From Isoptericola halotolerans (GTDB lineage Bacteria > Actinomycetota > Actinomycetes > Actinomycetales > Cellulomonadaceae): a stretch of DNA of 64,000 bases. The position numbers and the translations under genes are program-made. The notes beneath the pieces were generated by a model. It did no database searches. It saw only the letters and a program-made list of their open reading frames with translations, and was not told the origin of the DNA. Position 1 is the first letter of the stretch. The number at the start of each line of letters is the position of its first letter. The stretch covers positions 271,930-335,929 of the forward strand of contig NZ_JABEZU010000004.1 in assembly GCF_013149785.1 (NCBI RefSeq), written 5' to 3'. Shown here in pieces: positions 1 to 64,000 of the stretch.

Positions 1-315
1 GTCGGCGGTCCGGCCCAGCTCCCAGGCCGCCGCCTCGAGCAGCTTGTAGACCTCGGAGTCCGAGAACTGCCAGCCGGGGCGCGGCGTGCCGGGGGTGCCG
101 GCGGTGCCGTCAGCGACCCGGTCGAAGTTGGCGAGCCAGCCGAGCCGCTCCATCCAGTCGAGGCAGTGCGCGAGGGTCGCGCGGGCGTTCGTCTCCTGGA
201 GCGCGCCCCAGAATCCGCCGTCCAGCCGCAGCTCGCCGATCCCGACGCCGCGCCGGCTGCCGCCGGGGGCGACCGGGCGAGCCTGCTCGCCGCTGGTGAG
301 GAGGGTGTTCGTCAC
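1..315 (-). CDS. GH127 beta-L-arabinofuranosidase, N-terminal part (runs off the left edge)
   Basis: Reading from a GTG at 315, the 105 visible residues contain the segments GGFWGALQETN and FSDSEVYKLLEAAAWELG. These are typical of the N-terminal end of GH127 enzymes, where an FxDSDVYKWLEAAA block is conserved. Family members cleave terminal beta-L-arabinofuranosyl units inside the cell, and no signal peptide is visible here. The start follows the permease stop by 13 bases, with an AAGGAC Shine-Dalgarno-like stretch, so it is the last visible gene of the LacI-controlled importer operon. The catalytic residues lie outside the window. The family call is good; the exact substrate is inferred. Confidence 0.8.
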   Translation of the reverse strand, partial: MTNTLLTSGEQARPVAPGGSRRGVGIGELRLDGGFWGALQETNARATLAHCLDWMERLGWLANFDRVADGTAGTPGTPRPGWQFSDSEVYKLLEAAAWELGRTAD

Positions 316-328
316 GAAGATGTCCTTG

Positions 329-1147
329 TCAGTCCTTGACGGCACCGGCGGTCACCCCCGCCGCGACGTAGCGCTGGGCGACGACGAGCAGGATGGACGC
401 CGGGATCGAGGCGACGACGGCGGTCGCCATGATCGCGTTCCACTGCGTGGTGTTGTTGCCGATGTAGTTGTAGATGGAGAGCGTGATCGGGATGAGGTCG
501 CCGTTGCGGTTGAGGGTCGAGGCGAAGATGAAGTCCGACCAGGCCCACAGGAACGCGAACAGCGAGACCGTGAGGATCGAGTTGCGGCTCATCGGCAGGA
601 CGATCGCCCGGAAGGTCCGCCAGGCGCCCGCCCCGTCCACCCGGGCGGCCTGCAGCAGCTCGCGCGGGATGCCGGACATGAACGCGGTGAACAGCAGCAC
701 GCCGAACGGCACCGCGATCGTGGAGTCCGCGATGATGAGGCCACCGACGCTGTTGAGCAGCCCGAGGCTGTTGTAGATGGCGTAGAAGCCCATGGCCATG
801 ACGACCGCCGGGATCATCTGCGCCACCAGCAGCAGGAAGTTCAGGGTGCGTCCGCCGCGCAGGTTGAGCAGCGCCAGCGCATAGCCGGCTGGTGCGGCGA
901 TGACGACGGTCAGCACCACGCAGCCCAGCCCGATCAGCAGGCTGGTCCCCAGGGCGGGCAGCTGCTGGGCGAAGACTGCCTCGTACCCCTCGAACGTGGG
1001 GTTCCAGGGGAACCAGTGCGGCGGGGAGGAGCGCAGGTCACGCGTCTCGGTGAACGAGACGTTCACCATCCAGTAGACGGGGAACAGCATCACGAGGGTG
1101 AAGAAGACGCCGAGTGCCGTCTTCCACCAGGCGCGCTGGGTGGTCAT
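329..1147 (-). CDS. carbohydrate ABC transporter permease (MalG type)
   Basis: A 272-residue integral membrane protein with about six hydrophobic segments. It has the EAA loop characteristic of binding-protein-dependent permeases (RELLQAARVDGAGAWRTF, around residue 165), which docks the ATPase. The first segment is followed by YWMVNVSFTETRDL, as in MalG-like sugar permeases. The ATG overlaps the stop of the upstream permease by four bases (ATGA), implying translational coupling. It would form the importer channel with the gene at 1144-2124, fed by the lipoprotein at 2150-3430. No ATP-binding gene is adjacent. Confidence 0.93.
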   Translation of the reverse strand: MTTQRAWWKTALGVFFTLVMLFPVYWMVNVSFTETRDLRSSPPHWFPWNPTFEGYEAVFAQQLPALGTSLLIGLGCVVLTVVIAAPAGYALALLNLRGGRTLNFLLLVAQMIPAVVMAMGFYAIYNSLGLLNSVGGLIIADSTIAVPFGVLLFTAFMSGIPRELLQAARVDGAGAWRTFRAIVLPMSRNSILTVSLFAFLWAWSDFIFASTLNRNGDLIPITLSIYNYIGNNTTQWNAIMATAVVASIPASILLVVAQRYVAAGVTAGAVKD

Positions 1148-2124
1148 GAGGCCTCCTGTCGGCGCTGGAGCTGCAGGTGCAGGAACCCGAAGACGAGCGC
1201 GATGACGATGAGCAGGTTGCCGACCGCGGCCGCGGGCGAGAAGGACGGCATCCCCGTACCGAACGCCTCCCGGTAGGACCAGATGGCGAGCGTCGTCGAG
1301 GCGTCGCCGGGCCCACCGGTGGTCATCACCCAGATGACGTCGACGACCTTGAGCGTGTAGATCAGCCCGAGCAGGATGGTGATGGCCGAGACGGGCCGCA
1401 GCAGCGGGAAGGTGATGCTCCAGAACTGTCGCCAGGGGCCCGCGCCGTCCAGCGAGGACGCCTCGTAGACCTCGCCGGGGATGTTCTGCAGCCCCGAGTA
1501 GAGGATGACGAGGTTGAACGGGATACCGAGCCAGATGTTGGCGATGGTCACCGACAGCAGAGCGGTGTCCGGCGAGGTGAGCCAGTTGATCTGCTCGCCG
1601 CCGAACGCCTGGATCACCGAGTTCACGATGCCGTTGTCGCTGTTGAGCATCCACGCCCAGGTGGAGGCCGAGACGATGAGCGGCAGCAGCCACGGCACGA
1701 GGAACAGGGCACGCAGCACGTTCGACAGCCGGAAGCTCGACCGGAAGAAGACGGCCAGCGCGAGGCCGATCGCGAACTGGAAGACGATCGAGCCGATGGT
1801 GAACAGGGCGGTGTTGACCAGCGCCGTCGTGAACGTCGAGGAGCTGAAGACCTCGGCGTAGTTCTCGAGCCCGACGAACTCGGCGTCCCCCTGGACGAAG
1901 GCGCGGATCGTGTAGTCGTGCAGCGACAGGTCGATGTTGCGCCACAGCGGGTAGGCGTAGAACACCACGAGGTAGGTCAGGAGCGGTGCGGCGAAGCCCA
2001 GGGCCGTCCACTGGCTCGGGTTCAGCGTCCGTCGTCGTCGCCGGCCGTGCGGCACGGCGGGCCGGGTGCCCGCCGCGCCGCGCGGCTCCTCGCGCGACCC
2101 GACGACTGTCGGGGTGCTGCTCAT
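1144..2124 (-). CDS. carbohydrate ABC transporter permease (MalF type)
   Basis: A 326-residue membrane protein with a polar, arginine-rich N-terminal tail of about 35 residues and then about six transmembrane segments. The EAA motif reads VYEASSLDGAGPWRQFW (around residue 220). The motif TTGGPGDASTTL near the C-terminus is typical of MalF/UgpA-type sugar permeases. The start is 25 bases after the binding-protein gene, and the 3' end overlaps the next permease by four bases. It is the second half of the channel of the first sugar importer. Confidence 0.93.
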   Translation of the reverse strand: MSSTPTVVGSREEPRGAAGTRPAVPHGRRRRRTLNPSQWTALGFAAPLLTYLVVFYAYPLWRNIDLSLHDYTIRAFVQGDAEFVGLENYAEVFSSSTFTTALVNTALFTIGSIVFQFAIGLALAVFFRSSFRLSNVLRALFLVPWLLPLIVSASTWAWMLNSDNGIVNSVIQAFGGEQINWLTSPDTALLSVTIANIWLGIPFNLVILYSGLQNIPGEVYEASSLDGAGPWRQFWSITFPLLRPVSAITILLGLIYTLKVVDVIWVMTTGGPGDASTTLAIWSYREAFGTGMPSFSPAAAVGNLLIVIALVFGFLHLQLQRRQEAS

Positions 2125-2149
2125 GGTGCCGTCCTTCGTCGGTGGTGCG

Positions 2150-3430
2150 TCAGCTGCGAGCGGCCTCGGCGTCGGCCTGCGCGGTCTCCAGGGCCTCGGT
2201 CGGCGTGGCAGCGCCGGACAGGGCGTTCTGCACGGCCGTCCACAGGGCCTCGGAGATCTTCGGGTAGTCGGTGCCGAGGTTGTCGCTGGTGCGGCCCTTG
2301 GCGTTCTGCACGGCCTCGACCCACGGCTCGAGGTCGGCGTCCCCAGCGCTCTCGGCGAGCAGCTGCTCCTGGCCCTCCGCCGTCGGCGGGATGTAGTACG
2401 CGAAGGTGTTCGCCGTCTCGACGAAGCCCTCCGGCGTCGTCATGCACTCGACGATCTGGCGGGTGACGTCGTAGCGCGCGGTGTCGGACTGGACCGGCAC
2501 CACGATGAACTCGCCGCCCGTCGGGGCCGGCGCGACGCCGCCGTCCTTGCCCGGGAGCTGGACGATGCCGGTCTCGAACTCGGCCTCCGCGGCGCTGTTG
2601 ACCTGCCAGGTGCCGTTCTCCGCGAACGCGAAGTCGCCGGTGAGGAACTCCTCCCACACGGTGTTCTGGGAGTTGTTGATCACGGAGTTGGGGGCGTAGC
2701 CCTCGTCGAGCCAGCCCGTCCACAGCTCGAGGGCCTCGACGGCCTCGGGGGAGTCGAGCTGGCTCAGGTCCGCGCCGGCGCCCCAGAACCACGGCAGGAA
2801 CTGGAAGGAGCCCTCCTCGGTGCCGATGCCGGCGAAGGTGATGCCGCGGTGGCCCGCGTCGTCGACCTGCGCGAGCGCGGCGGTCAGGGAGTCCCAGTCG
2901 GTGATCGAGGCCGGGTCGACGCCGGCCTCGTCCAGGATCTCGGCGTTGTAGTAGAGCGACAGCGTGTTGGCTCCGATGGGGATGCCGTACGCGTCGCCCT
3001 CGAGGACGCCGGCGTCGAGGAGGTTCGCGTCGATCGCCGAGGTGTCCAGGCCGAACTCGTCCACCGTGGTGAGCATGCCGGTCTCGGCGAGCGTGGACAC
3101 TGCGGGGTTGTCGAGCAGGATGACGTCGGGCGAGGTGCCCTCCTGGGCGGCGAGCAGCGCCTGGTTGGTCAGCGCGGTGGTGTCGTACGCGGTGCGTTCG
3201 ATCGTCACCCCCGCGTCCTCGCCGCACTGCTGCACGCGGCTCTCCCAGTCGGAGGAGCCCTCGTGCTGGGGGTACGGGTCCCACCAGGTGTAGGTGCCGC
3301 CGGCTGCTTCGCCGGTGGACTCGCCGGTGCCGCCGCCGCCGTCGTCGGACGAGCAGGCGGCGAGGACGCCGACGACGGCGAGCGCTGTCGTCGCCGCGAG
3401 CGTGGTGCGGGTGCGCCGGGTGGGGATCAT
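2150..3430 (-). CDS. sugar ABC transporter substrate-binding lipoprotein
   Basis: A 426-residue protein beginning with a lipoprotein signal; the lipobox VLAAC places the anchor cysteine near residue 26. A Gly/Ser/Glu-rich spacer follows, then a family 1 extracellular solute-binding fold with features such as TYTWWDPYPQ, GTSPDVILLDNPA and GIPIGANTLSLYYN. It captures an oligosaccharide outside the membrane and delivers it to the two permeases immediately downstream. The first gene of the operon, it has a palindromic LacI-type operator 28 bases before its start. The ligand cannot be read from sequence; an arabinose-containing oligosaccharide is inferred from the linked GH127. Confidence 0.93.
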   Translation of the reverse strand: MIPTRRTRTTLAATTALAVVGVLAACSSDDGGGGTGESTGEAAGGTYTWWDPYPQHEGSSDWESRVQQCGEDAGVTIERTAYDTTALTNQALLAAQEGTSPDVILLDNPAVSTLAETGMLTTVDEFGLDTSAIDANLLDAGVLEGDAYGIPIGANTLSLYYNAEILDEAGVDPASITDWDSLTAALAQVDDAGHRGITFAGIGTEEGSFQFLPWFWGAGADLSQLDSPEAVEALELWTGWLDEGYAPNSVINNSQNTVWEEFLTGDFAFAENGTWQVNSAAEAEFETGIVQLPGKDGGVAPAPTGGEFIVVPVQSDTARYDVTRQIVECMTTPEGFVETANTFAYYIPPTAEGQEQLLAESAGDADLEPWVEAVQNAKGRTSDNLGTDYPKISEALWTAVQNALSGAATPTEALETAQADAEAARS

Positions 3431-3457
3431 GTGTTCCTCCTTGAACGGATATGACTG

Positions 3458-3471
3458 TCGAACCGGTTCGA
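3458..3471. promoter_or_regulatory. LacI-family operator upstream of the importer operon
   Basis: A perfect 14-bp palindrome, TCGAACCGGTTCGA, with the central CG typical of LacI-family sites. It lies between the regulator gene and the binding-protein gene, 28 bases before the latter's start. The same 12-bp core recurs at 4566-4577. The regulator is inferred to be the adjacent LacI protein. Confidence 0.8.
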
Positions 3472-3512
3472 AACGTGTCGTGCGAGAAGCACCGACGGGT
3501 CGGTGCGCGGAA

Positions 3513-4535
3513 TCAGTCCCCTCGCGGGGCGGCCGTGCTGCCCCGGTCGATCAGCTCGGGCGAGACGAACCGCACCAGGTGCGGCTCGTCGGGTCCCGCC
3601 TGACCCTCGATGCGGCGCACGAGCTCGCGCACGGCCATGCGGCCGAGACGGTCGGGTGCGCTCTCGATCGAGGAGTACGGCAGGGAGAACGTGCGGGCGA
3701 ACTCGTCCGAGTAGCGCCCGACGACGGACAGGTCGGCCGGCGCGGAGAGCTTGCGGTCGTGCAGCACGGTCGGCAGCGCCGCCGCGGCGGCCTCGTTGTT
3801 GATGAGCAGGCCCGTGGCGCGGGGATGGGCGTCCAGCAGCGCGTGCAGGTCGCGGCCGACGTCGGGCTGGTGCGCCGCGCCGAACGCGGCGTGCAGGGTG
3901 ATGCCCCGGGCGCGCGCGGCCTCGACGGCGGCGTTCTGCAGCCGCCAGACGTAGGCGCCGCCGCGCTCGACGACGTGCTCCGGCTGCGACACGAGGACCA
4001 GCTCACGGTGGCCGAGGCGGTGCAGGTGCTCCACCATCGTGCGGCCGGCGTCCTCGAAGTCGAGGTCGAAGACGTCCACGCCGGTGCAGTCCGCGGGCAG
4101 CCCGACGAGCGCACCCGGCTGCGGGGCGTCGCGCAGGATGGGCAGGCGGTCGTCGTGCTCGGCCACGTTGAGCAGCACGATGCCGTCGACCATGCGCGAG
4201 TCGGTCATGCGGCGCAGTGCGTTCCGGCCGTCGGCCTCGGTGGACAGCAGGATGTCGTAGCCGAGCTCGCGGGCGGTGTTCGAGACCCCGAGCATGTACT
4301 GCAGCATCGCGGGGGCGAACTCGTCCTCGAGGAACTGGGCGAGCAGACCGATCACGCGGGTCTGCGAGGTGGCGAGGGCCCGCGCACCGGCGTTCGGGGT
4401 GTAGCCGAGCTCGCGGACGGCGTCCTCGACGCGGCGACGGACGTCGACGGAGATCGTGCGCTTGCCGGACAGCGCGTAGGACGCCGTGCTGCGCGAGACC
4501 CCCGCGACGCGGGCGACGTCCCCGATGGTGGCCAC
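3513..4535 (-). CDS. LacI-family transcriptional regulator
   Basis: A 340-residue regulator. The N-terminal helix-turn-helix (residues 2-22, IGDVARVAGVSRSTASYALS) and the hinge-proximal segment ELGYTPNAGARALA are classic LacI features. The remainder is a periplasmic-binding-like sensor domain. It lies upstream of and in the same direction as the importer operon, and matching CGAACCGGTTCG palindromes sit in front of both. This suggests autoregulation and repression of importer plus GH127, relieved by a sugar ligand. The target assignment is inferred from the paired sites. Confidence 0.93.
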   Translation of the reverse strand: MATIGDVARVAGVSRSTASYALSGKRTISVDVRRRVEDAVRELGYTPNAGARALATSQTRVIGLLAQFLEDEFAPAMLQYMLGVSNTARELGYDILLSTEADGRNALRRMTDSRMVDGIVLLNVAEHDDRLPILRDAPQPGALVGLPADCTGVDVFDLDFEDAGRTMVEHLHRLGHRELVLVSQPEHVVERGGAYVWRLQNAAVEAARARGITLHAAFGAAHQPDVGRDLHALLDAHPRATGLLINNEAAAAALPTVLHDRKLSAPADLSVVGRYSDEFARTFSLPYSSIESAPDRLGRMAVRELVRRIEGQAGPDEPHLVRFVSPELIDRGSTAAPRGD

Positions 4536-4565
4536 CGTGCCTCCTCGATCTCCGTTGAACTCTTG

Positions 4566-4577
4566 CGAACCGGTTCG
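4566..4577. promoter_or_regulatory. LacI-family operator upstream of the regulator gene
   Basis: CGAACCGGTTCG, identical to the core of the site at 3459-3470. It lies 30 bases upstream of the LacI gene start, a position suited to autorepression. Confidence 0.78.
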
Positions 4578-4652
4578 ACACTAACCTACGTGTTCCAGGT
4601 CACGCAAGGGGCGTGACACGACCGTGATCCAGCCGTTTTCCGCGGCAATCAT

Positions 4653-4664
4653 CGAACCGATTCG
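4653..4664. promoter_or_regulatory. degenerate third copy of the LacI operator
   Basis: CGAACCGATTCG differs from the two perfect operators at one base. It lies 87 bp (eight helical turns) from the copy at 4566-4577, so it could be an auxiliary site for looping. No gene starts nearby other than the regulator. Confidence 0.55.
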
Positions 4665-4800
4665 CCTCTTTCAACGGACTCCGGCCTGACGAGCATGCGC
4701 CAGCGCGTCCGAGGGGTCGGCGGTCACGTCGAGGTGCAGAGCAGTACGCGCGTCCCGGCGATCGCCCCGGGGGCGCGAGCGCCACGCAGGAGGCCGACCG

Positions 4801-4908
4801 ATGATCCGGCTCCTGATCGTCGACGACCACCCGATCGTCAGGGGCGGTCTGCGGGACACCTTCGCGGACGTCGAGGACGCCGTCGTGGTCGGGGAGGCCG
4901 CCTGCTGA
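4801..4908 (+). pseudogene. truncated NarL-type response regulator, receiver-domain start only
   Basis: An ATG opens a 35-residue ORF beginning MIRLLIVDDHPIVRGGLRD, the unmistakable first beta strand and acidic pocket of a NarL/LuxR-type receiver domain. It continues to VVVGEAAC and then stops at 4908. The phosphorylation aspartate and DNA-binding domain are absent, and no continuation is visible downstream in any frame. No partner kinase is nearby. The flanks at 4665-4800 and 4909-5055 hold no recognisable gene. It reads as the remnant of a deleted regulator gene. Confidence 0.75.
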
Positions 4909-5055
4909 CGTGACGCCCCGGCCCTTGTCGGGCTGGTGCCTGGCACGCCTCGGTTCACCTGTCGCGGCACCTGTCCGAGAGGGCCTTGACCCCGACGCGA
5001 CGTCATGGTTTGTACTCGGCTGAGTTGATCGACGGCTCAGAGAGGGAGAAGGACC

Positions 5056-5982
5056 ATGACAGCTCCAGCACCGACATCACAGGCACCGAGGCTCGTCCCG
5101 CCGGGGGTGGAGTACCACCGGGTGCTGGCGGGAGAGAAGCGACGCATCGGCCGCGGCATCCTCGCCATCGCCCTGCTGTTCATCGGCATGTTCGGCGCGA
5201 CCGCGTTGCTGAGCATCGTCGCCTCGTGGGCCGACGGGCTCCTGCGATCCGGAGGAGAGCCGGGCTCGATGTACACCTCGCCCGTGCTGCTCGCCTCGGG
5301 CCTGATCGGGGTCGCCCTGCTCATCCCGTTCAGCATGATCATCCAGCGCTGGCTCTACGGGGTGTCGCCCGCGTCGCTCCACTCGGTCGAGAGCCGCTTC
5401 CGTTTCGACCTGTTCGGGCGTGCGCTGGTGCTGATCGTGCCGCTCCTCGCGGTCGCGCTCTCCGTCACCGAGTTCGTGGAACCCGCCGGAACCGGCGTGT
5501 GGGACCGCCAGGACATCATCGGGGTGTTCCTCGTCGTCGTGCTCCTGGTGCCGCTCCAGGCCGCGGGTGAGGAGTACGGCCTCCGCGGGCTCGTCTTCCG
5601 CGTCGCGGGCAGCTGGGCTCGCGGTCGCACGGCGTCGCTCGTCATCGGCATCGCGATGTCTGCGCTGGTGTTCGCCGTGCTGCACCTCGCAGCCGACCCC
5701 TGGTGGAACGTCCTCTACGTCGTCGTGTCCGTCGCCACGGCACTCGTCACGTGGCGCACCGGAGGGATCGAGATCGCTGTCGTCATCCACAGCGTGTTCA
5801 ACGTCCTCTACTTCAGCCTCGGGCTCGTGCCGCACGCCGACCTCGCCGACCGGTTCGACCGGTCCGTGGGTGCGATGACCCCGGCGCTGTTCGTGCCCGT
5901 GACCCTCGCCCTCGCCATCATCGTCGCGGTGGTCTGGGTTCGTACCCGGCGGTCAGGCCCGGTGACCACGCCGTCGACCTGA
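5056..5982 (+). CDS. CPBP-family intramembrane glutamic protease
   Basis: A 308-residue polytopic membrane protein with about eight hydrophobic segments. The CPBP (Abi) signatures are all visible: EEYGLRG with E172, E173 and R177; a histidine in VLHLAAD (H210); and HSVFN (H245, N249). Members are membrane proteases of the CaaX-prenyl-endopeptidase-like class. Bacterial roles range from bacteriocin self-immunity to signalling, and the substrate here is unknown. The start is preceded by GAGAAGGA. The gene stands alone and is followed directly by a strong hairpin terminator. Confidence 0.88.
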   Translation: MTAPAPTSQAPRLVPPGVEYHRVLAGEKRRIGRGILAIALLFIGMFGATALLSIVASWADGLLRSGGEPGSMYTSPVLLASGLIGVALLIPFSMIIQRWLYGVSPASLHSVESRFRFDLFGRALVLIVPLLAVALSVTEFVEPAGTGVWDRQDIIGVFLVVVLLVPLQAAGEEYGLRGLVFRVAGSWARGRTASLVIGIAMSALVFAVLHLAADPWWNVLYVVVSVATALVTWRTGGIEIAVVIHSVFNVLYFSLGLVPHADLADRFDRSVGAMTPALFVPVTLALAIIVAVVWVRTRRSGPVTTPST

Positions 5983-5989
5983 GTGGTGT

Positions 5990-6021
5990 CGCTGCGCGAG
6001 GGGTCCTCCCCTCGCGCAGCG
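5990..6021 (+). terminator. hairpin terminator after the CPBP gene
   Basis: A 14-bp perfect stem (arm CGCTGCGCGAGGGG) with a TCCT loop begins eight bases after the stop codon. There is no T-run, as is common in high-GC actinobacteria. Confidence 0.75.
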
Positions 6022-6059
6022 GGACCGCCTCTGTCGGTCCCGTCCGGCAGGCTGTGCCC

Positions 6060-6668
6060 ATGACCCAGGAGACGACGCCGGCCATCGTCGGACGCTGCTT
6101 CGGCGACGGCGACCCGCTCTACGCCGCGTACCACGACACGGAGTGGGGCCACCCCGTGCACGGCGAGGCCGAGCTCCTCGAACGGATCGCCCTGGAGGGC
6201 TTCCAGTCCGGGCTGTCCTGGCTGACCATCCTGCGCAAGCGCGACGCGTTCCGGGAGGTGTTCCACGGCTTCGCGCCCGAGCGGGTGGCGGCGATGACGC
6301 CCGACGACGTCGAGCGGCTCCTGGGCGACGCCCGCATCGTGCGCAACCGCGCCAAGGTCGAGGCCACCGTCTCCAACGGCCGCGCCGTCCTGGCTCTGCA
6401 CGAGTCCGGCCGCACACTCGACGAGCTGTTCTGGTCCTTCGCTCCCCCGCCCCGGACAGAACGGCTCGCCACCTGGCAGGACGTCCCGGCGGCCACCGAC
6501 GAGTCGAAGGCGCTGGCCAAGGCCCTCAAGAAGGAGGGCTTCCGGTTCTTCGGGCCGACGACGGCGTACGCGGCCATGCAGGCGTGCGGGCTGGTCGACG
6601 ACCACCTCGCCACGTGCCCGACGGTCACCGGCGCGAGCCCGTCCGCGCCCGAGGGCCGGACGCTCTGA
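6060..6668 (+). CDS. tag: DNA-3-methyladenine glycosylase I
   Basis: A 202-residue Tag-family protein. It starts with GRCFGDGDPLYAAYHDTEWG, then EGFQSGLSWLTILRKRDAFREVF, both diagnostic blocks of the family. C-terminal His and Cys residues (DDHLATC) match the family's zinc-binding set together with the N-terminal Cys and His. The enzyme excises 3-methyladenine from alkylated DNA to start base-excision repair. A 4-residue FGPT segment and the ACGLVDDH block complete the fold. It is transcribed alone, and convergent with the TetR gene that follows. Confidence 0.95.
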   Translation: MTQETTPAIVGRCFGDGDPLYAAYHDTEWGHPVHGEAELLERIALEGFQSGLSWLTILRKRDAFREVFHGFAPERVAAMTPDDVERLLGDARIVRNRAKVEATVSNGRAVLALHESGRTLDELFWSFAPPPRTERLATWQDVPAATDESKALAKALKKEGFRFFGPTTAYAAMQACGLVDDHLATCPTVTGASPSAPEGRTL

Positions 6669-6678
6669 GCCGGCGGGG

Positions 6679-7329
6679 CTAAGCCGTCGCCGAAGGAGTC
6701 GAGCCCGCGGGCGCGGCATAGCGTGCGGCGATCGTGCGAGCGGCCTCGTCGACGGCGCGGAGCTGCTCGTCGTCGGTGATCGTCCAGGTCCCGTGCACGA
6801 GGCGCGGCCAGAAGATCGCGGACGCGATCATGCCGAGAAACTGGGCCGACGCAGTGTCCAGGTCCTCGATCCTGGCGGATCCCGCCTCGTGCTCCGCTCG
6901 GAGATAGCGTCCGAGGGCCGCGAGCACGGGCAACGTGCCGAAGTCGAAGGTGCGCTCACGCAGCTCGGGGAATCGTGGCGACTCGGCGATGACCACCCGC
7001 ATCAGGGCGACCATGCGGGGGCGGGTCAACAGCTCCGCATACGCGCGACCCAGCGCCACCAGGCCTGCGTGGAGGTCCCCCGTCCGAGGGTCCGCGACCT
7101 CGGCGTCGGGCGGCCCGCCCGCTGTGAGCACCGTCGCCTCGAACAGCTCGGCCTTCGTCGGAAACTGCTTGAACAGGGTCGCCTTGGAGACGCCCGCGTC
7201 CTGGGCGACGCGTGCCAGCGACGTGCGGTCGTACCCGGACTCGAGGAACAGTCGCACCGCCGCGTCGAGGATCGCCGCGCGGTTCGTCGCGGCGACATCG
7301 CGGTGGTACGAGGGGAGCGGACGTGTCAC
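6679..7329 (-). CDS. TetR/AcrR-family transcriptional regulator
   Basis: A 216-residue regulator. The N-terminal HTH is clear (residues 17-63: AAILDAAVRLFLESGYDRTS, then VAQDAGVSKATLFKQFPTKAEL). The C-terminal ligand domain resembles the TetR_C_7/AefR-like type (LMRVVIAESPRFPELRERTF). Its target is not obvious. The divergent neighbour is the DHFR-like reductase at 7659-8210, about 330 bases away with its own promoter. A GTG start is used and no strong Shine-Dalgarno is visible. Confidence 0.9.
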   Translation of the reverse strand: MTRPLPSYHRDVAATNRAAILDAAVRLFLESGYDRTSLARVAQDAGVSKATLFKQFPTKAELFEATVLTAGGPPDAEVADPRTGDLHAGLVALGRAYAELLTRPRMVALMRVVIAESPRFPELRERTFDFGTLPVLAALGRYLRAEHEAGSARIEDLDTASAQFLGMIASAIFWPRLVHGTWTITDDEQLRAVDEAARTIAARYAAPAGSTPSATA

Positions 7330-7583
7330 TCGCCCAGTATGTCGACTCAGTAGTCACGAATCAGGATGAAGCGTTCAGCGGTTCCACGCAGTTGAGGTGA
7401 GTGATCTGGCACTGCGGGCCTCATCGGCCTCATGTGGGGTCTCGATGAAGACCCTGGGACGCGACGACCGCCCCGATGGGCCACGACCAGTGCCGGCGAC
7501 GTCATCGCCAGGCTGGAGGCCGGCCGGCGTGCGGCGCGCAAGGCGTTACGCCCAGCACCCCAGCGGTCCTGGAGGCGAGTCGG
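7330..7583. other. intergenic, no gene recognised
   Basis: About 250 bases between the TetR start and the promoter of the reductase gene. Open frames here show no family signature and irregular codon bias. I see nothing that I can name. Confidence 0.5.
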
Positions 7584-7612
7584 TTGACTCACCTCATGGC
7601 AACCGGTACTTT
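7584..7612 (+). promoter_or_regulatory. sigma70-type promoter for the DHFR-like gene
   Basis: A -35 TTGACT (7584-7589) and a -10 TACTTT (7607-7612) are separated by exactly 17 bases. This predicts transcription start near 7619, about 40 bases before the reductase start. Confidence 0.65.
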
Positions 7613-7646
7613 CGGTAGAGGCAAGTCGCCTGACTCACCTCTACCG
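7613..7646 (+). promoter_or_regulatory. inverted repeat at the predicted transcription start
   Basis: The 9-bp arms CGGTAGAGG and CCTCTACCG flank a 16-base spacer. The left arm covers the predicted start point and the right arm abuts the GGAGGAG ribosome site at 7647-7653. The sequence GACTCACCT also occurs twice, at 7586 and 7632. This suits a repressor operator or a 5'-UTR hairpin; the partner is unknown. Confidence 0.5.
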
Positions 7647-7658
7647 GAGGAGCAGATC

Positions 7659-8210
7659 ATGGCCCGAGTGATCGTCCACGCAACGATGACCGTCGACGGG
7701 TTCATCGCGGACGCGGACGGCGGGGTCGACTGGATGTTCGGCCGACCCTCTGCTCCCGAGGACGACGACGTCGTCGAGAAGGTCGTCCGCCGCATCGGGG
7801 CCGTCGTCGGAGGAGCGAACACGACGCAGACCATCGTCGACGGCGAGATCCCCTACGGCGGCATGCTGAAGGTGCCGGTGTACCTCATGACCCGCACCGC
7901 GCACGAGCCGATCGAGCGGGACGGCATCACCTACACCTTCGTGGTCGACGACGTCGCGCGGGCGGTCGAGTCGGCCAAGCAGGCGGCGGGCGACAAGTGG
8001 GTCAGCCTGCTCGGAGGAAGCATCTCGCGGCAGTGCCTCCGGCTCGGACTCGTCGACGAGCTCCACCTCGACGTCGCACCGTTCCTGCTCGGTGAGGGCA
8101 TCTCGCTCTTCGCCGGTCTGGGTCAGCGCATCGAGCTGGAACGCCTCGAGACGTCGGCCTTCGCGAGCGAGACCCACCTTCGCTACCGCGTCCTTCGCTC
8201 GGTGTACTGA
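7659..8210 (+). CDS. dihydrofolate-reductase-family (RibD C-terminal-like) protein
   Basis: A 183-residue protein beginning with ATMTVDGFIADADGGVDWMF, the N-terminal signature of the DHFR/RibD_C superfamily. It ends with SLLGGSISRQCLRLGLVDELHLDVAPFLLG, the nucleotide-binding and C-terminal signature. Relatives are NADPH-dependent reductases of pterin or pyrimidine-like substrates, and many remain uncharacterised; the substrate here is unknown. The ATG at 7659 follows GGAGGAG by five bases, so the longer open frame upstream is not used. Its 3' end overlaps the transposase relic on the other strand. Confidence 0.85.
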   Translation: MARVIVHATMTVDGFIADADGGVDWMFGRPSAPEDDDVVEKVVRRIGAVVGGANTTQTIVDGEIPYGGMLKVPVYLMTRTAHEPIERDGITYTFVVDDVARAVESAKQAAGDKWVSLLGGSISRQCLRLGLVDELHLDVAPFLLGEGISLFAGLGQRIELERLETSAFASETHLRYRVLRSVY

Positions 8211-8281
8211 CTCGGCACGTTGTCGACGCGGTCGATGGGGCGTAGGCCGCCGATGCCGGTGTGGAGGTCGTCGAAACCCGA
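8183..8281 (-). pseudogene. possible C-terminal relic of an IS481-like transposase
   Basis: The minus strand reads DLHTGIGGLRPIDRVDNVPSQ and ends at a TAG at 8183. This resembles the last 20 residues of IS481-type integrases, which typically end with an HxALGGxPPxxRVNN-like block. No catalytic DDE part, terminal repeats or upstream frame remain. The tail overlaps the reductase gene. The call rests on a short match and is tentative. Confidence 0.4.
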
Positions 8282-8407
8282 GGCCGCGTCGGCGGTGCGC
8301 GAGACACCCGTCTCAGCCGCGACGCGCCACCCGGGCGTCCTGCCGGTCACCTGACGAGGCCGGCCTCACCGCACCGGCGTCCGCTCGGGTGGCGGTCGTG
8401 CGAGCGG

Positions 8408-8488
8408 TCACACCTCGATGGCGAGCCGCGTGACGCGTCCGGCGTCGAGCTCGAACTGGTGCCGGAGGGTCACGACGCCGCCGGGGAA
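8408..8488 (-). pseudogene. C-terminal relic of an unidentified protein
   Basis: A short minus-strand frame, FPGGVVTLRHQFELDAGRV then TRLAIEV and stop, looks like the last two beta strands of a small NTF2/SnoaL-like fold. It breaks off exactly where a different relic starts on the other strand. Identification is weak. Confidence 0.3.
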
Positions 8489-8633
8489 GTACGCGCAGGG
8501 CTCGCTCGAGCGGCACGAGGAACTCATCAGCCTCTGCGCGGCGCGAGACGCCGAGGGTGCCGCGGCGGTCGCCTCCCGGCTGTGGGAGGGCCTGCCGGCC
8601 GACCCGGCAGGCGACCGGCCGACAGCGGGCTAA
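8487..8633 (+). pseudogene. C-terminal relic of a GntR/FadR-type (FCD domain) regulator
   Basis: The plus-strand frame reads SLERHEELISLCAARDAEGA then AAVASRLWEGL. This is the pattern of the last helix pair of FCD ligand domains, usually H-x-x-L-x-D-A-[IL]-x-x-R-D-A-x-A-A. No DNA-binding domain precedes it; the frame instead runs into the antisense relic at 8408-8488. Confidence 0.45.
8590..8612. terminator. hairpin downstream of the conserved hypothetical gene
   Basis: A 9-bp stem (GCCTGCCGG/CCGGCAGGC) with a 5-base loop lies 18 bases past the stop of the minus-strand gene at 8630. It also lies inside the GntR relic. The terminator role is inferred. Confidence 0.45.
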
Positions 8634-9079
8634 CCGTCCGCGTCGCCCGGAGCCACCTCGTGCCCCGGGCGGCCTCGCGTCCGGCGCTCCTGCTTCATCC
8701 GGGCCTCCCACAGGTGCCGCACCCCGCCTGCGAGCGCCTCGCGCGCACTGCGCTCGTGGTCGCGGAAGACCTGCCAGTACCCGTCGTCGTAGTCCTCGAC
8801 GATCTGGAACGTCCACCGGCCGGGGAGCACGTTGCGCCCGACGAGGTCCTCGGAGATCCGGCGCGCGACGTCGTCGTGCCCCGCCTCGCGCAGCTTGTCC
8901 ACCGCGTCGCCGAGGGCCAGGTCGGCCTCGCCGGTGAGCTGGTGGAACGTGTACAGGTGCCCGCGGGCACGCTCGACGGTCTCCAACGCCTCGCTCAGCA
9001 TCCCGAGCGCCTCGACGGTCGCGTCCGTGACCCCCGCGGGGGTCTGGTGCTCGCCGTCGGGCAGGTCGGTGTCGCTCAT
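8630..9079 (-). CDS. conserved hypothetical protein
   Basis: A 149-residue soluble, acidic, mostly helical protein I cannot assign to a characterised family. The central part (AVDKLREAGHDDVARRISEDLVGRNVLPGRW then TFQIVEDYDDGYW) has the feel of a conserved actinobacterial domain, with an Arg-rich C-terminal tail. Codon use is fully typical of the genome. It is 30 bases downstream of the DoxX-like gene and probably co-transcribed with it. Confidence 0.72.
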   Translation of the reverse strand: MSDTDLPDGEHQTPAGVTDATVEALGMLSEALETVERARGHLYTFHQLTGEADLALGDAVDKLREAGHDDVARRISEDLVGRNVLPGRWTFQIVEDYDDGYWQVFRDHERSAREALAGGVRHLWEARMKQERRTRGRPGHEVAPGDADG

Positions 9080-9109
9080 CGCCGCATGCTAGGCACGGGA
9101 GCGACCTGC

Positions 9110-9571
9110 TCACCCGTCGGAGCGGCGGCCCGGCTCGTCGGTGCCGCGCAGCGCGGACCACGCGCCCGTCGACCAGAGTGCGGCGGCGATCAGCACCGCC
9201 TGGAACGGCAACCGCGCGAGCCGCTTGGCGTCGGTGTCCAGCCCGAACCCGTCCTTGCCCTCGAGCCACTGGGCGACGTTCCCGGGGAAGATCACCACGA
9301 AGAACGCCGCTGCCGCCAGCCCCACGGCGACCTTCCAGCGCGACAGCACCACCAGCGACCCGCCGAGGACGATCTCGACCACGCCCGAGGCCAGGACCGT
9401 GACGTCCTCGTCCACCGGCAACCAGCCGGGCACCTGAGCCTGGAACTCCCCGCGCGCCGTCGTCAGGTGCGACACGCCGGCACCCACGAGCGCCAGCCCG
9501 AGCACGATCCGCGTCAGCGTACGCGGCACGGAGGTACGAGGGGCGGGCCGGGTCAGCACGGAGAGATCCAT
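9110..9571 (-). CDS. DoxX-like membrane protein
   Basis: A 153-residue protein with four transmembrane segments. It has the DoxX-family layout: RIVLGLALVGAGVSHLTTA in the first helix, a VEIVLGGSLVVL helix, and FPGNVAQWLEGKDGFGLDTD between helices 3 and 4. Relatives are small quinone- or redox-linked membrane proteins, and the function here is unknown. The ATG at 9571 is preferred because it is the first in frame after the divergent promoter region shared with the App1-like gene. Confidence 0.85.
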   Translation of the reverse strand: MDLSVLTRPAPRTSVPRTLTRIVLGLALVGAGVSHLTTARGEFQAQVPGWLPVDEDVTVLASGVVEIVLGGSLVVLSRWKVAVGLAAAAFFVVIFPGNVAQWLEGKDGFGLDTDAKRLARLPFQAVLIAAALWSTGAWSALRGTDEPGRRSDG

Positions 9572-9681
9572 GGCAGCGATGGTGGCACCGTGCGCGGAGG
9601 CCCGCGACCTGGTCTGATAGCGGCGTGGACGGCTCCGGAGGGGCCGGCACGCCCGGCCGTCCACGATCGGAGGAAGTCCGC

Positions 9682-10830
9682 ATGATGACCCAGACACCGC
9701 ACCCGTCGCAGCGGCCGCACCTGGCCGCCGTGATCGAGGACCGCTTCTACGACGTGGCCGGTTGGTTGCTCGCCCGTGCCGGCTGGCGGCCCTGGATCGA
9801 GGCCTACACCGGGTACGGGTCGCCGGAGCGGGTACGGGTGCTCGCCCGGGTGCTGCTGGCCCGGCCCGGCCGGGTCGCGGGGGACTCCGCGTCGCGGGCC
9901 GGGCGGCGCGGCTTCCGGCACTTCCTCACCGTGCCCGCCCCCCACCGCCGTGTCGAGGTGCAGGTCGGCGGGGCCCACGAGGTCGTCCTCACCGACCGCG
10001 CGGGCTACCTCGACGTCCAGGTGGACGTCCCGGCCGACCCGCCGTTGCCGCCCGGATGGCAGCGTGCGCGCCTGCGGGACGTCGGAGCGCCGCCGACGGC
10101 GGACGACGCGGCCGGGCGCGGCGCCGTCGGGCCCCGGAGCTCCGTCGACGCGCCGCTCCTCGTCATCGACGGGCAGACCCGGTTCGGCGTGGTCAGCGAC
10201 ATCGACGACACCACGATGGTCACGTCGGTGCCGCGCCCGCTGCTCGCCGCGTGGAACACGTTCGTGCGCCACTCCAGCGCACGGCGCGCGGTGCCGGGGA
10301 TGCCCGAGCTCTACCGGGAGCTGCGCGACGCCCACCCCGAGAGCCCGTTCGTCTACGTCTCGACCGGCGCCTGGAACACCGCGGCGACGCTCCGGGCGTT
10401 CCTCGCCCGCAACGCCTATCCTCCGGGGCCGCTGCTGCTCACCGACTGGGGCCCCACGATGACCGGCTGGTTCCGCAGCGGGGAGGCCCACAAGGACGCG
10501 AGCCTCGCCCTCCTGATGGACTGGTTCCCGCACGTGCGGTGGCTGCTGGTCGGCGACGACGGCCAGCACGACACCGGCATCTACGCCCGCGCCGTCGAGC
10601 GGCGGCCCGGCCAGGTCGCAGCCGTCGCGATCCGCCGGCTCGGACGCACCGAGCACGTGCTCGCAGGCAACCCGCCCGACGGCGGCCCGGGGGCCGGGCC
10701 GGAGGGTGCGGCGCTCGAGGGCTCCGGACGGCGGTCCGCCGTGCCGACCGTCACCGGGACGGACGGCCACGAGCTCGCCGACCGGTTGCGCGACGTGCCC
10801 GGCGTGCTCCCCTCCCCCCGCGACCGTTAG
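9682..10830 (+). CDS. App1-like phosphatase domain (DUF2183) protein
   Basis: A 382-residue protein. The C-terminal half carries the App1/DUF2183 phosphatidate-phosphatase catalytic block SDIDDTTMVTSVP (a DxDxT HAD-type motif, around residue 173), then VYVSTGAWNTAATLRAFLARN and LVGDDGQHDTGIY. The N-terminal half resembles the usual DUF2183 companion region (GYGSPERVRVLARVLLARPGR). Family members dephosphorylate phosphatidate or similar lipids, although bacterial substrates are not established. GGAGGA at 9669 supports the paired ATG at 9682/9685. It is divergent from the DoxX gene. Confidence 0.85.
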   Translation: MMTQTPHPSQRPHLAAVIEDRFYDVAGWLLARAGWRPWIEAYTGYGSPERVRVLARVLLARPGRVAGDSASRAGRRGFRHFLTVPAPHRRVEVQVGGAHEVVLTDRAGYLDVQVDVPADPPLPPGWQRARLRDVGAPPTADDAAGRGAVGPRSSVDAPLLVIDGQTRFGVVSDIDDTTMVTSVPRPLLAAWNTFVRHSSARRAVPGMPELYRELRDAHPESPFVYVSTGAWNTAATLRAFLARNAYPPGPLLLTDWGPTMTGWFRSGEAHKDASLALLMDWFPHVRWLLVGDDGQHDTGIYARAVERRPGQVAAVAIRRLGRTEHVLAGNPPDGGPGAGPEGAALEGSGRRSAVPTVTGTDGHELADRLRDVPGVLPSPRDR

Positions 10831-10905
10831 GAACAGTAGCGAGACTCGACAGCGTGATCCGTGTCACCTTCGCAGGGCAACGAGGCAAACACGGAGGTGT
10901 CGACG

Positions 10906-12519
10906 ATGACCACGCTCGAGGTGACCGAGGAACGAGCCCGCCGCTCGGCGGGCCCACGACCAGGAGCTGACGAGGAACACCTGCCGGGGGCGCGGCTGTG
11001 GATCGGGCGCGTCCTCGGCCCCGTCCTCGGGCTGGCCGCCTATCTCCTGCTGCCCCAGGACGCGGCGCTCACGGACGGCGCCCGCGCCACCGCCGCCGTC
11101 GCGATCACGATGGCCGTGTGGTGGATGACCGAGGCGCTGCCGCTCGCGGTCACCTCGCTGGTGCCCATCGTCGCGTTCCCCGTCGCCGGGGTCCTGTCCG
11201 TCAACGACGCCACGGCGCCCTACGCCTCACCGACGGTGTTCCTGTTCATGGGCGGGTTCATGCTCGCCCTCGCCATGCAGAAGTGGAACCTGCACAAGCG
11301 GATCGCGCTGGTGGTGATGCGAGCGATCGGGACCAAGCCACGCCAGCTCGTGCTCGGCGTCATGATCGCCACCGCGTTCCTGTCGATGTGGGTCAGCAAC
11401 ACCGCGACCACGTTGATGATGCTGCCCATCGGCATCAGCGTCCTCGCCCTGGTCGCGAGCCAGGACAAGGACACCCGCACGAACGATGCCGGCGCTGCCG
11501 GCCCTGCCGAGGGCAAGGGCCCCGTGTCCCAGATGTTCGGGGACAAGGACACCCGGAACTTCGCCGTCTGCCTGATGCTCTCCATCGCGTTCGCCGCGAC
11601 CATCGGAGGCCTCGCGACCCTGATCGGCAGCCCGCCGAACCTCATCCTGGCCGGGTTCGCCGAGGAGAGCCTCGACATGACGATCGGGTTCGCGGACTGG
11701 ATGAAGATCGGCGTCCCGCTGTCGGCCGTGTTCCTCGTGGTGGCCTGGCTCCTGCTGACGAGGGTCGTCTACCGGACCAGGCTGACCGACGTCGTCGGTG
11801 GGCGGGAGGTCATCGACGCCGAGCTCGCGAAGCTGGGCCGGATGTCGCGCGGCGAGTGGATCGTCGCGGCGGTCTTCACCACGACGGCGCTGCTGTGGGT
11901 GTTCCGCGACGTGCTCACCGACTCGGGGCTGCTGCCCTTCATGGAGCACGTCGACGACGCGATGATCGCCATCGCGGCCGCGGTCGTGCTGTTCCTCGTC
12001 CCCGCCTCGTCGAAGCAGGGCAAGCCCGTCATGACGCTGGACTGGCGCACCGCACAGTCCGGCATCCCGTGGGGCGTGCTGCTGCTCTTCGGCGGCGGCC
12101 TCTCCCTGGCCCGGGCCGTGCAGGAGACCGAGCTGAGCGGCTACATCGGCACCCAGCTCGACGGGCTGGGCGTCCTGCCGGCCGTGCTGCTCGTGGCGGC
12201 GGTGTGCCTGGTGGTCCTGGCCCTCACCGAGCTCACCAGCAACACCGCCACCGCGGCGACGTTCCTGCCCGTCCTCGCCGGTGTGGCGCTGGGCATCGGC
12301 ATCGACCCGATGCTGCTGCTGGTCCCGGCAGCCTTCGCCGCCACCTGCAGCTTCATGCTGCCGGTGGGCACGCCCCCGAACGCGATCGTCTTCGGCTCCG
12401 GCTACGTCACGATGGGACAGATGCTGCGCGCCGGCGTCTGGCTCAACCTCATCGGCACGGTGCTGATCACCGGGGCGATGCTGCTGCTCGGCGGCTGGGC
12501 CCTGGGCATCACCGTCTGA
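10906..12519 (+). CDS. DASS/SLC13-family sodium-coupled dicarboxylate transporter
   Basis: A 537-residue polytopic transporter. Both Ser-Asn-Thr signatures of the DASS family are present: WVSNTATTLMMLP (SNT at 164-166) and LTSNTATAATFLP (SNT at 445-447). They form the paired substrate and sodium sites in VcINDY-type carriers. WWMTEALPLAVTSLVPI and GSPPNLILAGFA are further landmarks. Expected substrates are succinate, fumarate, malate or citrate. GGAGGTG precedes the ATG at 10906. A CitA/CitB-type two-component system lies 33 bases downstream, so the sensor pair probably controls this carrier. Confidence 0.93.
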   Translation: MTTLEVTEERARRSAGPRPGADEEHLPGARLWIGRVLGPVLGLAAYLLLPQDAALTDGARATAAVAITMAVWWMTEALPLAVTSLVPIVAFPVAGVLSVNDATAPYASPTVFLFMGGFMLALAMQKWNLHKRIALVVMRAIGTKPRQLVLGVMIATAFLSMWVSNTATTLMMLPIGISVLALVASQDKDTRTNDAGAAGPAEGKGPVSQMFGDKDTRNFAVCLMLSIAFAATIGGLATLIGSPPNLILAGFAEESLDMTIGFADWMKIGVPLSAVFLVVAWLLLTRVVYRTRLTDVVGGREVIDAELAKLGRMSRGEWIVAAVFTTTALLWVFRDVLTDSGLLPFMEHVDDAMIAIAAAVVLFLVPASSKQGKPVMTLDWRTAQSGIPWGVLLLFGGGLSLARAVQETELSGYIGTQLDGLGVLPAVLLVAAVCLVVLALTELTSNTATAATFLPVLAGVALGIGIDPMLLLVPAAFAATCSFMLPVGTPPNAIVFGSGYVTMGQMLRAGVWLNLIGTVLITGAMLLLGGWALGITV

Positions 12520-12552
12520 CGGTCGCGCCACGAGGCCTGGAACACTGAACCC

Positions 12553-14144
12553 ATGCGCCGTCGCACGAGCCTGGCTCGACAGCTCTTCCTGCTGCAGGTC
12601 GGTGTGGTGGTGCTCCTGGTCGGTGCGGGGACGCTGGTCGCGTTCCTCGACGCGCAGCGCGTCAGCGAGGCCGGGGCCGAGCGCAGGGTGCTCACCCTGG
12701 CTCGGCCCTGGCCGAGCTGCCCGAGGTCCGCTCCGCACTGACCGAGGACGATCCGTCGGCGGCCCTCCAGCCGGTCGCCGAGTCGGTGCGCGAGGCCACC
12801 GGCACCGACTTCGTCGTGTTCATGGCCACCGACCGTACCCGCTACACCCACCCGGACCCGGACCAGATCGGCGAGGCGTTCCTCGGCACCGTGGGACCGG
12901 CCCTGGAGGGCGGCACGGTGACCGAGACCTACGAGGGCACGCTCGGCCCGTCGGTCCGGGCCGTGCTGCCGGTGCACGACGAGGAGGGCGAGGTCGCGGC
13001 GCTGCTCTCCATCGGCGTCCTGCGCACGCAGATCGGCCAGGAGCTCCTCGCGAGGGTCCCGGCCCTGCTGGGGGTGGCCGGTGCCGCGATCGCGGTCGCC
13101 GCGCTCGGCTCCTGGGCCATCAGCCGGCGGCTGGACCGGCAGACCCTGGGGCTCGGACCCGTGGAGATCACCCGCATGTACGAGCAGCACGACGCCGTGC
13201 TCCATGCGGTGCGGGAGGGCCTGCTGATCGTCGACCTCGACGGGAGGCTGTCGCTCGCCAACGACGAGGCCGCCCGTCTCCTCGACCTTCCCGAGGACGC
13301 GCAGGGACGGGACGTGGACGAGCTCGGGCTCGACGAGCCGTTGCGCTCCCTGCTGATCTCCGGCGAGCCGGTGAGCGACCGGCTGCTCGTGTACCGCGAC
13401 CGGGTCCTCGTCGCCAGCTCGGAGCCGGCGACGAAGGACGGCACGGTGCTCGGTGTGGTCACCACGCTGCGCGACCACACCGAGCTCGAGACCCTGAACG
13501 ACGAGCTCGACTCCGCCCGGGGGTTCGCCGAGGCGCTGCGCGCCCAGGCGCACGAGTCGGCGAACCGCCTGCACACCGTGGTGACGATGATCGAGCTCGG
13601 CCAGCCGGAGAAGGCGGTCGAGCTCGCCACCGTCGAGCTCGCCACCGCCCAGCAGCTCGCCGACCAGGTGGTCGGGTCGGTGGACGAGCCCGCCCTCGCC
13701 GCGCTGCTGCTCGGCAAGGCGGCGCAGGCCCACGAGAAGGGGGTCGAGCTGGTGGTCACCGACGACACCGAGGTGCGGGACGTCGACGTCCCGCCCCGCG
13801 ACCTCGTCACCGTCGTCGGCAACCTCGTCGACAACGCCATCGACGCGGCGCTGGCCGCACCGCCACCGCGCCGGGTCACCGTCACGGCCCAGGGCCTGCA
13901 GGGCGGCCTGGTGCTCGAGGTCTCCGACTCCGGTGCCGGTGTGGACGCGGACCGGGTGGACGACATCTTCACCCGCGGATGGACCACCAAGGAAGCCGCC
14001 GGCGCCCGGGGTCAGGGCCTCGGCCTCGCGCTCGTCCGCCAGGTCATCGGCCGGCACGGGGGCAGCGTCGACGTGACGCACGACGGCGCGACGACGTTCA
14101 CCGTGCGGCTGCCCGGCACGCGACCCGGAGGTGATGCGGCGTGA
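12553..14144 (+). pseudogene. CitA/DcuS-type sensor histidine kinase, disrupted by a -1 frameshift
   Basis: The first frame encodes an N-terminal membrane helix (LARQLFLLQVGVVVLLVGAG) and breaks off at residue 62. The rest of the kinase continues in another frame: a PASTA-less periplasmic sensor, a second membrane helix (ALLGVAGAAIAVAALGSWAI), a PAS domain, a SpoB-type dimerisation box (AHESANRLHTVVTMIELGQP) and the ATPase domain (NLVDNAIDAAL, DSGAGVDADRVDDIFTRGWT, GQGLGLALV). Restoring one G in the CTCGG at 12701-12705 reconnects the frames as LARALAELPEVRSAL. Otherwise it is complete and typical. It overlaps the response regulator start by four bases. Either a sequencing error or a real recent mutation. 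Confidence 0.85.
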
Positions 14145-14821
14145 CGATCAGGACGCTCGTCGTGGAGGACGACCCGCAGATCGCCGCGGCGCACGCCGAG
14201 TTCGTCACGCGCGTCCCCGGTTTCACCACTGCCGGCGTCGTGCACCGCGGCAAGGAGGCCTGGGAGTTCGTCGCGAGCCACGACGTCGACCTCGTCCTGC
14301 TGGACTTCTACCTCCCGGACATGACCGGGCTCGACGTCTGCCGGGGCCTGCGGGCGAAGGGCCACCTGGTCGACATCATCGCGGTCACCTCCGCCCGGGA
14401 CATCCGCGTGGTCCGGTCGGTCGTGGCCTACGGCGTGGTCCAGTACCTGCTCAAGCCGTTCACGCTCGCCGCCTTCAAGGACAAGCTCGAGCGCTACGCC
14501 GCCTTCCGCGACCAGCTCACCGAGCACGGCACCGAGGCGGCCCAGCAGGACGTCGACCGCGCGTTCGCGGCGCTGCGAGGCGGCGGTCAGGCGGCGGTGC
14601 CGAAGGGCCTGAGCGAGGCCACGCTAGACGCCGTCGTGGACCTGTTGCGCGCGGCCGGCGAGGCGGGCCTGTCCGCCGCCGACCTGGGCGACCGGCTCGG
14701 CACCGCACGGGTGACGGCGCGCCGCTACCTCGAGCACCTCGCGCACCACGACCTCGCCGTCCGGGTCCCCCGGTACGGCGGGCCCGGGCGCCCGGAGCAC
14801 ATCTACCGCTGGCGCTCCTGA
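14141..14821 (+). CDS. CitB/DcuR-type response regulator
   Basis: A 226-residue two-domain regulator. The receiver domain has the acidic pair in VVEDDPQ (residues 8-13), phospho-acceptor D55 (LLDFYLPD), T83 and K105 (LLKPF). The C-terminal part (about 165-226) is a winged-helix/HTH domain with GLSAADLGDRLGTARVTARR, as in CitB/DpiA regulators. The GTG start overlaps the kinase stop (GTGA), a standard coupled pair. Control of the upstream dicarboxylate carrier is inferred from family precedent and position. Confidence 0.92.
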   Translation: MTIRTLVVEDDPQIAAAHAEFVTRVPGFTTAGVVHRGKEAWEFVASHDVDLVLLDFYLPDMTGLDVCRGLRAKGHLVDIIAVTSARDIRVVRSVVAYGVVQYLLKPFTLAAFKDKLERYAAFRDQLTEHGTEAAQQDVDRAFAALRGGGQAAVPKGLSEATLDAVVDLLRAAGEAGLSAADLGDRLGTARVTARRYLEHLAHHDLAVRVPRYGGPGRPEHIYRWRS

Positions 14822-14867
14822 GCGCCGTCGGCCCAGGGATGTCGGAGCCGCCTGGGACGCTCGGCTC

Positions 14868-15236
14868 ATGTCATCGAGAGACGTGATCGAGCAGCTCGCC
14901 GAGGTCATCGACGGTCACCGCTGGGAGGACCTGCCCGGTCTGCTCCACCCGGACTTCACCTGCCGGCTGGTGCACACCGGCGAGACGTTCGACCGCGTCG
15001 GGTGGGTGCGGCTCAACGCCGAGTACCCGGGGTTCGAGCGGTTCGAGCTGCTCGACTGCGTCGCCGAGGGCGACCGGGCGGTCTCGCGCGCCCACGTCAC
15101 CGGGACGAGCGCCGGTGAGCGGCAGCACTTCGAGGTGGCGAGCTTCGTCACGGTGCACGACGGGCTCGTCACCGAGATGACGGAGGTGTGGACGGACGTC
15201 GACCAGACCCCGCCGCCGGGGTCCCGGCCGGAGTGA
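14868..15236 (+). CDS. NTF2-like (SnoaL-type) protein
   Basis: A 122-residue single-domain protein with the cone-like NTF2 pattern. An N-terminal helix (VIEQLAEVIDGHRWEDLPGL) is followed by LHPDFTCRLVHTGETFDR. The last strands read RQHFEVASFVTVHDGLVTEM and TEVWTDV. Such proteins may be small enzymes (isomerases, cyclases) or ligand-binding factors. The active site cannot be assigned from sequence alone. It is monocistronic and convergent with the methyltransferase gene. Confidence 0.82.
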   Translation: MSSRDVIEQLAEVIDGHRWEDLPGLLHPDFTCRLVHTGETFDRVGWVRLNAEYPGFERFELLDCVAEGDRAVSRAHVTGTSAGERQHFEVASFVTVHDGLVTEMTEVWTDVDQTPPPGSRPE

Positions 15237-15237
15237 C

Positions 15238-15262
15238 GGCGGAGGCCGCAGGCCCCTCCGCC
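15238..15262. terminator. bidirectional terminator between convergent genes
   Basis: An 8-bp stem GGCGGAGG/CCTCCGCC with a 9-base loop fills the 33-base gap between the stop codons of the NTF2-like gene and the methyltransferase gene. Confidence 0.65.
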
Positions 15263-15269
15263 CCCCTGC

Positions 15270-16340
15270 TCAGCGCAGCTCGGAGAACCGCCAGAAGCCG
15301 AAGTCCTCGATCGGCAGGTCGGTCACGTCCTTGAAGCCGGCCTCGTGGGCGTACCGCTCCAGCACAGGACGCCGCATCACCGTCCCGGTGCCGGCGCTGC
15401 CGGGGTGGCTGAGGCTGTCGGGCAGGCAGCACAACGTGCTGAACCCGTACAGCGCGCGCTGGACGAGGTCGGCGGGGGTGGTGAGCGCGTCGTCGGCGGC
15501 CTCGTCCATGACGACGACGAAGCCCCCGTCGGAGAGCGACCTGCGCACCGCGGTGAGCACCTCCACCGGGCGGGGCATGTCGTGCAGGCACTCGAAGAGA
15601 AACACGACGTCGTACGGACCACCCTCGACGTCCTCCCCGGCGCTGTGGACGAGCTCGACGTTCTCGACGCCCCGCTCCGCGGCGATGGTCCGGGCGCGCT
15701 CGACCGAAGGGCCGTCGACGTCGATGCCCACCACCCTGGCCTGCGGGTAGGCGCGTGCCAGCGCGACCGTCGACCAGCCGTACCCGCACCCGACGTCCGC
15801 CACGGCCGCCCCGGGCCGGCCGAGCGCCTCGTGCAGGTGCGGCACGCCGGCGAGCTCACCGGGCAGCACCTGCTCGAACCACGGCCGGTTCATGTCCGCC
15901 TGACCCTCGCGGGCGTCGTCGCCGAGCTGGTCCCACGACACCCCGCCGCCGTGGCGGTACGCCTCCACCAGGGCGGGGAGCTGGACCGCGGAGGCTGCGA
16001 CGAGCCGGACGAACGGCGCGAGGAGATCGGTCGAGCGGACGTCGGTGAACACGGCGACACCCTCCGCGTCGAGGCCGAAGCGCGGGCCTGCCCCGCCGCC
16101 TCCGGACACCCCTCCGTCGTCGACGGTGAGGAATCCCGCCGCCGCCTGCTGCTCGCACCACTCCCGGGCGTAGCGCTCCTGGGTGTGCGTCCGCTCGGCG
16201 AGCTCGGCCGGGGTGAGCCGGCCGACCGCAGCCAGCTCGCGGTACCAGCCCAGCCGGTCCCCGAGGTAGATGCTGAGCCCTTCCATCATCGCGACGCCGG
16301 TCTCGAAGACCCGGTCGGCGAGGGGCGCGTCGATGCCCAT
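15270..16340 (-). CDS. class I SAM-dependent methyltransferase with an N-terminal winged-helix domain
   Basis: A 356-residue protein. Residues 1-100 form a small helical/winged-helix dimerisation region (LTPAELAERTHTQERYAREW), as in Rv2258c-like and O-methyltransferase-type enzymes. Residues about 165-300 are a Rossmann methyltransferase domain with the SAM motif VADVGCGYGWSTVALA, the acidic end of strand 2 (VVGIDVDG) and VFLFECLHDM. The acceptor substrate is unknown. The ATG at 16340 is chosen because the longer frame upstream lacks conserved sequence. Confidence 0.87.
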   Translation of the reverse strand: MGIDAPLADRVFETGVAMMEGLSIYLGDRLGWYRELAAVGRLTPAELAERTHTQERYAREWCEQQAAAGFLTVDDGGVSGGGGAGPRFGLDAEGVAVFTDVRSTDLLAPFVRLVAASAVQLPALVEAYRHGGGVSWDQLGDDAREGQADMNRPWFEQVLPGELAGVPHLHEALGRPGAAVADVGCGYGWSTVALARAYPQARVVGIDVDGPSVERARTIAAERGVENVELVHSAGEDVEGGPYDVVFLFECLHDMPRPVEVLTAVRRSLSDGGFVVVMDEAADDALTTPADLVQRALYGFSTLCCLPDSLSHPGSAGTGTVMRRPVLERYAHEAGFKDVTDLPIEDFGFWRFSELR

Positions 16341-16398
16341 CCTTCGATGGTGCGCCTCGTCCCGGCGCTCGCGACCGCGCCGCAGGGTGAATCTGCGC

Positions 16399-17517
16399 TC
16401 AGCCCCGCCCGCAGGTGCGGCACGTGCCACGCCGCCGCAGCCAGTAGGCGTAGGTGGCCGCACCGAGGGCGAGCGACCAGAGCGGCCACAGGAAGGCTGG
16501 TCCCACGGCAGCCCACGTCTCGGCGTCGAGCCCGAACAGTCCCTCGGACAGACCGATCGCGATCATGGACACCCCGGCGGGAAGCACGGCCACCGCGACG
16601 ACGGTCGCGGGGACGACGGCGAGACCGACCGGGACCCGCTCGCCGGCGAGGCCCAGCGTCCAGCGGGGGAAGACGTCGCCCCAGCGCTGGTAGAGACCGA
16701 GCGTGAGCACCGCGCCCAGCAGGGCGAACGAGCCCAGCCCGACCGGCCCGAGCAGGTCCACCCCGCGCATCGACTCGACCTCCTCCCGCGAGAAGCCCAG
16801 CGGGATCCCCAGTGCCCACGCGATGCGGGTGAGGCCGTAGAACGCCGGGACGGCCGCAGCCACGAGCGCCGCGGTGCGGCCCCGTCGCAGCGCGGCTGCC
16901 GGCGTCGTCCACGCCGGGACCACGCCGTCGTGCCGGCGCCCGCACCGCTCGCACGCTCCTCTGCCGCGCCGCGCGGACCGGACCGTGGCCACCGCGAGCA
17001 GCACCGCGCCGCCCAGCGCCCCGGCCTGGAGCAGGAACGCCGGCTCCCCGTAGTAGCCGAGGGCCTCGCGCACCTCGGCGCTGAACGCCGACGTCACCAC
17101 GAGCGCGGGCAGGTAGCCGAGACCGGCCAGGACCGTCGCGTCCACCAGGAGCAGGCAGGCCAGCAGGACGACGCTCGTGCCACCGACCAGGACGACGCGC
17201 GCGCCGCGCCCGGTCGGCCGCCCCGCACGCATCCACACCGCGAGCAGCGACCCGAGGGCTGCGAGCGCCACGACCCCACCGGCAAGGGTGGTAGCGGAGA
17301 CGTCGCGGAGCAGCCCGTGGTTGATCGCCTCGGGTGCGGCGACCGCGGGGCCTACCGTCCCCCGCAGGACGAGGGCGAGGGCCAGGCCGGCGAGCCACCA
17401 CAGGACGGCGAGGGTCTCGACCCGGCGGCCCCCTCGTGACGGGACCCTGGGTGGCGGGGCCCTGGGTGGCGGGACGCTGGGCGGTGAGGACCGGTGCGGT
17501 GCTTCGTTCGTGGTCAT
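16399..17517 (-). CDS. multi-pass membrane protein with zinc-ribbon-like cysteine pairs
   Basis: A 372-residue protein with about eight hydrophobic segments and a proline/serine-rich cytoplasmic N-terminus. Two short CxxC motifs (CERCGRRHDG near residue 182 and CRTCGRG at the very end) could form small metal knuckles. I do not recognise a family. It lies just downstream of the NarL-type two-component system, and one copy of the 22-bp repeat lies in the gap. It is therefore plausibly a target of that system. Function unknown. Confidence 0.75.
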   Translation of the reverse strand: MTTNEAPHRSSPPSVPPPRAPPPRVPSRGGRRVETLAVLWWLAGLALALVLRGTVGPAVAAPEAINHGLLRDVSATTLAGGVVALAALGSLLAVWMRAGRPTGRGARVVLVGGTSVVLLACLLLVDATVLAGLGYLPALVVTSAFSAEVREALGYYGEPAFLLQAGALGGAVLLAVATVRSARRGRGACERCGRRHDGVVPAWTTPAAALRRGRTAALVAAAVPAFYGLTRIAWALGIPLGFSREEVESMRGVDLLGPVGLGSFALLGAVLTLGLYQRWGDVFPRWTLGLAGERVPVGLAVVPATVVAVAVLPAGVSMIAIGLSEGLFGLDAETWAAVGPAFLWPLWSLALGAATYAYWLRRRGTCRTCGRG

Positions 17518-17572
17518 GCCTCGAGCCTCGCGGGAGCCGGAGGACGGCGGATCCCCCGCCGCGACCACTCCC

Positions 17573-17594
17573 CTCCCCCGGTCGGGGGAACGTC
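17573..17594 (-). repeat. 22-bp repeat copy 1 (palindromic core)
   Basis: On the minus strand it reads GACGTTCCCCCGACCGGGGGAG. It starts at the stop codon of the response regulator and ends 55 bases before the membrane protein start. It is identical to copy 2 at 19698-19719. The CCCCC-GACC-GGGGG core can form a 5-bp hairpin or serve as an operator. Confidence 0.7.
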
Positions 17595-18297
17595 AGCCGG
17601 CCTGCACGAACCCCGAGGTGTACGCCCGGACCACGGCCTGGGTGCGGTCCCGGACGCCCAGCTTGCCCAGCACGTTGCCCACGTGGGTGCGCACCGTCTC
17701 GACACCGAGGTATAGCGCGGCCGCGATCTCGGCGTTCGACATCCCGTCCGCCATCAGCCGCAGCACCTCCCCCTCCCGCTCGGTGAGCCGGGCCGAGGCG
17801 AGCGCGTCGCCCGACGGCGGCCGTGCGGTGGCGAGGCGTCGCACGGCGTCGGGGAACAGCAGCGAGTCGCCCCGGGCGACCAGGTGCACGGCGGCCCGCG
17901 CGATCTCGTCGGGACGCGCTCGCTTCAGCAGGAACCCCTGCGCGCCCGCCTGGAGGGCGTCGAGCACGTGGTCGTCGTTCTCGAAGGTGGTCAGCACGAG
18001 CACCCGGGGCGTGGGCCCTCGTCGGGCGGGGTCGAGGAGGGCTCGCGTCGCGGCGATGCCGTCCACGCGCGGCATCCGCACGTCCATGAGCACCACGTCG
18101 GGCGTCGTGTCGGCGACGAGCCGCAGGACGCCCGTGCCGTCCTCGGCCTCCCCGACCACCCGGAGGCCCGGCTCGGCGTCGAGCACGACCCGCAGCCCGG
18201 CACGCACCAGCGGCTCGTCGTCGACGATCGCGACCCGCACCGGTCCTGCGCCGGTCGCTGCGCCGTCGCCGTCACCGTCACCGTGGAAGGACCTCAC
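17593..18297 (-). CDS. NarL/FixJ-type response regulator
   Basis: A 234-residue regulator: a receiver domain (VRVAIVDDEPLVRAGLR, phospho-acceptor D72 in VLMDVRMP, K at LLKRARPDE) and a C-terminal LuxR HTH (LTEREGEVLRLMADGMSNAE, VETVRTHVGNVLGKLGVRDR). The GTG at 18297 overlaps the kinase stop as GTGA. This adds a Gly/Asp-rich leader of about 18 residues, so an internal GTG just before VRVAIVDD is an alternative start. It forms a two-component pair with the kinase upstream. Confidence 0.92.
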   Translation of the reverse strand: MRSFHGDGDGDGAATGAGPVRVAIVDDEPLVRAGLRVVLDAEPGLRVVGEAEDGTGVLRLVADTTPDVVLMDVRMPRVDGIAATRALLDPARRGPTPRVLVLTTFENDDHVLDALQAGAQGFLLKRARPDEIARAAVHLVARGDSLLFPDAVRRLATARPPSGDALASARLTEREGEVLRLMADGMSNAEIAAALYLGVETVRTHVGNVLGKLGVRDRTQAVVRAYTSGFVQAG

Positions 18298-19664
18298 GTG
18301 GCGGATCCTCTCGCACCCAGCGGGAGGCGCGCCCGCACCGCCCACCGGTGCGCGCCGTCCCGGTCCCCCGGCGCCGCGACCGCCGGTTCGGGCCCAGCCG
18401 CGAGGTGGCCGTCGAGGAGACGCACCCGGTCGGCCATCCCGGGCAGGCCACGACCCCCGCCTGCCGCACGGCCCGCTGCGGCGCCGCCCACCGGCGTCGA
18501 CGTCGCGGGCCGGACCGCGTTGAAGACCTCGATCTCCAACGCCTCGTCCTGCACCGCCAGAGCGACCTCGACCGTGGCGCCCGGCGCGTGCCGGACGGCG
18601 TTGGTCAGCGCCTCCTGCACGATGCGGTAGGCCTCCCGGGACACGGCCGCCGGCACGTCGGTCCGGTCCACCTGCGGGTCGGTGGACAGCACGGCGCTGG
18701 TCCCCGCGCGCCGTGCCTCCGCCACCAGGTCGGCCAGGTGGCGCAGGCCGCGCGCCGGTGGCGCCGGGACGGGGGTGCCGGTCGGTGGCGTGTCGGTGGA
18801 CCCGGTGTGCGCTCGCAGCAGCCCGAGCACGTGGTCGAGGTCGGCCATCGCGGTGCGACCGGTCTCCTCGACGGCGGCGAGCGCCCGGCGGGCGGCCTCG
18901 GGGTCGGAGTCGATCTGGCGTGCGGCCGCGGCCGCCTGCAACGTGGTGATCGTCAGGGCGTGGCCCACCGAGTCGTGCAGCTCGCGGGCGAGCCGGCCCC
19001 GTTCGGCGGCACGGCGGGCGTCGGCCTCGAGCTCGGCGATGCGTGCCGACTGGTCGGGCCCGAGCAGGGGGACCGCCGCCTGCCGCAGCACCCGGCGGGC
19101 GAGCGCGACGAGGTACGGCAGCGCGAGCAGCAGGACGACCGCCAGCGCGACCCAGGCGACCGGGCTGTCACTGATCATCGGCACGGTGACGCGCAGGAAG
19201 TCCCGGTCGACCCCCACCGCGGAGAGCACGAGCTGGGTGGCCAGCGGCACCGCGAGCAGGAGGCCGACGGTGACGGCGGCACCGAGCACCAGGTGCAGGA
19301 CGTACCAGGCGGCGCCCCGCCACCGGGTGGCGGGGCTCGGCCGGCCCGACGGCTCGGGGAGGTCGACGGCGTCCACGTCGAGGAAGGTCCGCACGGCCAG
19401 GACCTGGAGCGTGCGGACCGGCTCGAGGAACGGCGGTGTCCCGACGATCGCGGCGGACAGCAGGGCGAGGACGACGACGGCGGCGCGGGGCACCCCCGTG
19501 TCGGCGAGCATCTGCACGAATCCGACGACCAGCGTCAGGTAGGCGCCCGCGAGGACGCCGCCGATGATCAGGTAGACCCCGGCCCGCACGGTCGACGCGC
19601 TGGTCAGCGGGCGCAGGGCGCCCCGCGGTCCGGGGCGCCGTCGTCGGGCCGTGGGGGTCGCCAT
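18294..19664 (-). CDS. HisKA_3-type sensor histidine kinase
   Basis: A 456-residue kinase. About four membrane helices lie in residues 25-190, with a long loop of polar residues between the pairs. The HisKA_3 box RLARELHDSVGHALT has phospho-acceptor H230. The C-terminal ATPase domain has the N-box VQEALTNAVRHAPG and a G-box GRGLPGMADRVRLLDG. This architecture is typical of actinobacterial kinases that sense membrane or cell-envelope states. It is the first gene of the pair and is preceded by copy 2 of the 22-bp repeat. Confidence 0.92.
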   Translation of the reverse strand: MATPTARRRRPGPRGALRPLTSASTVRAGVYLIIGGVLAGAYLTLVVGFVQMLADTGVPRAAVVVLALLSAAIVGTPPFLEPVRTLQVLAVRTFLDVDAVDLPEPSGRPSPATRWRGAAWYVLHLVLGAAVTVGLLLAVPLATQLVLSAVGVDRDFLRVTVPMISDSPVAWVALAVVLLLALPYLVALARRVLRQAAVPLLGPDQSARIAELEADARRAAERGRLARELHDSVGHALTITTLQAAAAARQIDSDPEAARRALAAVEETGRTAMADLDHVLGLLRAHTGSTDTPPTGTPVPAPPARGLRHLADLVAEARRAGTSAVLSTDPQVDRTDVPAAVSREAYRIVQEALTNAVRHAPGATVEVALAVQDEALEIEVFNAVRPATSTPVGGAAAGRAAGGGRGLPGMADRVRLLDGHLAAGPEPAVAAPGDRDGAHRWAVRARLPLGARGSAT

Positions 19665-19697
19665 TCGGCCAGTCTGCCGAGCACGTCGGCGCAGCGC

Positions 19698-19719
19698 CTC
19701 CCCCGGTCGGGGGAACGTC
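19698..19719 (-). repeat. 22-bp repeat copy 2 (palindromic core)
   Basis: Identical over 22 bases and in the same orientation as copy 1. It lies between the acyltransferase stop codon and the kinase gene start, 33 bases upstream of the latter. Confidence 0.7.
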
Positions 19720-20367
19720 TCAGGCGGCGAGCTGCTGGCCGCTCATCCGGTGGATCGACGTCATGACCTCGTCGGTGAGCCGGCGTCGCGCCTGGGCCGG
19801 CCGCGCGCCGGCCTCGATCTGCCGGGAGGGGTCGATCGGGGTGCCGAAGTCGACCCTGATCCCCCGGGTGAGCCGAGGTATCCGCTTGCCGACGGGCTGC
19901 ACCTTGTCGGTGCCGCGCAGGGCGACCGGCACCACGGGTGCGGCGCCGGCGAGCGCCAGCCAGGCCACCCCGGTGTGGCCCTTCTGCAGCCGTCCGTCCC
20001 GGGACCGGGTGCCCTCGGGGTAGATGCCGAACGCGTCGCCGCGTCGGAGCACCTGCAGGGCGTCCTCGAGGGACCGCTGCCCGGCGCGCGGGTCCTCGCG
20101 GTCCACGGGGATGTGCCCCATGGTCGTGAAGAACCAGCGCGAGACGCGGCCCCGCACGCCCCGACCTGTCCAGTACTCCGCCTTGGCGATGAAGGTGACG
20201 TGCCGCGGCACCACCAGCGGCAGGATGATCGAGTCGATGAACGACAGGTGGTTGCTCGCGATGATGACGGGACCGCGACGGGGGATGTGGTGCAGGCCGG
20301 TGACCTGGGGACGCAGGAACACGTACACCAGGAGCGACAGCACGAGCTTGAGGATGCGGTACGTCAC
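19720..20367 (-). CDS. plsC: 1-acylglycerol-3-phosphate O-acyltransferase
   Basis: A 215-residue PlsC-family protein. It has the catalytic NHxxxxD motif (SNHLSFID, H40 and D45), the substrate-binding motif YPEGTRSRDG and the third block VVPVALRGTDK. A hydrophobic N-terminal helix suggests membrane association. It acylates lysophosphatidate to phosphatidate in phospholipid synthesis. It is separated from the downstream kinase by only the repeat element, so read-through is possible. Confidence 0.92.
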   Translation of the reverse strand: MTYRILKLVLSLLVYVFLRPQVTGLHHIPRRGPVIIASNHLSFIDSIILPLVVPRHVTFIAKAEYWTGRGVRGRVSRWFFTTMGHIPVDREDPRAGQRSLEDALQVLRRGDAFGIYPEGTRSRDGRLQKGHTGVAWLALAGAAPVVPVALRGTDKVQPVGKRIPRLTRGIRVDFGTPIDPSRQIEAGARPAQARRRLTDEVMTSIHRMSGQQLAA

Positions 20368-20414
20368 CGGCCCATTGTGCCCCCGGTCGCTGCCCGAGGC
20401 ACCCCCCTCTCGGT

Positions 20415-21674
20415 TCAGCCGAGCGTGACGAGGTAGTCCTCGGCGTCGTCGTCCCAGGCCAGGGCGACGGCGTCGGCGGCAGCAGCAGCCTTGCAGAACT
20501 GCAGGAACCCGCCGTAGCCGAGCGCCTTCTCGGAGAAGTCGGGCCGGCGCTTGCGCACGTGGTTCTTCAGGCCGGAGAGCGCGGCGGTGCCACCCGCCTC
20601 CTGGACGACGGTGCGCAGCAGGTCGAACGCCTTGGCGCTGTCGGGCTGCTCGGGCAGCTCGACCACGGGGTCGCCGGAGGACGGCCCGTCGGTGAGGACG
20701 ACGACGTCGCGGTCGGCGAGGTAGCGCAGGAACTCCCCGAAGGTGCGGAAGCCGTAGTCGGACTCGCTGAAGGTCGGCTCCTTGCGCACGAGCGTGCGCT
20801 TGAGCTGGGAGGCGGTGACGGAGCCGGAGGCCGACCCCTGCAGACCGGCGAGGGTCTGGGCGACCTTGACCTCCATGGTGGGCGGCTCGCCCGCGGGGGC
20901 GTCGTCGTCCTCGTCGTTGGCCGGCTCGGGCGCCCGGTCGGGCACGTCCACGGGTTCCGGGAGCGTGATCTCGGGCTTCTTGCGTCGCGTCCTGCCCGTC
21001 GTGCCGGACGCCGTGCCCGACGGCGCGTCGGCGGTGGCGTCGGCCGGGGTGGCCGCGGCGTCGGCCGGGGCACTGTCAGGCACGGGTGCGGTCTTGGCCC
21101 GGCCGGTGCTGGTGCCGGCGGTACGGGTGCCGGCACGGCCGGAGCCGGAGCGCTTCGTGGTGCTCTTCTTGGGCCGCGACTCGCTCTCGTCGGGGACGTC
21201 CACACCCTCGAGGCGGTCGTAGAAGAGGAACTCGTCGCAGGCGGAGGGCAGCAGGCGGGAGGTCGACTTCTCGACGCCGACGCCGATGACGCGCTTGTCG
21301 AGTTCGCGCAGCTTGTGCACCAGCGGGGAGAAGTCGGAGTCGCCTGTACACATGACGAAGGTCGAGATGTACTCCCGCTCGAAGGCCATCTCGATGGCGT
21401 CGACGACCATCTTGATGTCAGCAGCGTTCTTGCGCGAGGCGCCCATCCGCTGCGGCATCTCGATGAGCTCGACCTGGTGGCGGGTGAGCATCCGGCGGTC
21501 CTCGTCGAAGTACGACCAGTCCGCGTACGCGCGCCGCGTCACCACCCGGCCGCGCACCGCGAGGGCGTCGGCGATCGGCTGGAAGTCGAACTGCATGCCA
21601 CCCAGGTGCTCCCGGGCGCCGAGCGCGAGGTTCTCGTAGTCGAGGAAGACGGCAAGGCGCTCTTCGGTGTCCAT
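20415..21674 (-). CDS. NYN-domain protein with two OST-HTH/LOTUS domains
   Basis: A 419-residue protein. The N-terminal NYN (PIN-like) nuclease domain spans residues 1-155, with the metal-site motifs VFLDYENLA, ADIKMVVDAIEMA and VMCTGDSDFSPLV. A low-complexity Ala/Thr/Pro/Lys linker follows (about 165-265). Two LOTUS-like winged-helix repeats end the protein (VAQTLAGLQG...TLVRKEPTFSESDYGFRTF and LRTVVQEAGG...HVRKRRPDFSEKALGYGGF). Such proteins are predicted RNases acting on structured RNA or RNA:protein complexes. The substrate is unknown. Confidence 0.9.
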   Translation of the reverse strand: MDTEERLAVFLDYENLALGAREHLGGMQFDFQPIADALAVRGRVVTRRAYADWSYFDEDRRMLTRHQVELIEMPQRMGASRKNAADIKMVVDAIEMAFEREYISTFVMCTGDSDFSPLVHKLRELDKRVIGVGVEKSTSRLLPSACDEFLFYDRLEGVDVPDESESRPKKSTTKRSGSGRAGTRTAGTSTGRAKTAPVPDSAPADAAATPADATADAPSGTASGTTGRTRRKKPEITLPEPVDVPDRAPEPANDEDDDAPAGEPPTMEVKVAQTLAGLQGSASGSVTASQLKRTLVRKEPTFSESDYGFRTFGEFLRYLADRDVVVLTDGPSSGDPVVELPEQPDSAKAFDLLRTVVQEAGGTAALSGLKNHVRKRRPDFSEKALGYGGFLQFCKAAAAADAVALAWDDDAEDYLVTLG

Positions 21675-21845
21675 GCCCGCCAGCCTACGGGTGCGCGGGA
21701 CACCCTGCGTGGTCCCGGGACCACCCATCCCGTCACAGCGCTCCGCCCAGATCCTCGCCGCGCTCCGCCCAGCCGACCGACCGGGCCCGCTGGAGGCCCC
21801 GGATCCCGACCGACCGTGTGGTCATACCACCAGGGAGGGAGACCC

Positions 21846-22019
21846 ATGTACCAGGGAACCACCATCGGATCGGGCGGAGCGCTGGCCATGACCGGCGCGG
21901 CCGCCACCGTCTACGGGATCGTCGGAGCCTGGACGCTCGTCGTCGCAGGGCTCGCGCTGCTGACGATCGTGCGGGTCATGGCCCGGCGTCGCCGTGCGGT
22001 CCCCGAGCCGAGCCGGTGA
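21846..22019 (+). CDS. small single-pass membrane peptide
   Basis: A 57-residue ORF beginning MYQGTTIGSGGALAMTGAAA, then one long hydrophobic helix, then an RRRR cluster. This resembles the short LPXTG-anchor-like small proteins common in actinobacteria: a TG near the helix followed by basic residues. GGAGGGAG lies seven bases upstream. Function unknown. Confidence 0.65.
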   Translation: MYQGTTIGSGGALAMTGAAATVYGIVGAWTLVVAGLALLTIVRVMARRRRAVPEPSR

Positions 22020-22043
22020 GCCGCCGCTCGGCCCCGAGCACCG

Positions 22044-22253
22044 TCACCGTGCCGGCCGCTCGGTACCGAGCCCGCTCACCGCGAGCGCCTCGAGGGCCCG
22101 GTCGCGCAGGGCCCGGGCGCCTCGCAGCCGCAGGACCCGGTGGCCGGCGTCGTCGAGCAGGTCGCCGGCGCGGCGGAGGATCGACGTCCGCGACGCGATC
22201 TCATCATGCGGTCGCGGTTGTCCGTAGGGTGGTCGGTGCGTAGAGTCGGTCAC
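22044..22253 (-). CDS. possible small basic protein
   Basis: A 69-codon frame with genome-like codon bias in its second half (RRAGDLLDDAGHRVLRLRGA then RALRDRALEAL). The annotated ATG lies inside the metF promoter, so the true start may be later or the frame may not be used. No family recognised. Confidence 0.35.
   Translation of the reverse strand: MTDSTHRPPYGQPRPHDEIASRTSILRRAGDLLDDAGHRVLRLRGARALRDRALEALAVSGLGTERPAR
22218..22246 (+). promoter_or_regulatory. promoter of the metF-metE unit
   Basis: A -35 TTGTCC (22218-22223), a 17-base spacer and a -10 TAGAGT (22241-22246). They place transcription start at about 22253, right at the base of the riboswitch. Confidence 0.65.
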
Positions 22254-22365
22254 GAAGCCATCCAGAGCGGCCGAGAGTCCTGGCTCGACGACGCCGCAGC
22301 AACCCGTTCTCCGACGGAAGCCTCCCGAGGACGAAGGTGCTCAACACCAGGCCCGATGGAGTGAC
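22249..22365 (+). promoter_or_regulatory. SAM riboswitch (S-box class)
   Basis: The leader carries the S-box core: ATCCAGAGCGGCCGAGAG, then GCAACC in the P3/P4 junction, then AAGGTGCTCAACACCAG. The closing helix P1 pairs CCATC (22258-22262) with GATGG (22355-22359), and GTCAC with GTGAC. The 3' strand of P1 contains the metF Shine-Dalgarno GGAG (22358-22361), six bases before the ATG. SAM binding is therefore expected to block translation directly. Confidence 0.88.
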
Positions 22366-22367
22366 GC

Positions 22368-23363
22368 ATGGTCGCCGAGGCACTGACGTACCGCTACCGC
22401 CCGACGGTGAGCTTCGAGCTCATGCCGCCGCGGCGGCCCGAGGCTGCCCCGAAGTTCTGGGAGACGGCACGCCGGCTCGTCGCCACGAACCCCGACTTCG
22501 TCTCCGTGACCTACGGCGCCGGGGGCGGTGACCGCGCCACCGCGCGCCAGGTGGTGGCCACCCTCCTCGAGGGCACACCGGTGCTCCCCATCGCCCACCT
22601 GACCTGCGTGGGAGCCTCCCGCGAGGACGTCTCCGCCGTCGTCGACGAGTTCCTCGAGGCCGGCGTGCGCAGCTTCCTCGCCCTGCGCGGCGACCCCCCG
22701 CGCGACCAGCCCGACTGGCGGCCGCCGGCCGACGGCGTGCACTCCTCGATCGAGCTCGTCGCGCTGCTGCGCGAGGTCGAGGCCCGCCGCTGCGCCGTCG
22801 ACCCCGCCGCGGCCGTCCGAGGAGCCGCACGCCCCCTGACGGTCGCCGTCGCGACGTTCCCCGACGGCAACCGCCAGGCCGGGACCACCCGCGCCCAGGA
22901 GGTGCACCGCCTGCTGGAGAAGCAGCAGGCCGGCGCCTCCTTCGCGATCACCCAGCTGTTCTACGCCGCGGACAGCTACACCGACTTCGTCACCGAGGCC
23001 CGCGCGGCCGGAGTGACGATCCCGATCCTCGCCGGGCTGATGCCCGCGACCGAGCCGCGCCGGCTCCGTCGCGTCGAGGAGCTCACCGGCGTCCCGGCGC
23101 CCCAGCACCTGCTGGACGCCCTGGACGCCCTGCCGGACCCGGAGGCGCAGCACGCCTACGGGACCGCGTTCGGCGTCGAGCTCGCGCAGCGCGTGCTCGA
23201 TGCGGGCGCGCCCGGTCTGCACGTGTACACGTTCAACAAGTACCGACCCGCTCTGGACCTGCTCGAGGGTGTCCACCTCGGCGGTCGGACGCCGCACGGC
23301 GTCCCCGACCTGGCCAGAAGGCCGCTGGTACCGAGCATCCCGACACAGGCTCCCGCCGTCTGA
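22368..23363 (+). CDS. metF: 5,10-methylenetetrahydrofolate reductase
   Basis: A 331-residue TIM-barrel flavoprotein. Family blocks visible are [59 protein letters not shown] and [10 protein letters not shown] at the end. It reduces methylene-THF to methyl-THF, the methyl donor for MetE. It lies directly behind the SAM riboswitch and is followed by metE in the same direction. The methionine context makes the call firm. Confidence 0.96.
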
Positions 23364-23368
23364 CCCGG

Positions 23369-23430
23369 CGCCGAGCAGGAGGTTGCGCCCGCAACGATCG
23401 ACGAGAACGGGCACAACCTCCTGGTCGGCG
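23369..23430 (+). other. long imperfect hairpin between metF and metE
   Basis: Starting five bases after the metF stop, nested arms pair 6 + 10 + 4 bp, with a G:G and a C:A mismatch between them. The core arms are CAGGAGGTTG (23376-23385) and CAACCTCCTG (23414-23423). The loop is 18 bases. There is no T-run after it. The metE start is 36 bases further on. Confidence 0.7.
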
Positions 23431-23466
23431 ACGAACACGGCGGGAAAACCGACACCAGGAGTGCTC

Positions 23467-25902
23467 ATGACCACCACCGACACCACCTCGACCGGCACGC
23501 CGGCCGGCACCGCCTTCCCCGGCGGCACGATCCTCGGCTACCCCCGCGTGGGCCGGCGCCGCGAGCTCAAGCGCGCCGTCGAGGCGTACTGGGCCGGGCG
23601 CACCGACGTCGCCGAGCTCGAGGACACCGCCGCCGCGCTGCGCCGCGCCACCCTGCAGCGCCTCGTCCAGCTCGGGCTGGACCCGGACGACGGCTCCGTG
23701 CCCGGCTCCTTCTCCTTCTACGACCAGGTGCTCGACGTCGTCGCGCTGCTCGGCGCCGTCCCGGAGCGGTTCCGCGACCTCGTCGCCGACGACGGCGCGC
23801 TCGACCTGGCGGGCTACTTCACCGTCGCCCGGGGCCGCGGCGAGGACGCGCCGCTCGAGATGACCAAGTGGTTCGACACGAACTACCACTACCTGGTCCC
23901 CGAGATCAGCGAGTCCACACCGGTCTCGTTCGCCGGGGACCGCGTCGTGCGGGAGTTCGCCGAGGCCCGGGAGGCCGGGATCACCACCCGCCCGGTGCTC
24001 GTCGGACCGGTGACGTTCCTCGCCCTGTCCAAGGCCGCGGACGACGCCGGTGAGGGCTTCCACCCGCTCGACCGGCTCGACGACGTCGTCGCCGCGTACG
24101 CGGACCTGCTCCGGGCGCTGGCCGCGGCCGGGGTGCCGTGGGTGCAGCTCGACGAGCCCGTCCTCGTCTCGGACACCGTCGACGCACCCGCCGCCCGCAT
24201 CGACGCCGCGATCACCAGCGCGTACGGGGCGTTGACCGACCTCGCCGTCGGCACCGAGCGTCCGGCCGTGCTCGTGGCCGCCCCGTTCGGCGGTCTGGCC
24301 ACGGACACGTCGGACGGCTCCGTCCCGGCTCGCGACGGGCTGGCGCTGCTCGCGGGCACCGGCGTCGAGGCGATCGCGATCGACCTGGTCAAGGGGGCGG
24401 TCCCGACCGGCGACGGCACGGACGGCACGGTGCCCGGCCTGGGCAGCAAGACGCTCGTGGCGGGCGTCGTCGACGGCCACAACATCTGGCGCACGGACCT
24501 GGCCGCCCGGCTCGACACGCTCGACGCGCTGCGCCCGCTGGGCGCCGGTGCCCTCACGGTCGGCACGTCGACGTCCCTGCTGCACGTCCCGCACGACGTG
24601 GAGGACGAGACCTGGGAGGGCACGGCGGCCGACCGGGCCGGGCGGACCCCCGAGCTCCGACGCTGGCTGGCGTTCGCCGACCAGAAGGTCCGCGAGGTGA
24701 CCGTGCTGGCCCGCGCCCTGAGCGACGGTCCGGACGCGGTCCGCGAGGACCTCGACGCGGCGAGCGCGGCCCTGGCCGAGCGCGCGGCCGCGGTCGGCGT
24801 CGTCGTCCCGGCCGTCCGCGAGCGCCTGGCCGCCCTGACCGACGCGGACTTCGCCCGGGGCGCGCACGACGAGCGGGTCGCCGCCCAGCGCGAGCGGCTC
24901 GGGCTGCCGCCGCTGCCGACGACCACCATCGGGTCCTTCCCGCAGACGTCCGAGATCCGCAAGGCGCGGTCGGCCTGGGCCAAGGGCGAGCTCGGCGACG
25001 AGGCGTACACCGCGGCGATGCGTGCCGAGATCGAGCGCGTGGTCCGGCTGCAGGAGGAGATCGGGCTGGACGTGCTGGTGCACGGCGAGCCGGAGCGCAA
25101 CGACATGGTGCAGTACTTCGCGGAGCTGCTGGACGGGTTCGCGACGACGGACCTCGGGTGGGTGCAGTCGTACGGGTCGCGGTGCGTGCGTCCGCCGATC
25201 CTGTGGGGTGACGTCACCCGGCCGGCGCCGATGACGGTGGAGTGGACGCGCCACGCCCAGTCGCTCACGCCGCGCCCGGTGAAGGGGATGCTCACCGGCC
25301 CGGTGACGATCCTGGCGTGGTCGTTCGTGCGGGACGACCAGCCGCTGGCGGACACCGCGAACCAGGTGGCCCTCGCCCTGCGCGACGAGGTCCGTGACCT
25401 CGAGGCCGCCGGGACGGCCGTCGTGCAGGTGGACGAGCCGGCGCTGCGCGAGCTGCTGCCGCTGCGCCGTGCGGACCAGCCGGCCTACCTGGAGTGGTCG
25501 GTGGGGTCGTTCCGCCTGGCGACGGCGGGGGCGGCCGCCTCCACGCAGGTGCACACGCACCTGTGCTACTCGGAGTTCGGCGAGGTCATCGGGGCGATCG
25601 ACGGCCTCGACGCGGACGTGACGTCCATCGAGGCGGCGCGCTCGCGCATGGAGGTCGTCCCCGAGCTGGACGCGGCCGGGTATGCGCGTGGCGTCGGGCC
25701 GGGCGTCTACGACATCCACTCCCCCCGCGTGCCGTCGGCCGCCGAGCTCACCGAGCTGCTCGGTCTCGCGGTGAGGTCGATCGACCCGGAGGTGGTGTGG
25801 GCGAACCCGGACTGCGGGCTCAAGACCCGGGCCTACGCCGAGGTGGAGCCGTCGCTGCGCCACCTGGTCGAGGCGGCACGGACGGTGCGCGCCGGGCTCT
25901 GA
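23467..25902 (+). CDS. metE: cobalamin-independent methionine synthase
   Basis: An 811-residue protein of usual MetE length. The N-terminal domain begins [20 protein letters not shown]. The catalytic C-terminal half has [20 protein letters not shown] and [12 protein letters not shown]. The zinc ligands are in HTHLCYSEF (H698, C700) and NPDCGLKTR (C783). It transfers the methyl group of methyl-tetrahydrofolate polyglutamate to homocysteine. It is probably co-transcribed with metF and so under the SAM riboswitch, although its own ribosome site (CCAGGAG) lies after a large hairpin. Confidence 0.97.
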
Positions 25903-25938
25903 CCACCCACCACCCACCCTCGGTGCCGAGCATGTGAT

Positions 25939-25970
25939 GGGGGCCCGTCCGGTCAGCCGGACGGGCCCCC
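25939..25970 (+). terminator. terminator of the met operon
   Basis: A perfect 14-bp stem with a TCAG loop (arm GGGGGCCCGTCCGG) begins 37 bases after the metE stop. Confidence 0.85.
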
Positions 25971-26312
25971 GTCGCATGTTCGGCGGTCCAGGGCGCCGGA
26001 CGTATTCCATGGTCCGGGGCAACCGTCGTGTGTCACCATGGTGGACGGTCGTGCCGCAGTGGCGGGCCGGGACACCGAGTCGAGGAGCGAGAGATGCAGC
26101 GCGTCGTCGCGGGGAGCGGGGTGGCCGTCGAGGCCTGCTCGGGCACCCCGTCGACCCAGGCCGCCTGCCGCTGATCCGACACCGGATCGTGCGCGGAGGT
26201 GACCTGGCCCTGCCGTGCCCACCTCCGCCCGCACCACCGCCTGCCGAGCGCCGAGCCGCTGCGCTCGTCGCGCCGTCGACCCCGGGTGGTGCCCGCTCCT
26301 GAAGGCCGACCC
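25971..26312. other. intergenic, no gene recognised
   Basis: About 340 bases between the metE terminator and the FBP-domain gene. Short frames on both strands lack family motifs or ribosome sites. Nothing is supported. Confidence 0.5.
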
Positions 26313-26813
26313 ATGAACCCCCTCACCGAACAGCAGATCCGCGCCAGCCTCGTCAACGCCACGCGCAGCGAGCGACAGCGGATGATCCTGCCCGACCTGG
26401 CGGCGATCCGCTGGGACCGTCTCGACTACCTCGGGTGGCGGGACCGCAAGCAGCCGCTCGCCGCCTACGCGGTCACCGAGCTCGACGGCGAACCCGTCGG
26501 CATCATCCTCCGCGCCCCGGAGACCAGCAGCCGCCGCGCCGCGATGTGCGCCTGGTGCGAGGACGTCGGCGACGGCAACGACACGTCGCTGTACGTCGCC
26601 CGGCGAGCCGGTGCCCCCGGTCGCAAGGGGAACACCATCGGGACCCTGATCTGCACGGACTTCCGTTGCTCGCGCAACGTTCGGCGCAGGCCCACCCTCG
26701 CCGAGTCCGGGGTCGACGACGACGCCGCACGCGCCACCGTCGTCGACCGTCGGATCGAGAGCCTGCGCGAACGCAGCCGGCGGTTCCTCGAGGAGGTGCG
26801 CAGCACCGCCTGA
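26313..26813 (+). CDS. FBP-domain (EF-G-binding, treble-clef zinc finger) protein
   Basis: A 166-residue protein. The N-terminal helical part (IRASLVNATRSERQRMILP) and the C-terminal four-cysteine domain (CAWCEDVG then CTDFRCSRNVRRR) match the FBP family related to the FusB/EF-G-binding proteins. FusB-type proteins bind elongation factor G on the ribosome and can protect against fusidic acid. Actinobacterial FBP proteins are often unstudied, so function here is inferred. The ATG at 26313 is used because the upstream in-frame sequence is compositionally unlike coding. Confidence 0.82.
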   Translation: MNPLTEQQIRASLVNATRSERQRMILPDLAAIRWDRLDYLGWRDRKQPLAAYAVTELDGEPVGIILRAPETSSRRAAMCAWCEDVGDGNDTSLYVARRAGAPGRKGNTIGTLICTDFRCSRNVRRRPTLAESGVDDDAARATVVDRRIESLRERSRRFLEEVRSTA

Positions 26814-27082
26814 CCGCGCCGTCGTCGGGGTGCTCTGTGCGTCGTCGACGATCTCCGCCGTCCAGCAGCTCGTCGCACGCCGACTGATCGAAAGTGTTTG
26901 TTTGAGATTGAGCCTGCCCTCGACGGGACTGCGGTGACCGCCTATGCACTACCGTGCGGAGCCAGTCGACACGGGCGACGTGATCTCCACCCGGTCGGCA
27001 CGCGCACCGACGTGGTCGTCGCGCCGAAGCGGCTGCCATCTCGGTGAACCCACTCCCCTGCAACGACGCACGAGAGGTTCTG

Positions 27083-28540
27083 ATGATGAACAAGCTCCTG
27101 TCCCGGCTCCTGGCGGGGCTGGCCGCGCTGGTCCTGCTGCCGGTCGCCGCGGTGACGGTGTCCGCCGCGCCGGCCGCCGCCGCCACCGAGGACTTCCGCG
27201 GGATGAACTGGGCGGTGCTGGGTGACAACTTCGTCACCGGCCCGCTCGTCCTGGACGGCCTCAGCAGCTCCGACAGCTACGCGGCCGTCGAGGCCAAGGC
27301 CAACGCCCTGTACGACGACATGGAGAGCACGCTCGGTGTGAACACCGTCCGCCTGCCGGTCAACACGCACACGGTCGGCTCGGGCTGGTGGAACAGCTAC
27401 CGCGCCACCATCGACGCAGCGACCGACCGCGGCTGGAAGGTCATCCTGGCGTACTGGGAGGACGGCGCCGCCTCCGGTGGCCGCATCACCGACCTCGCCG
27501 CGTGGAACTCGATGTGGTCGCAGGTGACGTCGCAGTACGGCTCGAACAGCCTGGTGTACTTCGAGCCGATGAACGAGCCGCACGGCTACAGCTCGACCGC
27601 GTGGCGGAACCTCGCTGCCGACTGGCTCGACTACCACTACTCGGCCGTGCCGAGCCGGGTGCTGATCGGCGGGACAGGGTTCAGCCAGGACCTGCGTGAC
27701 CTGTGCGACGACTCCCGGTTCGCGGACACGCTGTTCTCGTTCCATCACTACGCCTTCCTGTACGGCTCGCAGACCTACGACAGCTGGGTGAGCCACGTCC
27801 GCGAGAGGCTCGGCAGCTGCGCCTCACGCGCGGTCGTGACCGAGTACGGCGCCCCGATGAGCGACGGTCGCAACTACGCCGACGCCGGCAGCTCGGACAA
27901 CTTCGTGCGCTATCTCCGCGCAGTGACCCAGGTCATGCGGGAGAACTCGATGGGCGGGACGTACTGGCCGGCGGTCGGCGGCAAGACGGGCCAGATCGGC
28001 TACGACTGGTACTCGATGTACGCCCTGAGCGGCAGCGGCACCGATCTCGGCCTCACGCTGCGCAACCAGTCCGGGGCAGACCGGTTGCGGTACGGGTGGG
28101 GCGACGACGTCTCGGGCGGCGGGCCCGGCGGCACGGTGACGCAGATCGTCAGCGAGGCGTCCGGCAAGTGCGTCGACGTGGTCTCCGCCTCCACGGCGGA
28201 CGCCGCCGAGGTGGTCCAGTACACGTGCGGCAGCGGCTCGAACCAGCGGTTCGAGCTGCGAGACCTGGGCAACGGCTACCACCAGCTGGTCGCCCAGCAC
28301 TCCGACAAGTGCCTCGACGTCACCGGCGGATCCATCGCCGACGGCGCGGCGATCATCCAGTACACCTGCGGCAGCGGCACCAACCAGCAGTGGGAGCTGC
28401 GCGCCGCCGGCAGCGGCCACGAGCTCGTCGCCCGCCACTCCGGCAAGTGCCTCGACCTGCCGAGCGGGTCGACGGCGAACGGTACCCGGCTGCAGCAGTA
28501 CTCCTGCTGGGGCGGCGCCAACCAGCGCTGGACCGTCTGA
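27083..28540 (+). CDS. secreted GH5 glycoside hydrolase with C-terminal ricin-type (CBM13) lectin domain
   Basis: A 485-residue secreted protein. The signal peptide ends near the AAPAAAA site (residue 34). The GH5 barrel spans about 36-345; acid/base E165 is in MNEPHGY and nucleophile E254 is in VTEYGAP. A GGG linker leads to a ricin-B trefoil (about 360-485). Its three repeats each have a Cys-Asp-Val/Leu and QxW-type motif (QRFEL, QQWEL, QRWTV). It probably attacks a beta-glycan such as cellulose, mannan or xylan; the subfamily cannot be fixed. Paired ATGs follow a GAGAGG site. Confidence 0.92.
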   Translation: MMNKLLSRLLAGLAALVLLPVAAVTVSAAPAAAATEDFRGMNWAVLGDNFVTGPLVLDGLSSSDSYAAVEAKANALYDDMESTLGVNTVRLPVNTHTVGSGWWNSYRATIDAATDRGWKVILAYWEDGAASGGRITDLAAWNSMWSQVTSQYGSNSLVYFEPMNEPHGYSSTAWRNLAADWLDYHYSAVPSRVLIGGTGFSQDLRDLCDDSRFADTLFSFHHYAFLYGSQTYDSWVSHVRERLGSCASRAVVTEYGAPMSDGRNYADAGSSDNFVRYLRAVTQVMRENSMGGTYWPAVGGKTGQIGYDWYSMYALSGSGTDLGLTLRNQSGADRLRYGWGDDVSGGGPGGTVTQIVSEASGKCVDVVSASTADAAEVVQYTCGSGSNQRFELRDLGNGYHQLVAQHSDKCLDVTGGSIADGAAIIQYTCGSGTNQQWELRAAGSGHELVARHSGKCLDLPSGSTANGTRLQQYSCWGGANQRWTV

Positions 28541-28596
28541 CTCTGCCGGACGCCGACGCTGGAGGCACGTGTTCGCCGAGAGCGAAAGCAGCCCCC

Positions 28597-28625
28597 TTGG
28601 CACTCTCGGGTCGAGAGTGCTAAAT
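28597..28625 (+). promoter_or_regulatory. CIRCE element overlapping the hsp20 promoter
   Basis: TTGGCACTC, nine bases, GAGTGCTAA matches the CIRCE consensus at all but one position. Within it, TTGGCA (-35, 28597-28602) and CTAAAT (-10, 28620-28625) are 17 bases apart, so HrcA would cover the whole promoter. The start codon of hsp20 is about 90 bases downstream. Confidence 0.9.
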
Positions 28626-28717
28626 CAGGAGGTGTAGCCAGACGACGCCGGACGGACCGGCGCGTTGATCGCGGTCGGGGCCGCACCCCGTGGCCCCCGT
28701 CGAGGAGGTGATGCGCG

Positions 28718-29143
28718 ATGGCTACCTACTGGGACCCGTTCCAGGAGATGGACCGACTCTTCGGGTCGCTCACCACGTCGAGGAACGCACCGGGCATGCC
28801 GATGGACCTGTTCCGCGACGGCGACCACTACGTCCTCGCCGCGGACCTGCCCGGGATCGACCCGGGCAGCATCGACGTCTCGTGCGAGGACCGCACCCTG
28901 ACCATCCGGGCCGAGCGCACCCCACGCTCGGGCGAGGGCCAGTGGCTCCTGCGCGAGCGGCCCTCCGGCACCGTGGCGCGGCAGCTCACGCTGGGTCGCG
29001 GGCTGGCGCTCGACCAGATCAGCGCGTCCTACGCCGACGGCGTGCTGACGCTGACCATCCCGGTGGCCGAGGACGCGAAGCCGCGCCGCATCGAGGTCAG
29101 CCACCGGTCGGACCGCGAGGAGATCGAGGCCGGCACGAGCTGA
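28718..29143 (+). CDS. Hsp20/alpha-crystallin small heat-shock protein
   Basis: A 141-residue small chaperone. It begins TYWDPFQEMDRLF and contains the alpha-crystallin fold (about 35-130), with LAADLPGIDPGSIDVSCEDR and the conserved YADGVLTLTIPV near the end. It binds unfolding proteins to prevent aggregation. GAGGAGGTG precedes the ATG. The CIRCE element upstream indicates HrcA repression and heat induction. Confidence 0.95.
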   Translation: MATYWDPFQEMDRLFGSLTTSRNAPGMPMDLFRDGDHYVLAADLPGIDPGSIDVSCEDRTLTIRAERTPRSGEGQWLLRERPSGTVARQLTLGRGLALDQISASYADGVLTLTIPVAEDAKPRRIEVSHRSDREEIEAGTS

Positions 29144-29171
29144 CGGGCACCACCGCCACGGAAGCGCCGAG

Positions 29172-29212
29172 GATCGGCGCCGGTGAGGGCTCAGCCCTTG
29201 CTGGCGCCGATC
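29172..29212. terminator. bidirectional hairpin between hsp20 and the convergent membrane gene
   Basis: A 10-bp outer stem GATCGGCGCC/GGCGCCGATC encloses a second 6-bp stem AGGGCT/AGCCCT. The right part lies within the last codons of the minus-strand gene. Confidence 0.65.
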
Positions 29213-29409
29213 ATCGGCAGCCCGAACGCCAGGCAGGTCGCCAGGATGCCGCCGGTGAACACGAACGGGGCGATCGCCGGGTCGGCGGTGGCGCCGATGC
29301 CGATGAGGACCAGGCCACCGAGGAACAGCACCATCGAGACGATCACGCGGCCGAGCATCGCGCCCGGGGCGTCGTTCTGCGGGGCCGGGTTCACTCTGAA
29401 GTCGCTCAT
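29191..29409 (-). CDS. small two-helix membrane protein
   Basis: A 72-residue protein with a polar N-terminus (MSDFRVNPAPQNDAPG) and two hydrophobic helices (VIVSMVLFLGGLVLIGIGA; FVFTGGILATCLAFGLPM). Genome-typical codon use. No named family recognised. It stands alone, convergent with hsp20. Confidence 0.72.
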   Translation of the reverse strand: MSDFRVNPAPQNDAPGAMLGRVIVSMVLFLGGLVLIGIGATADPAIAPFVFTGGILATCLAFGLPMIGASKG

Positions 29410-29432
29410 GGGGCCAGCCTAGCCCGAGCGGC

Positions 29433-29996
29433 TCAGGGCAGCCGCGGCCGGCGGACGGCAGCACCCGCGCGCCCGGGGTCCAGCTCGACCGGGCTCACGA
29501 GCACCGCTGGGCCGCGGCGCAGCAGCCCGTCGGTCAGAGGCATGCAGCGCACCCCGCCCCGCCCGCGCATGGCGGCGTGCACCCCCGGTGCCAGCATCCG
29601 GTCCATCCAGGCGCACGGGTGCGCGGGTCGTCCCCCGCGCAGCGTCACGGAGTCGCTCCCGGCGCGGAGCGTCAGCTCGTGCCCGACCAGCGGGGCCAGC
29701 TCGGCGCCACGCAGCACGACGTTGCGCCGCGTGAGCACCGGGTCGAGCGGCCCGGTGCCGAGCTCACGGGCGATCTCCTCGAGCGCCTCGGCCGCGAAGA
29801 GGGTGACCGCGGCGTCCATGTGAGCGGCCTTGCCGAAGAACCGGTCGCCCACCAGCCCCTTGCCCGCCACGACCTCGACCGTGTCGGGCGCGGACGTCGG
29901 CACGTCGGCCGCGCCGTCCCGGGGGCGGCCGAAGTAGGCGTGCTCGGGCGACACGAGCAGGTGCTCGATCTCGACCGGGTACTCGAACGTCGTCAC
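29433..29996 (-). CDS. MOSC-domain protein
   Basis: A 187-residue protein with the MOSC pattern: VEIEHLLVSPEHAYFGR, then GKGLVGDRFFG (the G-x-x-GDR box), VTLFAAEALEEI, RRNVVLRG and PAHPCAWMDRMLAPGV with the conserved cysteine. MOSC domains handle sulfur for the molybdenum cofactor or detoxify N-hydroxylated compounds. Stand-alone MOSC proteins are poorly studied. A GTG at 29996 is the only reasonable start, although its ribosome site is weak. Confidence 0.85.
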   Translation of the reverse strand: MTTFEYPVEIEHLLVSPEHAYFGRPRDGAADVPTSAPDTVEVVAGKGLVGDRFFGKAAHMDAAVTLFAAEALEEIARELGTGPLDPVLTRRNVVLRGAELAPLVGHELTLRAGSDSVTLRGGRPAHPCAWMDRMLAPGVHAAMRGRGGVRCMPLTDGLLRRGPAVLVSPVELDPGRAGAAVRRPRLP

Positions 29997-30038
29997 CCCT
30001 GAAGTCTGGCACCATGGCCCGCTCGCTAGGATCGCGGG

Positions 30039-30626
30039 ATGCCTGAGCCCGGACTCCCCCGCCGCGTGCTGGTCGCCGGAACGTCCGGCGCCGGCAAGAC
30101 CACGCTGGCGACGCGTCTGGCGGTGGCGCTCGACATCCCCCACACGGAGATCGACGCCCTGTTCCACGGCCCGGGGTGGACGCCCCGGGCCGAGTTCCTC
30201 GACGACGTCCGCACCCTGGTCGTCGGCGAGAGCTGGGTGACCGAGTGGCAGTACCGGACGGCCCGGCCGCTGCTGCTGGAGCGGGCGGAGCTGCTGGTCT
30301 GGCTCGACCTGCCGCTGCGGGTTCGGATGACGCAGGTGATCCGCCGCACGGTGCGCCGCCGTCGTCGTCGTACCGTGCTGTGGAACGGCAACATGGAGCC
30401 TCCGCTGCGCACCTTCTGGACCGATGCCGACCACATCGTGCGCTGGGCATGGCGGACGCGCCGCACGCTCGACGGCCTCGACGACCTGCTGGCCGAGCGG
30501 GCGCCGCACCTGCGGGTCGTGCGCCTGCGCAGCCACGCCGAGGCCGAGGAGTGGCTCGCGGCGGTGGCTGCGCGCGCGGGCCGAGGCAGAGCTCCCCTGC
30601 GTCGCGACGGCGCGGCGAACAGCTGA
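30039..30626 (+). CDS. P-loop NTPase/kinase-like protein (FlaR/adenylate-kinase-like)
   Basis: A 195-residue protein with a Walker A motif VAGTSGAGKTTLATRLA (about residues 12-28), an IDALFHGPGWTP substrate-side block, LLVWLDLPLRVRM as Walker-B-like strand, and RRTVLWNGNMEP as a lid-like segment. This matches the bacterial AAA/adenylate-kinase-like proteins often called topology modulation proteins. A nucleotide or small-molecule kinase activity is plausible, but the substrate is unknown. It is divergent from the MOSC gene. Confidence 0.8.
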   Translation: MPEPGLPRRVLVAGTSGAGKTTLATRLAVALDIPHTEIDALFHGPGWTPRAEFLDDVRTLVVGESWVTEWQYRTARPLLLERAELLVWLDLPLRVRMTQVIRRTVRRRRRRTVLWNGNMEPPLRTFWTDADHIVRWAWRTRRTLDGLDDLLAERAPHLRVVRLRSHAEAEEWLAAVAARAGRGRAPLRRDGAANS

Positions 30627-30672
30627 CTCCGGGTCGCCCGTGGGCGGCGCGCCGCGACTCTCGTGGAGCACG

Positions 30673-31647
30673 TCAGGACGCGGACGGACCACCCGCCCCC
30701 TGCGCCGCTGCCAGGAGTCGGCTCAACCGGAGGGGATCGGCACCGCTCAGCTCGACGAGCCGATTCCAGACCCGCTCCGCGACGTCTCCCTCGGGAGTGC
30801 TGGTGCGCGGGTCGGGAGCGATCAGCACGGGTTCGCCGCGCGCTCCCCCGGCCGGCGCGTAGTACTCGCCGCCCGCTGCTTCCGGGTCCGTGAGCGCCCG
30901 CACGCCCGACCACGCCGCGGCATCCTTGCCCTGTGCCCACGGCGTGTACGGGTTGCGCCGGTAGGGCACGGTCTTGTCCCGGATGCCGGCCCGGCGCGGC
31001 GTGCGCGCATCCACCCCCACTCCCGGGCTCGTGACGATCGACGCGAGCGGGAGGCCCGCCGCTCGCAGTCGACGGTCCAGCTCGAACGCGAACACCTCGG
31101 TGGCCGTCTTCGCCTTCACGTAGGCGCCGATGCCGGTGCGCGGCGTCCGCTCGACGTCGGCCACGCTGGTGGGGAACTGCCGGACGAACCCGGTGGAGGC
31201 GTGGACGACACGGCGGGGGCGGTCCACGTCCTGGTCAGCGAGGACCGGCAACAGCCTGGCGACGAGTGCGACGTTCGCCACGGTGTGCGCGCCGAGCATC
31301 AGCGGCAGGCCGTCCTCGGTGCGCGCGCTGCGCGAGAAGTGCATCGGGCCGCCGTTGAGGAAGATGCCGTCCAGGCGGCGCAGCGACGCCAGCTGGTCGG
31401 CCGCCGCTCGCACCGACGCGAGCGACGTCAGGTCGATCGCGGTGTGGTGCGTGACCGCCCCGGGAGCCTGCTCGCGGATGGCCTCGCTCGCCCTCTGCAG
31501 CTTCTCCCGGGAGCGAGAAGCGAGCACGACCTCCGCACCGGCGGACGCGAGCTGCTCGGCGGCGAAGTAGCCGATGCCGCCAGTCGCGCCGGTGACCACG
31601 TAGACGCGGCCCGTCAGGTCGGGCAGTCGCTCTGGGTTCCAGTTCAT
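30673..31647 (-). CDS. short-chain dehydrogenase/reductase
   Basis: A 324-residue classical-like SDR. The cofactor motif is VVTGATGGIGYFAAEQLA (residues about 18-35), and an NADP-type basic residue follows in VVLASRSREK. The NNAG position reads FLNGGPMH. The catalytic part reads VVHASTGFV (S) and IGAYVKAKTA (Y and K of YxxxK). The substrate is unknown. GGAGAG before the ATG at 31647 selects this start over a longer one. It is divergent from a TetR gene with twin operators between them, so it is probably that regulator's target. Confidence 0.88.
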   Translation of the reverse strand: MNWNPERLPDLTGRVYVVTGATGGIGYFAAEQLASAGAEVVLASRSREKLQRASEAIREQAPGAVTHHTAIDLTSLASVRAAADQLASLRRLDGIFLNGGPMHFSRSARTEDGLPLMLGAHTVANVALVARLLPVLADQDVDRPRRVVHASTGFVRQFPTSVADVERTPRTGIGAYVKAKTATEVFAFELDRRLRAAGLPLASIVTSPGVGVDARTPRRAGIRDKTVPYRRNPYTPWAQGKDAAAWSGVRALTDPEAAGGEYYAPAGGARGEPVLIAPDPRTSTPEGDVAERVWNRLVELSGADPLRLSRLLAAAQGAGGPSAS

Positions 31648-31662
31648 GCGCTCTCCTTGAAA

Positions 31663-31709
31663 CGGATGGATCATCCACTTGAAGGTAGCACAGACGGATG
31701 TTCCATCCG
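31663..31709. promoter_or_regulatory. twin TetR-type operators between the SDR and TetR genes
   Basis: Two palindromes of the form CGGATG-NNN-CATCC(G/A), at 31663-31676 and 31695-31709, are centred 32 bp apart (about three helical turns). They lie between the divergent starts, with one copy just upstream of the SDR ribosome site. Confidence 0.72.
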
Positions 31710-31727
31710 CTTTGCTAGGATGGCGGC

Positions 31728-32261
31728 GTGCCCGCCCTCAGAGCCGACGCCGCCCGCTCCCGCGCCCGGATCCTCGAGGCGGCGCGCGCGCTGCCTCCCG
31801 ACGGCATCCGCCACAACGACCTCGCCCGCGACACAGGCCTCGGGGTCGGAACGGTGTACCGGCACTTCCCGACCGTGACGTCGCTCCTCGAAGCCCTCCA
31901 CCGCGACGCGCTGGGCGAACTGGTCGCGGTCGCACGTGACGCGGCCAGCAGCCCCTCCCCCGGCAAGGCGTTCACCGACCTCGTGAAGACGGGTGCCGAG
32001 CTGCAGCTCTCGCGCGACGGGCTGCAGGCGGTGCTCGTCGCGAAGGACGTCTCCCCCGAGGTCCGCGCGCTGCGGGAGGAGCTGCTCGACCTGTCCGCCG
32101 TCGCGCTCGACGCCGCGGTCCGCGACGGGCAGGTCAGGCCGGACGTCTCGATCGAGCAGGTCCAGCGCCTCGTGTGCGGTGTCGAGCACGCCGTCCGCCT
32201 GGGCGATGGCCACGACCGCGACCTCTTGCTCGGCGTGATGATCGCTGGGCTCCGGCCCTGA
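31728..32261 (+). CDS. TetR-family transcriptional regulator
   Basis: A 177-residue regulator with the TetR HTH (ARILEAARALPPDGIRHNDL, DTGLGVGTVYRHFPTVTSLL). The shortened C-terminal domain resembles the SbtR-like type (VKTGAELQLSRDGLQAVL). A GTG start is used. Divergence from the SDR gene and the shared palindromes imply control of itself and of the dehydrogenase. Confidence 0.9.
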   Translation: MPALRADAARSRARILEAARALPPDGIRHNDLARDTGLGVGTVYRHFPTVTSLLEALHRDALGELVAVARDAASSPSPGKAFTDLVKTGAELQLSRDGLQAVLVAKDVSPEVRALREELLDLSAVALDAAVRDGQVRPDVSIEQVQRLVCGVEHAVRLGDGHDRDLLLGVMIAGLRP

Positions 32262-32286
32262 GCACGCGACTGCCGGCGGCTGCGGC

Positions 32287-32700
32287 CTAGCCGAGCAGGT
32301 CGGCGAGCGTCTTGACGATCCGCACGTCGCCGTCGAGCCAGTCGACCTCCCACAGGGTGCCGGCGTCCAGCCAGCGCAGCTCGTCGTGCTCGACGAGGGG
32401 TTCCGGCTCGCCGGAGAGCAGCGTGGCGAACCACAGCCGCAGCACGTGGCGGTCGGTGATGATCCACCCACCGTCGTCCGGGCCGCGCAGCTCCGTGCCC
32501 AGCGCCACGGAGACTCCCAGCTCCTCGCGCAGCTCGCGGTGCAGCGCCTCGTGCGGCTCCTCCCCCGGCTCGGCCTTGCCGCCGGGGAACTCCCAGCGCC
32601 CGGCGATCTCGGCCGGGCGCGAGCGCCGGGCAGCGAGCAGCCGAGAGGGTCGTTCGAGCGAGTCGACGAGGGCGGCGGCCACGACGAGGCGACGGGTCAT
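32287..32700 (-). CDS. NUDIX hydrolase (MutT-like)
   Basis: A 137-residue protein with a full NUDIX box: GGKAEPGEEPHEALHRELREELG (residues about 40-62), preceded by GRWEFPGG as in MutT/8-oxo-dGTP-type enzymes. It would hydrolyse an oxidised or non-canonical nucleoside triphosphate to sanitise the pool. The exact nucleotide is not determinable. It is convergent with the TetR gene (26-base gap). Confidence 0.92.
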   Translation of the reverse strand: MTRRLVVAAALVDSLERPSRLLAARRSRPAEIAGRWEFPGGKAEPGEEPHEALHRELREELGVSVALGTELRGPDDGGWIITDRHVLRLWFATLLSGEPEPLVEHDELRWLDAGTLWEVDWLDGDVRIVKTLADLLG

Positions 32701-32752
32701 GGCCGCGAGTCTGCCATCAGGACACGACGATCCCAGGCCAGAAGAGACGTGT

Positions 32753-32788
32753 GCCCCGCCACCAACATCCCCCGAGTGGTGGCGGGGC
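32753..32788 (-). terminator. terminator of the orphan LuxR gene
   Basis: A 12-bp stem (arm GCCCCGCCACCA) with a 12-base loop lies 17 bases past the stop of the minus-strand LuxR-type gene. Confidence 0.75.
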
Positions 32789-32804
32789 CAGAGGTCTCAG
32801 CCGG

Positions 32805-33038
32805 TCAGGGCGTGCGCATCCCGACGGTCCGTGCCCAGGCGACGGCGTCCGCGCGGGTCGAGACCCCGAGCTTGCGGTAGACGCTGCGCACCTGTGACTT
32901 GACCGTGTTCCGCGTGACGAAAAGCTTGCTGGCGATCTGCTCGAGCGTGACTTCCTCGGAGAGGTTGGACAGCACGACCTGCTCACGGACCGTCAGGCCT
33001 GGGTCGAGGACCGGACGGTCCATCTCGATTGCACTCAT
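32805..33038 (-). CDS. stand-alone LuxR-type DNA-binding protein
   Basis: A 77-residue protein consisting almost only of a LuxR/GerE helix-turn-helix (LTVREQVVLSNLSEEVTLEQ, FVTRNTVKSQVRSVYRKLGV). The preceding 18 residues are polar. There is no receiver, PAS or ligand domain. GGAGGAA before the ATG at 33038 and its own terminator show it is a complete small gene rather than a fragment. Regulation and targets unknown. Confidence 0.88.
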   Translation of the reverse strand: MSAIEMDRPVLDPGLTVREQVVLSNLSEEVTLEQIASKLFVTRNTVKSQVRSVYRKLGVSTRADAVAWARTVGMRTP

Positions 33039-33172
33039 CGTTCTTCCTCCATGACGGCCGCCGATCGCCACGATCGACTTGGGGATCTGCCGTCACGTAT
33101 GGAGAGTGTCGAGGAACACGTTCATGACGCGCGCCACACGGATCGTGAGAGTGCAACCGCGGTCGGAGCGCT

Positions 33173-33203
33173 CCCACAGGGCCCTGCGCAGGGCTCCCGT
33201 GGG
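33173..33203 (-). terminator. hairpin downstream of gcvH
   Basis: An outer CCCAC/GTGGG stem surrounds an inner GCCCT/AGGGC stem with a GCGC loop. It lies 78 bases past the gcvH stop, in the gap before the LuxR gene. The terminator role is inferred. Confidence 0.45.
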
Positions 33204-33280
33204 GGTGATTGCGCAGGCCAGACCGTTATCACGGTGTTGCGTGAAGCAACGAAAGTCCGATCATCACGATTTGGTCACGA

Positions 33281-33649
33281 TCAACCAGCGTGCTGCGCGT
33301 ACTCCTCCGCGGACAGCAGCTGCCCGGCCTCCGAGACCTCCACCTTGAACAGCCAGCCCGCACCGAACGGCTCGGCGTTGACCACGGCCGGGTCGTCGAT
33401 CGCCGCCTGGTTGACCTCCACCACCGTGCCGGAGACGGGCGAGTACAGCTCGGAGACCGACTTGGTGGACTCGATCTCGCCGATGACGGTGCCCGCCTCA
33501 ATCGTCGCGCCGACCTCCGGCAGCTCGAGGTACACGACGTCGCCGAGCGCCTCGGCGGCCACGGACGTCACGCCCACCGTCGCGGGGGACGCGTCGTCGA
33601 CCCACTCGTGCTCGACGGAGTAGCGCAGGTTGTCGGGGAAGTCGGCCAT
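33281..33649 (-). CDS. gcvH: glycine cleavage system H protein
   Basis: A 122-residue lipoyl-carrier protein. It opens LRYSVEHEWV, has VGVTSVAAEALGDVVYLELP and the lipoylation site EIESTKSVSEL with K63. It shuttles the aminomethyl group between GcvP and GcvT. It is the last gene of the gcvPTH operon, 95 bases after gcvT. Confidence 0.97.
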   Translation of the reverse strand: MADFPDNLRYSVEHEWVDDASPATVGVTSVAAEALGDVVYLELPEVGATIEAGTVIGEIESTKSVSELYSPVSGTVVEVNQAAIDDPAVVNAEPFGAGWLFKVEVSEAGQLLSAEEYAQHAG

Positions 33650-33744
33650 GGTGGTGCTCCTGTCATGAGGGTGCGGCTCGGGGAACTCAGCAGATTCTGT
33701 CGGACAAAGGTGCCACGGGGTGGCGTCGAGCGCGTGCGGACGCC

Positions 33745-34914
33745 TCAGCCGCGGTCGCGGCGGTAGAACGGCAGCGGGACGACGACGAAGGGTTCCGCCC
33801 TCCCCCGCACGTCGACGGCCAGCTCGGTCCCCTCGGCGGACACCTCCGGCGTCACGTACGCCATCGCGACCGGGTGACCGAGCGTCGGCGACGGTGCCCC
33901 GGACGTCACGGTGCCGACCTGCAGGGCGGCGGCGACGTCGTCGGGCCGGGCCGGGTCCGGCTGCACGACGGCGTGTCCCGCGCGTGCCGGCCGCCGAGCG
34001 GTGCCGCGCAGCCCCACCAGCACCCGCGCCGGCGCGCTCTCCCGGCGTGCGGCCAGCGCGTCGCGCCCGACGAACTCGACCGGGGTGCCGTCGTCGGACA
34101 CCTTGTCGAGCTTGACGATGCGCCCCATGCCCGCGTCGTACGGCGTCGTGGTCGTGTCGAGCTCGTGACCGTAGAGGGGCATACCGGCCTCGAGCCGCAG
34201 GGAGTCGCGCGCGGAGAGGCCGGCGGGAACCAGGCCCTGCGGCTCGCCGGCCGCGAGCAGCGCCCGCCACAGCGCCACGGCGTGCGGGGCCGCCACCCAG
34301 ATCTCGAAGCCGTCCTCCCCGGTGTACCCGGTGCGGGCCACGAGGACCTCCTCGTCGCCGAACCGCATGCCCAGGCACGCGTAGTACTTCAGCTCGTCGA
34401 ACGCGGCGCCGTCGGTGCCCTGCGCGTCCTGCAGCACCTCGCGGACGATCTCGGCCGCTCGAGGGCCCTGCACCGCGACCAGCGCCTGGGCGGCCGAGAC
34501 GTCGCGCACCTGGACGTCGAACCCGGCCGCCCGCTCGAGCAGCGCGACAAGCACCGTCTCGGCGTTCGCGGCGTTGGCCACGACGAAGAACTCCTCGTCA
34601 CCGGTGCGGTAGGCGATGAGGTCGTCCAGCACTCCCCCGTCAGCGGCGCAGATCATCGTGTACCGCGCCTTCCCCCGGCGCAGCGCGCTGAAGCTGCCGA
34701 CCAGCGCGTGGTCCAGGAACCGTGCGGCCTGCGGCCCGGCGATGCTCAGCCCGCCCATGTGCGACAGGTCGAACAGCCCGGCGGCCTCGCGGACCGCACG
34801 GTGCTCGGCGAGGTCCGACGTGTACCGCAGCGGCATCTGCCAGCCGCCGAAGTCCGTCATCGACGCTCCGAGCGCCTCGTGCTCGGCGTGCAGCGGCGTC
34901 TTCTTCTCGGTCAT
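33745..34914 (-). CDS. gcvT: aminomethyltransferase (glycine cleavage T protein)
   Basis: A 389-residue protein with TPLHAEHEALGASMTDFGGW, FDLSHMGGLSIAGPQAARFL, and ARTGYTGEDGFEIW, then LSARDSLRLEAGMPLYGHEL, all signature blocks of GcvT. It releases ammonia and passes the one-carbon unit to tetrahydrofolate. The start is seven bases after gcvP, so it is translationally linked. It has an insert of about 20 residues rich in Ala/Pro (VVQPDPARPDDVAAALQ). Confidence 0.96.
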   Translation of the reverse strand: MTEKKTPLHAEHEALGASMTDFGGWQMPLRYTSDLAEHRAVREAAGLFDLSHMGGLSIAGPQAARFLDHALVGSFSALRRGKARYTMICAADGGVLDDLIAYRTGDEEFFVVANAANAETVLVALLERAAGFDVQVRDVSAAQALVAVQGPRAAEIVREVLQDAQGTDGAAFDELKYYACLGMRFGDEEVLVARTGYTGEDGFEIWVAAPHAVALWRALLAAGEPQGLVPAGLSARDSLRLEAGMPLYGHELDTTTTPYDAGMGRIVKLDKVSDDGTPVEFVGRDALAARRESAPARVLVGLRGTARRPARAGHAVVQPDPARPDDVAAALQVGTVTSGAPSPTLGHPVAMAYVTPEVSAEGTELAVDVRGRAEPFVVVPLPFYRRDRG

Positions 34915-34921
34915 GGCGTCC

Positions 34922-37840
34922 TCAGTTCTCACCGAGAGGCTCGGCGTAGGCGTCGATGGGCGGGCAGGAGCACTGCAGGTTGCGGTCCCCGTGCGCCTGG
35001 TCGATCCGGCGGACCGGGGGCCAGTACTTGCCACGGCGCAGGCTCGCGACCGGGTACGCACCGTCCTCGCGCGAGTACGGGCGTTCCCACGCGGCCCCGA
35101 GCAGCGACGACGCGGTGTGCGGGGCGTTACGCAGAGGGGAGTCCTCGACCGACCAGCGGCCGGCGGCGACGGCGTCGATCTCGCCGCGGATGGCGATCAT
35201 CGCCTCCACGAACCGGTCGAGCTCGGCGAGGTCCTCGGACTCGGTCGGCTCGACCATGAGGGTGCCGGGCACGGGGAACGCCATCGTCGGGGCGTGGAAG
35301 CCGAAGTCGACCAGCCGCTTGGCGACGTCGTCGACCGTGACGCCGGTCTCGGCGGTGAGCCGGCGCAGGTCCAGGATGCACTCGTGGGCCACCAGGCCGT
35401 TCGCCCCGGCGTAGAGCACCGGGTAGTGGCCGCGGAGCCGGGAGGCCACGTAGTTCGCCGTGAGCACCGCGTTCTCGGTGGCTGCCGTCAGCCCGTCCGG
35501 GCCCATGAGCGCGAGGTAGGCGTAGGAGATCGGCAGGATGCCGGCCGAGCCGTGCGGCGCCGCGGACACCGGCGGCACTCCCCCGGCCGCCGCGTCGCCG
35601 CCGGCCGCCGTGCCCGACGGCGCGGGGTCGCCCGGCAGGAACGGCACCAGGTGCTCGGCGACCGCGACGGGGCCCACACCCGGACCGCCGCCACCGTGCG
35701 GGATGCAGAACGTCTTGTGCAGGTTGAGGTGCGACACGTCGCCGCCGAAGCGCCCCGGGCGGGCGAGCCCGACGAGCGCGTTGAGGTTCGCCCCGTCGAT
35801 GTACACCTGACCGCCCGCGTCGTGTACAGCAGCGCACACCTCGCGGACGTGCTCCTCGTAGACCCCGTGCGTGGACGGGTACGTGATCATGATCCCGGCC
35901 ACGTGGTCACCGTGCTGCGCGAGCTTGGCGTGCAGGTCGTCCAGCTCGATCTCGCCGTCGTCGGCCGTGGCCACCACCACCACCCGCAGCCCGGCGAGGG
36001 CCGCCGACGCGGCGTTCGTCCCGTGCGCCGACGCGGGGATCAGCACCAGGTCGCGGACCTCCTCGCCCCGGGAGGCGTGGAAGGCGCGGATGGCGAGCAG
36101 CCCCGCGAGCTCACCCTGCGAGCCCGCGTTGGGCTGCACCGACACCGCGGCGTACCCGGTGATCTCGGCGAGCTGACGCTCGAGAGTGCCGATCAGCTCC
36201 GCGTAGCCCTGCGCCTGGTCGGCGGGCACGTAGGGGTGCAGGTCGGCGAATCCCGGCCAGCTGATGGGCTCCATCTCCGCGGTGGCGTTGAGCTTCATGG
36301 TGCACGAGCCGAGCGGGATCATCGTGCGGTCCAGCGCCAGGTCCTTGTCGCTCAAGGACCGTAGGTAGCGCAGCATCGCCGTCTCCGACCGGTGCTGGTG
36401 GAACACCGGGTGCTGCAGGTACTCGGTCCCGCGCAGGAGCGCGTCGTCCAGGCCGACCCCTTCGGCCGCATCCGCCGGTGCGGCGCCGAACAGCCCGAGC
36501 AGCGCCACGACGTCCGCCTCGGTCGTCGTCTCGTCGCAGGCGATCTGTACATGGTCGCTGTCCGCCACGTACAGGTTGTACCCCGCCTCGACGGCGGCCG
36601 CACCGACCGCTGCGGCACGGCCCGGCACCGCCACCCGCACGGTGTCGAAGAACGCCCCGTGCTCGACCTCGGTGCCGGCGGCACGCAGCCCGCCCGCGAG
36701 CGCGACCGCCCGGCCGTGCACCCGCTCACCGATCGCCCGCAGACCGTCCGGACCGTGGTAGACCGCGTACATCGACGCCACGATCGCCAGCAGCGCCTGG
36801 GCCGTGCAGATGTTCGACGTCGCCCGCTCGCGGCGGATGTGCTGCTCGCGCGTCGCGAGGGCGAGCCGGTACGCGACCGCGCCGTCGGCGTCGACCGAGA
36901 CCCCGACGAGCCGCCCGGGGAGCTGGCGCTCCAGACCCTTGCGCACCGCCATGAACGCCGCGTGCGGGCCGCCGTAGAAGAGCGGGACGCCGAACCGCTG
37001 CGCCGACCCCACGGCGATGTCCGCACCGAGCTCACCGGGGGAGACCAGCATCGTCAATGCCAGCAGGTCGGTGGCCATGGTGACCAGCGCGCCGCGCTCC
37101 TTCGCCTCGGCCACGACGCCCCGCGTGTCCAGCACGCGGCCCGACGCCCCCGCCTGCTGCACGACGACGCCCACCAGCCGGCCCGGAGGGAGCGTGCCGC
37201 CGTCCGCCTCGAACGCGGCGATCCCGGCGTCGAGGCCGTCCTCCAGCGAGAGCACGACGACCGGCAGCCCCACGGCCTCGGCACGGCCCTGGGTGACGGC
37301 GAGCGACTGGCCGAACAGCTCGGCGTCGAGCACCACGTACCCCTGCTTGGCCCGCGACGCCCGCCACATGAGGGCGACGGCCTCCGCGACGGCGGTCGCC
37401 TCGTCCAGCAGCGAGGCACCGGCGATCGCCAGGCCCGTCAGGTCCTCGACCACCTGCTGGAAGTTGAGCAGCGCCTCCAGACGGCCCTGGGAGATCTCCG
37501 GCTGGTACGGCGTGTACGCCGTGTACCAGGCGGGGGACTCGAGCACGTTGCGGCGGATCACCGGGGGAGTGAGGGTCGGGTAGTACCCCAGGCCGATCAT
37601 CTGGCGCTTGACCTGGTTCTTCGCGGCGATCTGGCGCAGGTCGTCCAGCACCTCGGCCTCGCTGCGCGCGGCCGGCAGGTCGAGCGGCTCGCGCTCACGG
37701 ATCGACGCGGGGACGGCGGCGTCGACGAGCGCGTCCAGGTCCGCGTAGCCGAGCTCGGCGAGCATCGCGCTCGTCTCGTGACCGCGCGGGCCGATGTGCC
37801 GGTCGGCGAAGAGGTCCGGGTCGAAGGGGGAGTGGGTCAC
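34922..37840 (-). CDS. gcvP: glycine decarboxylase (P protein)
   Basis: A 972-residue full-length GcvP with both homologous halves fused. It starts [20 protein letters not shown] and has the PLP lysine K709 in [16 protein letters not shown]. It also has [16 protein letters not shown] and [11 protein letters not shown]. It decarboxylates glycine and loads the aminomethyl group onto lipoyl-GcvH. An Ala/Gly-rich insert (about 745-770) follows the PLP region. First gene of the operon, placed directly after the tandem glycine riboswitch. The GTG start at 37840 is the family start. Confidence 0.97.
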
Positions 37841-37880
37841 GAGGAGCGCTCCGAGGGTCGGTGGAGGAGGACCCTCCCCG

Positions 37881-38078
37881 CTCTGTCATGGGACCTGAGA
37901 GTTTTGCCGGTCCGCCTCGCGGGGCGCGCCGACTTGCACCGTCGGTGGGCCGTCCGCCCCCAGGGCGTCCGACCACTTTTCAGAGTTGCCTCGCCGCGAC
38001 GGTACGGGGGCCTGAGAGATTCCCGGGGAGGGTTTGCTCCTTCGGCGCCGGCCGGGGCCGGGCTCTCCCGACGCGGTT
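37881..38078 (-). promoter_or_regulatory. tandem glycine riboswitch
   Basis: Read on the minus strand, two aptamers follow each other. The first runs from GGGAGAG through CCGAAGGAGCAA and AATCTCTCAGG to GGCGAGGCAACTCTGAAAAG. The second has CCACCGACGGTGCAAGTC and ACCGGCAAAACTCTCAGG. These are the conserved glycine-binding core strings. The element ends about 40 bases before the gcvP start, so excess glycine would switch on gcvPTH. Confidence 0.88.
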
Positions 38079-38122
38079 CGAGCGGCTATGCGGTTGTGCG
38101 GCCGCTGGGGCCGCGCGTCAGT

Positions 38123-38383
38123 CTACCCACGCGGTCCCGGGTGCCGGCCGCCGGCGGGTGCGGGGAGCCGTTCCCGCGAGCGGTCGGTCAGGAGGAAGAC
38201 CGCCGGGCCGACCACCGGCACGGCCAGGACGATCAGGAACCACAGCACGCCAGCGACGCCGGTCGCCCAGGTGGAGGTCCACAGCTCCTTCAGCGCCCAG
38301 GCCGTCAACGCCAGCGCGGCGAGCGCGAGGACGGACCAGCCGACGTCGTAGGCGACCGGGGCGAACTGCGGCAGGGGGTCCAC
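38123..38383 (-). CDS. small membrane protein with PLD-nuclease N-terminal-like (PLDc_N) domain
   Basis: An 86-residue protein with two hydrophobic helices. The second, VLWFLIVLAVPVVGPAVFLL, followed by TDRSRER, is the hallmark of the PLDc_N superfamily. The domain occurs alone in many actinobacteria, with unknown function. A GTG start is used. It lies just upstream of the gcv riboswitch and in the same direction. Confidence 0.8.
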   Translation of the reverse strand: MDPLPQFAPVAYDVGWSVLALAALALTAWALKELWTSTWATGVAGVLWFLIVLAVPVVGPAVFLLTDRSRERLPAPAGGRHPGPRG

Positions 38384-38434
38384 CCGACCAGCCTAGCGAG
38401 GCCCGGGTCCGCACGGTAGGACCGCCGCCCCACC

Positions 38435-39343
38435 TCAGCCGAGCTCGAGCTGGCGAGCGACGTCGACCATCGCGTCGACGACGGCCCGTACCGCCGGCCC
38501 GGGCTCGTGCCGGGTGGCTCGGTGGCGCACGATGACCCGTCGCGACCCGAGGCCCGGCATCGCGACCACGTCGACACCGTCGGGCAGCTCGCCGCTCTCG
38601 ACGGCGAGCGCCGGCAGCATGGCGATGCCTTGCCCGGCGGCGACGAGCGCGAGCGCGGTGTCGAAGTCGAAGTAGGCGTGCCGCGGCTCGAGCGTGGCCC
38701 CCAGGGAGCGGCCGAGGCGGCGCAGGGCGCGGTCTGCGGCGGTCCCGCCGACGGCACCGACCCATGGCAGGTCGCGCAGGTCGTCGAGCCGTTCCGGCGT
38801 CGGCAGCGACACGGGCACCACGAGTCGCCAGGGCTCGTCGAGCAGCGGGATGTCGTGCGCACCGCGGGGGGCGGGGGCGTCGACGTCGCCGTCGTGCTCC
38901 AGCAGCACGACGTCGAGGTCCCCGGCCCGGAGCATCCGCACCGACTCGGCGGGCTCGTGCTCGCGGACGTCGATGGTGACCCCCGGGTGCTCCTCGGCGA
39001 GCGGTGCGAGCAGGGGCGCGACGACGGCGCGGATGGCGGACTGGAAGGCGCCGACCTTGACCGTTCCGGTGACGCCCTCGCCGAGGTTCGCGATCTCCTG
39101 GCGCGCCTCGAGGAGCTCGGCCTCGATGCGTTCGGCCACGTCGGCGAGCACGCGCCCGGCGGGGGTGAGGCTGACTCCGCGGGGGCCTCGGTCGAGCACG
39201 GGGAAGCCCTCCTCGGACTCCAGACGCGCGATTTGCTGAGACACGGCAGAGGGCGTCACGTGCAAAAGATCTGCCGCGGCGAGGACGCCTCCGGCACGGT
39301 GCACGGCAAGGAGGAAGGCAAGCCTTCGTGGGTCGGTAGCCAT
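38435..39343 (-). CDS. LysR-family transcriptional regulator
   Basis: A 302-residue LysR protein. The N-terminal winged HTH has FLLAVHRAGGVLAAADLLHV then TPSAVSQQIARLESEEG. The C-terminal ligand domain has VGAFQSAIRAVVAPLLAPLA and FDFDTALALVAAGQGIAMLP. The divergent neighbour is a small membrane protein (39484-39870) with a 140-base shared control region, the usual arrangement for a LysR target. Confidence 0.93.
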   Translation of the reverse strand: MATDPRRLAFLLAVHRAGGVLAAADLLHVTPSAVSQQIARLESEEGFPVLDRGPRGVSLTPAGRVLADVAERIEAELLEARQEIANLGEGVTGTVKVGAFQSAIRAVVAPLLAPLAEEHPGVTIDVREHEPAESVRMLRAGDLDVVLLEHDGDVDAPAPRGAHDIPLLDEPWRLVVPVSLPTPERLDDLRDLPWVGAVGGTAADRALRRLGRSLGATLEPRHAYFDFDTALALVAAGQGIAMLPALAVESGELPDGVDVVAMPGLGSRRVIVRHRATRHEPGPAVRAVVDAMVDVARQLELG

Positions 39344-39483
39344 GTAGCAATACTAAGTTGGTTCTGCAGAAACATTCAATTGCGCTGAACGAGTTTCGTG
39401 TCGCACCATGGTCCACGGCGCCCGCCGGAGAACACTGCCCGAGGCCGGCGCACACCCCACCCATCCCCCGTGAGGAGGCTCGT

Positions 39484-39870
39484 ATGTCGCCGTACCTGTT
39501 GTTCGTGGTCACTGTTCTTGGTTGGGTCGGCGCGATCGTCGGCCTCATCGCCTACCTCCAGGTCTCACGGGGTCGCTGGGCCCCGACCTCGCTGCCGTTC
39601 CAGCTCTCGAACCTCTGCGCCACGTCGCTGATGTTCCTCGTGGCCGCGGTGAACGGCGTCTGGCCCTCGGCGGCGGCGAACATCGCCTGGATGGTCATCG
39701 GTGCCCAGGCGCTGCTGGTGATCGCCCGCGCCCGCCGCGCGGCCCGCCCGACGACGGTCGAGCTCCCGCTCGTGGCGGAGGACGTGGCGATCACGCGCAT
39801 CGACGTGACGCCCGCCGAGCCCGCGGTCGAGCGCTTCGCGGTCGCCGCCCCCGCACCCGTGCTCCGCTGA
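39484..39870 (+). CDS. three-helix membrane protein (CBU_0592-like)
   Basis: A 128-residue protein with three hydrophobic helices (YLLFVVTVLGWVGAIVGLIA, LCATSLMFLVAAVNGVW, NIAWMVIGAQALLVIA) and a cytoplasmic C-terminal tail rich in Val/Pro/Ala. The layout resembles the CBU_0592 family of small integral membrane proteins, function unknown. GAGGAGG precedes the ATG. It may be regulated by the divergent LysR protein. Confidence 0.75.
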   Translation: MSPYLLFVVTVLGWVGAIVGLIAYLQVSRGRWAPTSLPFQLSNLCATSLMFLVAAVNGVWPSAAANIAWMVIGAQALLVIARARRAARPTTVELPLVAEDVAITRIDVTPAEPAVERFAVAAPAPVLR

Positions 39871-39899
39871 TCGACTGATCCACGGGCGGGCGGCCCCGC

Positions 39900-41069
39900 T
39901 CAGAGGCTCTGCTGCCAGGCCACGATCCGGTCGACGGCACGCGTGACGACGTCCGGGGCGGCCGCGAACGACAGCCGCACCCAGTCGTGGCCGCGCTCGC
40001 CGTCGAAGTCCGTGCCCGGCGTGATCGCGACGTCCGCCTCGGCCAGCAGGCGGGCGCAGTACGTCACCGAGTCCAGACCGAACCGGGACACGTTCCCGTA
40101 GAGGTAGAAGGCGCCGTCGGCCGGCGCCACGGGCCGCCACCCCAGCTCGCCGACACGGTCCAGCAGCGCGGTGCGGGACGCCGCGTAGCGCTCCACGTTC
40201 TCGGCGGCGGCCGCGTAGCCCGCGGCGGAGAAGGCCGCGATCCCCGCGTGCTGGGCGAGCGCCGGGGGAGACAGGGCGACGTTGCCGGCCAGCGCGTCGA
40301 CCGGCCCGACCAGCTCGTCGGGCAGCACCAACCACCCGAGCCGCCAGCCGGTCATCGCCCAGTACTTCGAGAACGAGTTCACGACGACGGCACCACGGTC
40401 GGTGTGCACGGCGGCCGTCGCCTGCTGGACGTCCTGGCTGTAGGCGATGCCGTGGTAGATCTCGTCACTGATGAGCCGCACCTCGTGCTCGGCACACCAG
40501 CGGGCGACGGCGTCGAGCTCGGCCGGGGCGATCATCGTCCCGGTCGGGTTCGCGGGGGAGGCGACGATCACACCGTCCAGCCCTCCGCCGTAGTAGGCCT
40601 CCATGAGCTGGGAGACCGTCGGCTGGTAGCGGGTCTCGGGCCCGCAGTCGAGCTCGACGACCTCGCAGCCGAGCGCCGCGAGGATGTTCTTGTACGCCGG
40701 GTAGCCGGGCCGGGCGAGCGCCACCCGGTCCCCGACGTCGAAGGCGGCCAGGAACGCGAGGACGAACGCTCCGCTGGAGCCGGTGGTGACGGCGATCCGC
40801 GCCGGGTCCACCTCGACGTCGTACCAGCGGGCGTAGTGCCCGGCGATCTCGGCGCGCAACGCGGGCACGCCCCGCGCCTCGGTGTAGCCGAGGTCGCCGC
40901 GCCGCAGCAGGTCGGCCGCACGTTCGCGGACGACGTCGGCGGCGCCGGTGGACGGCTCCCCGGCGCACAGGTTGAGCACGTCGTGGCCGGCGGCCCGGCG
41001 CGCGTTGGCCGCGGCGAGCACCTCCATGACCGCGAACGGCGGGACGTGGCTGCGGCGGGAGACCTTCAT
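39900..41069 (-). CDS. class I/II PLP-dependent aminotransferase
   Basis: A 389-residue fold-type I aminotransferase. It has LNLCAGEPSTGAADVVRERA, VTTGSSGAFVLAFLAAF, SPANPTGTMI, LISDEIYHGIAY and the PLP lysine in VVNSFSKYWAMTGWRLGW. A C-terminal arginine for the substrate carboxylate is in HDWVRLSFAA. It is closest in feel to aspartate/aromatic-type enzymes. Donor and acceptor are unknown. Another in-frame ATG nine bases upstream is possible. Nearby genes give no pathway context. Confidence 0.9.
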   Translation of the reverse strand: MKVSRRSHVPPFAVMEVLAAANARRAAGHDVLNLCAGEPSTGAADVVRERAADLLRRGDLGYTEARGVPALRAEIAGHYARWYDVEVDPARIAVTTGSSGAFVLAFLAAFDVGDRVALARPGYPAYKNILAALGCEVVELDCGPETRYQPTVSQLMEAYYGGGLDGVIVASPANPTGTMIAPAELDAVARWCAEHEVRLISDEIYHGIAYSQDVQQATAAVHTDRGAVVVNSFSKYWAMTGWRLGWLVLPDELVGPVDALAGNVALSPPALAQHAGIAAFSAAGYAAAAENVERYAASRTALLDRVGELGWRPVAPADGAFYLYGNVSRFGLDSVTYCARLLAEADVAITPGTDFDGERGHDWVRLSFAAAPDVVTRAVDRIVAWQQSL

Positions 41070-41109
41070 GGGGACCATGATGCCGCGCGCGGCGCGCTGA
41101 GCGAGCCGG

Positions 41110-41463
41110 TCAGCGCGGGCACTCCTTCGCGATCTTCTTCTCGAGGTAGCCCTCGATGTCGCGCAGCTCGTCGATGCGCGTGCGCACCTGGGAGAGCTGC
41201 GCACCCAGGACCGTCTTCTTCTCCTCGACGGTCATCGAGCCGTCGTCCCAGTGCCGCAGCCGCCCGGCCATCTCCCGCAGGGTGAACCCCACGAGCCGAC
41301 CGAGCCTGATCAGCTGCAGCCGCTCGGAGGCGAGCGGGCTGAACGCACGGTAGCCGTTCGGTCGGCGAGCGACGTGGCGGTGGTCGAAGAGCCCCAGCTT
41401 CTCGTAGTGCCGGATCGTCGCCGGGGTCAGGCCGTGGAGCGTGGCGAGCTCGTTGATCGACAT
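41110..41463 (-). CDS. MerR-family transcriptional regulator
   Basis: A 117-residue MerR regulator. The winged HTH (INELATLHGLTPATIRHYEK, LGLFDHRHVARRPNGYRAF) is followed by the dimerisation helix with IRLGRLVGFTLREMAG and a coiled-coil tail ending IAKECPR. There is a single C-terminal Cys only, so it is not a classic metal sensor. It is divergent from a small membrane protein and SMP-30-like gene whose promoter has the 19-base spacer expected of MerR targets. Confidence 0.92.
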   Translation of the reverse strand: MSINELATLHGLTPATIRHYEKLGLFDHRHVARRPNGYRAFSPLASERLQLIRLGRLVGFTLREMAGRLRHWDDGSMTVEEKKTVLGAQLSQVRTRIDELRDIEGYLEKKIAKECPR

Positions 41464-41465
41464 GG

Positions 41466-41496
41466 TTGACCTTGCAGCAGCTGCATGGTTCATGGT
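41466..41496 (+). promoter_or_regulatory. MerR-type promoter with elongated spacer
   Basis: A -35 TTGACC (41466-41471) and a -10 CATGGT (41491-41496) are 19 bases apart. The spacer contains the dyad TGCAGCAGCTGCA (41473-41485). MerR proteins activate such overlong promoters by distorting the DNA. The plus-strand gene at 41535 is the expected target. Confidence 0.65.
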
Positions 41497-41534
41497 CGGC
41501 AGTGTCGCACGACACATCCCGACCAGGAGGTCCG

Positions 41535-41873
41535 ATGAAAGAGCTCGCACCGACCCGTGCCGTGGCGCTGGCACTGAGCGCCGCCACCTTCGCCTTCTTG
41601 TTCATCCACGACACCTTCCGGCTGGACAACCTCTTCCTCGTCCCCGACCTGCTGCTGTGTCTCGTGCTCGTGATCGGGGCGCTGCTCCCTCGGCGATCGG
41701 CCCGGCCGGTGCTCCTCGCCGGCTTCGCTGCCGCCGCGGCGGTCTTCAGCGTCTCCGTCGCCTCCTACGCCGTGCGGGGAGACCTGGGGCTGGCGAGCCT
41801 CCTCGGCGTGGTCCTCAGCCTGGCGATGGTGGTGCTCCTGACCCGCGCGCTCGCCGTCGAGCAGAAGCCGTGA
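41535..41873 (+). CDS. four-helix membrane protein
   Basis: A 112-residue integral membrane protein with four hydrophobic segments (AVALALSAATFAFLFIHDTF, VPDLLLCLVLVIGALL, PVLLAGFAAAAAVFSVSVAS, LASLLGVVLSLAMVVLL). No family recognised. CAGGAGG precedes the ATG. Its stop overlaps the next start (GTGA), so it is coupled to the SMP-30-like gene under the MerR promoter. Confidence 0.8.
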   Translation: MKELAPTRAVALALSAATFAFLFIHDTFRLDNLFLVPDLLLCLVLVIGALLPRRSARPVLLAGFAAAAAVFSVSVASYAVRGDLGLASLLGVVLSLAMVVLLTRALAVEQKP

Positions 41874-43087
41874 CGCACACGAAGTCCCTGCCCCGCGCCG
41901 TGCGACGGGCGACACGGGTGTCGATGGCGGCGCTCGCCGCGCTGGTCGCCGCCGTGCTCGCACTCGTCCTCTTCTTCCCGCCTCCAGGCGGCTCGTTCCA
42001 TCCCACCGCCTGGTCGCCCGGTCCCGGCTTCTCGGTCGACGAGGCGAAGGTCGACCGCGACCTCGCCGGGACGACGACGCCGTACGTCGGGGAAGCCGTC
42101 CGCGGCCCGGAGGACATCGAGATCGACGAGCACGGCCGTCCGTACACCGGGACCCAGGACGGCAAGATCGTCCGTGTGCTGCCCTCGGGCGACACCGAGG
42201 TCCTCGCCGAGGTGGGCGGGCGACCGCTCGGCCTCGCGTTCGGCCACGGGGGCGACCTGCTCGTCGCCAACCATGGGATCGGCCTGCAGAGCGTCTCGCC
42301 CCAGGGGGAGGTGGCTGTGCTCACGACCAGGGCCGGCGGACGTGCGATCCGCTCCGCGAACGACGTCGCGGTGGGCAGCGACGGCACGGTCTACCTCTCC
42401 GACTCGAACCCGAAGTACAACAGCACCGAGATCCCGGGCCTCGCCTCGTACTCGCTGTACGACTTCCTGGAAGGGCGCGCAGCCGGCCGGGTGATCGCGT
42501 ACGACCCGACGTCCGGACAGAGCACCGAGCTCGTCACGGACCTCCACTTCCCCAACGGCATCCTGCTCAGCGAGGACGAGACCGCACTGCTGGTCACGGA
42601 GTCCACGCGCTACCGGATCAGCCGGCACTGGATCGCCGGGGACCGAGCCGGTGAACGGGAGACCTTCCTCGACGACGTCCCGGGCATCCTCGACGGCATC
42701 ACCCGGGACGAATCAGGCCTGATCCACCTGCCCATGTACGACCGCGTCGACGCGCTCGACAGGTTCGTCCTGCCCGGCACGCTGCTCCGGCACGTCACGG
42801 TCCGGCTACCTCCCGCCGTCCTCGGTGCCCGGGAACCACTGTCGGGCTCCATCCTCACGGTCGACGCCGAGGGGGAGACGGTCCGTCAGCTCACCGGCTT
42901 CCACCCCGCCGTGTCGAACATCGCACTGCTGGACGGCGCGTACCTCCTGGGAACCCTCGAGGGTGCCGGCCTGCGCACCGTGACCGTCCCGCACCGCTCG
43001 AGCGCAGCAGCCGCAGGCAGCGGGCACACGACCTGCTCGTCCGCGCACCTCTGGGTACCGTGGCCGCATGGAAGCGCACCGGCGTGA
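41870..43087 (+). CDS. membrane-anchored or secreted SMP-30/strictosidine-synthase-like beta-propeller
   Basis: A 405-residue protein with one N-terminal membrane helix (VSMAALAALVAAVLALVLFF). A six-bladed propeller of the SMP-30/strictosidine-synthase-like type follows. Landmarks are GPEDIEIDEHGRPYTGTQDG, LGLAFGHGGDLLVANHG, NDVAVGSDGTVYLSDSN and FPNGILLSEDETALLVTEST. Relatives are lactonases or hydrolases. It is coupled to the upstream membrane gene by GTGA. The last 20 bases overlap the following gene, so the final residues (about 25, Ala/Ser/His-rich) may not be conserved. Confidence 0.87.
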   Translation: MTHTKSLPRAVRRATRVSMAALAALVAAVLALVLFFPPPGGSFHPTAWSPGPGFSVDEAKVDRDLAGTTTPYVGEAVRGPEDIEIDEHGRPYTGTQDGKIVRVLPSGDTEVLAEVGGRPLGLAFGHGGDLLVANHGIGLQSVSPQGEVAVLTTRAGGRAIRSANDVAVGSDGTVYLSDSNPKYNSTEIPGLASYSLYDFLEGRAAGRVIAYDPTSGQSTELVTDLHFPNGILLSEDETALLVTESTRYRISRHWIAGDRAGERETFLDDVPGILDGITRDESGLIHLPMYDRVDALDRFVLPGTLLRHVTVRLPPAVLGAREPLSGSILTVDAEGETVRQLTGFHPAVSNIALLDGAYLLGTLEGAGLRTVTVPHRSSAAAAGSGHTTCSSAHLWVPWPHGSAPA

Positions 43088-43631
43088 GCGTCACCCCGTC
43101 GATCCGGGCGGCCAGGCCGCGGACCAGGACCCGGCCCGCCGGGCCGCGCAGTACCGCGTGGACCGCGAGATCGCTCGCGAGCAGGCCGGACAAGGACGGG
43201 ACGGCGGTTCACCGGACGCCCTGGACGCACCGGACGCACCTCCACGCCGCCGGATGGACGACCGCGCCCTGTGGGTCGACACGGTCGTCGACCAGGCGAT
43301 GCGTCGCGGCGAGTTCGACGACCTGCCCCTGCAGGGCAAGCCGCTGCCCGGCATCGGCGGCAGCCACGACCCCGACTGGTGGTTGAAGAACCTGGTCGAG
43401 CGCGAGCAGATCACCGGGCTGCTGCCCGCTGCGCAGCTGCGCGCGGAGCACTCCGCGATGGACGCGACGCTGGACCAGGAGCACGACGAGCAGCGCGTCC
43501 GGGAGATCGTCGCGGACTTCAACGCCCGGGTGATCGACGCGCGGCGCCAGCTCACCGGCGGTCCGCCGGTCGTCACCCCGACCCGTGACGTGGAGCGCGA
43601 GGTGTCCCGCTGGCGCCAGCGGCGTCGGTAG
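43068..43631 (+). CDS. DUF1992 (DnaJ homologue C28-like domain) protein
   Basis: A 187-residue protein. After a highly charged N-terminus of about 60 residues comes the DUF1992 block: VDTVVDQAMRRGEFDDLPLQ, GKPLPGIGGSHDPDWWLKNL and a helix with LPAAQLRAEHSAM. The domain is named from eukaryotic DNAJC28 and has no established bacterial role. The start overlaps the SMP-30-like gene by 20 bases, so the two are probably co-translated or the start lies further in. Confidence 0.82.
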   Translation: MEAHRRERHPVDPGGQAADQDPARRAAQYRVDREIAREQAGQGRDGGSPDALDAPDAPPRRRMDDRALWVDTVVDQAMRRGEFDDLPLQGKPLPGIGGSHDPDWWLKNLVEREQITGLLPAAQLRAEHSAMDATLDQEHDEQRVREIVADFNARVIDARRQLTGGPPVVTPTRDVEREVSRWRQRRR

Positions 43632-43641
43632 TCTCGCCCGC

Positions 43642-44445
43642 ATGACCTGCACCGCCGCCGAGCTCGTGACGCGCACGACGTCGGCCCTCAGGCTGCGCGC
43701 CCGCCCGACGACGGTCGACGGGCTGGTCGCGGGCGACCCCTCCGCCGTCGTCCGGGGCGTGGCCGTGACCACCCTGGCCTCCCTGGAGGTCCTCGATCGG
43801 GCGGTGGCCGTCGGCGCGAACGTCGTGGTGACGCACGAGCCCCTCTTCTACGACCACCAGGGCGCCGCGACGGCGGACCTGGTCCGTGAGTCGGACCCCG
43901 TGCACGCCGCCAAGGCCGCGCTCGTCGCGGAGCACGGGCTGGTGGTGTGGCGGATGCACGACGCCTGGCACGACCGCCGTCCCGACGGCATCGACGACGG
44001 CACGGCCCGGGCGCTGGGCTGGACGCTGGACCCGCAGGGCGCGGCGACCGGCGTCGCCTGGTGCGACGTCCCGACGACGACGGTGGGCGCGCTGGCCCGG
44101 CACGTCGCCGACACGCTCGGCTCGACGCAGACGCGCTACGTGGGCGACCCGCACCGCACGGTGCGTCGCGTCGGCCTCGACCTCGGTTTCCGCGGGTTCG
44201 CGCGCAACCGCGCCCTGCTCGGGTCGGCCGGGATCGACGCCGTGGTGGTGGGGGAGGCGCACGAGTGGGAGACCGTCTCGTACGCCACGGACCGTGCCCG
44301 GCTGGGCGGCGCCGGCCTCGTCGTGGCCGGCCACCTGCCCAGCGAGCAGGCGGGGATGAGGCTGTTCGCCGACGAGCTGCGCGCCGTCGTGCCGGGCCTG
44401 CCGGTGGCCTTCCTGCCGACGCCGGACCTGCTGACGGCGGTGTGA
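43642..44445 (+). CDS. Nif3-like dinuclear-metal-centre protein
   Basis: A 267-residue NIF3/DUF34-family protein. It has VDGLVAGDPSAVVRGVAVTT, the metal-site block VVVTHEPLFYDHQG and a C-terminal VVGEAHEWETVSYA with VVAGHLPSEQAGM giving further His/Glu ligands. Family proteins bind two metal ions and are linked to GTP cyclohydrolase-like or phosphatase roles, but the activity is unsettled. It is shorter than the long NIF3 form, lacking the central PII-like insert. Confidence 0.87.
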   Translation: MTCTAAELVTRTTSALRLRARPTTVDGLVAGDPSAVVRGVAVTTLASLEVLDRAVAVGANVVVTHEPLFYDHQGAATADLVRESDPVHAAKAALVAEHGLVVWRMHDAWHDRRPDGIDDGTARALGWTLDPQGAATGVAWCDVPTTTVGALARHVADTLGSTQTRYVGDPHRTVRRVGLDLGFRGFARNRALLGSAGIDAVVVGEAHEWETVSYATDRARLGGAGLVVAGHLPSEQAGMRLFADELRAVVPGLPVAFLPTPDLLTAV

Positions 44446-44495
44446 GAAGCGCCCGCCGGGTCGCGCGCGCCCGGCGCGCGGCCTAGGTTTCCGGC

Positions 44496-45584
44496 ATGCA
44501 GGAACCTCTCGTGGCACCCGGGCCGACGGCGGCACGCGGCTGGGAGCCCGACCTCCTGGAGGGCTACGAGCGACGCACCCTGGAGCTGGCGCCGGACTTC
44601 GAGGGGGACGTCGTCGCCACCCTGGTGCGGCCGCGCCGGGACGCACCACCGGCCGACGACGCGGGCGTCGACCTGGTGTACGTCCACGGCTGGACCGACT
44701 ACTTCTTCCAGACCCACCTGGCGGACTTCTGGGAGGGTCTGGGTGTCCGGTTCCACGCGCTGGACCTGCGCAAGTACGGCCGGAGCCTGCGCCCGCACCA
44801 CACGCCGGGCTTCGTCACGAGCCTGCGCACGTACGACGAGGACATCGAGGCGGCGCTGGCCGAGATCGGCCACGGCCCGCGCGACCGGACGGACCGACGG
44901 CTGGTGCTCATGGGGCACTCCACGGGCGGCCTCGTCCTCAGCCTCTGGACGCACCACCGGCCGGGCCGTGCGGACGCTCTGATCCTGAACAGCCCGTGGC
45001 TGGAGTTCCAGACGCGCAAGGTCGGCCGCCTCGTGCTGGAGCCGAGCATCCGGGCGCAGGCGGCCATCGCACCACGCAGCCACCTGGTGAACCTCGACCT
45101 CGGCTTCTACGCGCGCTCGATCTCCGCCCGGCACGACGGCGCGTGGGAGGTCGACCCCGCCTGGCGGCCCGACGACGGCTGGCGCACCACGCCTGCCTGG
45201 TTGGCGGCGATCTTCTCGGGCCACGACCGGGTCTCGCGGGGGCTGTCGATCGACGTGCCCGTCCTCGTGCTCCTCTCCGCCCGCTCGACGCCGCCGGTGC
45301 GGTGGTCGGACGAGATGATGCGCACCGACACCGTGCTCGACGTCGCCGGGGTGGCGGCGCGGGTGCCGCAGCTCGGCCCGCTCACCACCCTGGCCCGCAT
45401 CGACGGTGCCCTGCACGACGTGACCCTGTCCGCACCCGAGGTGCGCGACGCGGTGTGGTTCGAGACCACCCGCTGGTTCCGCGCGTACGTCCCGCCGCTC
45501 CCGGCTCCCGAGCCGGCGCCGGGACCGCGGGGCTGGCGTCGCTGGTTCTCCGGGCGGTTCCCGGCTCGGACCCCCAGGGGCTAG
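44496..45584 (+). CDS. alpha/beta hydrolase (serine lysophospholipase-like)
   Basis: A 362-residue hydrolase. It has LVYVHGWTDYFFQTHLADFW (oxyanion region), HALDLRKYGRSLRPHHTP and the nucleophile elbow VLMGHSTGGLVLSLW (Ser). A C-terminal histidine (RIDGALHDVTLS) and an Asp-bearing segment complete the triad. The layout is that of the serine aminopeptidase S33/lysophospholipase group. The substrate is unknown. The stop overlaps the convergent phosphatase gene by four bases. Confidence 0.88.
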   Translation: MQEPLVAPGPTAARGWEPDLLEGYERRTLELAPDFEGDVVATLVRPRRDAPPADDAGVDLVYVHGWTDYFFQTHLADFWEGLGVRFHALDLRKYGRSLRPHHTPGFVTSLRTYDEDIEAALAEIGHGPRDRTDRRLVLMGHSTGGLVLSLWTHHRPGRADALILNSPWLEFQTRKVGRLVLEPSIRAQAAIAPRSHLVNLDLGFYARSISARHDGAWEVDPAWRPDDGWRTTPAWLAAIFSGHDRVSRGLSIDVPVLVLLSARSTPPVRWSDEMMRTDTVLDVAGVAARVPQLGPLTTLARIDGALHDVTLSAPEVRDAVWFETTRWFRAYVPPLPAPEPAPGPRGWRRWFSGRFPARTPRG

Positions 45585-46096
45585 CGGCCGTCGAGCACCG
45601 TCCGGACGTGCTCGACGATGCCGTCGGCGGCCGTCTCGATCTCGGCGAGGCAGTCCTCGAACCCGTCCTGGTCCCCGTACCAGGGGTCGTCGACGTCGAG
45701 CACGGACTCGTCGTCGCCCTCCGGGACGGTCGGGGCTGCCGGGTCGAACGACCTGTACATCCTGATGTCGGCGTCTGTACCGTTCGCGAGGCGCCGCAGG
45801 AACTGGACGTGCCGCGCGGTCATGGCGAGCACGAGGTCACGCTCGCCGAGCTGCTCGGCACGGACCCGCCGGGCGCGGTGCCCCTCACCCGTGGGGTAGC
45901 CGTGGGCGGCCAGCACCCGGCGCGCCCGCGGGTCCACCGGGTTGCCGTGCTCCTCGTCGCTGATCCCGGTCGAGTCGACCTGGACCTCCTCCAGGCCCGC
46001 CGCCGCGAGCCGGTCGCGGAGCACCACCTGGGCCATGGGGGACCGGCAGATGTTCCCGGTGCAGACGGTCATCACGCGAAAGGTCTCTGGGCTCAC
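45581..46096 (-). CDS. low-molecular-weight protein-tyrosine phosphatase
   Basis: A 171-residue LMW-PTP. The P-loop VCTGNICRSP gives the C-x5-R-S active site near residue 12. The general acid Asp is in the DPWYGD motif (DVDDPWYGDQDGFEDC). It also has VDSTGISDEEHGNPVDPRA and VLAMTARH. It dephosphorylates tyrosyl-phosphorylated proteins. A GTG at 46096 is chosen; an ATG eight codons in is possible. Confidence 0.92.
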   Translation of the reverse strand: MSPETFRVMTVCTGNICRSPMAQVVLRDRLAAAGLEEVQVDSTGISDEEHGNPVDPRARRVLAAHGYPTGEGHRARRVRAEQLGERDLVLAMTARHVQFLRRLANGTDADIRMYRSFDPAAPTVPEGDDESVLDVDDPWYGDQDGFEDCLAEIETAADGIVEHVRTVLDGR

Positions 46097-46157
46097 GCCC
46101 ACATGCTCGCAGATCCCCGCCCGGGCGGGTCGGCAGCCCGCCGCGTAGCGTTGTTGC

Positions 46158-47084
46158 ATGAGGTGGTCTGCGGACGGTCTGATCGCGGTGACGGGTGCGT
46201 CGGGACGGCTGGGCTCGCGTCTCGCGTTCCGGCTGGCCGCCGAAGGAGCGCACCAGCGTCTGGTGGTGCGCGACCCCACGCGGGTGCCACGCCTGGGTGA
46301 CGGCCGTCCGCTGCCCGAGTGCGAGGTCGCCGTCGCCGACGGCTACGAGGACGTCGCGGGCATGCGAGCGGCGTTCGACGGGGTACCCACGGCCTTCCTC
46401 GTGAGCGCCCGCGAGTCCGCGGACCGGGTGGCCGTGCACACCGCGGCCATCGACGCCGCGGTCGCCGCCGGCGTCGAGCGCCTGGTGTACGTCTCGTTCG
46501 TCGGTGCCGCGCCGGACGCCACGTTCACCTTCGCCCGGCACCACTGGGCGACGGAGCAGCACCTGCGGCGCAGCGGGCTGCGGTGGACGATCCTGCGCGA
46601 CAACCTGTACCACCAGGCGTTGGCGAGCTTCGTGGGTACCGACGACGTGATCCGCGGCCCGGCGGGTGACGGCCTGGTGGCCTCCGTGGCGCACGACGAC
46701 GTCGCGGACGTCGCGACCGCGGTCCTCCTGGACGAGGACCCCCACCGGCACGACGGCGTGACGTACGACGTGACCGGGCCGATCGCCCTGAGCCTGACGC
46801 AGGTCGCGGCGCTGCTCACCCTGGCGACAGGACGCCAGATCCGGTACCACGCGGAGACCGTCGAGGAGGCGTACGCGTCCCGGGCAGGTCTCGGGGCCTC
46901 GGACGTCGAGCTCGAGGGGTGGGTGACGTCCTACACGGCCATCGCGGCCGGGGAGCTGGAGCACGTGTCGCACGACGTCTCGCGCCTGGTCGGGCGCCCG
47001 GCCCGCTCGTTCGAGCAGTGGATCGACGACTACCCGCTCGAGTGGCAGCACCTGGTGCACGGCGGTCGGGCGGGGCCGGGCTGA
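46158..47084 (+). CDS. NAD(P)-binding NmrA/SDR-like protein
   Basis: A 308-residue atypical SDR. It has the Rossmann motif IAVTGASGRLGSRLAFRLA (residues about 9-27), VRDPTRVPRL after strand 2, and VERLVYVSFVGAAPDATF with HHWATEQHLRRSGLRWTILR, typical of NmrA/NAD(P)H-quinone-reductase-2-type proteins (YtfG/QorB-like). It may be an NAD(P)H-dependent quinone reductase or a redox sensor. It is followed by the small unit at 47103. Confidence 0.87.
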   Translation: MRWSADGLIAVTGASGRLGSRLAFRLAAEGAHQRLVVRDPTRVPRLGDGRPLPECEVAVADGYEDVAGMRAAFDGVPTAFLVSARESADRVAVHTAAIDAAVAAGVERLVYVSFVGAAPDATFTFARHHWATEQHLRRSGLRWTILRDNLYHQALASFVGTDDVIRGPAGDGLVASVAHDDVADVATAVLLDEDPHRHDGVTYDVTGPIALSLTQVAALLTLATGRQIRYHAETVEEAYASRAGLGASDVELEGWVTSYTAIAAGELEHVSHDVSRLVGRPARSFEQWIDDYPLEWQHLVHGGRAGPG

Positions 47085-47102
47085 AGGGGCACCGTAATTC
47101 CC

Positions 47103-47131
47103 TTGGCACGCTCCGCCGTCGGGCATAGCGT
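47103..47131 (+). promoter_or_regulatory. promoter of the small RNA/micro-ORF unit
   Basis: A -35 TTGGCA (47103-47108), a 17-base spacer and a -10 TAGCGT (47126-47131). Predicted start is at about 47138. Confidence 0.65.
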
Positions 47132-47164
47132 CGTGCTCACCAACGAAGGGAGGTGATCCGAGAA

Positions 47165-47203
47165 GTGAAGACTCTTCGGACCAGCGAGGTGGTCGCGGGC
47201 TGA
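47165..47203 (+). CDS. 12-residue micro-ORF (MKTLRTSEVVAG)
   Basis: A GTG start 11 bases after an unusually complete Shine-Dalgarno (GGAGGTGATCC). The frame encodes MKTLRTSEVVAG and stops at TGA. The last five codons form the 5' arm of a hairpin whose loop contains the stop. Not in the usual size range for a protein; it could be a regulatory peptide or a translation-control device. Confidence 0.45.
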   Translation: MKTLRTSEVVAG

Positions 47204-47219
47204 GTCCCGTGACCACCGG

Positions 47220-47284
47220 GACCCGCGGGTGCCGTGCCATCGTCCAGCACGGCGGGAGAAGACTCCGACCCGCGGGTCTTTCCG
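47220..47284 (+). terminator. compound terminator of the small unit
   Basis: The 11-base arms GACCCGCGGGT (47220-47230) and ACCCGCGGGTC (47268-47278) enclose a second stem, GCCGTGC/GCACGGC (47231-47253), and are followed by TTTCC. Confidence 0.7.
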
Positions 47285-47290
47285 TGCCTG

Positions 47291-47917
47291 CTAGCCCTTG
47301 CCGCGCTCGCAGTAGTCGGAGATCGCGTCCGCGGCGACGTACTGCGTGACGGGGTCGGGCGAGGACGCGCAGTCCGCGACGTCCACCTCGAGCTCCTCGA
47401 ACGAGATGACCGCCGCGTCCACCGCGTCGCTGCCGTCGCCGCAGGTGATCGTCACGTCGCCCGTGGTGCGCTCGGCGTAGGCGTAGAGCACGTGGGTGCC
47501 CTTGCCCACGTCGGCGAGCAGCCCGTCGGACTCGACGACGTCGGGCACCTCGGCCACGTCGACCAGCCCGCCCGCCACGGCGTCGCGCACCATCGCCTGC
47601 TGGTTCTCCGTCGCCCCGGACGTGGCGGTGGCGCCGGCGGACTCACCGCGGACCCACTCGCTGCGCACCGTGGTGGCGCCGTCGGCGGCGACCTTGACCA
47701 CCTTCACCGCCGTGTAGAGGTCCTGCGAGCCCGGGCTGCCCTGCCACTCGACGGACACGCCGTCGCCACAGCTGCTCTCGACGGCGGGCGCCGTCTCGGC
47801 CGAGGCGCTCGGCGAGGCCGCGGCGTCCGTGCCGGGGCTGTCGGCCCCCGCGCACCCCGCCAGCAGCAGCACCGCACAGCCCGCCGTCGTCATCGTCCAC
47901 CGTCGTCGGTCGAACAT
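47291..47917 (-). CDS. hypothetical lipoprotein
   Basis: A 208-residue secreted protein. The signal peptide ends in a lipobox LLLAGC (Cys near residue 21), followed by an Ala/Ser/Thr-rich spacer. The rest is a compact acidic domain with four cysteines (SSCGDGVSVEW, ITCGDGSDAV, VADCASSPD, DYCERG) likely forming two disulfides. No family recognised. GGAGG precedes the ATG at 47917. A LacI-type palindrome lies 44 bases upstream. Confidence 0.78.
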   Translation of the reverse strand: MFDRRRWTMTTAGCAVLLLAGCAGADSPGTDAAASPSASAETAPAVESSCGDGVSVEWQGSPGSQDLYTAVKVVKVAADGATTVRSEWVRGESAGATATSGATENQQAMVRDAVAGGLVDVAEVPDVVESDGLLADVGKGTHVLYAYAERTTGDVTITCGDGSDAVDAAVISFEELEVDVADCASSPDPVTQYVAADAISDYCERGKG

Positions 47918-47960
47918 CGAACCTCCCGCATCGTTGCGCATCGCTGCCGCAACCTATCCG

Positions 47961-47976
47961 ATGGAAAGCGCTTCAC
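47961..47976. promoter_or_regulatory. possible LacI-type operator upstream of the lipoprotein gene
   Basis: GGAAAGCGCTTCAC has a palindromic AAGCGCTT core with the central CG usual for LacI-family sites. It differs from the other operators in this window, so a different regulator is expected. Confidence 0.45.
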
Positions 47977-48019
47977 GACAGGGTGAAACCGCATCACGGC
48001 GACAACGATTCGGCAACGG

Positions 48020-48035
48020 TGTGACACCTGTCACC
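48020..48035. promoter_or_regulatory. possible CRP/FNR-type site
   Basis: TGTGA-CACCTG-TCACC fits the TGTGA-N6-TCACA consensus at nine of ten half-site bases. It lies about 105 bases upstream of the lipoprotein gene and overlaps the permease stop codon. Chance occurrence cannot be excluded. Confidence 0.35.
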
Positions 48036-48975
48036 CCTTGAGCCCCGTGTGAGCGAGGCCCTGGACGAACTGCCGCTGCGCCACGAGGAACACCGCCAGC
48101 ACCGGGATCACCGTCAGCGTCGTCGCCGCGAGCTGGACGTTCCACATCGGCCCGCCGTAGGCGTCGACGTACTGGGTCAGCGCCTGCGGCAGCGTGAAGT
48201 TCTCCCGGCTGGACAGGTACACGATGGGTTCCAGGTAGAGGTTCCAGGACTTGAGGAACGTGAAGATCGCGACGGCGGCCACCGCCGGGCGGGCCAGCGG
48301 GAACGCGATCCGCCAGAAGATGCCCCAGCGGCTCAGCCCGTCCATGCGCCCGGCCTCCTCCAGCTCGCGCGGCAGCCCGAGGAAGAACTGCCGCATGATG
48401 AACGTCGCGAGCACGCTCGGTGCCCCGAAGATCGGCACGACGATCAGCGGCCAGTGCGTGTCGATCAGGCCGAGGGTGTTGACCAGGCGGAACAGCGGCA
48501 CGATCGTCACCTCGGCCGGCACCAGCATCCCGGCGAGCACCAGCACGAACAGCACGTTCGCGCCCGGGAAGGAGATCCGCGCGAACGCGTAGCCCGCGAG
48601 CGACGCCACCAGGATCGTGCCGGCCGTGACGAGCACGGCGATGTAGAGGCTGTTCCAGTACTGCTGGGCGAACGGCTGCAGGGCGAACACGTCGGCGTAC
48701 GCGCCCCACGAGACGTCCTGCGGCCACAGCGTGGGCGGCACCCGCAGGATCTCGCTCATCGGCTTGAGGCTCGACGTCGCCATCCACCAGGTGGGGAAGA
48801 CGAACGGGACGCTGAGCACCACCAGCAGCGCGACGAGCAGACCACGGACCGCCCGTGGCCGACGACGGCGCCGCGCGACCGGGACGTCACCGACGGCCGG
48901 CGGAGGTCCGGCGAGCGCCGGCGGGTCGTCGGTCGCCGGGCCGGCCACCGGTGCGGGGGAGACGTCAGACCTCAT
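48031..48975 (-). CDS. carbohydrate ABC transporter permease (MalG type)
   Basis: A 314-residue permease with a 40-residue cytoplasmic leader rich in Pro/Ala/Arg and six membrane helices. Landmarks are FPTWWMATSSLKPMSEILRV near the first helix and the EAA loop LPRELEEAGRMDGLSRWGIF (around residue 195). It pairs with the permease encoded just before it; the two genes overlap by 11 bases. Last gene of the second importer operon. Confidence 0.93.
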   Translation of the reverse strand: MRSDVSPAPVAGPATDDPPALAGPPPAVGDVPVARRRRRPRAVRGLLVALLVVLSVPFVFPTWWMATSSLKPMSEILRVPPTLWPQDVSWGAYADVFALQPFAQQYWNSLYIAVLVTAGTILVASLAGYAFARISFPGANVLFVLVLAGMLVPAEVTIVPLFRLVNTLGLIDTHWPLIVVPIFGAPSVLATFIMRQFFLGLPRELEEAGRMDGLSRWGIFWRIAFPLARPAVAAVAIFTFLKSWNLYLEPIVYLSSRENFTLPQALTQYVDAYGGPMWNVQLAATTLTVIPVLAVFLVAQRQFVQGLAHTGLKG

Positions 48976-49897
48976 CGTGGACCCACCTCTTTCGCGTGCG
49001 CCACTGGATCAGGGTCAGGGCCAGCACGATGACGAACAGGAGCACGGAGATCGCGCTCGCGTAGCCGAACTCGTTGAAGCGGAAGGCCTGCTGGTACAGG
49101 TAGTAGACGAGCACCGTGGTGGAGTTCCCCGGCCCTCCGCCGGTGAGCACGTCGATCTGCGCGAAGACCTCCAGCGAGCCCACCACGGTGAGGATCGAGA
49201 CCAGCAGCACCGTGGGGCTGATGAGCGGCAGAGTGATCGACCGGAACCGGCGCCACGCCCCGGCGCCGTCGATGCGCGCCGCCTCCTGGACCTCTTCCGG
49301 CACGCTCTGCAGCGCGGCGAGGAACAGGATCATGTTGAGGCCCACGTTCTTGAAGACCTGCACCACGATGACGGCGAGCATGGCGGTGGGACCGCTGCGC
49401 AGCCAGTTCGGCCCGTCGACGCCCAGGGCCGCGAGAAACCCGTTGATCCCGCCGTCGTCCTGCAGCAGGAAGCCCCACACGATGGTCCAGGCGACCAGGG
49501 AGACCACCACCGGCGAGAAGAAGAACGTGCGGAACGTCGTCGTGCCCGGCAGCCTCTGGTCGAGCAGCACCGCCAGGAGCAGGGCGAGCGACACGTTGAG
49601 CACCACGAGGCCGATCGAGAACCACAGGCTCGCCGCCAGCGCGTCGCGCAGCCCGGGGTCGGCGAGCATCCGCTCGTAGTTGGCGGTGCCGCTGAAGGTG
49701 AAGGTCCCCGCGAGGACGTTCCACTCGTGCAGCGAGTACCAGGCCACGGTGACCAGCGGCACGACGACGAACGCGATGGTGCCGAGCACCTGCGGGGCCA
49801 CCATGGCGTAGCCCACCAGGCGGTCTCGCTCCGCCGCGGAGCCGCGGGTGCGCGAGGAGCGCACCCGCGGCCGCACGGCGACCGGTCCCGAGGTCAC
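48965..49897 (-). CDS. carbohydrate ABC transporter permease (MalF type)
   Basis: A 310-residue permease with an Arg/Val-rich start and six membrane helices. It has the EAA motif VPEEVQEAARIDGAGAWRRF and the LTGGGPGNSTTVLVYYLYQQ block typical of MalF/UgpA permeases. The GTG start overlaps the binding-protein stop as GTGA. It forms the channel of the second importer. Confidence 0.93.
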   Translation of the reverse strand: MTSGPVAVRPRVRSSRTRGSAAERDRLVGYAMVAPQVLGTIAFVVVPLVTVAWYSLHEWNVLAGTFTFSGTANYERMLADPGLRDALAASLWFSIGLVVLNVSLALLLAVLLDQRLPGTTTFRTFFFSPVVVSLVAWTIVWGFLLQDDGGINGFLAALGVDGPNWLRSGPTAMLAVIVVQVFKNVGLNMILFLAALQSVPEEVQEAARIDGAGAWRRFRSITLPLISPTVLLVSILTVVGSLEVFAQIDVLTGGGPGNSTTVLVYYLYQQAFRFNEFGYASAISVLLFVIVLALTLIQWRTRKRWVHDEV

Positions 49898-51201
49898 GAC
49901 CCGGCCAGGATCGGGTCGATCGACGTGCACACGTCCGCGAGCACCGCCTCGACGTCCGCGCCCGCCGTCCACAGGGGGTCGAGCCCTGCGCGGACCGTGT
50001 CCTGCAGCTTGGCGAAGCTCGGGTGCGCCGGCTTGGTCACGGCGTCCTGGATGCCGTCGACGACGACCGCCTGCAGCTGCTCGTCGCTCAGCAGCGGGTT
50101 GGCCGCACCCAGGAGGTCCGCGGTGAGCAGCGACTCCCGCGGCGGCGGGAAGTACTGGGCGAGCTGCTCCGCGTGCTCCGGGTTGGTGAACCAGGCGAGG
50201 AAGTCGGCCGCGACGTCCGGGTTCTCCCCCTGGGCGAAGACGCCGATGCCCGCCTGCCCGATGACGTTCTGCCGGCCCTGCGGCCCGGCAGGCAGCGGCA
50301 CGACGTCCCAGGCGAAGCTGTCGTCCAGCGCGGAGGCGCGAGAGATCTGCGTGATCGTCATGGCGGCGTCCCCGGCGAAGAAGTCGGCGGTCGTGCCCGG
50401 GCCGGGCATCGCGCCGTCGTCGAACGTGGCGTCGTGGATCCACGTCATCGCGTCGACCATCGCGGGGTCGGTGAAGGTGCAGGTGGCGCCGTCCTCGCTC
50501 CAGGGCGCGGCGCCCCACCCGTCCCAGACGGTCGAGAGGTTCTCCCACACCTTGTAGTCGAAGTCACGGACCACCAGGCCCTGCTTGCCGGACTCCTCGG
50601 CGGCCGCGGCGGCGACGTCCCGGGCGGCGTCGTACGTCCACTCCCCGTCCGCGACGAGATCGGCGGGCGAGTCCTGCCCGGCCGCCTCGACCTGGTCGGT
50701 GTTGACGAACATCGCGAACGGGCTGTTGGAGAACGGGTAGGCGAAGAGCCCGCCGTCCTGCTGCCACAGCGCCAGCGAGCTGTCGAGCAGGTCGTCGTAG
50801 GCGTAGCCCTCGGTGCCCTCGAGCACCGGACCGACGTCCACGAGCGCGCCGCTCTGCACGAACTCCGGCGCGTAGCTCTCGAGGATCCACGCGAGGTCGG
50901 GCGCGTTGCCGCCGGCGAGCCGGGTCGTGAGCGACGTCGTGTAGTCGTCGAAGGGGATCGCCTCGAACGTCACCTCGGAGACGAGGTCGGGGTTCTCGGC
51001 GACGTAGGCGTCGGCGATCGACTGGAAGAGGGCGAGCTGTACCTCGTCGGCCGTCCAGACGGTCATGGTCAGCGGGACCGGCTCGCTCGGGGTCTCGGGC
51101 TCGCCGGCGGCCTCGGGGTCGGACGAGCCGCAGGCCGTCAGGGCCAGGACCGCCGTGGTCGCGGCAGCCGCGGCGAGGCCGCGGCGTCGGGTGGTGTGCA
51201 T
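49894..51201 (-). CDS. sugar ABC transporter substrate-binding lipoprotein
   Basis: A 435-residue lipoprotein (lipobox LALTAC, Cys near residue 24) of the family 1 extracellular solute-binding type. Recognisable segments are LTMTVWTADEVQLALFQSIA, RLAGGNAPDLAWILESYAPE and FFAGDAAMTITQISRASAL. It supplies the two permeases that follow. It lies 27 bases downstream of the FAD oxidoreductase gene, so the two are probably one transcript. The ligand is unknown. Confidence 0.93.
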   Translation of the reverse strand: MHTTRRRGLAAAAATTAVLALTACGSSDPEAAGEPETPSEPVPLTMTVWTADEVQLALFQSIADAYVAENPDLVSEVTFEAIPFDDYTTSLTTRLAGGNAPDLAWILESYAPEFVQSGALVDVGPVLEGTEGYAYDDLLDSSLALWQQDGGLFAYPFSNSPFAMFVNTDQVEAAGQDSPADLVADGEWTYDAARDVAAAAAEESGKQGLVVRDFDYKVWENLSTVWDGWGAAPWSEDGATCTFTDPAMVDAMTWIHDATFDDGAMPGPGTTADFFAGDAAMTITQISRASALDDSFAWDVVPLPAGPQGRQNVIGQAGIGVFAQGENPDVAADFLAWFTNPEHAEQLAQYFPPPRESLLTADLLGAANPLLSDEQLQAVVVDGIQDAVTKPAHPSFAKLQDTVRAGLDPLWTAGADVEAVLADVCTSIDPILAGS

Positions 51202-51228
51202 CAGTGCTCCTTCGAACTGGATGGACGG

Positions 51229-52857
51229 TCAGTACGGATGGGCGCCGGACGCCCAGCGGATCTCGACGCCGGCGGCGACGAGCTCGTCCTGCAGCTCGGC
51301 GAGCAGGTCGGGCTTGGCGTGCACGTCGTGCGGCCGCACGCCGCGCTCGGTGCAGAACGCCGCGAGATGGCCGGCAGCCTCGCCGACGTTCCACTCCACG
51401 GGGTGCAGGCGGTAGCAGCCGTTGGTGATGTGCGTGGTGCCGATGTTCTTGGCGGCTGCCAGCAGGTTGGTGGTGCGCTCGGGCAGCAGCGCGCCCAGCG
51501 GGATCTCGAACGGGGTGGACGGCACGTCGATGTAGGTGTCGCCCCCGGTGGAGGGGTGCAGGTCGATGCGGTACATGCCCACGCCCACGCTGTCCTCGTA
51601 GCGGGTGGCACCGCGGTCCCCGCGCACCGCGAACGACACGTCGTTCTCCGTCACGGTGGTGACGGCGCGGATCCGCCGGCCCTCGCGGTGGTACGCCGCC
51701 TGCGCCAGGCCGTCGGCGGTGCCCATGACGTCGGGCCGCAGCCGCAGCCCCGGGAAACCCGTGCCCCCGTCGGGGCGCGGTGCCTCGGTCTGCATCCAGT
51801 ACAGCATCGAGAGGCTGAGCTGCCGGGCGTCCTCGATCCGGGCGAGCTCGACGTCGCGGGGGACGTCGAGCACCGGCTCGAGGAAGTAGTCGATGGCCGG
51901 CCAGTTGACGAGGCAGACGTCGCTGCCCACCGCGCCCGGCTCGAGCTGGTCGCGCGCCAGGATGCGACGGAACGTCCACAGGTTCCCGTCGCCAGGGTCG
52001 CGCGACTGGTCGGCGACGACCGCTCCGGCGTCGTCGCCGGGGTTGGGCGTGAAGCTGCGGACGTCCATCGCGAGGGTGCGGGGGTTGGGCGCGTGCCACG
52101 AGAGCATCCGCTCTCCGTTCCACGGCCCGGGCCGGTAGGTGCTCCAGAAGTCGTAGCGCTCGGGCCGGTCGATGGTGTGGTCCCCGTCGGTGTGCTCGAC
52201 GGCGAAGCAGACGCTGAGCGCCTGGACGTTCTGCGGCTGCGCCTCGGCCGGGGCGCTGGGCTCGCCGGTGACGTCCCGCGACTCGAACCCGGTGACGTAC
52301 TCGGTGCCGGTCAGGGGCAGCAGCTCGCCGGTCTCGGTGGCGTCGAGCACGTAGCCGGCCGTGACCGTCGTGCGGGCGCCGTCGAGCACCGACTCCAGCG
52401 TCACGGCACGCACCGTGTCGCCGTCGACGTCGGCCGCGACCGGACGGACCCGCTCGAGCAGGGTGAGACGGCCCGACGCACGCCCGGGCAGCAGCATCTC
52501 CTCCAGGACACCGACGGCGACCCTCGGCTCGTGGCACAGCTTCGAGACCCAGCCCGCGCCGGGGTTGAGGGCGGTCTGCGCCCGTGCGGCGGCGGTCAAC
52601 GGGTAGCGGCGGCGGTACACCTCGCGGATGCCGTCGCGCACGGCACGGTAGCGGCGGGTGACGCCGAAGTCCTCGACCCACGGGTGCTCGTCCGGCGGGA
52701 CGCCCTGGGAGGTGAGCTGGCCGCCGATCCACGGGTGCTCCTCGGTGAGCACGACGCGGGCGCCGCGGTCCACGGCGGCGAGGGCTGCGGCGACGCCGCC
52801 GAGGCCGCCGCCGACGACGAGGACGTCGGTGGTGAGGTCGGTGTCGGGAGTGGGCAC
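51229..52857 (-). CDS. FAD-dependent oxidoreductase (FAD_oxidored-type)
   Basis: A 542-residue flavoprotein. The dinucleotide motif VLVVGGGLGGVAAALAAVDR is at residues about 12-31. HPWIGGQLTSQGVPPDEHPW is followed by a second FAD contact, TAGYVLDATETGELLPL. The C-terminal end has NLLAAAKNIGTTHITNGCYR and LHPVEWNVGEAAG, the usual FAD-capping motifs of this group. Members of the family sit in many polysaccharide-utilisation loci, with no settled substrate. It lies between the LacI regulator and the importer, so it probably oxidises the imported sugar or a derivative. GTG start at 52857. Confidence 0.88.
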   Translation of the reverse strand: MPTPDTDLTTDVLVVGGGLGGVAAALAAVDRGARVVLTEEHPWIGGQLTSQGVPPDEHPWVEDFGVTRRYRAVRDGIREVYRRRYPLTAAARAQTALNPGAGWVSKLCHEPRVAVGVLEEMLLPGRASGRLTLLERVRPVAADVDGDTVRAVTLESVLDGARTTVTAGYVLDATETGELLPLTGTEYVTGFESRDVTGEPSAPAEAQPQNVQALSVCFAVEHTDGDHTIDRPERYDFWSTYRPGPWNGERMLSWHAPNPRTLAMDVRSFTPNPGDDAGAVVADQSRDPGDGNLWTFRRILARDQLEPGAVGSDVCLVNWPAIDYFLEPVLDVPRDVELARIEDARQLSLSMLYWMQTEAPRPDGGTGFPGLRLRPDVMGTADGLAQAAYHREGRRIRAVTTVTENDVSFAVRGDRGATRYEDSVGVGMYRIDLHPSTGGDTYIDVPSTPFEIPLGALLPERTTNLLAAAKNIGTTHITNGCYRLHPVEWNVGEAAGHLAAFCTERGVRPHDVHAKPDLLAELQDELVAAGVEIRWASGAHPY

Positions 52858-52886
52858 GGGTGCGGTCCGATCTGTCGAGGGGTGGT

Positions 52887-53939
52887 TCAGGGAACGAGGG
52901 GCTCGGCGTGGTGGGTCGGTGCGGCCACCGTGGCGCCCTCGACCTCCGTGCACTCCAGGAGCCGGTGCAGGTCGGCGTCCGGGACGTCGTCGGCCGCGAT
53001 GAGACGCGAGAGCAGCAGCAGCGCCCGCGCACCCATCTCCTCGCGGGGGATCGCGAAGCCGGACCACTGCTGCGGGCGTCGCAGCCGGTGGTGCGGCTGA
53101 CCGAGCAGCAGCACCGAGACGTCGCGCGGGACGTCCAGGCCGTGCCGGGCCAACGCGTCGTGCAGCTCCTCGGCGTCCCGCTCGGGCGACAGCACGACGG
53201 CGGTGAGCCGCTGCTCGACGACGGCCGCCACGACGGCGTCGGGCTCCTCCTCCGGCACGAGCCGGGCGCCGAGGCCCGCGTCGCGCAGGGCGTCGCGGTA
53301 GCCCTCCCAGCGGTCGGTGGTCGGCTGGTCGGTGCCCATCGCGCCGACGTAGCCGATGCGTCGGTGGCCGAGGGCGACGAGCCGTTCCACCACCCGCCGG
53401 GTGGCGCCGGTGTAGTCGGCCCCGACGTAGGGGAGCCGGCCGCCCTCGCTGGACCGCTTGCCGATGAACGCGAAGGGGTAGTTCGTGTCGAGCAGGTGCT
53501 GCAGCTCGCTGCGGTCCTCGTGCTGGCCGAGCAGCAGGCAGCCGTCGGCGATGCCGAGCCGCTGCCAGCCGTCGCGGGTCAGGCGTCGTCGCCCCTCGAC
53601 CACCCGGGCGCTGGTGAACAGCAGGATGTCGATCCCGAGCTGTTCGGCCGCGTGCTCGATCCCCACGAGGAACGGTCCGTAGAAGTCCCGTCCGCCGCCC
53701 GGGAACGTCGCCTCGTAGGTGAAGACGCCGATGATCTGGTTGCGGCCCCCGGCGAGGCGCTGCGCGACGGGGTTGGCGGAGTAGCCGGTGATGCGGATCG
53801 CGTCGAGGACGCGCTGCCGGGTCTCGGCGCTGAGGCGGACGCCGGCGGGGAGCCGGTCGTTCAGCACGAACGACACGGTGGCCTGGCTGACACCGGCCAT
53901 GGCGGCCACGTCGGCCTGCGTGATGCGGCGCTTCGGCAT
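52887..53939 (-). CDS. LacI-family transcriptional regulator
   Basis: A 350-residue regulator. The N-terminal HTH is ITQADVAAMAGVSQATVSFV, with the hinge helix SANPVAQRLAGGRNQIIGVF. The sensor domain resembles sugar-binding LacI members (FYGPFLVGIEHAAEQLGIDI). It is the first gene of the operon, followed by the oxidoreductase after 29 bases. A palindromic ATGCGCAT site lies upstream of it, and the same 13-mer is in front of the secreted GH43-like gene. This implies control of both. Confidence 0.93.
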   Translation of the reverse strand: MPKRRITQADVAAMAGVSQATVSFVLNDRLPAGVRLSAETRQRVLDAIRITGYSANPVAQRLAGGRNQIIGVFTYEATFPGGGRDFYGPFLVGIEHAAEQLGIDILLFTSARVVEGRRRLTRDGWQRLGIADGCLLLGQHEDRSELQHLLDTNYPFAFIGKRSSEGGRLPYVGADYTGATRRVVERLVALGHRRIGYVGAMGTDQPTTDRWEGYRDALRDAGLGARLVPEEEPDAVVAAVVEQRLTAVVLSPERDAEELHDALARHGLDVPRDVSVLLLGQPHHRLRRPQQWSGFAIPREEMGARALLLLSRLIAADDVPDADLHRLLECTEVEGATVAAPTHHAEPLVP

Positions 53940-54014
53940 CCGATCCTCCTCGATCCGTCGACGGCGACGTGATCGGAAGTCTGCCTCGGCGCGAGGGGCG
54001 GGAACAAGACGATT

Positions 54015-54027
54015 ATGCGCATTATTA
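54015..54027. promoter_or_regulatory. operator upstream of the LacI-led operon
   Basis: ATGCGCATTATTA, with the palindromic core ATGCGCAT, lies 76 bases upstream of the LacI gene. The identical 13-mer is at 56200-56212. Confidence 0.7.
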
Positions 54028-54039
54028 TCGGTCCCACGA

Positions 54040-54079
54040 AAGGGCCCTCAGCCGCAGCATCTCGCGGCTGAGGGCCCTT
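54040..54079. terminator. strong hairpin between the GH43-like gene and the LacI operon
   Basis: A perfect 16-bp stem (arm AAGGGCCCTCAGCCGC) with an 8-base loop lies 38 bases after the GH43-like stop. It separates that transcription unit from the promoter of the LacI operon. Confidence 0.85.
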
Positions 54080-54116
54080 CCCGGCGCATTATCCGAGCGC
54101 CTGGCGTCGGTGGCGG

Positions 54117-56096
54117 TCAGACGCAGGCGCCCTCGTCCTGCCAGGGGCCCCACAGCGACGACCCGGGCTCCTGGCCACGGGTCCACCAGGCTGCCGCCCA
54201 CCGGTGACCGTCGTGCACGACGACGTCACCCGCCCCGTGCACGGCGCTCGCCGTCCAGGCGACGCCGCAGCCGGTGGCCGCGCCCTGCTCGGCCCACGGC
54301 CCGTGGAGGCTCGCACCGGGTTCGTCGCCGCTGCTCCACCACAGCGCCTCCCAGGTGGCGTCGTCGTACGCGACCACGTCCCCGCCGACGTACACCGCCG
54401 TGGCGTCCCACGCGTCGCCGGGGGCGTCGCACGCGGCCGACTCGGCCGCCGTCGGCGTCCAGCGGAACCAGTCGAAGGTCGCCTCGATCTCCGGGGCCGC
54501 GGTAGCACCGCGCAGCGCCGAGACGCCGAGGCCGGTCGGCGCGAGCTCGGCGAGCGGCACCGCACGGCCGACCGGGACGAACTCCTGCCCGTCGACCGAG
54601 GCGCGGGCGAGGACGTCGGTGCCGTCGCTGGTCAGGCGAAGCCAGACCGTCGTCCCCGTGCCCGCCGGGACCGGAGGGGTGTCGATCGAGCTGTTGCGCT
54701 CCGAGCCGGCCTGCCGCCAGATGTACGAGAAGCGCAGCCCGTTCGTCCCGTACCCGTAGTCGAGCTTGGCGTAGGTGTCGCCGGAGGTGTGCAGGATCAG
54801 GCCGGCCTGCTGGAAGCGCTCACGCGGGTCGACGTCCACCTGGGTGGTGACCTCCCAGGGGCCCTCGGGGACCTGCTGCACCGGGAACGCGGCCCCCGCC
54901 ACCCCGGAGCCGTACGTCGGGACCGTCAGTGCGCCGTCGGCCACGGCGTGCCGGGCGACGTCCGGGTTGACGACCTCCCAGCGCTCGTCGAGGGTGCTGC
55001 CGCCGAACTCGTCCGACGCCGCCCCGCTGCACTGCTCCCGCAAGGGGTCCGGGTCGGGCGGCGACGGCTCGACACGCGTGGCGTAGGCGATGGTGGCGCC
55101 GAGCCGGTCGCCCGACTCGTAGAACAGGTAGGTGTCCTCGCCGTCCGTGACGATCTCCGGCGCGGCGACCCGCCCGACGTCGTCGCCGATCCCGGAAGCA
55201 CGGTGCAGCACCCGCTGCGGCCCGACCTCCGTGACCGTCGGGTCGACCGTGCGGGCATAGGTCACGCCCGAGGACCCGTGGTAGGTGATGTAGTCCTGGC
55301 CCTGCCACCGGAAGAGGTTGCCTCCCGAGACGTTGCGTCCGGTCTCGGCGTCGGGGACCACCACCGGGTCAGGGCGCACGTCCCAGGACCTGCCGTCGAC
55401 CGACTCGGCCATCTTGATGCGGCGGATGTCGTCGGTGCGGTTCTGCATGTAGAACATGCCCCACCGGTACGCGGAGCCCGGGTCCGGGTGCGCGAAGACG
55501 CGGGCGTACGACGTCTCGGTGGTCCCCGGACCCCCGTCCGCGTTCGTCACCGCGACACCCGAGTCGTCGAACGTGACGCCGTCGTCCGAGCTCGCCCACC
55601 GCGTCGTGGAGTTCTCGCCGTGGAAGTACAGCAGCACCTCACCGGCGGCGTCGTCCCACACGGCGTCCGGCGAGGACACGTGGGAGACCCGGTCGTAGTG
55701 CGGCGGCCACTCGTTCGCGATGAGCGGGTTCTCGGCGTGCTCGGTCCACGGGCCGTCCAGGGAGTCCGCGTACATCAGCGCGATGCCACCCGGGGGGTCG
55801 TGCGGGGCGTAGTACAGGTACCACTCACCGAGCGGGTCGGTGAGGTGCTCGCCGGCGTGGAAGACGCTCGGGAAGATGAACTCGTCGGTCGGGTTGAAGA
55901 TCATCTCGTCCTTGTCGATGATCCGGCCCGAGAACGCGAACTGCGGGAGCCGCGGCTCGTCGTCGTCCGCCGTCGTGGCGGGACCACCCGGAGCGGCGGT
56001 GGCCGCCGACGGCGCCACGAGAGCGCCGATCATCAGGACCGCTGTCGTGGCGAGCGCCGTGAACCGGCGTCCGCGTCGGGATCGTCGCTGTGTCAC
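54117..56096 (-). CDS. secreted GH43-like beta-propeller enzyme with LamG-like module and two CBM5/12 modules
   Basis: A 659-residue secreted protein. The Tat-like signal (RRSRRGRR then a hydrophobic run) ends near APSAATAA. Residues about 50-330 form a five-bladed propeller resembling GH43-type sheets (WYLYYAPHDPPGGIALMYAD, SSPDAVWDDAAGEVLLYFHG). Residues 340-545 are a concanavalin-like/DUF1349 module (DEFGGSTLDERWEVVNPDV). Two C-terminal repeats with paired Trp residues (WEALWWSSGDEPGASLHGPW and WAAAWWTRGQEPGSSLWGPW) are CBM5/12 chitin- or cellulose-binding modules. GGAGG five bases before the GTG at 56096 selects this start over an ATG ten codons earlier. Confidence 0.85.
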   Translation of the reverse strand: MTQRRSRRGRRFTALATTAVLMIGALVAPSAATAAPGGPATTADDDEPRLPQFAFSGRIIDKDEMIFNPTDEFIFPSVFHAGEHLTDPLGEWYLYYAPHDPPGGIALMYADSLDGPWTEHAENPLIANEWPPHYDRVSHVSSPDAVWDDAAGEVLLYFHGENSTTRWASSDDGVTFDDSGVAVTNADGGPGTTETSYARVFAHPDPGSAYRWGMFYMQNRTDDIRRIKMAESVDGRSWDVRPDPVVVPDAETGRNVSGGNLFRWQGQDYITYHGSSGVTYARTVDPTVTEVGPQRVLHRASGIGDDVGRVAAPEIVTDGEDTYLFYESGDRLGATIAYATRVEPSPPDPDPLREQCSGAASDEFGGSTLDERWEVVNPDVARHAVADGALTVPTYGSGVAGAAFPVQQVPEGPWEVTTQVDVDPRERFQQAGLILHTSGDTYAKLDYGYGTNGLRFSYIWRQAGSERNSSIDTPPVPAGTGTTVWLRLTSDGTDVLARASVDGQEFVPVGRAVPLAELAPTGLGVSALRGATAAPEIEATFDWFRWTPTAAESAACDAPGDAWDATAVYVGGDVVAYDDATWEALWWSSGDEPGASLHGPWAEQGAATGCGVAWTASAVHGAGDVVVHDGHRWAAAWWTRGQEPGSSLWGPWQDEGACV

Positions 56097-56199
56097 GTTG
56101 ACCTCCGTCGGTGAGCGCGACGGCATCGTCGCCGTCGGCGCCGGGGCGTGCCCGGCACCGGCAGTCTCCGGAGGTCCTGCGACTCAGGTCAACGACATG

Positions 56200-56212
56200 A
56201 TGCGCATTATTA
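56200..56212. promoter_or_regulatory. operator upstream of the GH43-like gene
   Basis: ATGCGCATTATTA, identical to the site at 54015-54027. It lies about 104 bases upstream of the GH43-like start codon. Confidence 0.68.
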
Positions 56213-56230
56213 CTGCCGAGCCGGCGAGGG

Positions 56231-56910
56231 TCAGACCTCCGTCGACGGCCCAGGCCCTGCGGATTCGTACCGTGCCGCCCGCCTCTCGCCGACGGCCTTG
56301 AGCCTCCCGCCGTCGACGAGCCGCTTCAGGATGGTCCTGGCTTGTGGCGGTGAGGTCTGGCAGAGCTCGGCGGCGCGTCCACGAGTGATCGAGCCGAAGG
56401 CGCCGACGTGGTCAAGGATCGTTCGCTCCTGCTGCAACGGATCGACACCCCTGACCCGAACGTCGGCGTTCCGGTCTTCAGCACGGTCGTAGAAGCGTGC
56501 CGTCACGTGGTACCGACGGTTCCGACCGTCCCCACGGGCTTCGAGGATGCCCTGTTCGACGAGGCATGTCGCACCACCGAGCGCGCCCTGGCGAGGGACA
56601 GTCCTGGAGCGCTCGCCATCTCGGCGCCGCTGGCCGACCCCGCACCCTTCACCTCGTGGACCACCAGGAGCTCCGGGAGCTCGAGAGTTCGCTGTCGTTC
56701 GTCCTCCCACGCAAGGAGAAGACGCACGCGATCGAGGTCCGCAGTCCCGAGGGGGACCGTCACCGTCACGGAATCGGGAGTGCTCCGCGAGTAGTCGGGA
56801 GCGTCACGGCCGGCTCGCAACTGCTGCTCGAACATGCCGTTGACGCCCTTCCCCCGTCGCTCGACCGATCCGGCCCGCTTGAAAGCTGCGGCGAGCAGGG
56901 GACTGCGTGG
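56231..56910 (-). pseudogene. C-terminal remnant of an AlbA_2/RecG-like ATP-binding regulator, frameshifted
   Basis: Two minus-strand frames together match the C-terminal part of AlbA_2-type ATP-binding proteins. The first (PLLAAAFKRAGSVERRGKGV, then MFEQQLRAGRDAPDYSRSTP and VTVTVPLGTADLDRVRLLLA) is followed, after a frame change near 56560-56600, by CLVEQGILEARGDGRNRRYH. It ends with a winged helix (CQTSPPQARTILKRLVDGGR). The N-terminal AlbA domain is missing beyond a stop at 56911. A decayed fragment with no intact neighbour. Confidence 0.7.
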
Positions 56911-57034
56911 CTATGCATCACTTTGAGTCGTGCGACGACTGCCCTGCGGGCAACTCATAACTCTTGAATCCACTGCCAGTCTGCTCGCCCCCCGGACACC
57001 GGCAACCAGCCGACGGTGACCCCCGCACGACGCA

Positions 57035-57352
57035 TCACTGATGCGTGAACGGGTTCGACCGGTCGATCGTCGAGCCGGGGCCGGTGCTCCCGGCGTCCTT
57101 GCTGGCGGTCGACCCCGTCCCGGCACCGTTCGCCCTCGCGCGCTCCTGGCCGCGACGGACCACGCTCAGGATGGCGATCCCCGTGCCGGCGACGCACAGC
57201 CCGACCACACCGATGAAGATGCCGAAGGGGATGACGTCCAACGAGAGCAGCACCACCGCCGTCGCCAGGACGGCGCCCTCGACGAGCGCGATCACGAGGA
57301 AGCTCTTGGACAGGGCGTTGCCTGGAACGGCAGCCGGGCGCGGATCGTTCAT
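57035..57352 (-). CDS. two-helix membrane protein
   Basis: A 105-residue protein with two hydrophobic helices (SKSFLVIALVEGAVLATAVV; DVIPFGIFIGVVGLCVAGTG) and a polar C-terminal tail rich in Gly/Ser/Thr/Asp. No family recognised. The start ATG at 57352 is divergent from the alarmone synthetase gene, 74 bases away. About 120 bases between it and the pseudogene hold nothing I can identify. Confidence 0.75.
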   Translation of the reverse strand: MNDPRPAAVPGNALSKSFLVIALVEGAVLATAVVLLSLDVIPFGIFIGVVGLCVAGTGIAILSVVRRGQERARANGAGTGSTASKDAGSTGPGSTIDRSNPFTHQ

Positions 57353-57426
57353 CCCACGAGCATAGAGCGACGGACCGGACCCGGTGACGATGCCCGCCGC
57401 CCACCGCCACCACCGAGGAGCAGGCC

Positions 57427-58200
57427 ATGACCACGACAGACAGCGCCGACGCCGGTGCCGTCCCCTTCGCGGAGGCCGGCCTCGAGCAGCAGCTGCTCGC
57501 CCGATGGGCCGACCGGACCCCCGACGACCTACCGGACCCCGCACAGATCGACCCGATGCTCGCGCAGCTCCGTGCGCTGCGCGACGAGTTCACGCGGCTG
57601 CAGCTCTACTACCAGTTCGGGATCGACGAGGTCTCGACGAAGGTCAACATCCTGCGCCAGGAGTTCGAGAGCATCCACGACTACAGCCCGATCGAGCATG
57701 TCCGCACCCGCCTGAAGTCGGCGGACAGCCTGCTCGCGAAGGCCGTGCGGCAGGGCACCGACCTGACGCTGCCGGCCGTCCGCGCGGAGATCCGCGACAT
57801 CGCCGGCATCCGGATCACCTGCAGCTTCGTCTCCGACGTCTACTGGATCGCCGAGATGCTCTCCGCCCAGCAGGACCTGACCGTCCTCGCCACCAAGGAC
57901 TACATCGCGGCGCCCAAGGCCAACGGCTACCGCTCGCTGCACCTCATCGTCGAGGTGCCGGTGTTCCTCTCCGCGGGCGTCGAGCACATCCCGGTCGAGC
58001 TGCAGATCCGCACCATCGCGATGGACTTCTGGGCGAGCACCGAGCACAAGCTCTTCTACAAGTACCGCAACGAGCTGCCGTCGCACCTGGCCGCGGAGAT
58101 CGAGGACGCCGGTCGGGTGGCCGCCGAGCTCGACGAACGCATGGGGCGGCTGCGCGACGAGATCCGGCCGCGCGACCACGGCGTCCTGGACGCCCTGTAG
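57427..58200 (+). CDS. small alarmone synthetase (RelA/SpoT-domain GTP pyrophosphokinase)
   Basis: A 257-residue RelQ/YjbM-type protein. It has the synthetase block IEHVRTRLKSADSLLAKAVR, then IRDIAGIRITCSFVSDVYWI. The catalytic stretch is YIAAPKANGYRSLHLIVEVP. The end of the fold reads VELQIRTIAMDFWASTEHKL. There is no hydrolase, TGS or ACT domain, so it makes (p)ppGpp under stress without ribosome sensing. GGAGCAGG precedes the ATG. Confidence 0.94.
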   Translation: MTTTDSADAGAVPFAEAGLEQQLLARWADRTPDDLPDPAQIDPMLAQLRALRDEFTRLQLYYQFGIDEVSTKVNILRQEFESIHDYSPIEHVRTRLKSADSLLAKAVRQGTDLTLPAVRAEIRDIAGIRITCSFVSDVYWIAEMLSAQQDLTVLATKDYIAAPKANGYRSLHLIVEVPVFLSAGVEHIPVELQIRTIAMDFWASTEHKLFYKYRNELPSHLAAEIEDAGRVAAELDERMGRLRDEIRPRDHGVLDAL

Positions 58201-58220
58201 GCCGTCGAGCCGACGGGGGC

Positions 58221-58478
58221 CTACCCGCCCAGCAGGACCAGCAGGTACACCGCGAGGGCCATGAGCACCAGTCCGACGAGGGCGACGACCCGGTCGGTCC
58301 GTGAGCCCCAGAACTGGACGACGAACGCGACGACGAACCACCCGGCGACCAGCGTCAGCGCGACCTGCGGGGTGGCGAAGAGCGCAAACATCACGAACTG
58401 CGCCACGAGGAACATGGCCGCCCCGACCGGTACCGCCGAGGCGTTCCAGGGGCTCGACACGCGCTGCTCACCGTTCAT
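58221..58478 (-). CDS. small three-helix membrane protein
   Basis: An 85-residue protein with three hydrophobic segments (AMFLVAQFVMFALFATPQVA, LTLVAGWFVVAFVVQF, VVALVGLVLMALAVYLLVLL). No family recognised. Convergent with the alarmone synthetase (20-base gap). Confidence 0.72.
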   Translation of the reverse strand: MNGEQRVSSPWNASAVPVGAAMFLVAQFVMFALFATPQVALTLVAGWFVVAFVVQFWGSRTDRVVALVGLVLMALAVYLLVLLGG

Positions 58479-58681
58479 GGACCGCTCCAGACGTCCGGGC
58501 CGCTTCCGCCGACGAGCGGATCGCGGACACGCTGGCACACGGTCGTCGGTGCGGGCAAGAGAGCTCGCCGACGAGGTCCACCCCTACACCGTCCCGGGCG
58601 CCCATGCCCAGGGTGCGTCCAGGGTCAGGCTCAGGCAGATCCCTGATGTGCTGCCCCCACGCACGCTGGGTCAATGGAGCC

Positions 58682-59413
58682 ATGAACCAGCCCGCACCGG
58701 CCGCGGTGGACCGCCGCCGGACCTGGAGCCTCACCGCGCTCACCCTGCTGTCGGTCACCGTCGCGGCCGTCGCCGTCACGCCGTACCTCGCCACGACACT
58801 CGCCGAGCTCGCTGCCGACGACGCCGGGCTGGCCGCCGGGTACGTCGACCGTCCGGTCGGCGTCCTGGTCGCGTTCTACCTCCACGTGGTGGCAGGCGGC
58901 ATCGCCCTGCTGCTCAGCCCGTGGCAGCTCTGGCCGGGGCTTCGTCGTCGCCACCCGCGGCTGCACCGGTGGACGGGGCGGGCGATCCTGCCGGCCGTCG
59001 CCGTCGCCGGGCTGCCCGGGCTCGTCCTCGCCCCCGGCAACCAGGCCGGCACGGTCGGGACGCTCGGCTTCGGGGCGCTCGGCGTGCTGTGGCTCTGGAC
59101 GTCGTGGCTCGGGTTCGCGGCGATCCGGCGGCACGACGTCGAGGCGCACCGGACGTGGATGACGCGCGCCTTCGCACTCACCTTCGCCGCGGTCACGCTC
59201 CGCGTCTGGACAGGGGTGCTGGTCGGCGCGCAGGAGCTGGCGCTGGGCGACTCGTTCGACGCCGGGACGGCGTTCGACCGTGCCTACGCCCTGGTGCCGT
59301 TCCTGTGCTGGGTGCCGAACCTGGCAGTGGCCGAGTGGCTGGTGCGCAGGCGACGCCGGCAGGGCGGTCGGGGCCACGAGGGACCGGTCAGGGAGGCCCT
59401 CGTGGCCCCGTAG
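58682..59413 (+). CDS. DUF2306 membrane protein
   Basis: A 243-residue protein with about seven hydrophobic helices. It has the DUF2306 landmarks: FYLHVVAGGIALLLSPWQLW followed by RRRHPRLHRWTGR in the first half, and DVEAHRTWMTRAFALTFAAV in the second. The conserved histidines in these blocks suggest a redox or haem-linked role, not established. It is convergent with the pectate lyase. Confidence 0.85.
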   Translation: MNQPAPAAVDRRRTWSLTALTLLSVTVAAVAVTPYLATTLAELAADDAGLAAGYVDRPVGVLVAFYLHVVAGGIALLLSPWQLWPGLRRRHPRLHRWTGRAILPAVAVAGLPGLVLAPGNQAGTVGTLGFGALGVLWLWTSWLGFAAIRRHDVEAHRTWMTRAFALTFAAVTLRVWTGVLVGAQELALGDSFDAGTAFDRAYALVPFLCWVPNLAVAEWLVRRRRRQGGRGHEGPVREALVAP

Positions 59414-59424
59414 GGAGGTGGTGG

Positions 59425-60981
59425 TCAGCCGCCGTAGGTCTCGAGCTCGGCGACCTTCGGGGTGCCGGTCGACCCGGTGATCTCGAAGTTGATCTTGCGC
59501 AGCGTCGTCGCGGGGAACGTGATCACACCGGCACCGCTGCCGGTGGCCAGCACCGCACCGGTGTCGTTGTTCACCACACGCCACGACCCGATGTTGCCGA
59601 CGGCGTCCGCGGCCTCGCGGACGTTGATCGACGACACGGTGGTGTCGCTGCCCCACTTGACGGAGATCCGGCCGGTCGACCCCGAGGGCGACCAGAAGCT
59701 GCTCATGTCGCCGTCGCGCACGTCGCCGTAGCTGGTGCCGCTGGCCTTCGACGAGCCGTCCGAGCCGGCACCGATCGAGAGGTTGGTGCCGGTGGGCGGG
59801 TCGGTCGGCTCAGGGTCGGTCGGCTCAGGGTCCGGCGTCGGCTCGGTCGGGTCGGTCGGGTCGGGGTTCTGCGGGGTGCAGGAGCCGTCCGAGACCTGGT
59901 TCCCCTTGTTCGCCCCGGCGGTGGCCGCCAGCAGGTTCGGCACGCAGCTCGCGTCGTCGAGGTCGTAGGAGTAGGGGATGGCGACGGTGGTGGTCGACGT
60001 CGGGTTCGGTCCGGCAGGGTTGTTGTCGCTGCCGGGGCTGGACCAGGTGACGTTGTCGAAGATGTTGCCGTCGACCTCCCAGTCGCCGCCCTTGTCCGTG
60101 TAGAAGGTGCCGAGGACGTCCTTGGAGTCCTCGAAGTAGTTGTGGTCGACCTTGACCTGGGCGCCCACTCGCGAGTTGATGCCGGACTTGGTGATGCCCA
60201 CGAAGTGGTTGTTGTACGTGTGGGCGGTCCCGGCGCGCAGCAGCGGGGCCCGGGAGTCGATGTTCTGGTACAGGTTGTGGTGGTACGTCACGGGGCCGTT
60301 GCCCGTGTCGCTGTCGCTGGAGCCGACGAGCCCGCCACGACCGGAGTTGCGCAGGATGCTGTACGAGAGGGTCACGTACCGCGTGTTGTTCTTCATGTCG
60401 AACAGCGCGTCGTAGCCGTCGTCCTCGCCGCCGGACGCCTCGAGGGTCACGTGGTCGACCCAGACGTTGCTGACGTCCTTCTCCATGCCGATGGCGTCGC
60501 CGCCGTTGGAGGTGGGCGAGCCGGACTTCTTGACGTTCCGCACGTGCACGTTCTGGATGATGATGTTGCTCGAGTCGCGGATGTGGATGCCGAGCTGGTC
60601 GAACAGGGCGCCGGCGCCGATGCCGACGAGCGTGACGTTGCTGATCTCCTTCAGCTCGATGACGTCGTCGGCGGTGTTGCAGCTGCTGCCGGAGACCTTG
60701 CTGGTGTTGCCGTGGTTGATCGTCCCTTCCACCTCGATGACGATCGGGGTGTCGCTCGCGGCGCGGTCGCACAGCGCGGCGTGGATCTGGGTACCGGTGG
60801 TGGCCCGGACGGTCTCGCCGCCGGCCCCGCCGGTGGTCCCGCCGTTCTGGGTGGCGAACCCGGTGGCGCTGCCGGTCGCGGCGTGCGCGTCGTGCGTCCA
60901 CAGGGCGGTCACCCCCAGGGCGCCGGCCAGGGCCAGGGTGGCCCCCGCCGCCGTGAGTCGTGCTGCGGCTGTCTTCGTCAT
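59425..60981 (-). CDS. secreted pectate lyase (PL1) with C-terminal F5/8-type carbohydrate-binding module
   Basis: A 518-residue secreted protein. The signal peptide ends at AHAATGS (residue about 35). The PL1 parallel beta-helix spans about 36-360, with GGTTGGAGGETVRATTG, IIIQNVHVRNVKKSGSPTSN, DAIGMEKDVSNVWVDHVTLE and the calcium/catalytic region SGINSRVGAQVKVDHNYFED. A Pro/Thr/Glu/Asp linker (about 375-400) leads to a discoidin-like module (NLSIGAGSDGSSKASGTSYG through KVAELETYGG). It cleaves polygalacturonate by beta-elimination. It has its own promoter-operator at 61154-61195. Confidence 0.93.
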   Translation of the reverse strand: MTKTAAARLTAAGATLALAGALGVTALWTHDAHAATGSATGFATQNGGTTGGAGGETVRATTGTQIHAALCDRAASDTPIVIEVEGTINHGNTSKVSGSSCNTADDVIELKEISNVTLVGIGAGALFDQLGIHIRDSSNIIIQNVHVRNVKKSGSPTSNGGDAIGMEKDVSNVWVDHVTLEASGGEDDGYDALFDMKNNTRYVTLSYSILRNSGRGGLVGSSDSDTGNGPVTYHHNLYQNIDSRAPLLRAGTAHTYNNHFVGITKSGINSRVGAQVKVDHNYFEDSKDVLGTFYTDKGGDWEVDGNIFDNVTWSSPGSDNNPAGPNPTSTTTVAIPYSYDLDDASCVPNLLAATAGANKGNQVSDGSCTPQNPDPTDPTEPTPDPEPTDPEPTDPPTGTNLSIGAGSDGSSKASGTSYGDVRDGDMSSFWSPSGSTGRISVKWGSDTTVSSINVREAADAVGNIGSWRVVNNDTGAVLATGSGAGVITFPATTLRKINFEITGSTGTPKVAELETYGG

Positions 60982-61153
60982 CGTTGCCTCACTTCGTCAT
61001 CGAAATCGGGCGTTGCGGGTGGTGCGACGCGTCGCAGCGGACTTTCCGCCGTCGGGCAACGCTGCCCGGGGCGACGCGTGGCCTCATCGAGAGAGCCCCC
61101 GCGTGCCGTGGTCCGACGCTGGATCACGACACCCAGATGAGGTCGTTCACGGG

Positions 61154-61195
61154 GAACCGCTTTCTCACCATAGAGACCGGTTTCTCGCACCGCAA
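61154..61195 (-). promoter_or_regulatory. pectate lyase promoter with operators
   Basis: On the minus strand, a -35 TTGCGG (61190-61195) and a -10 TATGGT (61167-61172) have a 17-base spacer. The spacer contains GAAACCGGTCTC (61173-61184), a near-palindrome. A second related half-palindrome, GAAAGCGGTTC (61154-61164), follows the -10. A LacI-type repressor bound here would cover the promoter. Confidence 0.68.
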
Positions 61196-61247
61196 GTTCA
61201 CCCACAGATTCACCCGCTGCCGAGTTGCCGGACGACGTGGGGGCTGA

Positions 61248-62084
61248 TCAGGCGGCCCGCAACCGGTCCAGGGCGACCGGGAGGGCCGCCAGCACACCGA
61301 TGTGCCCGTCCCGCGGCCGCAGCCACAGCTCGCCGGCGGGCGGCCCGGCGAGCAACCGCTCACCGTGGTGGCGGGGGACCACCCGGTCGGCGCCGCCCTG
61401 CACCACCAGCGTCGGCGCCGAGACGTCCGCGAGCGCCACGCCCCACGGGCGGACGAACGCGAGGTCGTCGTCCACGAGCCCGCCCGGCCACTCCCGCCCG
61501 GCGCGTGCGGCGTCGTCCCCGAGATCCGCCCAGGCGCCAGCGAGCACGGCGTAGTCGCCGTCCGTGAAGCTCGACGGCTCGAACTCGGCCGTCTCGGCGT
61601 ACCGTTCGCGCGCCGCGGGACCGTCGAGCGCGGCGCGCAGGCCGCCGTCGTCGGCCATCCCGGTGAACCATGTCTCGGTGCCGTCGTACGGTGCGATCCC
61701 GGCCAGGGTCACCACGCCGGTCACGAGCTCGGGGCGCACGGCCGCCAGCGCGAGGGCGTGCGGGCCGCCCCCGGAGGCGCCGACGGCGACGCAGCGGGTC
61801 ACCCCGAGCGCGTCGAGGGCGTGGGCGACGTCGGCGGCGGCATCCGCCACCGAACGTCCGGGCACGCGCGGGGAACCGCCGTAGCCGGGGCGAGCAGGTG
61901 ACAGCACGCGCAACCCCCGCGCCTCGGCCGCGGCGAGCACCGGGGCGAGCAGAGCGCCGGACTGCGGCGACCCGTGGTGCCACACGACCACCGGGACGCT
62001 CCGCTCCTGGGCGCCCGGGGCGCTGTCGTGCACCACGAGGGGTCGCCCGTCGGGCAGGTCGATCGTGTGCGGGTCGGTCATCAT
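61248..62084 (-). CDS. alpha/beta hydrolase
   Basis: A 278-residue hydrolase. It has VVVWHHGSPQSGALLAPVLA (oxyanion HG), VLSPARPGYGGSPRVPGRSV and the nucleophile elbow CVAVGASGGGPHALALA (Ser). It also has an acid-bearing GGADRVVPRHHGERLL and a C-terminal histidine in RDGHIGVL. The substrate is unknown. GAGAGG precedes paired ATGs; the first is taken. Confidence 0.9.
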   Translation of the reverse strand: MMTDPHTIDLPDGRPLVVHDSAPGAQERSVPVVVWHHGSPQSGALLAPVLAAAEARGLRVLSPARPGYGGSPRVPGRSVADAAADVAHALDALGVTRCVAVGASGGGPHALALAAVRPELVTGVVTLAGIAPYDGTETWFTGMADDGGLRAALDGPAARERYAETAEFEPSSFTDGDYAVLAGAWADLGDDAARAGREWPGGLVDDDLAFVRPWGVALADVSAPTLVVQGGADRVVPRHHGERLLAGPPAGELWLRPRDGHIGVLAALPVALDRLRAA

Positions 62085-62227
62085 GCGGTCCTCTCGTCGG
62101 ACAGGTCGACCTCCGTCCGCGCGGGGACTCATCGGTGCCCCCCTGGGCCCGTGCCGGGCACCTCCCGTGGCAGTCTTCCTCAGGAGCACCCTGCACGCAG
62201 GCCCCGACCCCTGAGGAGAGAGCGTCC

Positions 62228-63295
62228 GTGCCATACCCCCGCAGACCGGCCCTGGCTGGCCTGGTCGTCCTGGCACTGGCGGCCTGCACGGCGGCCGAGC
62301 CGTCCGCAGCCGGACCGCCGACGGGCCCGACCGACGGTCCCACCGCGAGCCCCACCACCTCGGCTCCCGCGCCGAGCCCGACGGCGGACGGCGCACCCGC
62401 CGTCGACGACGCGATGGCGGCCCTCGAGGAGGAGTACGAGGCCCGCATCGGGGTCGCCGCGCTCGACACGGGCACCGGTGAGCGCGTCGAGCACCGGGCC
62501 GACGAGCGCTGGGGCTACGCCTCGACGATCAAGGTCTTCGTCGCGGCCGAGCTGCTGCGCACCACCACCGCCGAGCAGCGGGCCGAGCGGGTCACCTGGT
62601 CGGCGCAGGAGGTGGAGGTCGCCGGCTACTCCCCGGTGACCGGCGAGCACCTCGACGACGGCCTGACCCTCGACGAGCTGGCCGAGGCGGCCGTCCGCGA
62701 GAGCGACAACGCGGCCACCAACCTGCTCTTCGAGCGCATCGGCGGCCCCGACGGCCTGCGTGCGGCGTTCGAGCTGCTCGATGACACGACGACCGAGCCG
62801 GTGCGCACGGAGCCCGACCTGAACACGGTCGAGCCGGGCAGCACCGACGACACGACCACGCCGGCCGCGTTCACCGCCGACCTCGACACGATCCTGCACG
62901 GCGGGTGGCTCGCGCCGGAGGATGCCGACCTGCTCCTCGGGTGGATGACGGGCAACGCCACGGGCGACTCGCTGGTCCGCGCGGGTGCGCCGGAGGGCTG
63001 GACGGTCGCGGACAAGTCCGGGGGCGCGGGCGCGCTGCGCCACGACGTCGCCGTCGTCACGCCCCCGGGCCGTGACCCCGTCGTGGTGACGATCCTCACC
63101 GAGCGGGACGACCCGGACGCAGGCACGGACGACGAGCTGGTCGCACGGACCGCAGCCGCCGTCCTGGACCGGCTCAGCCAGCGGTCCGGGCGTCACGGCA
63201 GCTCGCGGGTCAGCGCCACCGGCGCCGGGTGCCGGTGGTCCTGCAGGTCGACGCGCCGCGTGCCGCAGTCGACGCAGCGCACGTACAGGACGTGA
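62228..63295 (+). CDS. class A beta-lactamase, lipoprotein form, with an unusual run-on tail
   Basis: A 355-residue serine beta-lactamase. The lipobox LALAAC (C20) is followed by a Pro/Ser/Thr linker to residue about 60. Motifs present are S99-T-I-K102, S159-D-N161, E195-P-D-L-N199 (omega-loop) and K263-S-G265. It hydrolyses beta-lactams outside the membrane. The family domain ends near VLDRLSQ (residue 318); the remaining 37 residues are Arg/Ser/Gln-rich and overlap the convergent gene by 103 bases, suggesting loss of the original stop. GTG start after GAGAGAGCG. Confidence 0.92.
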   Translation: MPYPRRPALAGLVVLALAACTAAEPSAAGPPTGPTDGPTASPTTSAPAPSPTADGAPAVDDAMAALEEEYEARIGVAALDTGTGERVEHRADERWGYASTIKVFVAAELLRTTTAEQRAERVTWSAQEVEVAGYSPVTGEHLDDGLTLDELAEAAVRESDNAATNLLFERIGGPDGLRAAFELLDDTTTEPVRTEPDLNTVEPGSTDDTTTPAAFTADLDTILHGGWLAPEDADLLLGWMTGNATGDSLVRAGAPEGWTVADKSGGAGALRHDVAVVTPPGRDPVVVTILTERDDPDAGTDDELVARTAAAVLDRLSQRSGRHGSSRVSATGAGCRWSCRSTRRVPQSTQRTYRT

Positions 63296-63393
63296 CCGGT
63301 CGAGACCGGGTGGCTCGACTCGACGATCCAGCCGTGCTCGTGCGTGGCCGCCGTCGTCAGGTGCTGTTCGCCGTGGGTCTCGAGAGTCGTCAT
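63193..63393 (-). CDS. small cysteine-containing protein
   Basis: A 66-residue protein with GWIVESSHPVSTGHVLYVRC then VDCGTRRVDLQ. The CxxC (C40-V-D-C43) and nearby histidines suggest a zinc-ribbon fragment. No family name known to me. The 3' third overlaps the beta-lactamase run-on tail on the other strand. It is divergent from the CGNR gene. Confidence 0.65.
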   Translation of the reverse strand: MTTLETHGEQHLTTAATHEHGWIVESSHPVSTGHVLYVRCVDCGTRRVDLQDHRHPAPVALTRELP

Positions 63394-63419
63394 GCCACCC
63401 AGCGTGGTGTCATGGTCTT

Positions 63420-64000
63420 GTGCATCTCAACCCTTACGGCGAGTACGCGGTCCTGCTCGCCGCGTCGCTCGCCGACGACTGGCCCGCCGACCGCGACGGC
63501 ATCGAGGCCCGCGCCCGCGAGTTCGGCATGACCATGGCCTTCCCCGTCGCACCCGACGACCACGCGCGCACCCGGCGCGTCGTCGACGACTGGCTCGCCG
63601 TCGTCGACGCCGACGACCCCGGCGAGCGGGCCCGCCTCCTCAACGCCCAGATGGCCGCCGCCGCCGCCTACCCGCGCCTCACCGACCACGACGGCGAGGG
63701 ATGGCACCTGCACTACCGCGACGACGACCAGTCGCTGCCCCACGTGCTGCACGCCGTCATCAGCGTCGGCACGGCCCTGCACCTGACCACCCGCGGCATG
63801 CACCGCCTGCGCCGGTGCGAGGCAGGGACGGAACCTGGCGACCCGTGCACCGCCGTCGTCGTCGACGTCACCCGCAACGGACGACGGCGCTACTGCTCGG
63901 TCCGGTGCGCCAACCGGGCCGCCGTCCGCCGGCACCGGACCCGTGCACGCGCCGGGAACCGCGCCTCCGTCGACCTCCCCCGAGGCGACCAGCTCACCGA
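63420..64000 (+). CDS. CGNR zinc-finger (ABATE-domain) regulator, runs off the right edge
   Basis: From a GTG at 63420 the frame stays open to the window end (193 residues visible). It opens with NPYGEYAVLLAASLADDW, in the manner of ABATE domains. It ends with a CGNR-type zinc finger: RCEAGTEPGDPCTAVVVDVT, then RNGRRRYCSVRCANRAAVRR. Such proteins are predicted ligand-responsive DNA-binding regulators, and the ligand is unknown. Divergent from the small cysteine protein. Confidence 0.82.
   Translation, partial: MHLNPYGEYAVLLAASLADDWPADRDGIEARAREFGMTMAFPVAPDDHARTRRVVDDWLAVVDADDPGERARLLNAQMAAAAAYPRLTDHDGEGWHLHYRDDDQSLPHVLHAVISVGTALHLTTRGMHRLRRCEAGTEPGDPCTAVVVDVTRNGRRRYCSVRCANRAAVRRHRTRARAGNRASVDLPRGDQLT

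Follow-up and report, generated by a model that had tools for sequence, protein, structure and literature searches.

The window, by which we mean the whole stretch of 64,000 nucleotides of Isoptericola halotolerans DNA that was analysed, carries a short RNA gene on its forward strand. The features of this locus, in window coordinates, are the following.

47103..47131 (+): -35/-10-like promoter TTGGCA-N17-TAGCGT (TTGGCA 47103-47108, TAGCGT 47126-47131), read from the sequence
47139..47285 (+): Ms_IGR-5 RNA (RF02471), whole modelled transcript, placed by the Rfam covariance model
47146..47159 (+): extended Shine-Dalgarno (SD) AAGGGAGGTGATCC, with 14 contiguous pairs, one of them G-U, to the 3' end of 16S rRNA
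47148-47159 (+): SD core GGGAGGTGATCC, read from the sequence
47165..47203 (+): 12-codon ORF MKTLRTSEVVAG, GTG start and TGA stop, read from the sequence, its frame kept in homologs
47178..47181 (+): GGAC of codons 5-6, possible partners being the terminator-hairpin loop GUCC or ATCC of the SD (helix P1)
47186..47191 (+): second SD-like motif GAGGTG, within the ORF, ending 9 nt 5' of the stop codon, present in 142 of 142 homologs
47188-47199 with 47206-47217 (+): helix P2, 12 pairs, one of them G-U, from covariation and RNAalifold
47220..47284 (+): compound terminator, stem 47220-47230/47268-47278 followed by TCTTTCC, from sequence and fold
47231-47237/47247-47253 (+): inner terminator hairpin, loop GUCC at 47242-47245, the loop being conserved in most homologs

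The initial methionine of the ORF is encoded by GTG, and the 5' strand of P2 coincides with codons 9-12, so that the stop codon sits in the loop. The original prediction, made from the letters of this DNA, had described this promoter, a 12-codon ORF, a 12-pair hairpin with the stop codon in its loop and a compound terminator. All were found where they had been placed, the hairpin with one G-U pair and the terminator with stem, inner hairpin and TCTTTCC. Sequences of the form TTGG.. and TA...T lie at the same upstream place in many homologs, as judged by eye and uncounted, with about 20 minus-strand loci mis-oriented. The RNA folds better than its shuffled versions (z = -5.26, with 0 of 200 shuffles as good), and part of the SD is paired in the window's minimum-energy fold. 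ARAGORN finds no tRNA or tmRNA in the window. Two riboswitches lie elsewhere in it, a glycine riboswitch (37990-38080, minus strand, RF00504, 63.1 bits) and a SAM riboswitch of the S-box type (22255-22362, plus strand, RF00162, 49.7 bits).

The element matches RF02471 over the full model (positions 1-184 of 184) with 48.4 bits, against a gathering threshold of 45, and an E-value of 8.4e-08. It is thus a member of Ms_IGR-5, a known actinobacterial family that Rfam types as an sRNA gene. Its own genome holds one match. Matches were found in 72 of 98 relatives, the own genome counted among them, and in 70 of the 396 genomes sampled from the phylum; these searches used strict filters with one match listed per genome, so weak copies may be missed. 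A motif pattern recovered 0 of the 26 relatives without an Rfam match; tried on known cases, it recovers 67 of 71 positive relatives and 103 of 119 homologs, and some diverged copies may therefore have escaped it. As 26 of 98 relatives are without a match, Ms_IGR-5 appears dispensable. Among 14 control genomes, that of the actinobacterium C. glutamicum was without an Ms_IGR-5 match; a control search with 6C RNA gave a signal there, below its cut-off.

The founding description of Ms_IGR-5 is that of Li et al. 2013, in M. smegmatis, as cited in the parts of PMC10454040 and PMC4109619 that were available. Extracts of further papers report a transcript of the family in S. lividans (PMC8079986) and S. 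avermitilis (PMC8780764), and the M. smegmatis transcript overlaps ncMSMEG15794c (PMC10454040). Ribosome footprints on Ms_IGR-5 are recorded for M. abscessus and M. smegmatis in an excerpt of PMC4974804, whose authors describe such protected RNAs as being without clear evidence of translation. The portions of the literature searched contain no description of an ORF in Ms_IGR-5 and no function for it. The comparisons below were made on two nested sets. The first comprises 119 homologs (71 of the 72 matches among relatives and 48 of 67 further matches in the phylum), and the second 142, after the addition of 20 fetched later, which gave 139, and of three from a pattern search in the order of genome G236.

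Attenuators are usually built from an SD, a short ORF, a hairpin and a terminator, and the element could in principle be the leader of a downstream gene. We consider this extremely unlikely. In the window, the next ORF downstream (47291-47941) is antisense to the element. No phylum-wide neighbour gene was found in the 1.5-2 kb flanks of the 119 loci, and the widest family of co-directional downstream genes covers 10 of the 119. The widest family on any one side and strand lies upstream, in 29 of the 119 loci, all from the window's genus or family. A cluster of neighbours spanning 46 loci on mixed sides and strands was taken for chained low-complexity ORFs, and the clustering was repeated with side, strand and score limits. 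With an antisense neighbour and no conserved co-directional gene, the claim that this is, by its context, a free-standing unit rather than a leader holds.

The SD had also been predicted to be complementary to the extreme 3' end of 16S rRNA. The tail of the genome's own 16S rRNA was confirmed, and the 14 contiguous pairs are formed with it. Within 3.97 Mb, the 12-base core RGGAGGTGATCC has three occurrences: this one, one on the antisense strand of 16S itself and one at another place. The duplex between the SD and the 16S tail has an energy of -29.6 kcal/mol, against -18.4 for the best of 106 mechanically chosen ORF starts in the window, a comparison that serves as a rough yardstick because starts chosen in this way are often wrong. 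Sampling 22-base stretches at intervals of 11 bases gave 11,634 of them, none with a duplex as strong as this one. Across the 119 homologs, it ranges from -25.8 to -30.6 kcal/mol when scored against the same tail, which was confirmed in the window's own genome only.

A frame open from start to stop follows this SD in 142 of 142 homologs. It begins with ATG, GTG or TTG in 122 and with a near-cognate codon (ATT, ATC, ATA, CTG or ACG) in 20, none having neither; the near-cognate rule was set after the first cases had been seen, and its chance hit rate is about 1/6 by a simple estimate. The ORF is 10-15 codons long, 12 codons in 98 homologs, and its start lies 5-11 bases 3' of GGAGGTG across the homologs examined. 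In the first 119, canonical starts 6-11 bases after GGAGGTG are distributed over the three phases as 111, 1 and 1, and the stop position is identical in every one of the 119 (89 TAG, 24 TGA and 6 TAA). A canonical start with an open frame to this stop is present in 108 of the 119; with the start nearest the SD-distal end taken, 93 of these frames have 12 codons and the others 11, 13 or 14. The distance from the SD to the GAGGTG motif varies by single bases and that from the start to the motif by steps of three. The 20 later homologs have the stop at the usual site in 16 cases and one base earlier in four, with the start phase matching. Their canonical starts fall into the three phases as 9, 4 and 1; three of the four belong to phase-shifted forms described below, and L257 and L261 have an off-phase canonical start beside an in-phase one. 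These comparisons indicate that translation of the ORF appears to be conserved across the family. The original prediction would have been refuted by a lack of conservation of the ORF, the SD or the stems in relatives, and the comparison with relatives did not refute it.

Near-cognate starts are normally filtered out by IF3. AUC, AUU, AUA or CUG replaces AUG, GUG or UUG in the deep-branching L101, L102, L104, L107, L108, L110, L114, L116, L117 and L119, and likewise in L245, L247-L253 and L259; ACG occurs in L059 and in one reading of L259. Such starts in deep-branching homologs may be meaningful for what the RNA senses.

In each of the 119 homologs scored, the SD duplex is far stronger than at the ordinary starts sampled, as would suit an RNA that acts as a sink, holding 30S subunits or terminating 70S ribosomes and so lowering or reserving ribosomes under some condition. 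GAGGUG, which in the main form precedes the stop by 9 nt, would fit such a role, as would the ribosome footprints on homologs in the excerpt of PMC4974804. A sink needs neither frame nor stop, yet the open frame is there in every one of the 142 homologs, and a single gene would have to reach a very high copy number to matter. We regard this explanation as unlikely. Titration of 30S subunits, one of the three options first offered for this locus, is possible, but taken alone it leaves the kept frame unexplained.

The peptide encoded by the frame drifts. Among the 93 twelve-codon ORFs, residues 2, 3 and 4 take 14, 10 and 12 kinds of amino acid, and residue 7 takes eight. We counted distinct one-base exchanges between close pairs of these 93 ORFs, setting aside 80 multi-base exchanges, and the numbers are small. 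In codons 2-4, 22 of 32 exchanges are non-synonymous against 25.2 expected neutrally, and in codons 10-12, 9 of 13 against 9.1. In codons 5-7, a stretch held by RNA pairing, 7 of 15 are non-synonymous against 11.4 expected. T is present in 92 of the 93 twelve-codon forms and E and V in all 93, and these residues are spelled by the invariant GGAC-N and GAGGTG.

In seven homologs from two separate groups, the stretch is one base shorter, start and stop have moved together and GAGGTG is read in another phase. They come from three genomes of the class of G367, and from G236 and three genomes of its order, those three being alike here; their peptides include MLQTSGGDCS and MHSDCRGGSS. In L252, which belongs to the seven, the start is near-cognate only. 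An Rfam search of the class of G367 matched 3 of 36 genomes, all three already known. A pattern for the phase-shifted form matched 0 of 36 in that class, its spacing being one base too short for that lineage, and 4 of 42 in the order of G236, one being G236 itself, already known. That the start-stop phase survives while the peptide changes wholly is, on this comparison of homologs, the strongest evidence against conservation of the peptide.

These observations bear on whether the locus is a micropeptide gene, whose product of 10-15 residues (..RTxEVxxR in most) would act in trans. A conserved frame and the near invariance of T, E and V in the twelve-codon forms would be expected of such a gene. 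The invariant residues are, however, those spelled by the invariant RNA motifs GGAC N and GAGGTG, the other exchanges are near neutral, albeit in small numbers, and the seven phase-shifted homologs make unrelated peptides. We judge a peptide acting in trans very unlikely, and the micropeptide option raised at the outset is disfavoured, the frame being conserved and the peptide not. A dual-function sRNA had also been proposed. The near-neutral exchanges, few as they are, and the phase-shifted homologs do not match an sRNA whose peptide is under selection. Of the three options this one still comes closest, with the difference that translation itself appears to be the second function. Since the frame is kept readable and the peptide is free to change, the pattern suggests that it is the passage of the ribosome that matters.

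The ORF is also tied to the rest of the RNA by base pairing. Covariation was counted, and RNAalifold run, on 59 of the 119 homologs, hand-picked for variety before counting. In the first helix, P0, RNA bases 2-5 pair with codon 7 and the following G. All four pairs form in 94 of the 119 homologs and in 18 of the 20 later ones, with the sets CACG/CGTG, CATG/CATG, CACA/TGTG, CCAG/CTGG, CGTA/TACG, CATC/GATG and others. Its variable positions are paired in 109, 109 and 102 of the 119, against shuffle maxima of 85, 83 and 88, and 45 cells have changed on both sides compared with 10.3 in shuffles. P2 joins codons 9-12 to the segment just 5' of the terminator; six of its positions exceed every shuffle in the set of 119, and 87 cells have changed on both sides compared with 29.6. 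RNAalifold, unguided, finds six pairs of P2, five of them with compensatory changes. The GGAC of codons 5-6 can pair with the GUCC in the loop of the terminator hairpin, and here 22 cells have changed on both sides compared with 9.1; in L056, a change of GGAC to CGAC is matched by one of GUCC to GUCG. In the window, this pairing is limited to the four pairs of GGAC with GUCC. P0, P1 and P2 taken jointly give 132 cells changed on both sides compared with 40.4. For P0, P2, the loop pairing and the joint helices alike, none of 500 shuffles reached the observed number of cells.

When one partner was slid by one to three columns, which keeps relatedness, paired cells fell from 86.6 to at most 36.6 percent, and the slid controls were far lower for each of P0, P2 and the loop pairing; the helices were read from the same sequences, so some excess over the slid versions is expected for that reason alone. 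Two measures described as least misled by relatedness are the number of pairs changed on both sides and the number of further pair types. The observed values were reached by 163 and 107 of 500 shuffles, respectively, for the joint helices, by 469 and 46 for P0 alone, by 60 and 302 for P2 alone and by 25 and 7 for the loop pairing alone. Because the varied columns give the shuffles many pair types too, we read values this near the shuffles as saturation; even so, they do not support the helices. On the whole alignment, RNAalifold found neither P0 nor the loop pairing. Its three-pair hairpin inside the SD was taken for an effect of invariant sequence. P1, the pairing of GGAC with the four bases after GGAGGTG, is similar to stem 1 of the structure in Rfam; no pair in it has changed on both sides, and the loop pairing is better supported. 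From these comparisons, pairing of codons 5-6 with the terminator loop is probable. The bases of P2 that face GAGGUG vary more than GAGGUG itself and are unpaired in up to 18 of the 59 homologs; as GAGGUG is nevertheless never lost, it seems to be kept for more than the helix. In L009, L010, L011, L014 and others, a sequence CGGACGGA(T/C)TG recurs, by eye, between the stop and the 3' strand of P2. The terminator loop CGUCC and the conserved GCGAATCC ahead of P2 are possible partners for it, though not consistently from homolog to homolog.

Helices are also relevant to a plainer account, in which the element is a base-pairing sRNA whose terminator-proximal part regulates, translation of the ORF mainly protecting the RNA or tuning its decay. 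The compound terminator with its conserved loop GUCC is in keeping with this, and translated ORFs are present in some known sRNAs, according to the extracts of the literature consulted. Protection would not require the ORF to be bound into the RNA as closely as the covarying helices bind it, and we find this account distinctly unlikely.

The window's own copy is a reduced form. In it and in L061, L065, L066, L068, L069, L072 and L073, the long segment that separates the ORF from the 3' strand of P2 is absent, and the same subclade keeps one or two of the four P0 pairs, the window one. The window copy retains the SD, the start, the frame, the stop, GAGGTG, P2 and the loop GUCC. With P0 lost or weak and the segment gone, the arrangement may be simplified or decaying in this subclade, and functions deduced from the full form may hold only partly here.

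The reading that we favour, tentatively and at a little under an even chance, is that the Ms_IGR-5 ORF serves as a runway for ribosomes rather than as a code for a peptide, and that the RNA is a ribosome-operated switch reporting translation capacity. Its basis is comparative: an extreme SD, a start, a frame of 10-15 codons and a near-fixed stop are kept in every homolog examined. Under such a scheme, the SD, which the comparative fold places between P0 and the start, would capture a 30S subunit. The translating ribosome would pull apart the loop pairing, P0 and P2 on passing the codons. At the stop codon, GAGGUG would pair with the anti-SD of the same ribosome, slowing release; with the ribosome at the stop, the P-site codon lies 6 bases 3' of GAGGUG, a usual SD distance. 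A ribosome at this position would leave the 3' strand of P2, which contains CACC and is anti-SD-like, single-stranded together with the segment before it, and the freed strand could then act, most simply by pairing with other RNAs. That the 3' arm of P2 drifts together with its partner speaks against a single, fixed set of RNA targets. With ribosomes scarce or initiation failing, the RNA would refold.

A family filed as an sRNA appears to be translated in every homolog examined, and the evidence tells conserved translation apart from a conserved peptide, a caution that a conserved small ORF need not mean a functional peptide. The footprints reported on Ms_IGR-5 could be explained by a translated ORF. 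If the ribosome is the effector, the element would be a bacterial RNA sensor for ribosome availability, testable with single-base mutants. What is new, as far as the literature searched extends, is that the frame is conserved and that the peptide drifts and shifts phase, together with the putative P0 and loop pairings; the Rfam consensus structure of RF02471 is without the frame, the P0 helix and the loop pairing proposed here.

Among known systems, tmRNA and the ribosome-dependent attenuators are RNAs with a very short ORF and a behaviour governed by the ribosome on it; the window differs from the attenuators in having no co-directional gene downstream. The peptides of VcdRP and SgrS have functions of their own, the SgrS ORF being SgrT. 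As is proposed here for Ms_IGR-5, these two RNAs and rnTrpL/peTrpL of Sinorhizobium are, in the parts of the sources available (PMC8672173, PMC4021124 and PMC10117765, respectively), small free or released RNAs with a translated short ORF. The peTrpL peptide likewise has its own function (excerpt of PMC10117765), whereas in Ms_IGR-5 the frame is conserved and the peptide is not.

The closest likeness in plan is with CC2171 (RF01867), a Caulobacter RNA that Rfam types as an sRNA gene. No paper naming both CC2171 and Caulobacter turned up in the literature searched. The window is no member of that family (19.4 bits against a cut-off of 75, and no match anywhere in the genome). Named genomes scanned with a CC2171-consensus motif gave at least 119 stretches. 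Among the 80 loci listed (L120-L199), 79 have titles of taxa that belong to the Alphaproteobacteria, and L186 is titled only 'bacterium'; 3 of 10 of the listed loci scanned pass the CC2171 cut-off. As in Ms_IGR-5, a perfect SD AAAGGAGGTGATCC, required by the search pattern, is followed by a short ORF and a terminator. The start codon, which lies outside the pattern, stands exactly 1 nt after GATCC in all 78 readable listed loci, two having run off their contigs. The ORFs have 14-33 codons in 77 of these loci and 56 in one, L160, which is probably a different gene using the same perfect SD. The short ORFs (MSHC.., MSHGSA.., MSRxxLE..) come right after the perfect complement of the 16S tail, and by eye their C-terminal residues diverge. 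In 43 of the 78 loci, the 150 nt that follow the stop contain a perfect 6-nt partner for codons 3-4, against a mean of 2.4 and a maximum of 7 in scrambled versions; the 35 loci without it belong mainly to other lineages (MSS.., MSR.. and the Bradyrhizobium type). In the Bradyrhizobium/Rhodopseudomonas form (L126, L130, L133, L145, L178, L185, L188 and L196), a 14-codon ORF (..KRCHLA..AR) contains TCACCTC, a complement of its own SD, and could hide its own start.

Helix and spacing in the CC2171-like RNAs differ from those of Ms_IGR-5; by analogy, they make up a different family of similar plan that may work alike. A broader proposal follows, which we hold as doubtful: a class of RNAs would use a near-perfect complement of the 16S 3' end to load a ribosome on a micro-ORF with a useless peptide, passage and a tethered stop would switch the fold, and the ribosome itself would be the ligand. 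Such RNAs would be wide in Actinomycetota, with a separate origin in the CC2171-like elements of Alphaproteobacteria, and would gauge free ribosomes or the capacity or fidelity of initiation, the near-cognate starts of the deep lineages of Ms_IGR-5 fitting a gauge of fidelity.
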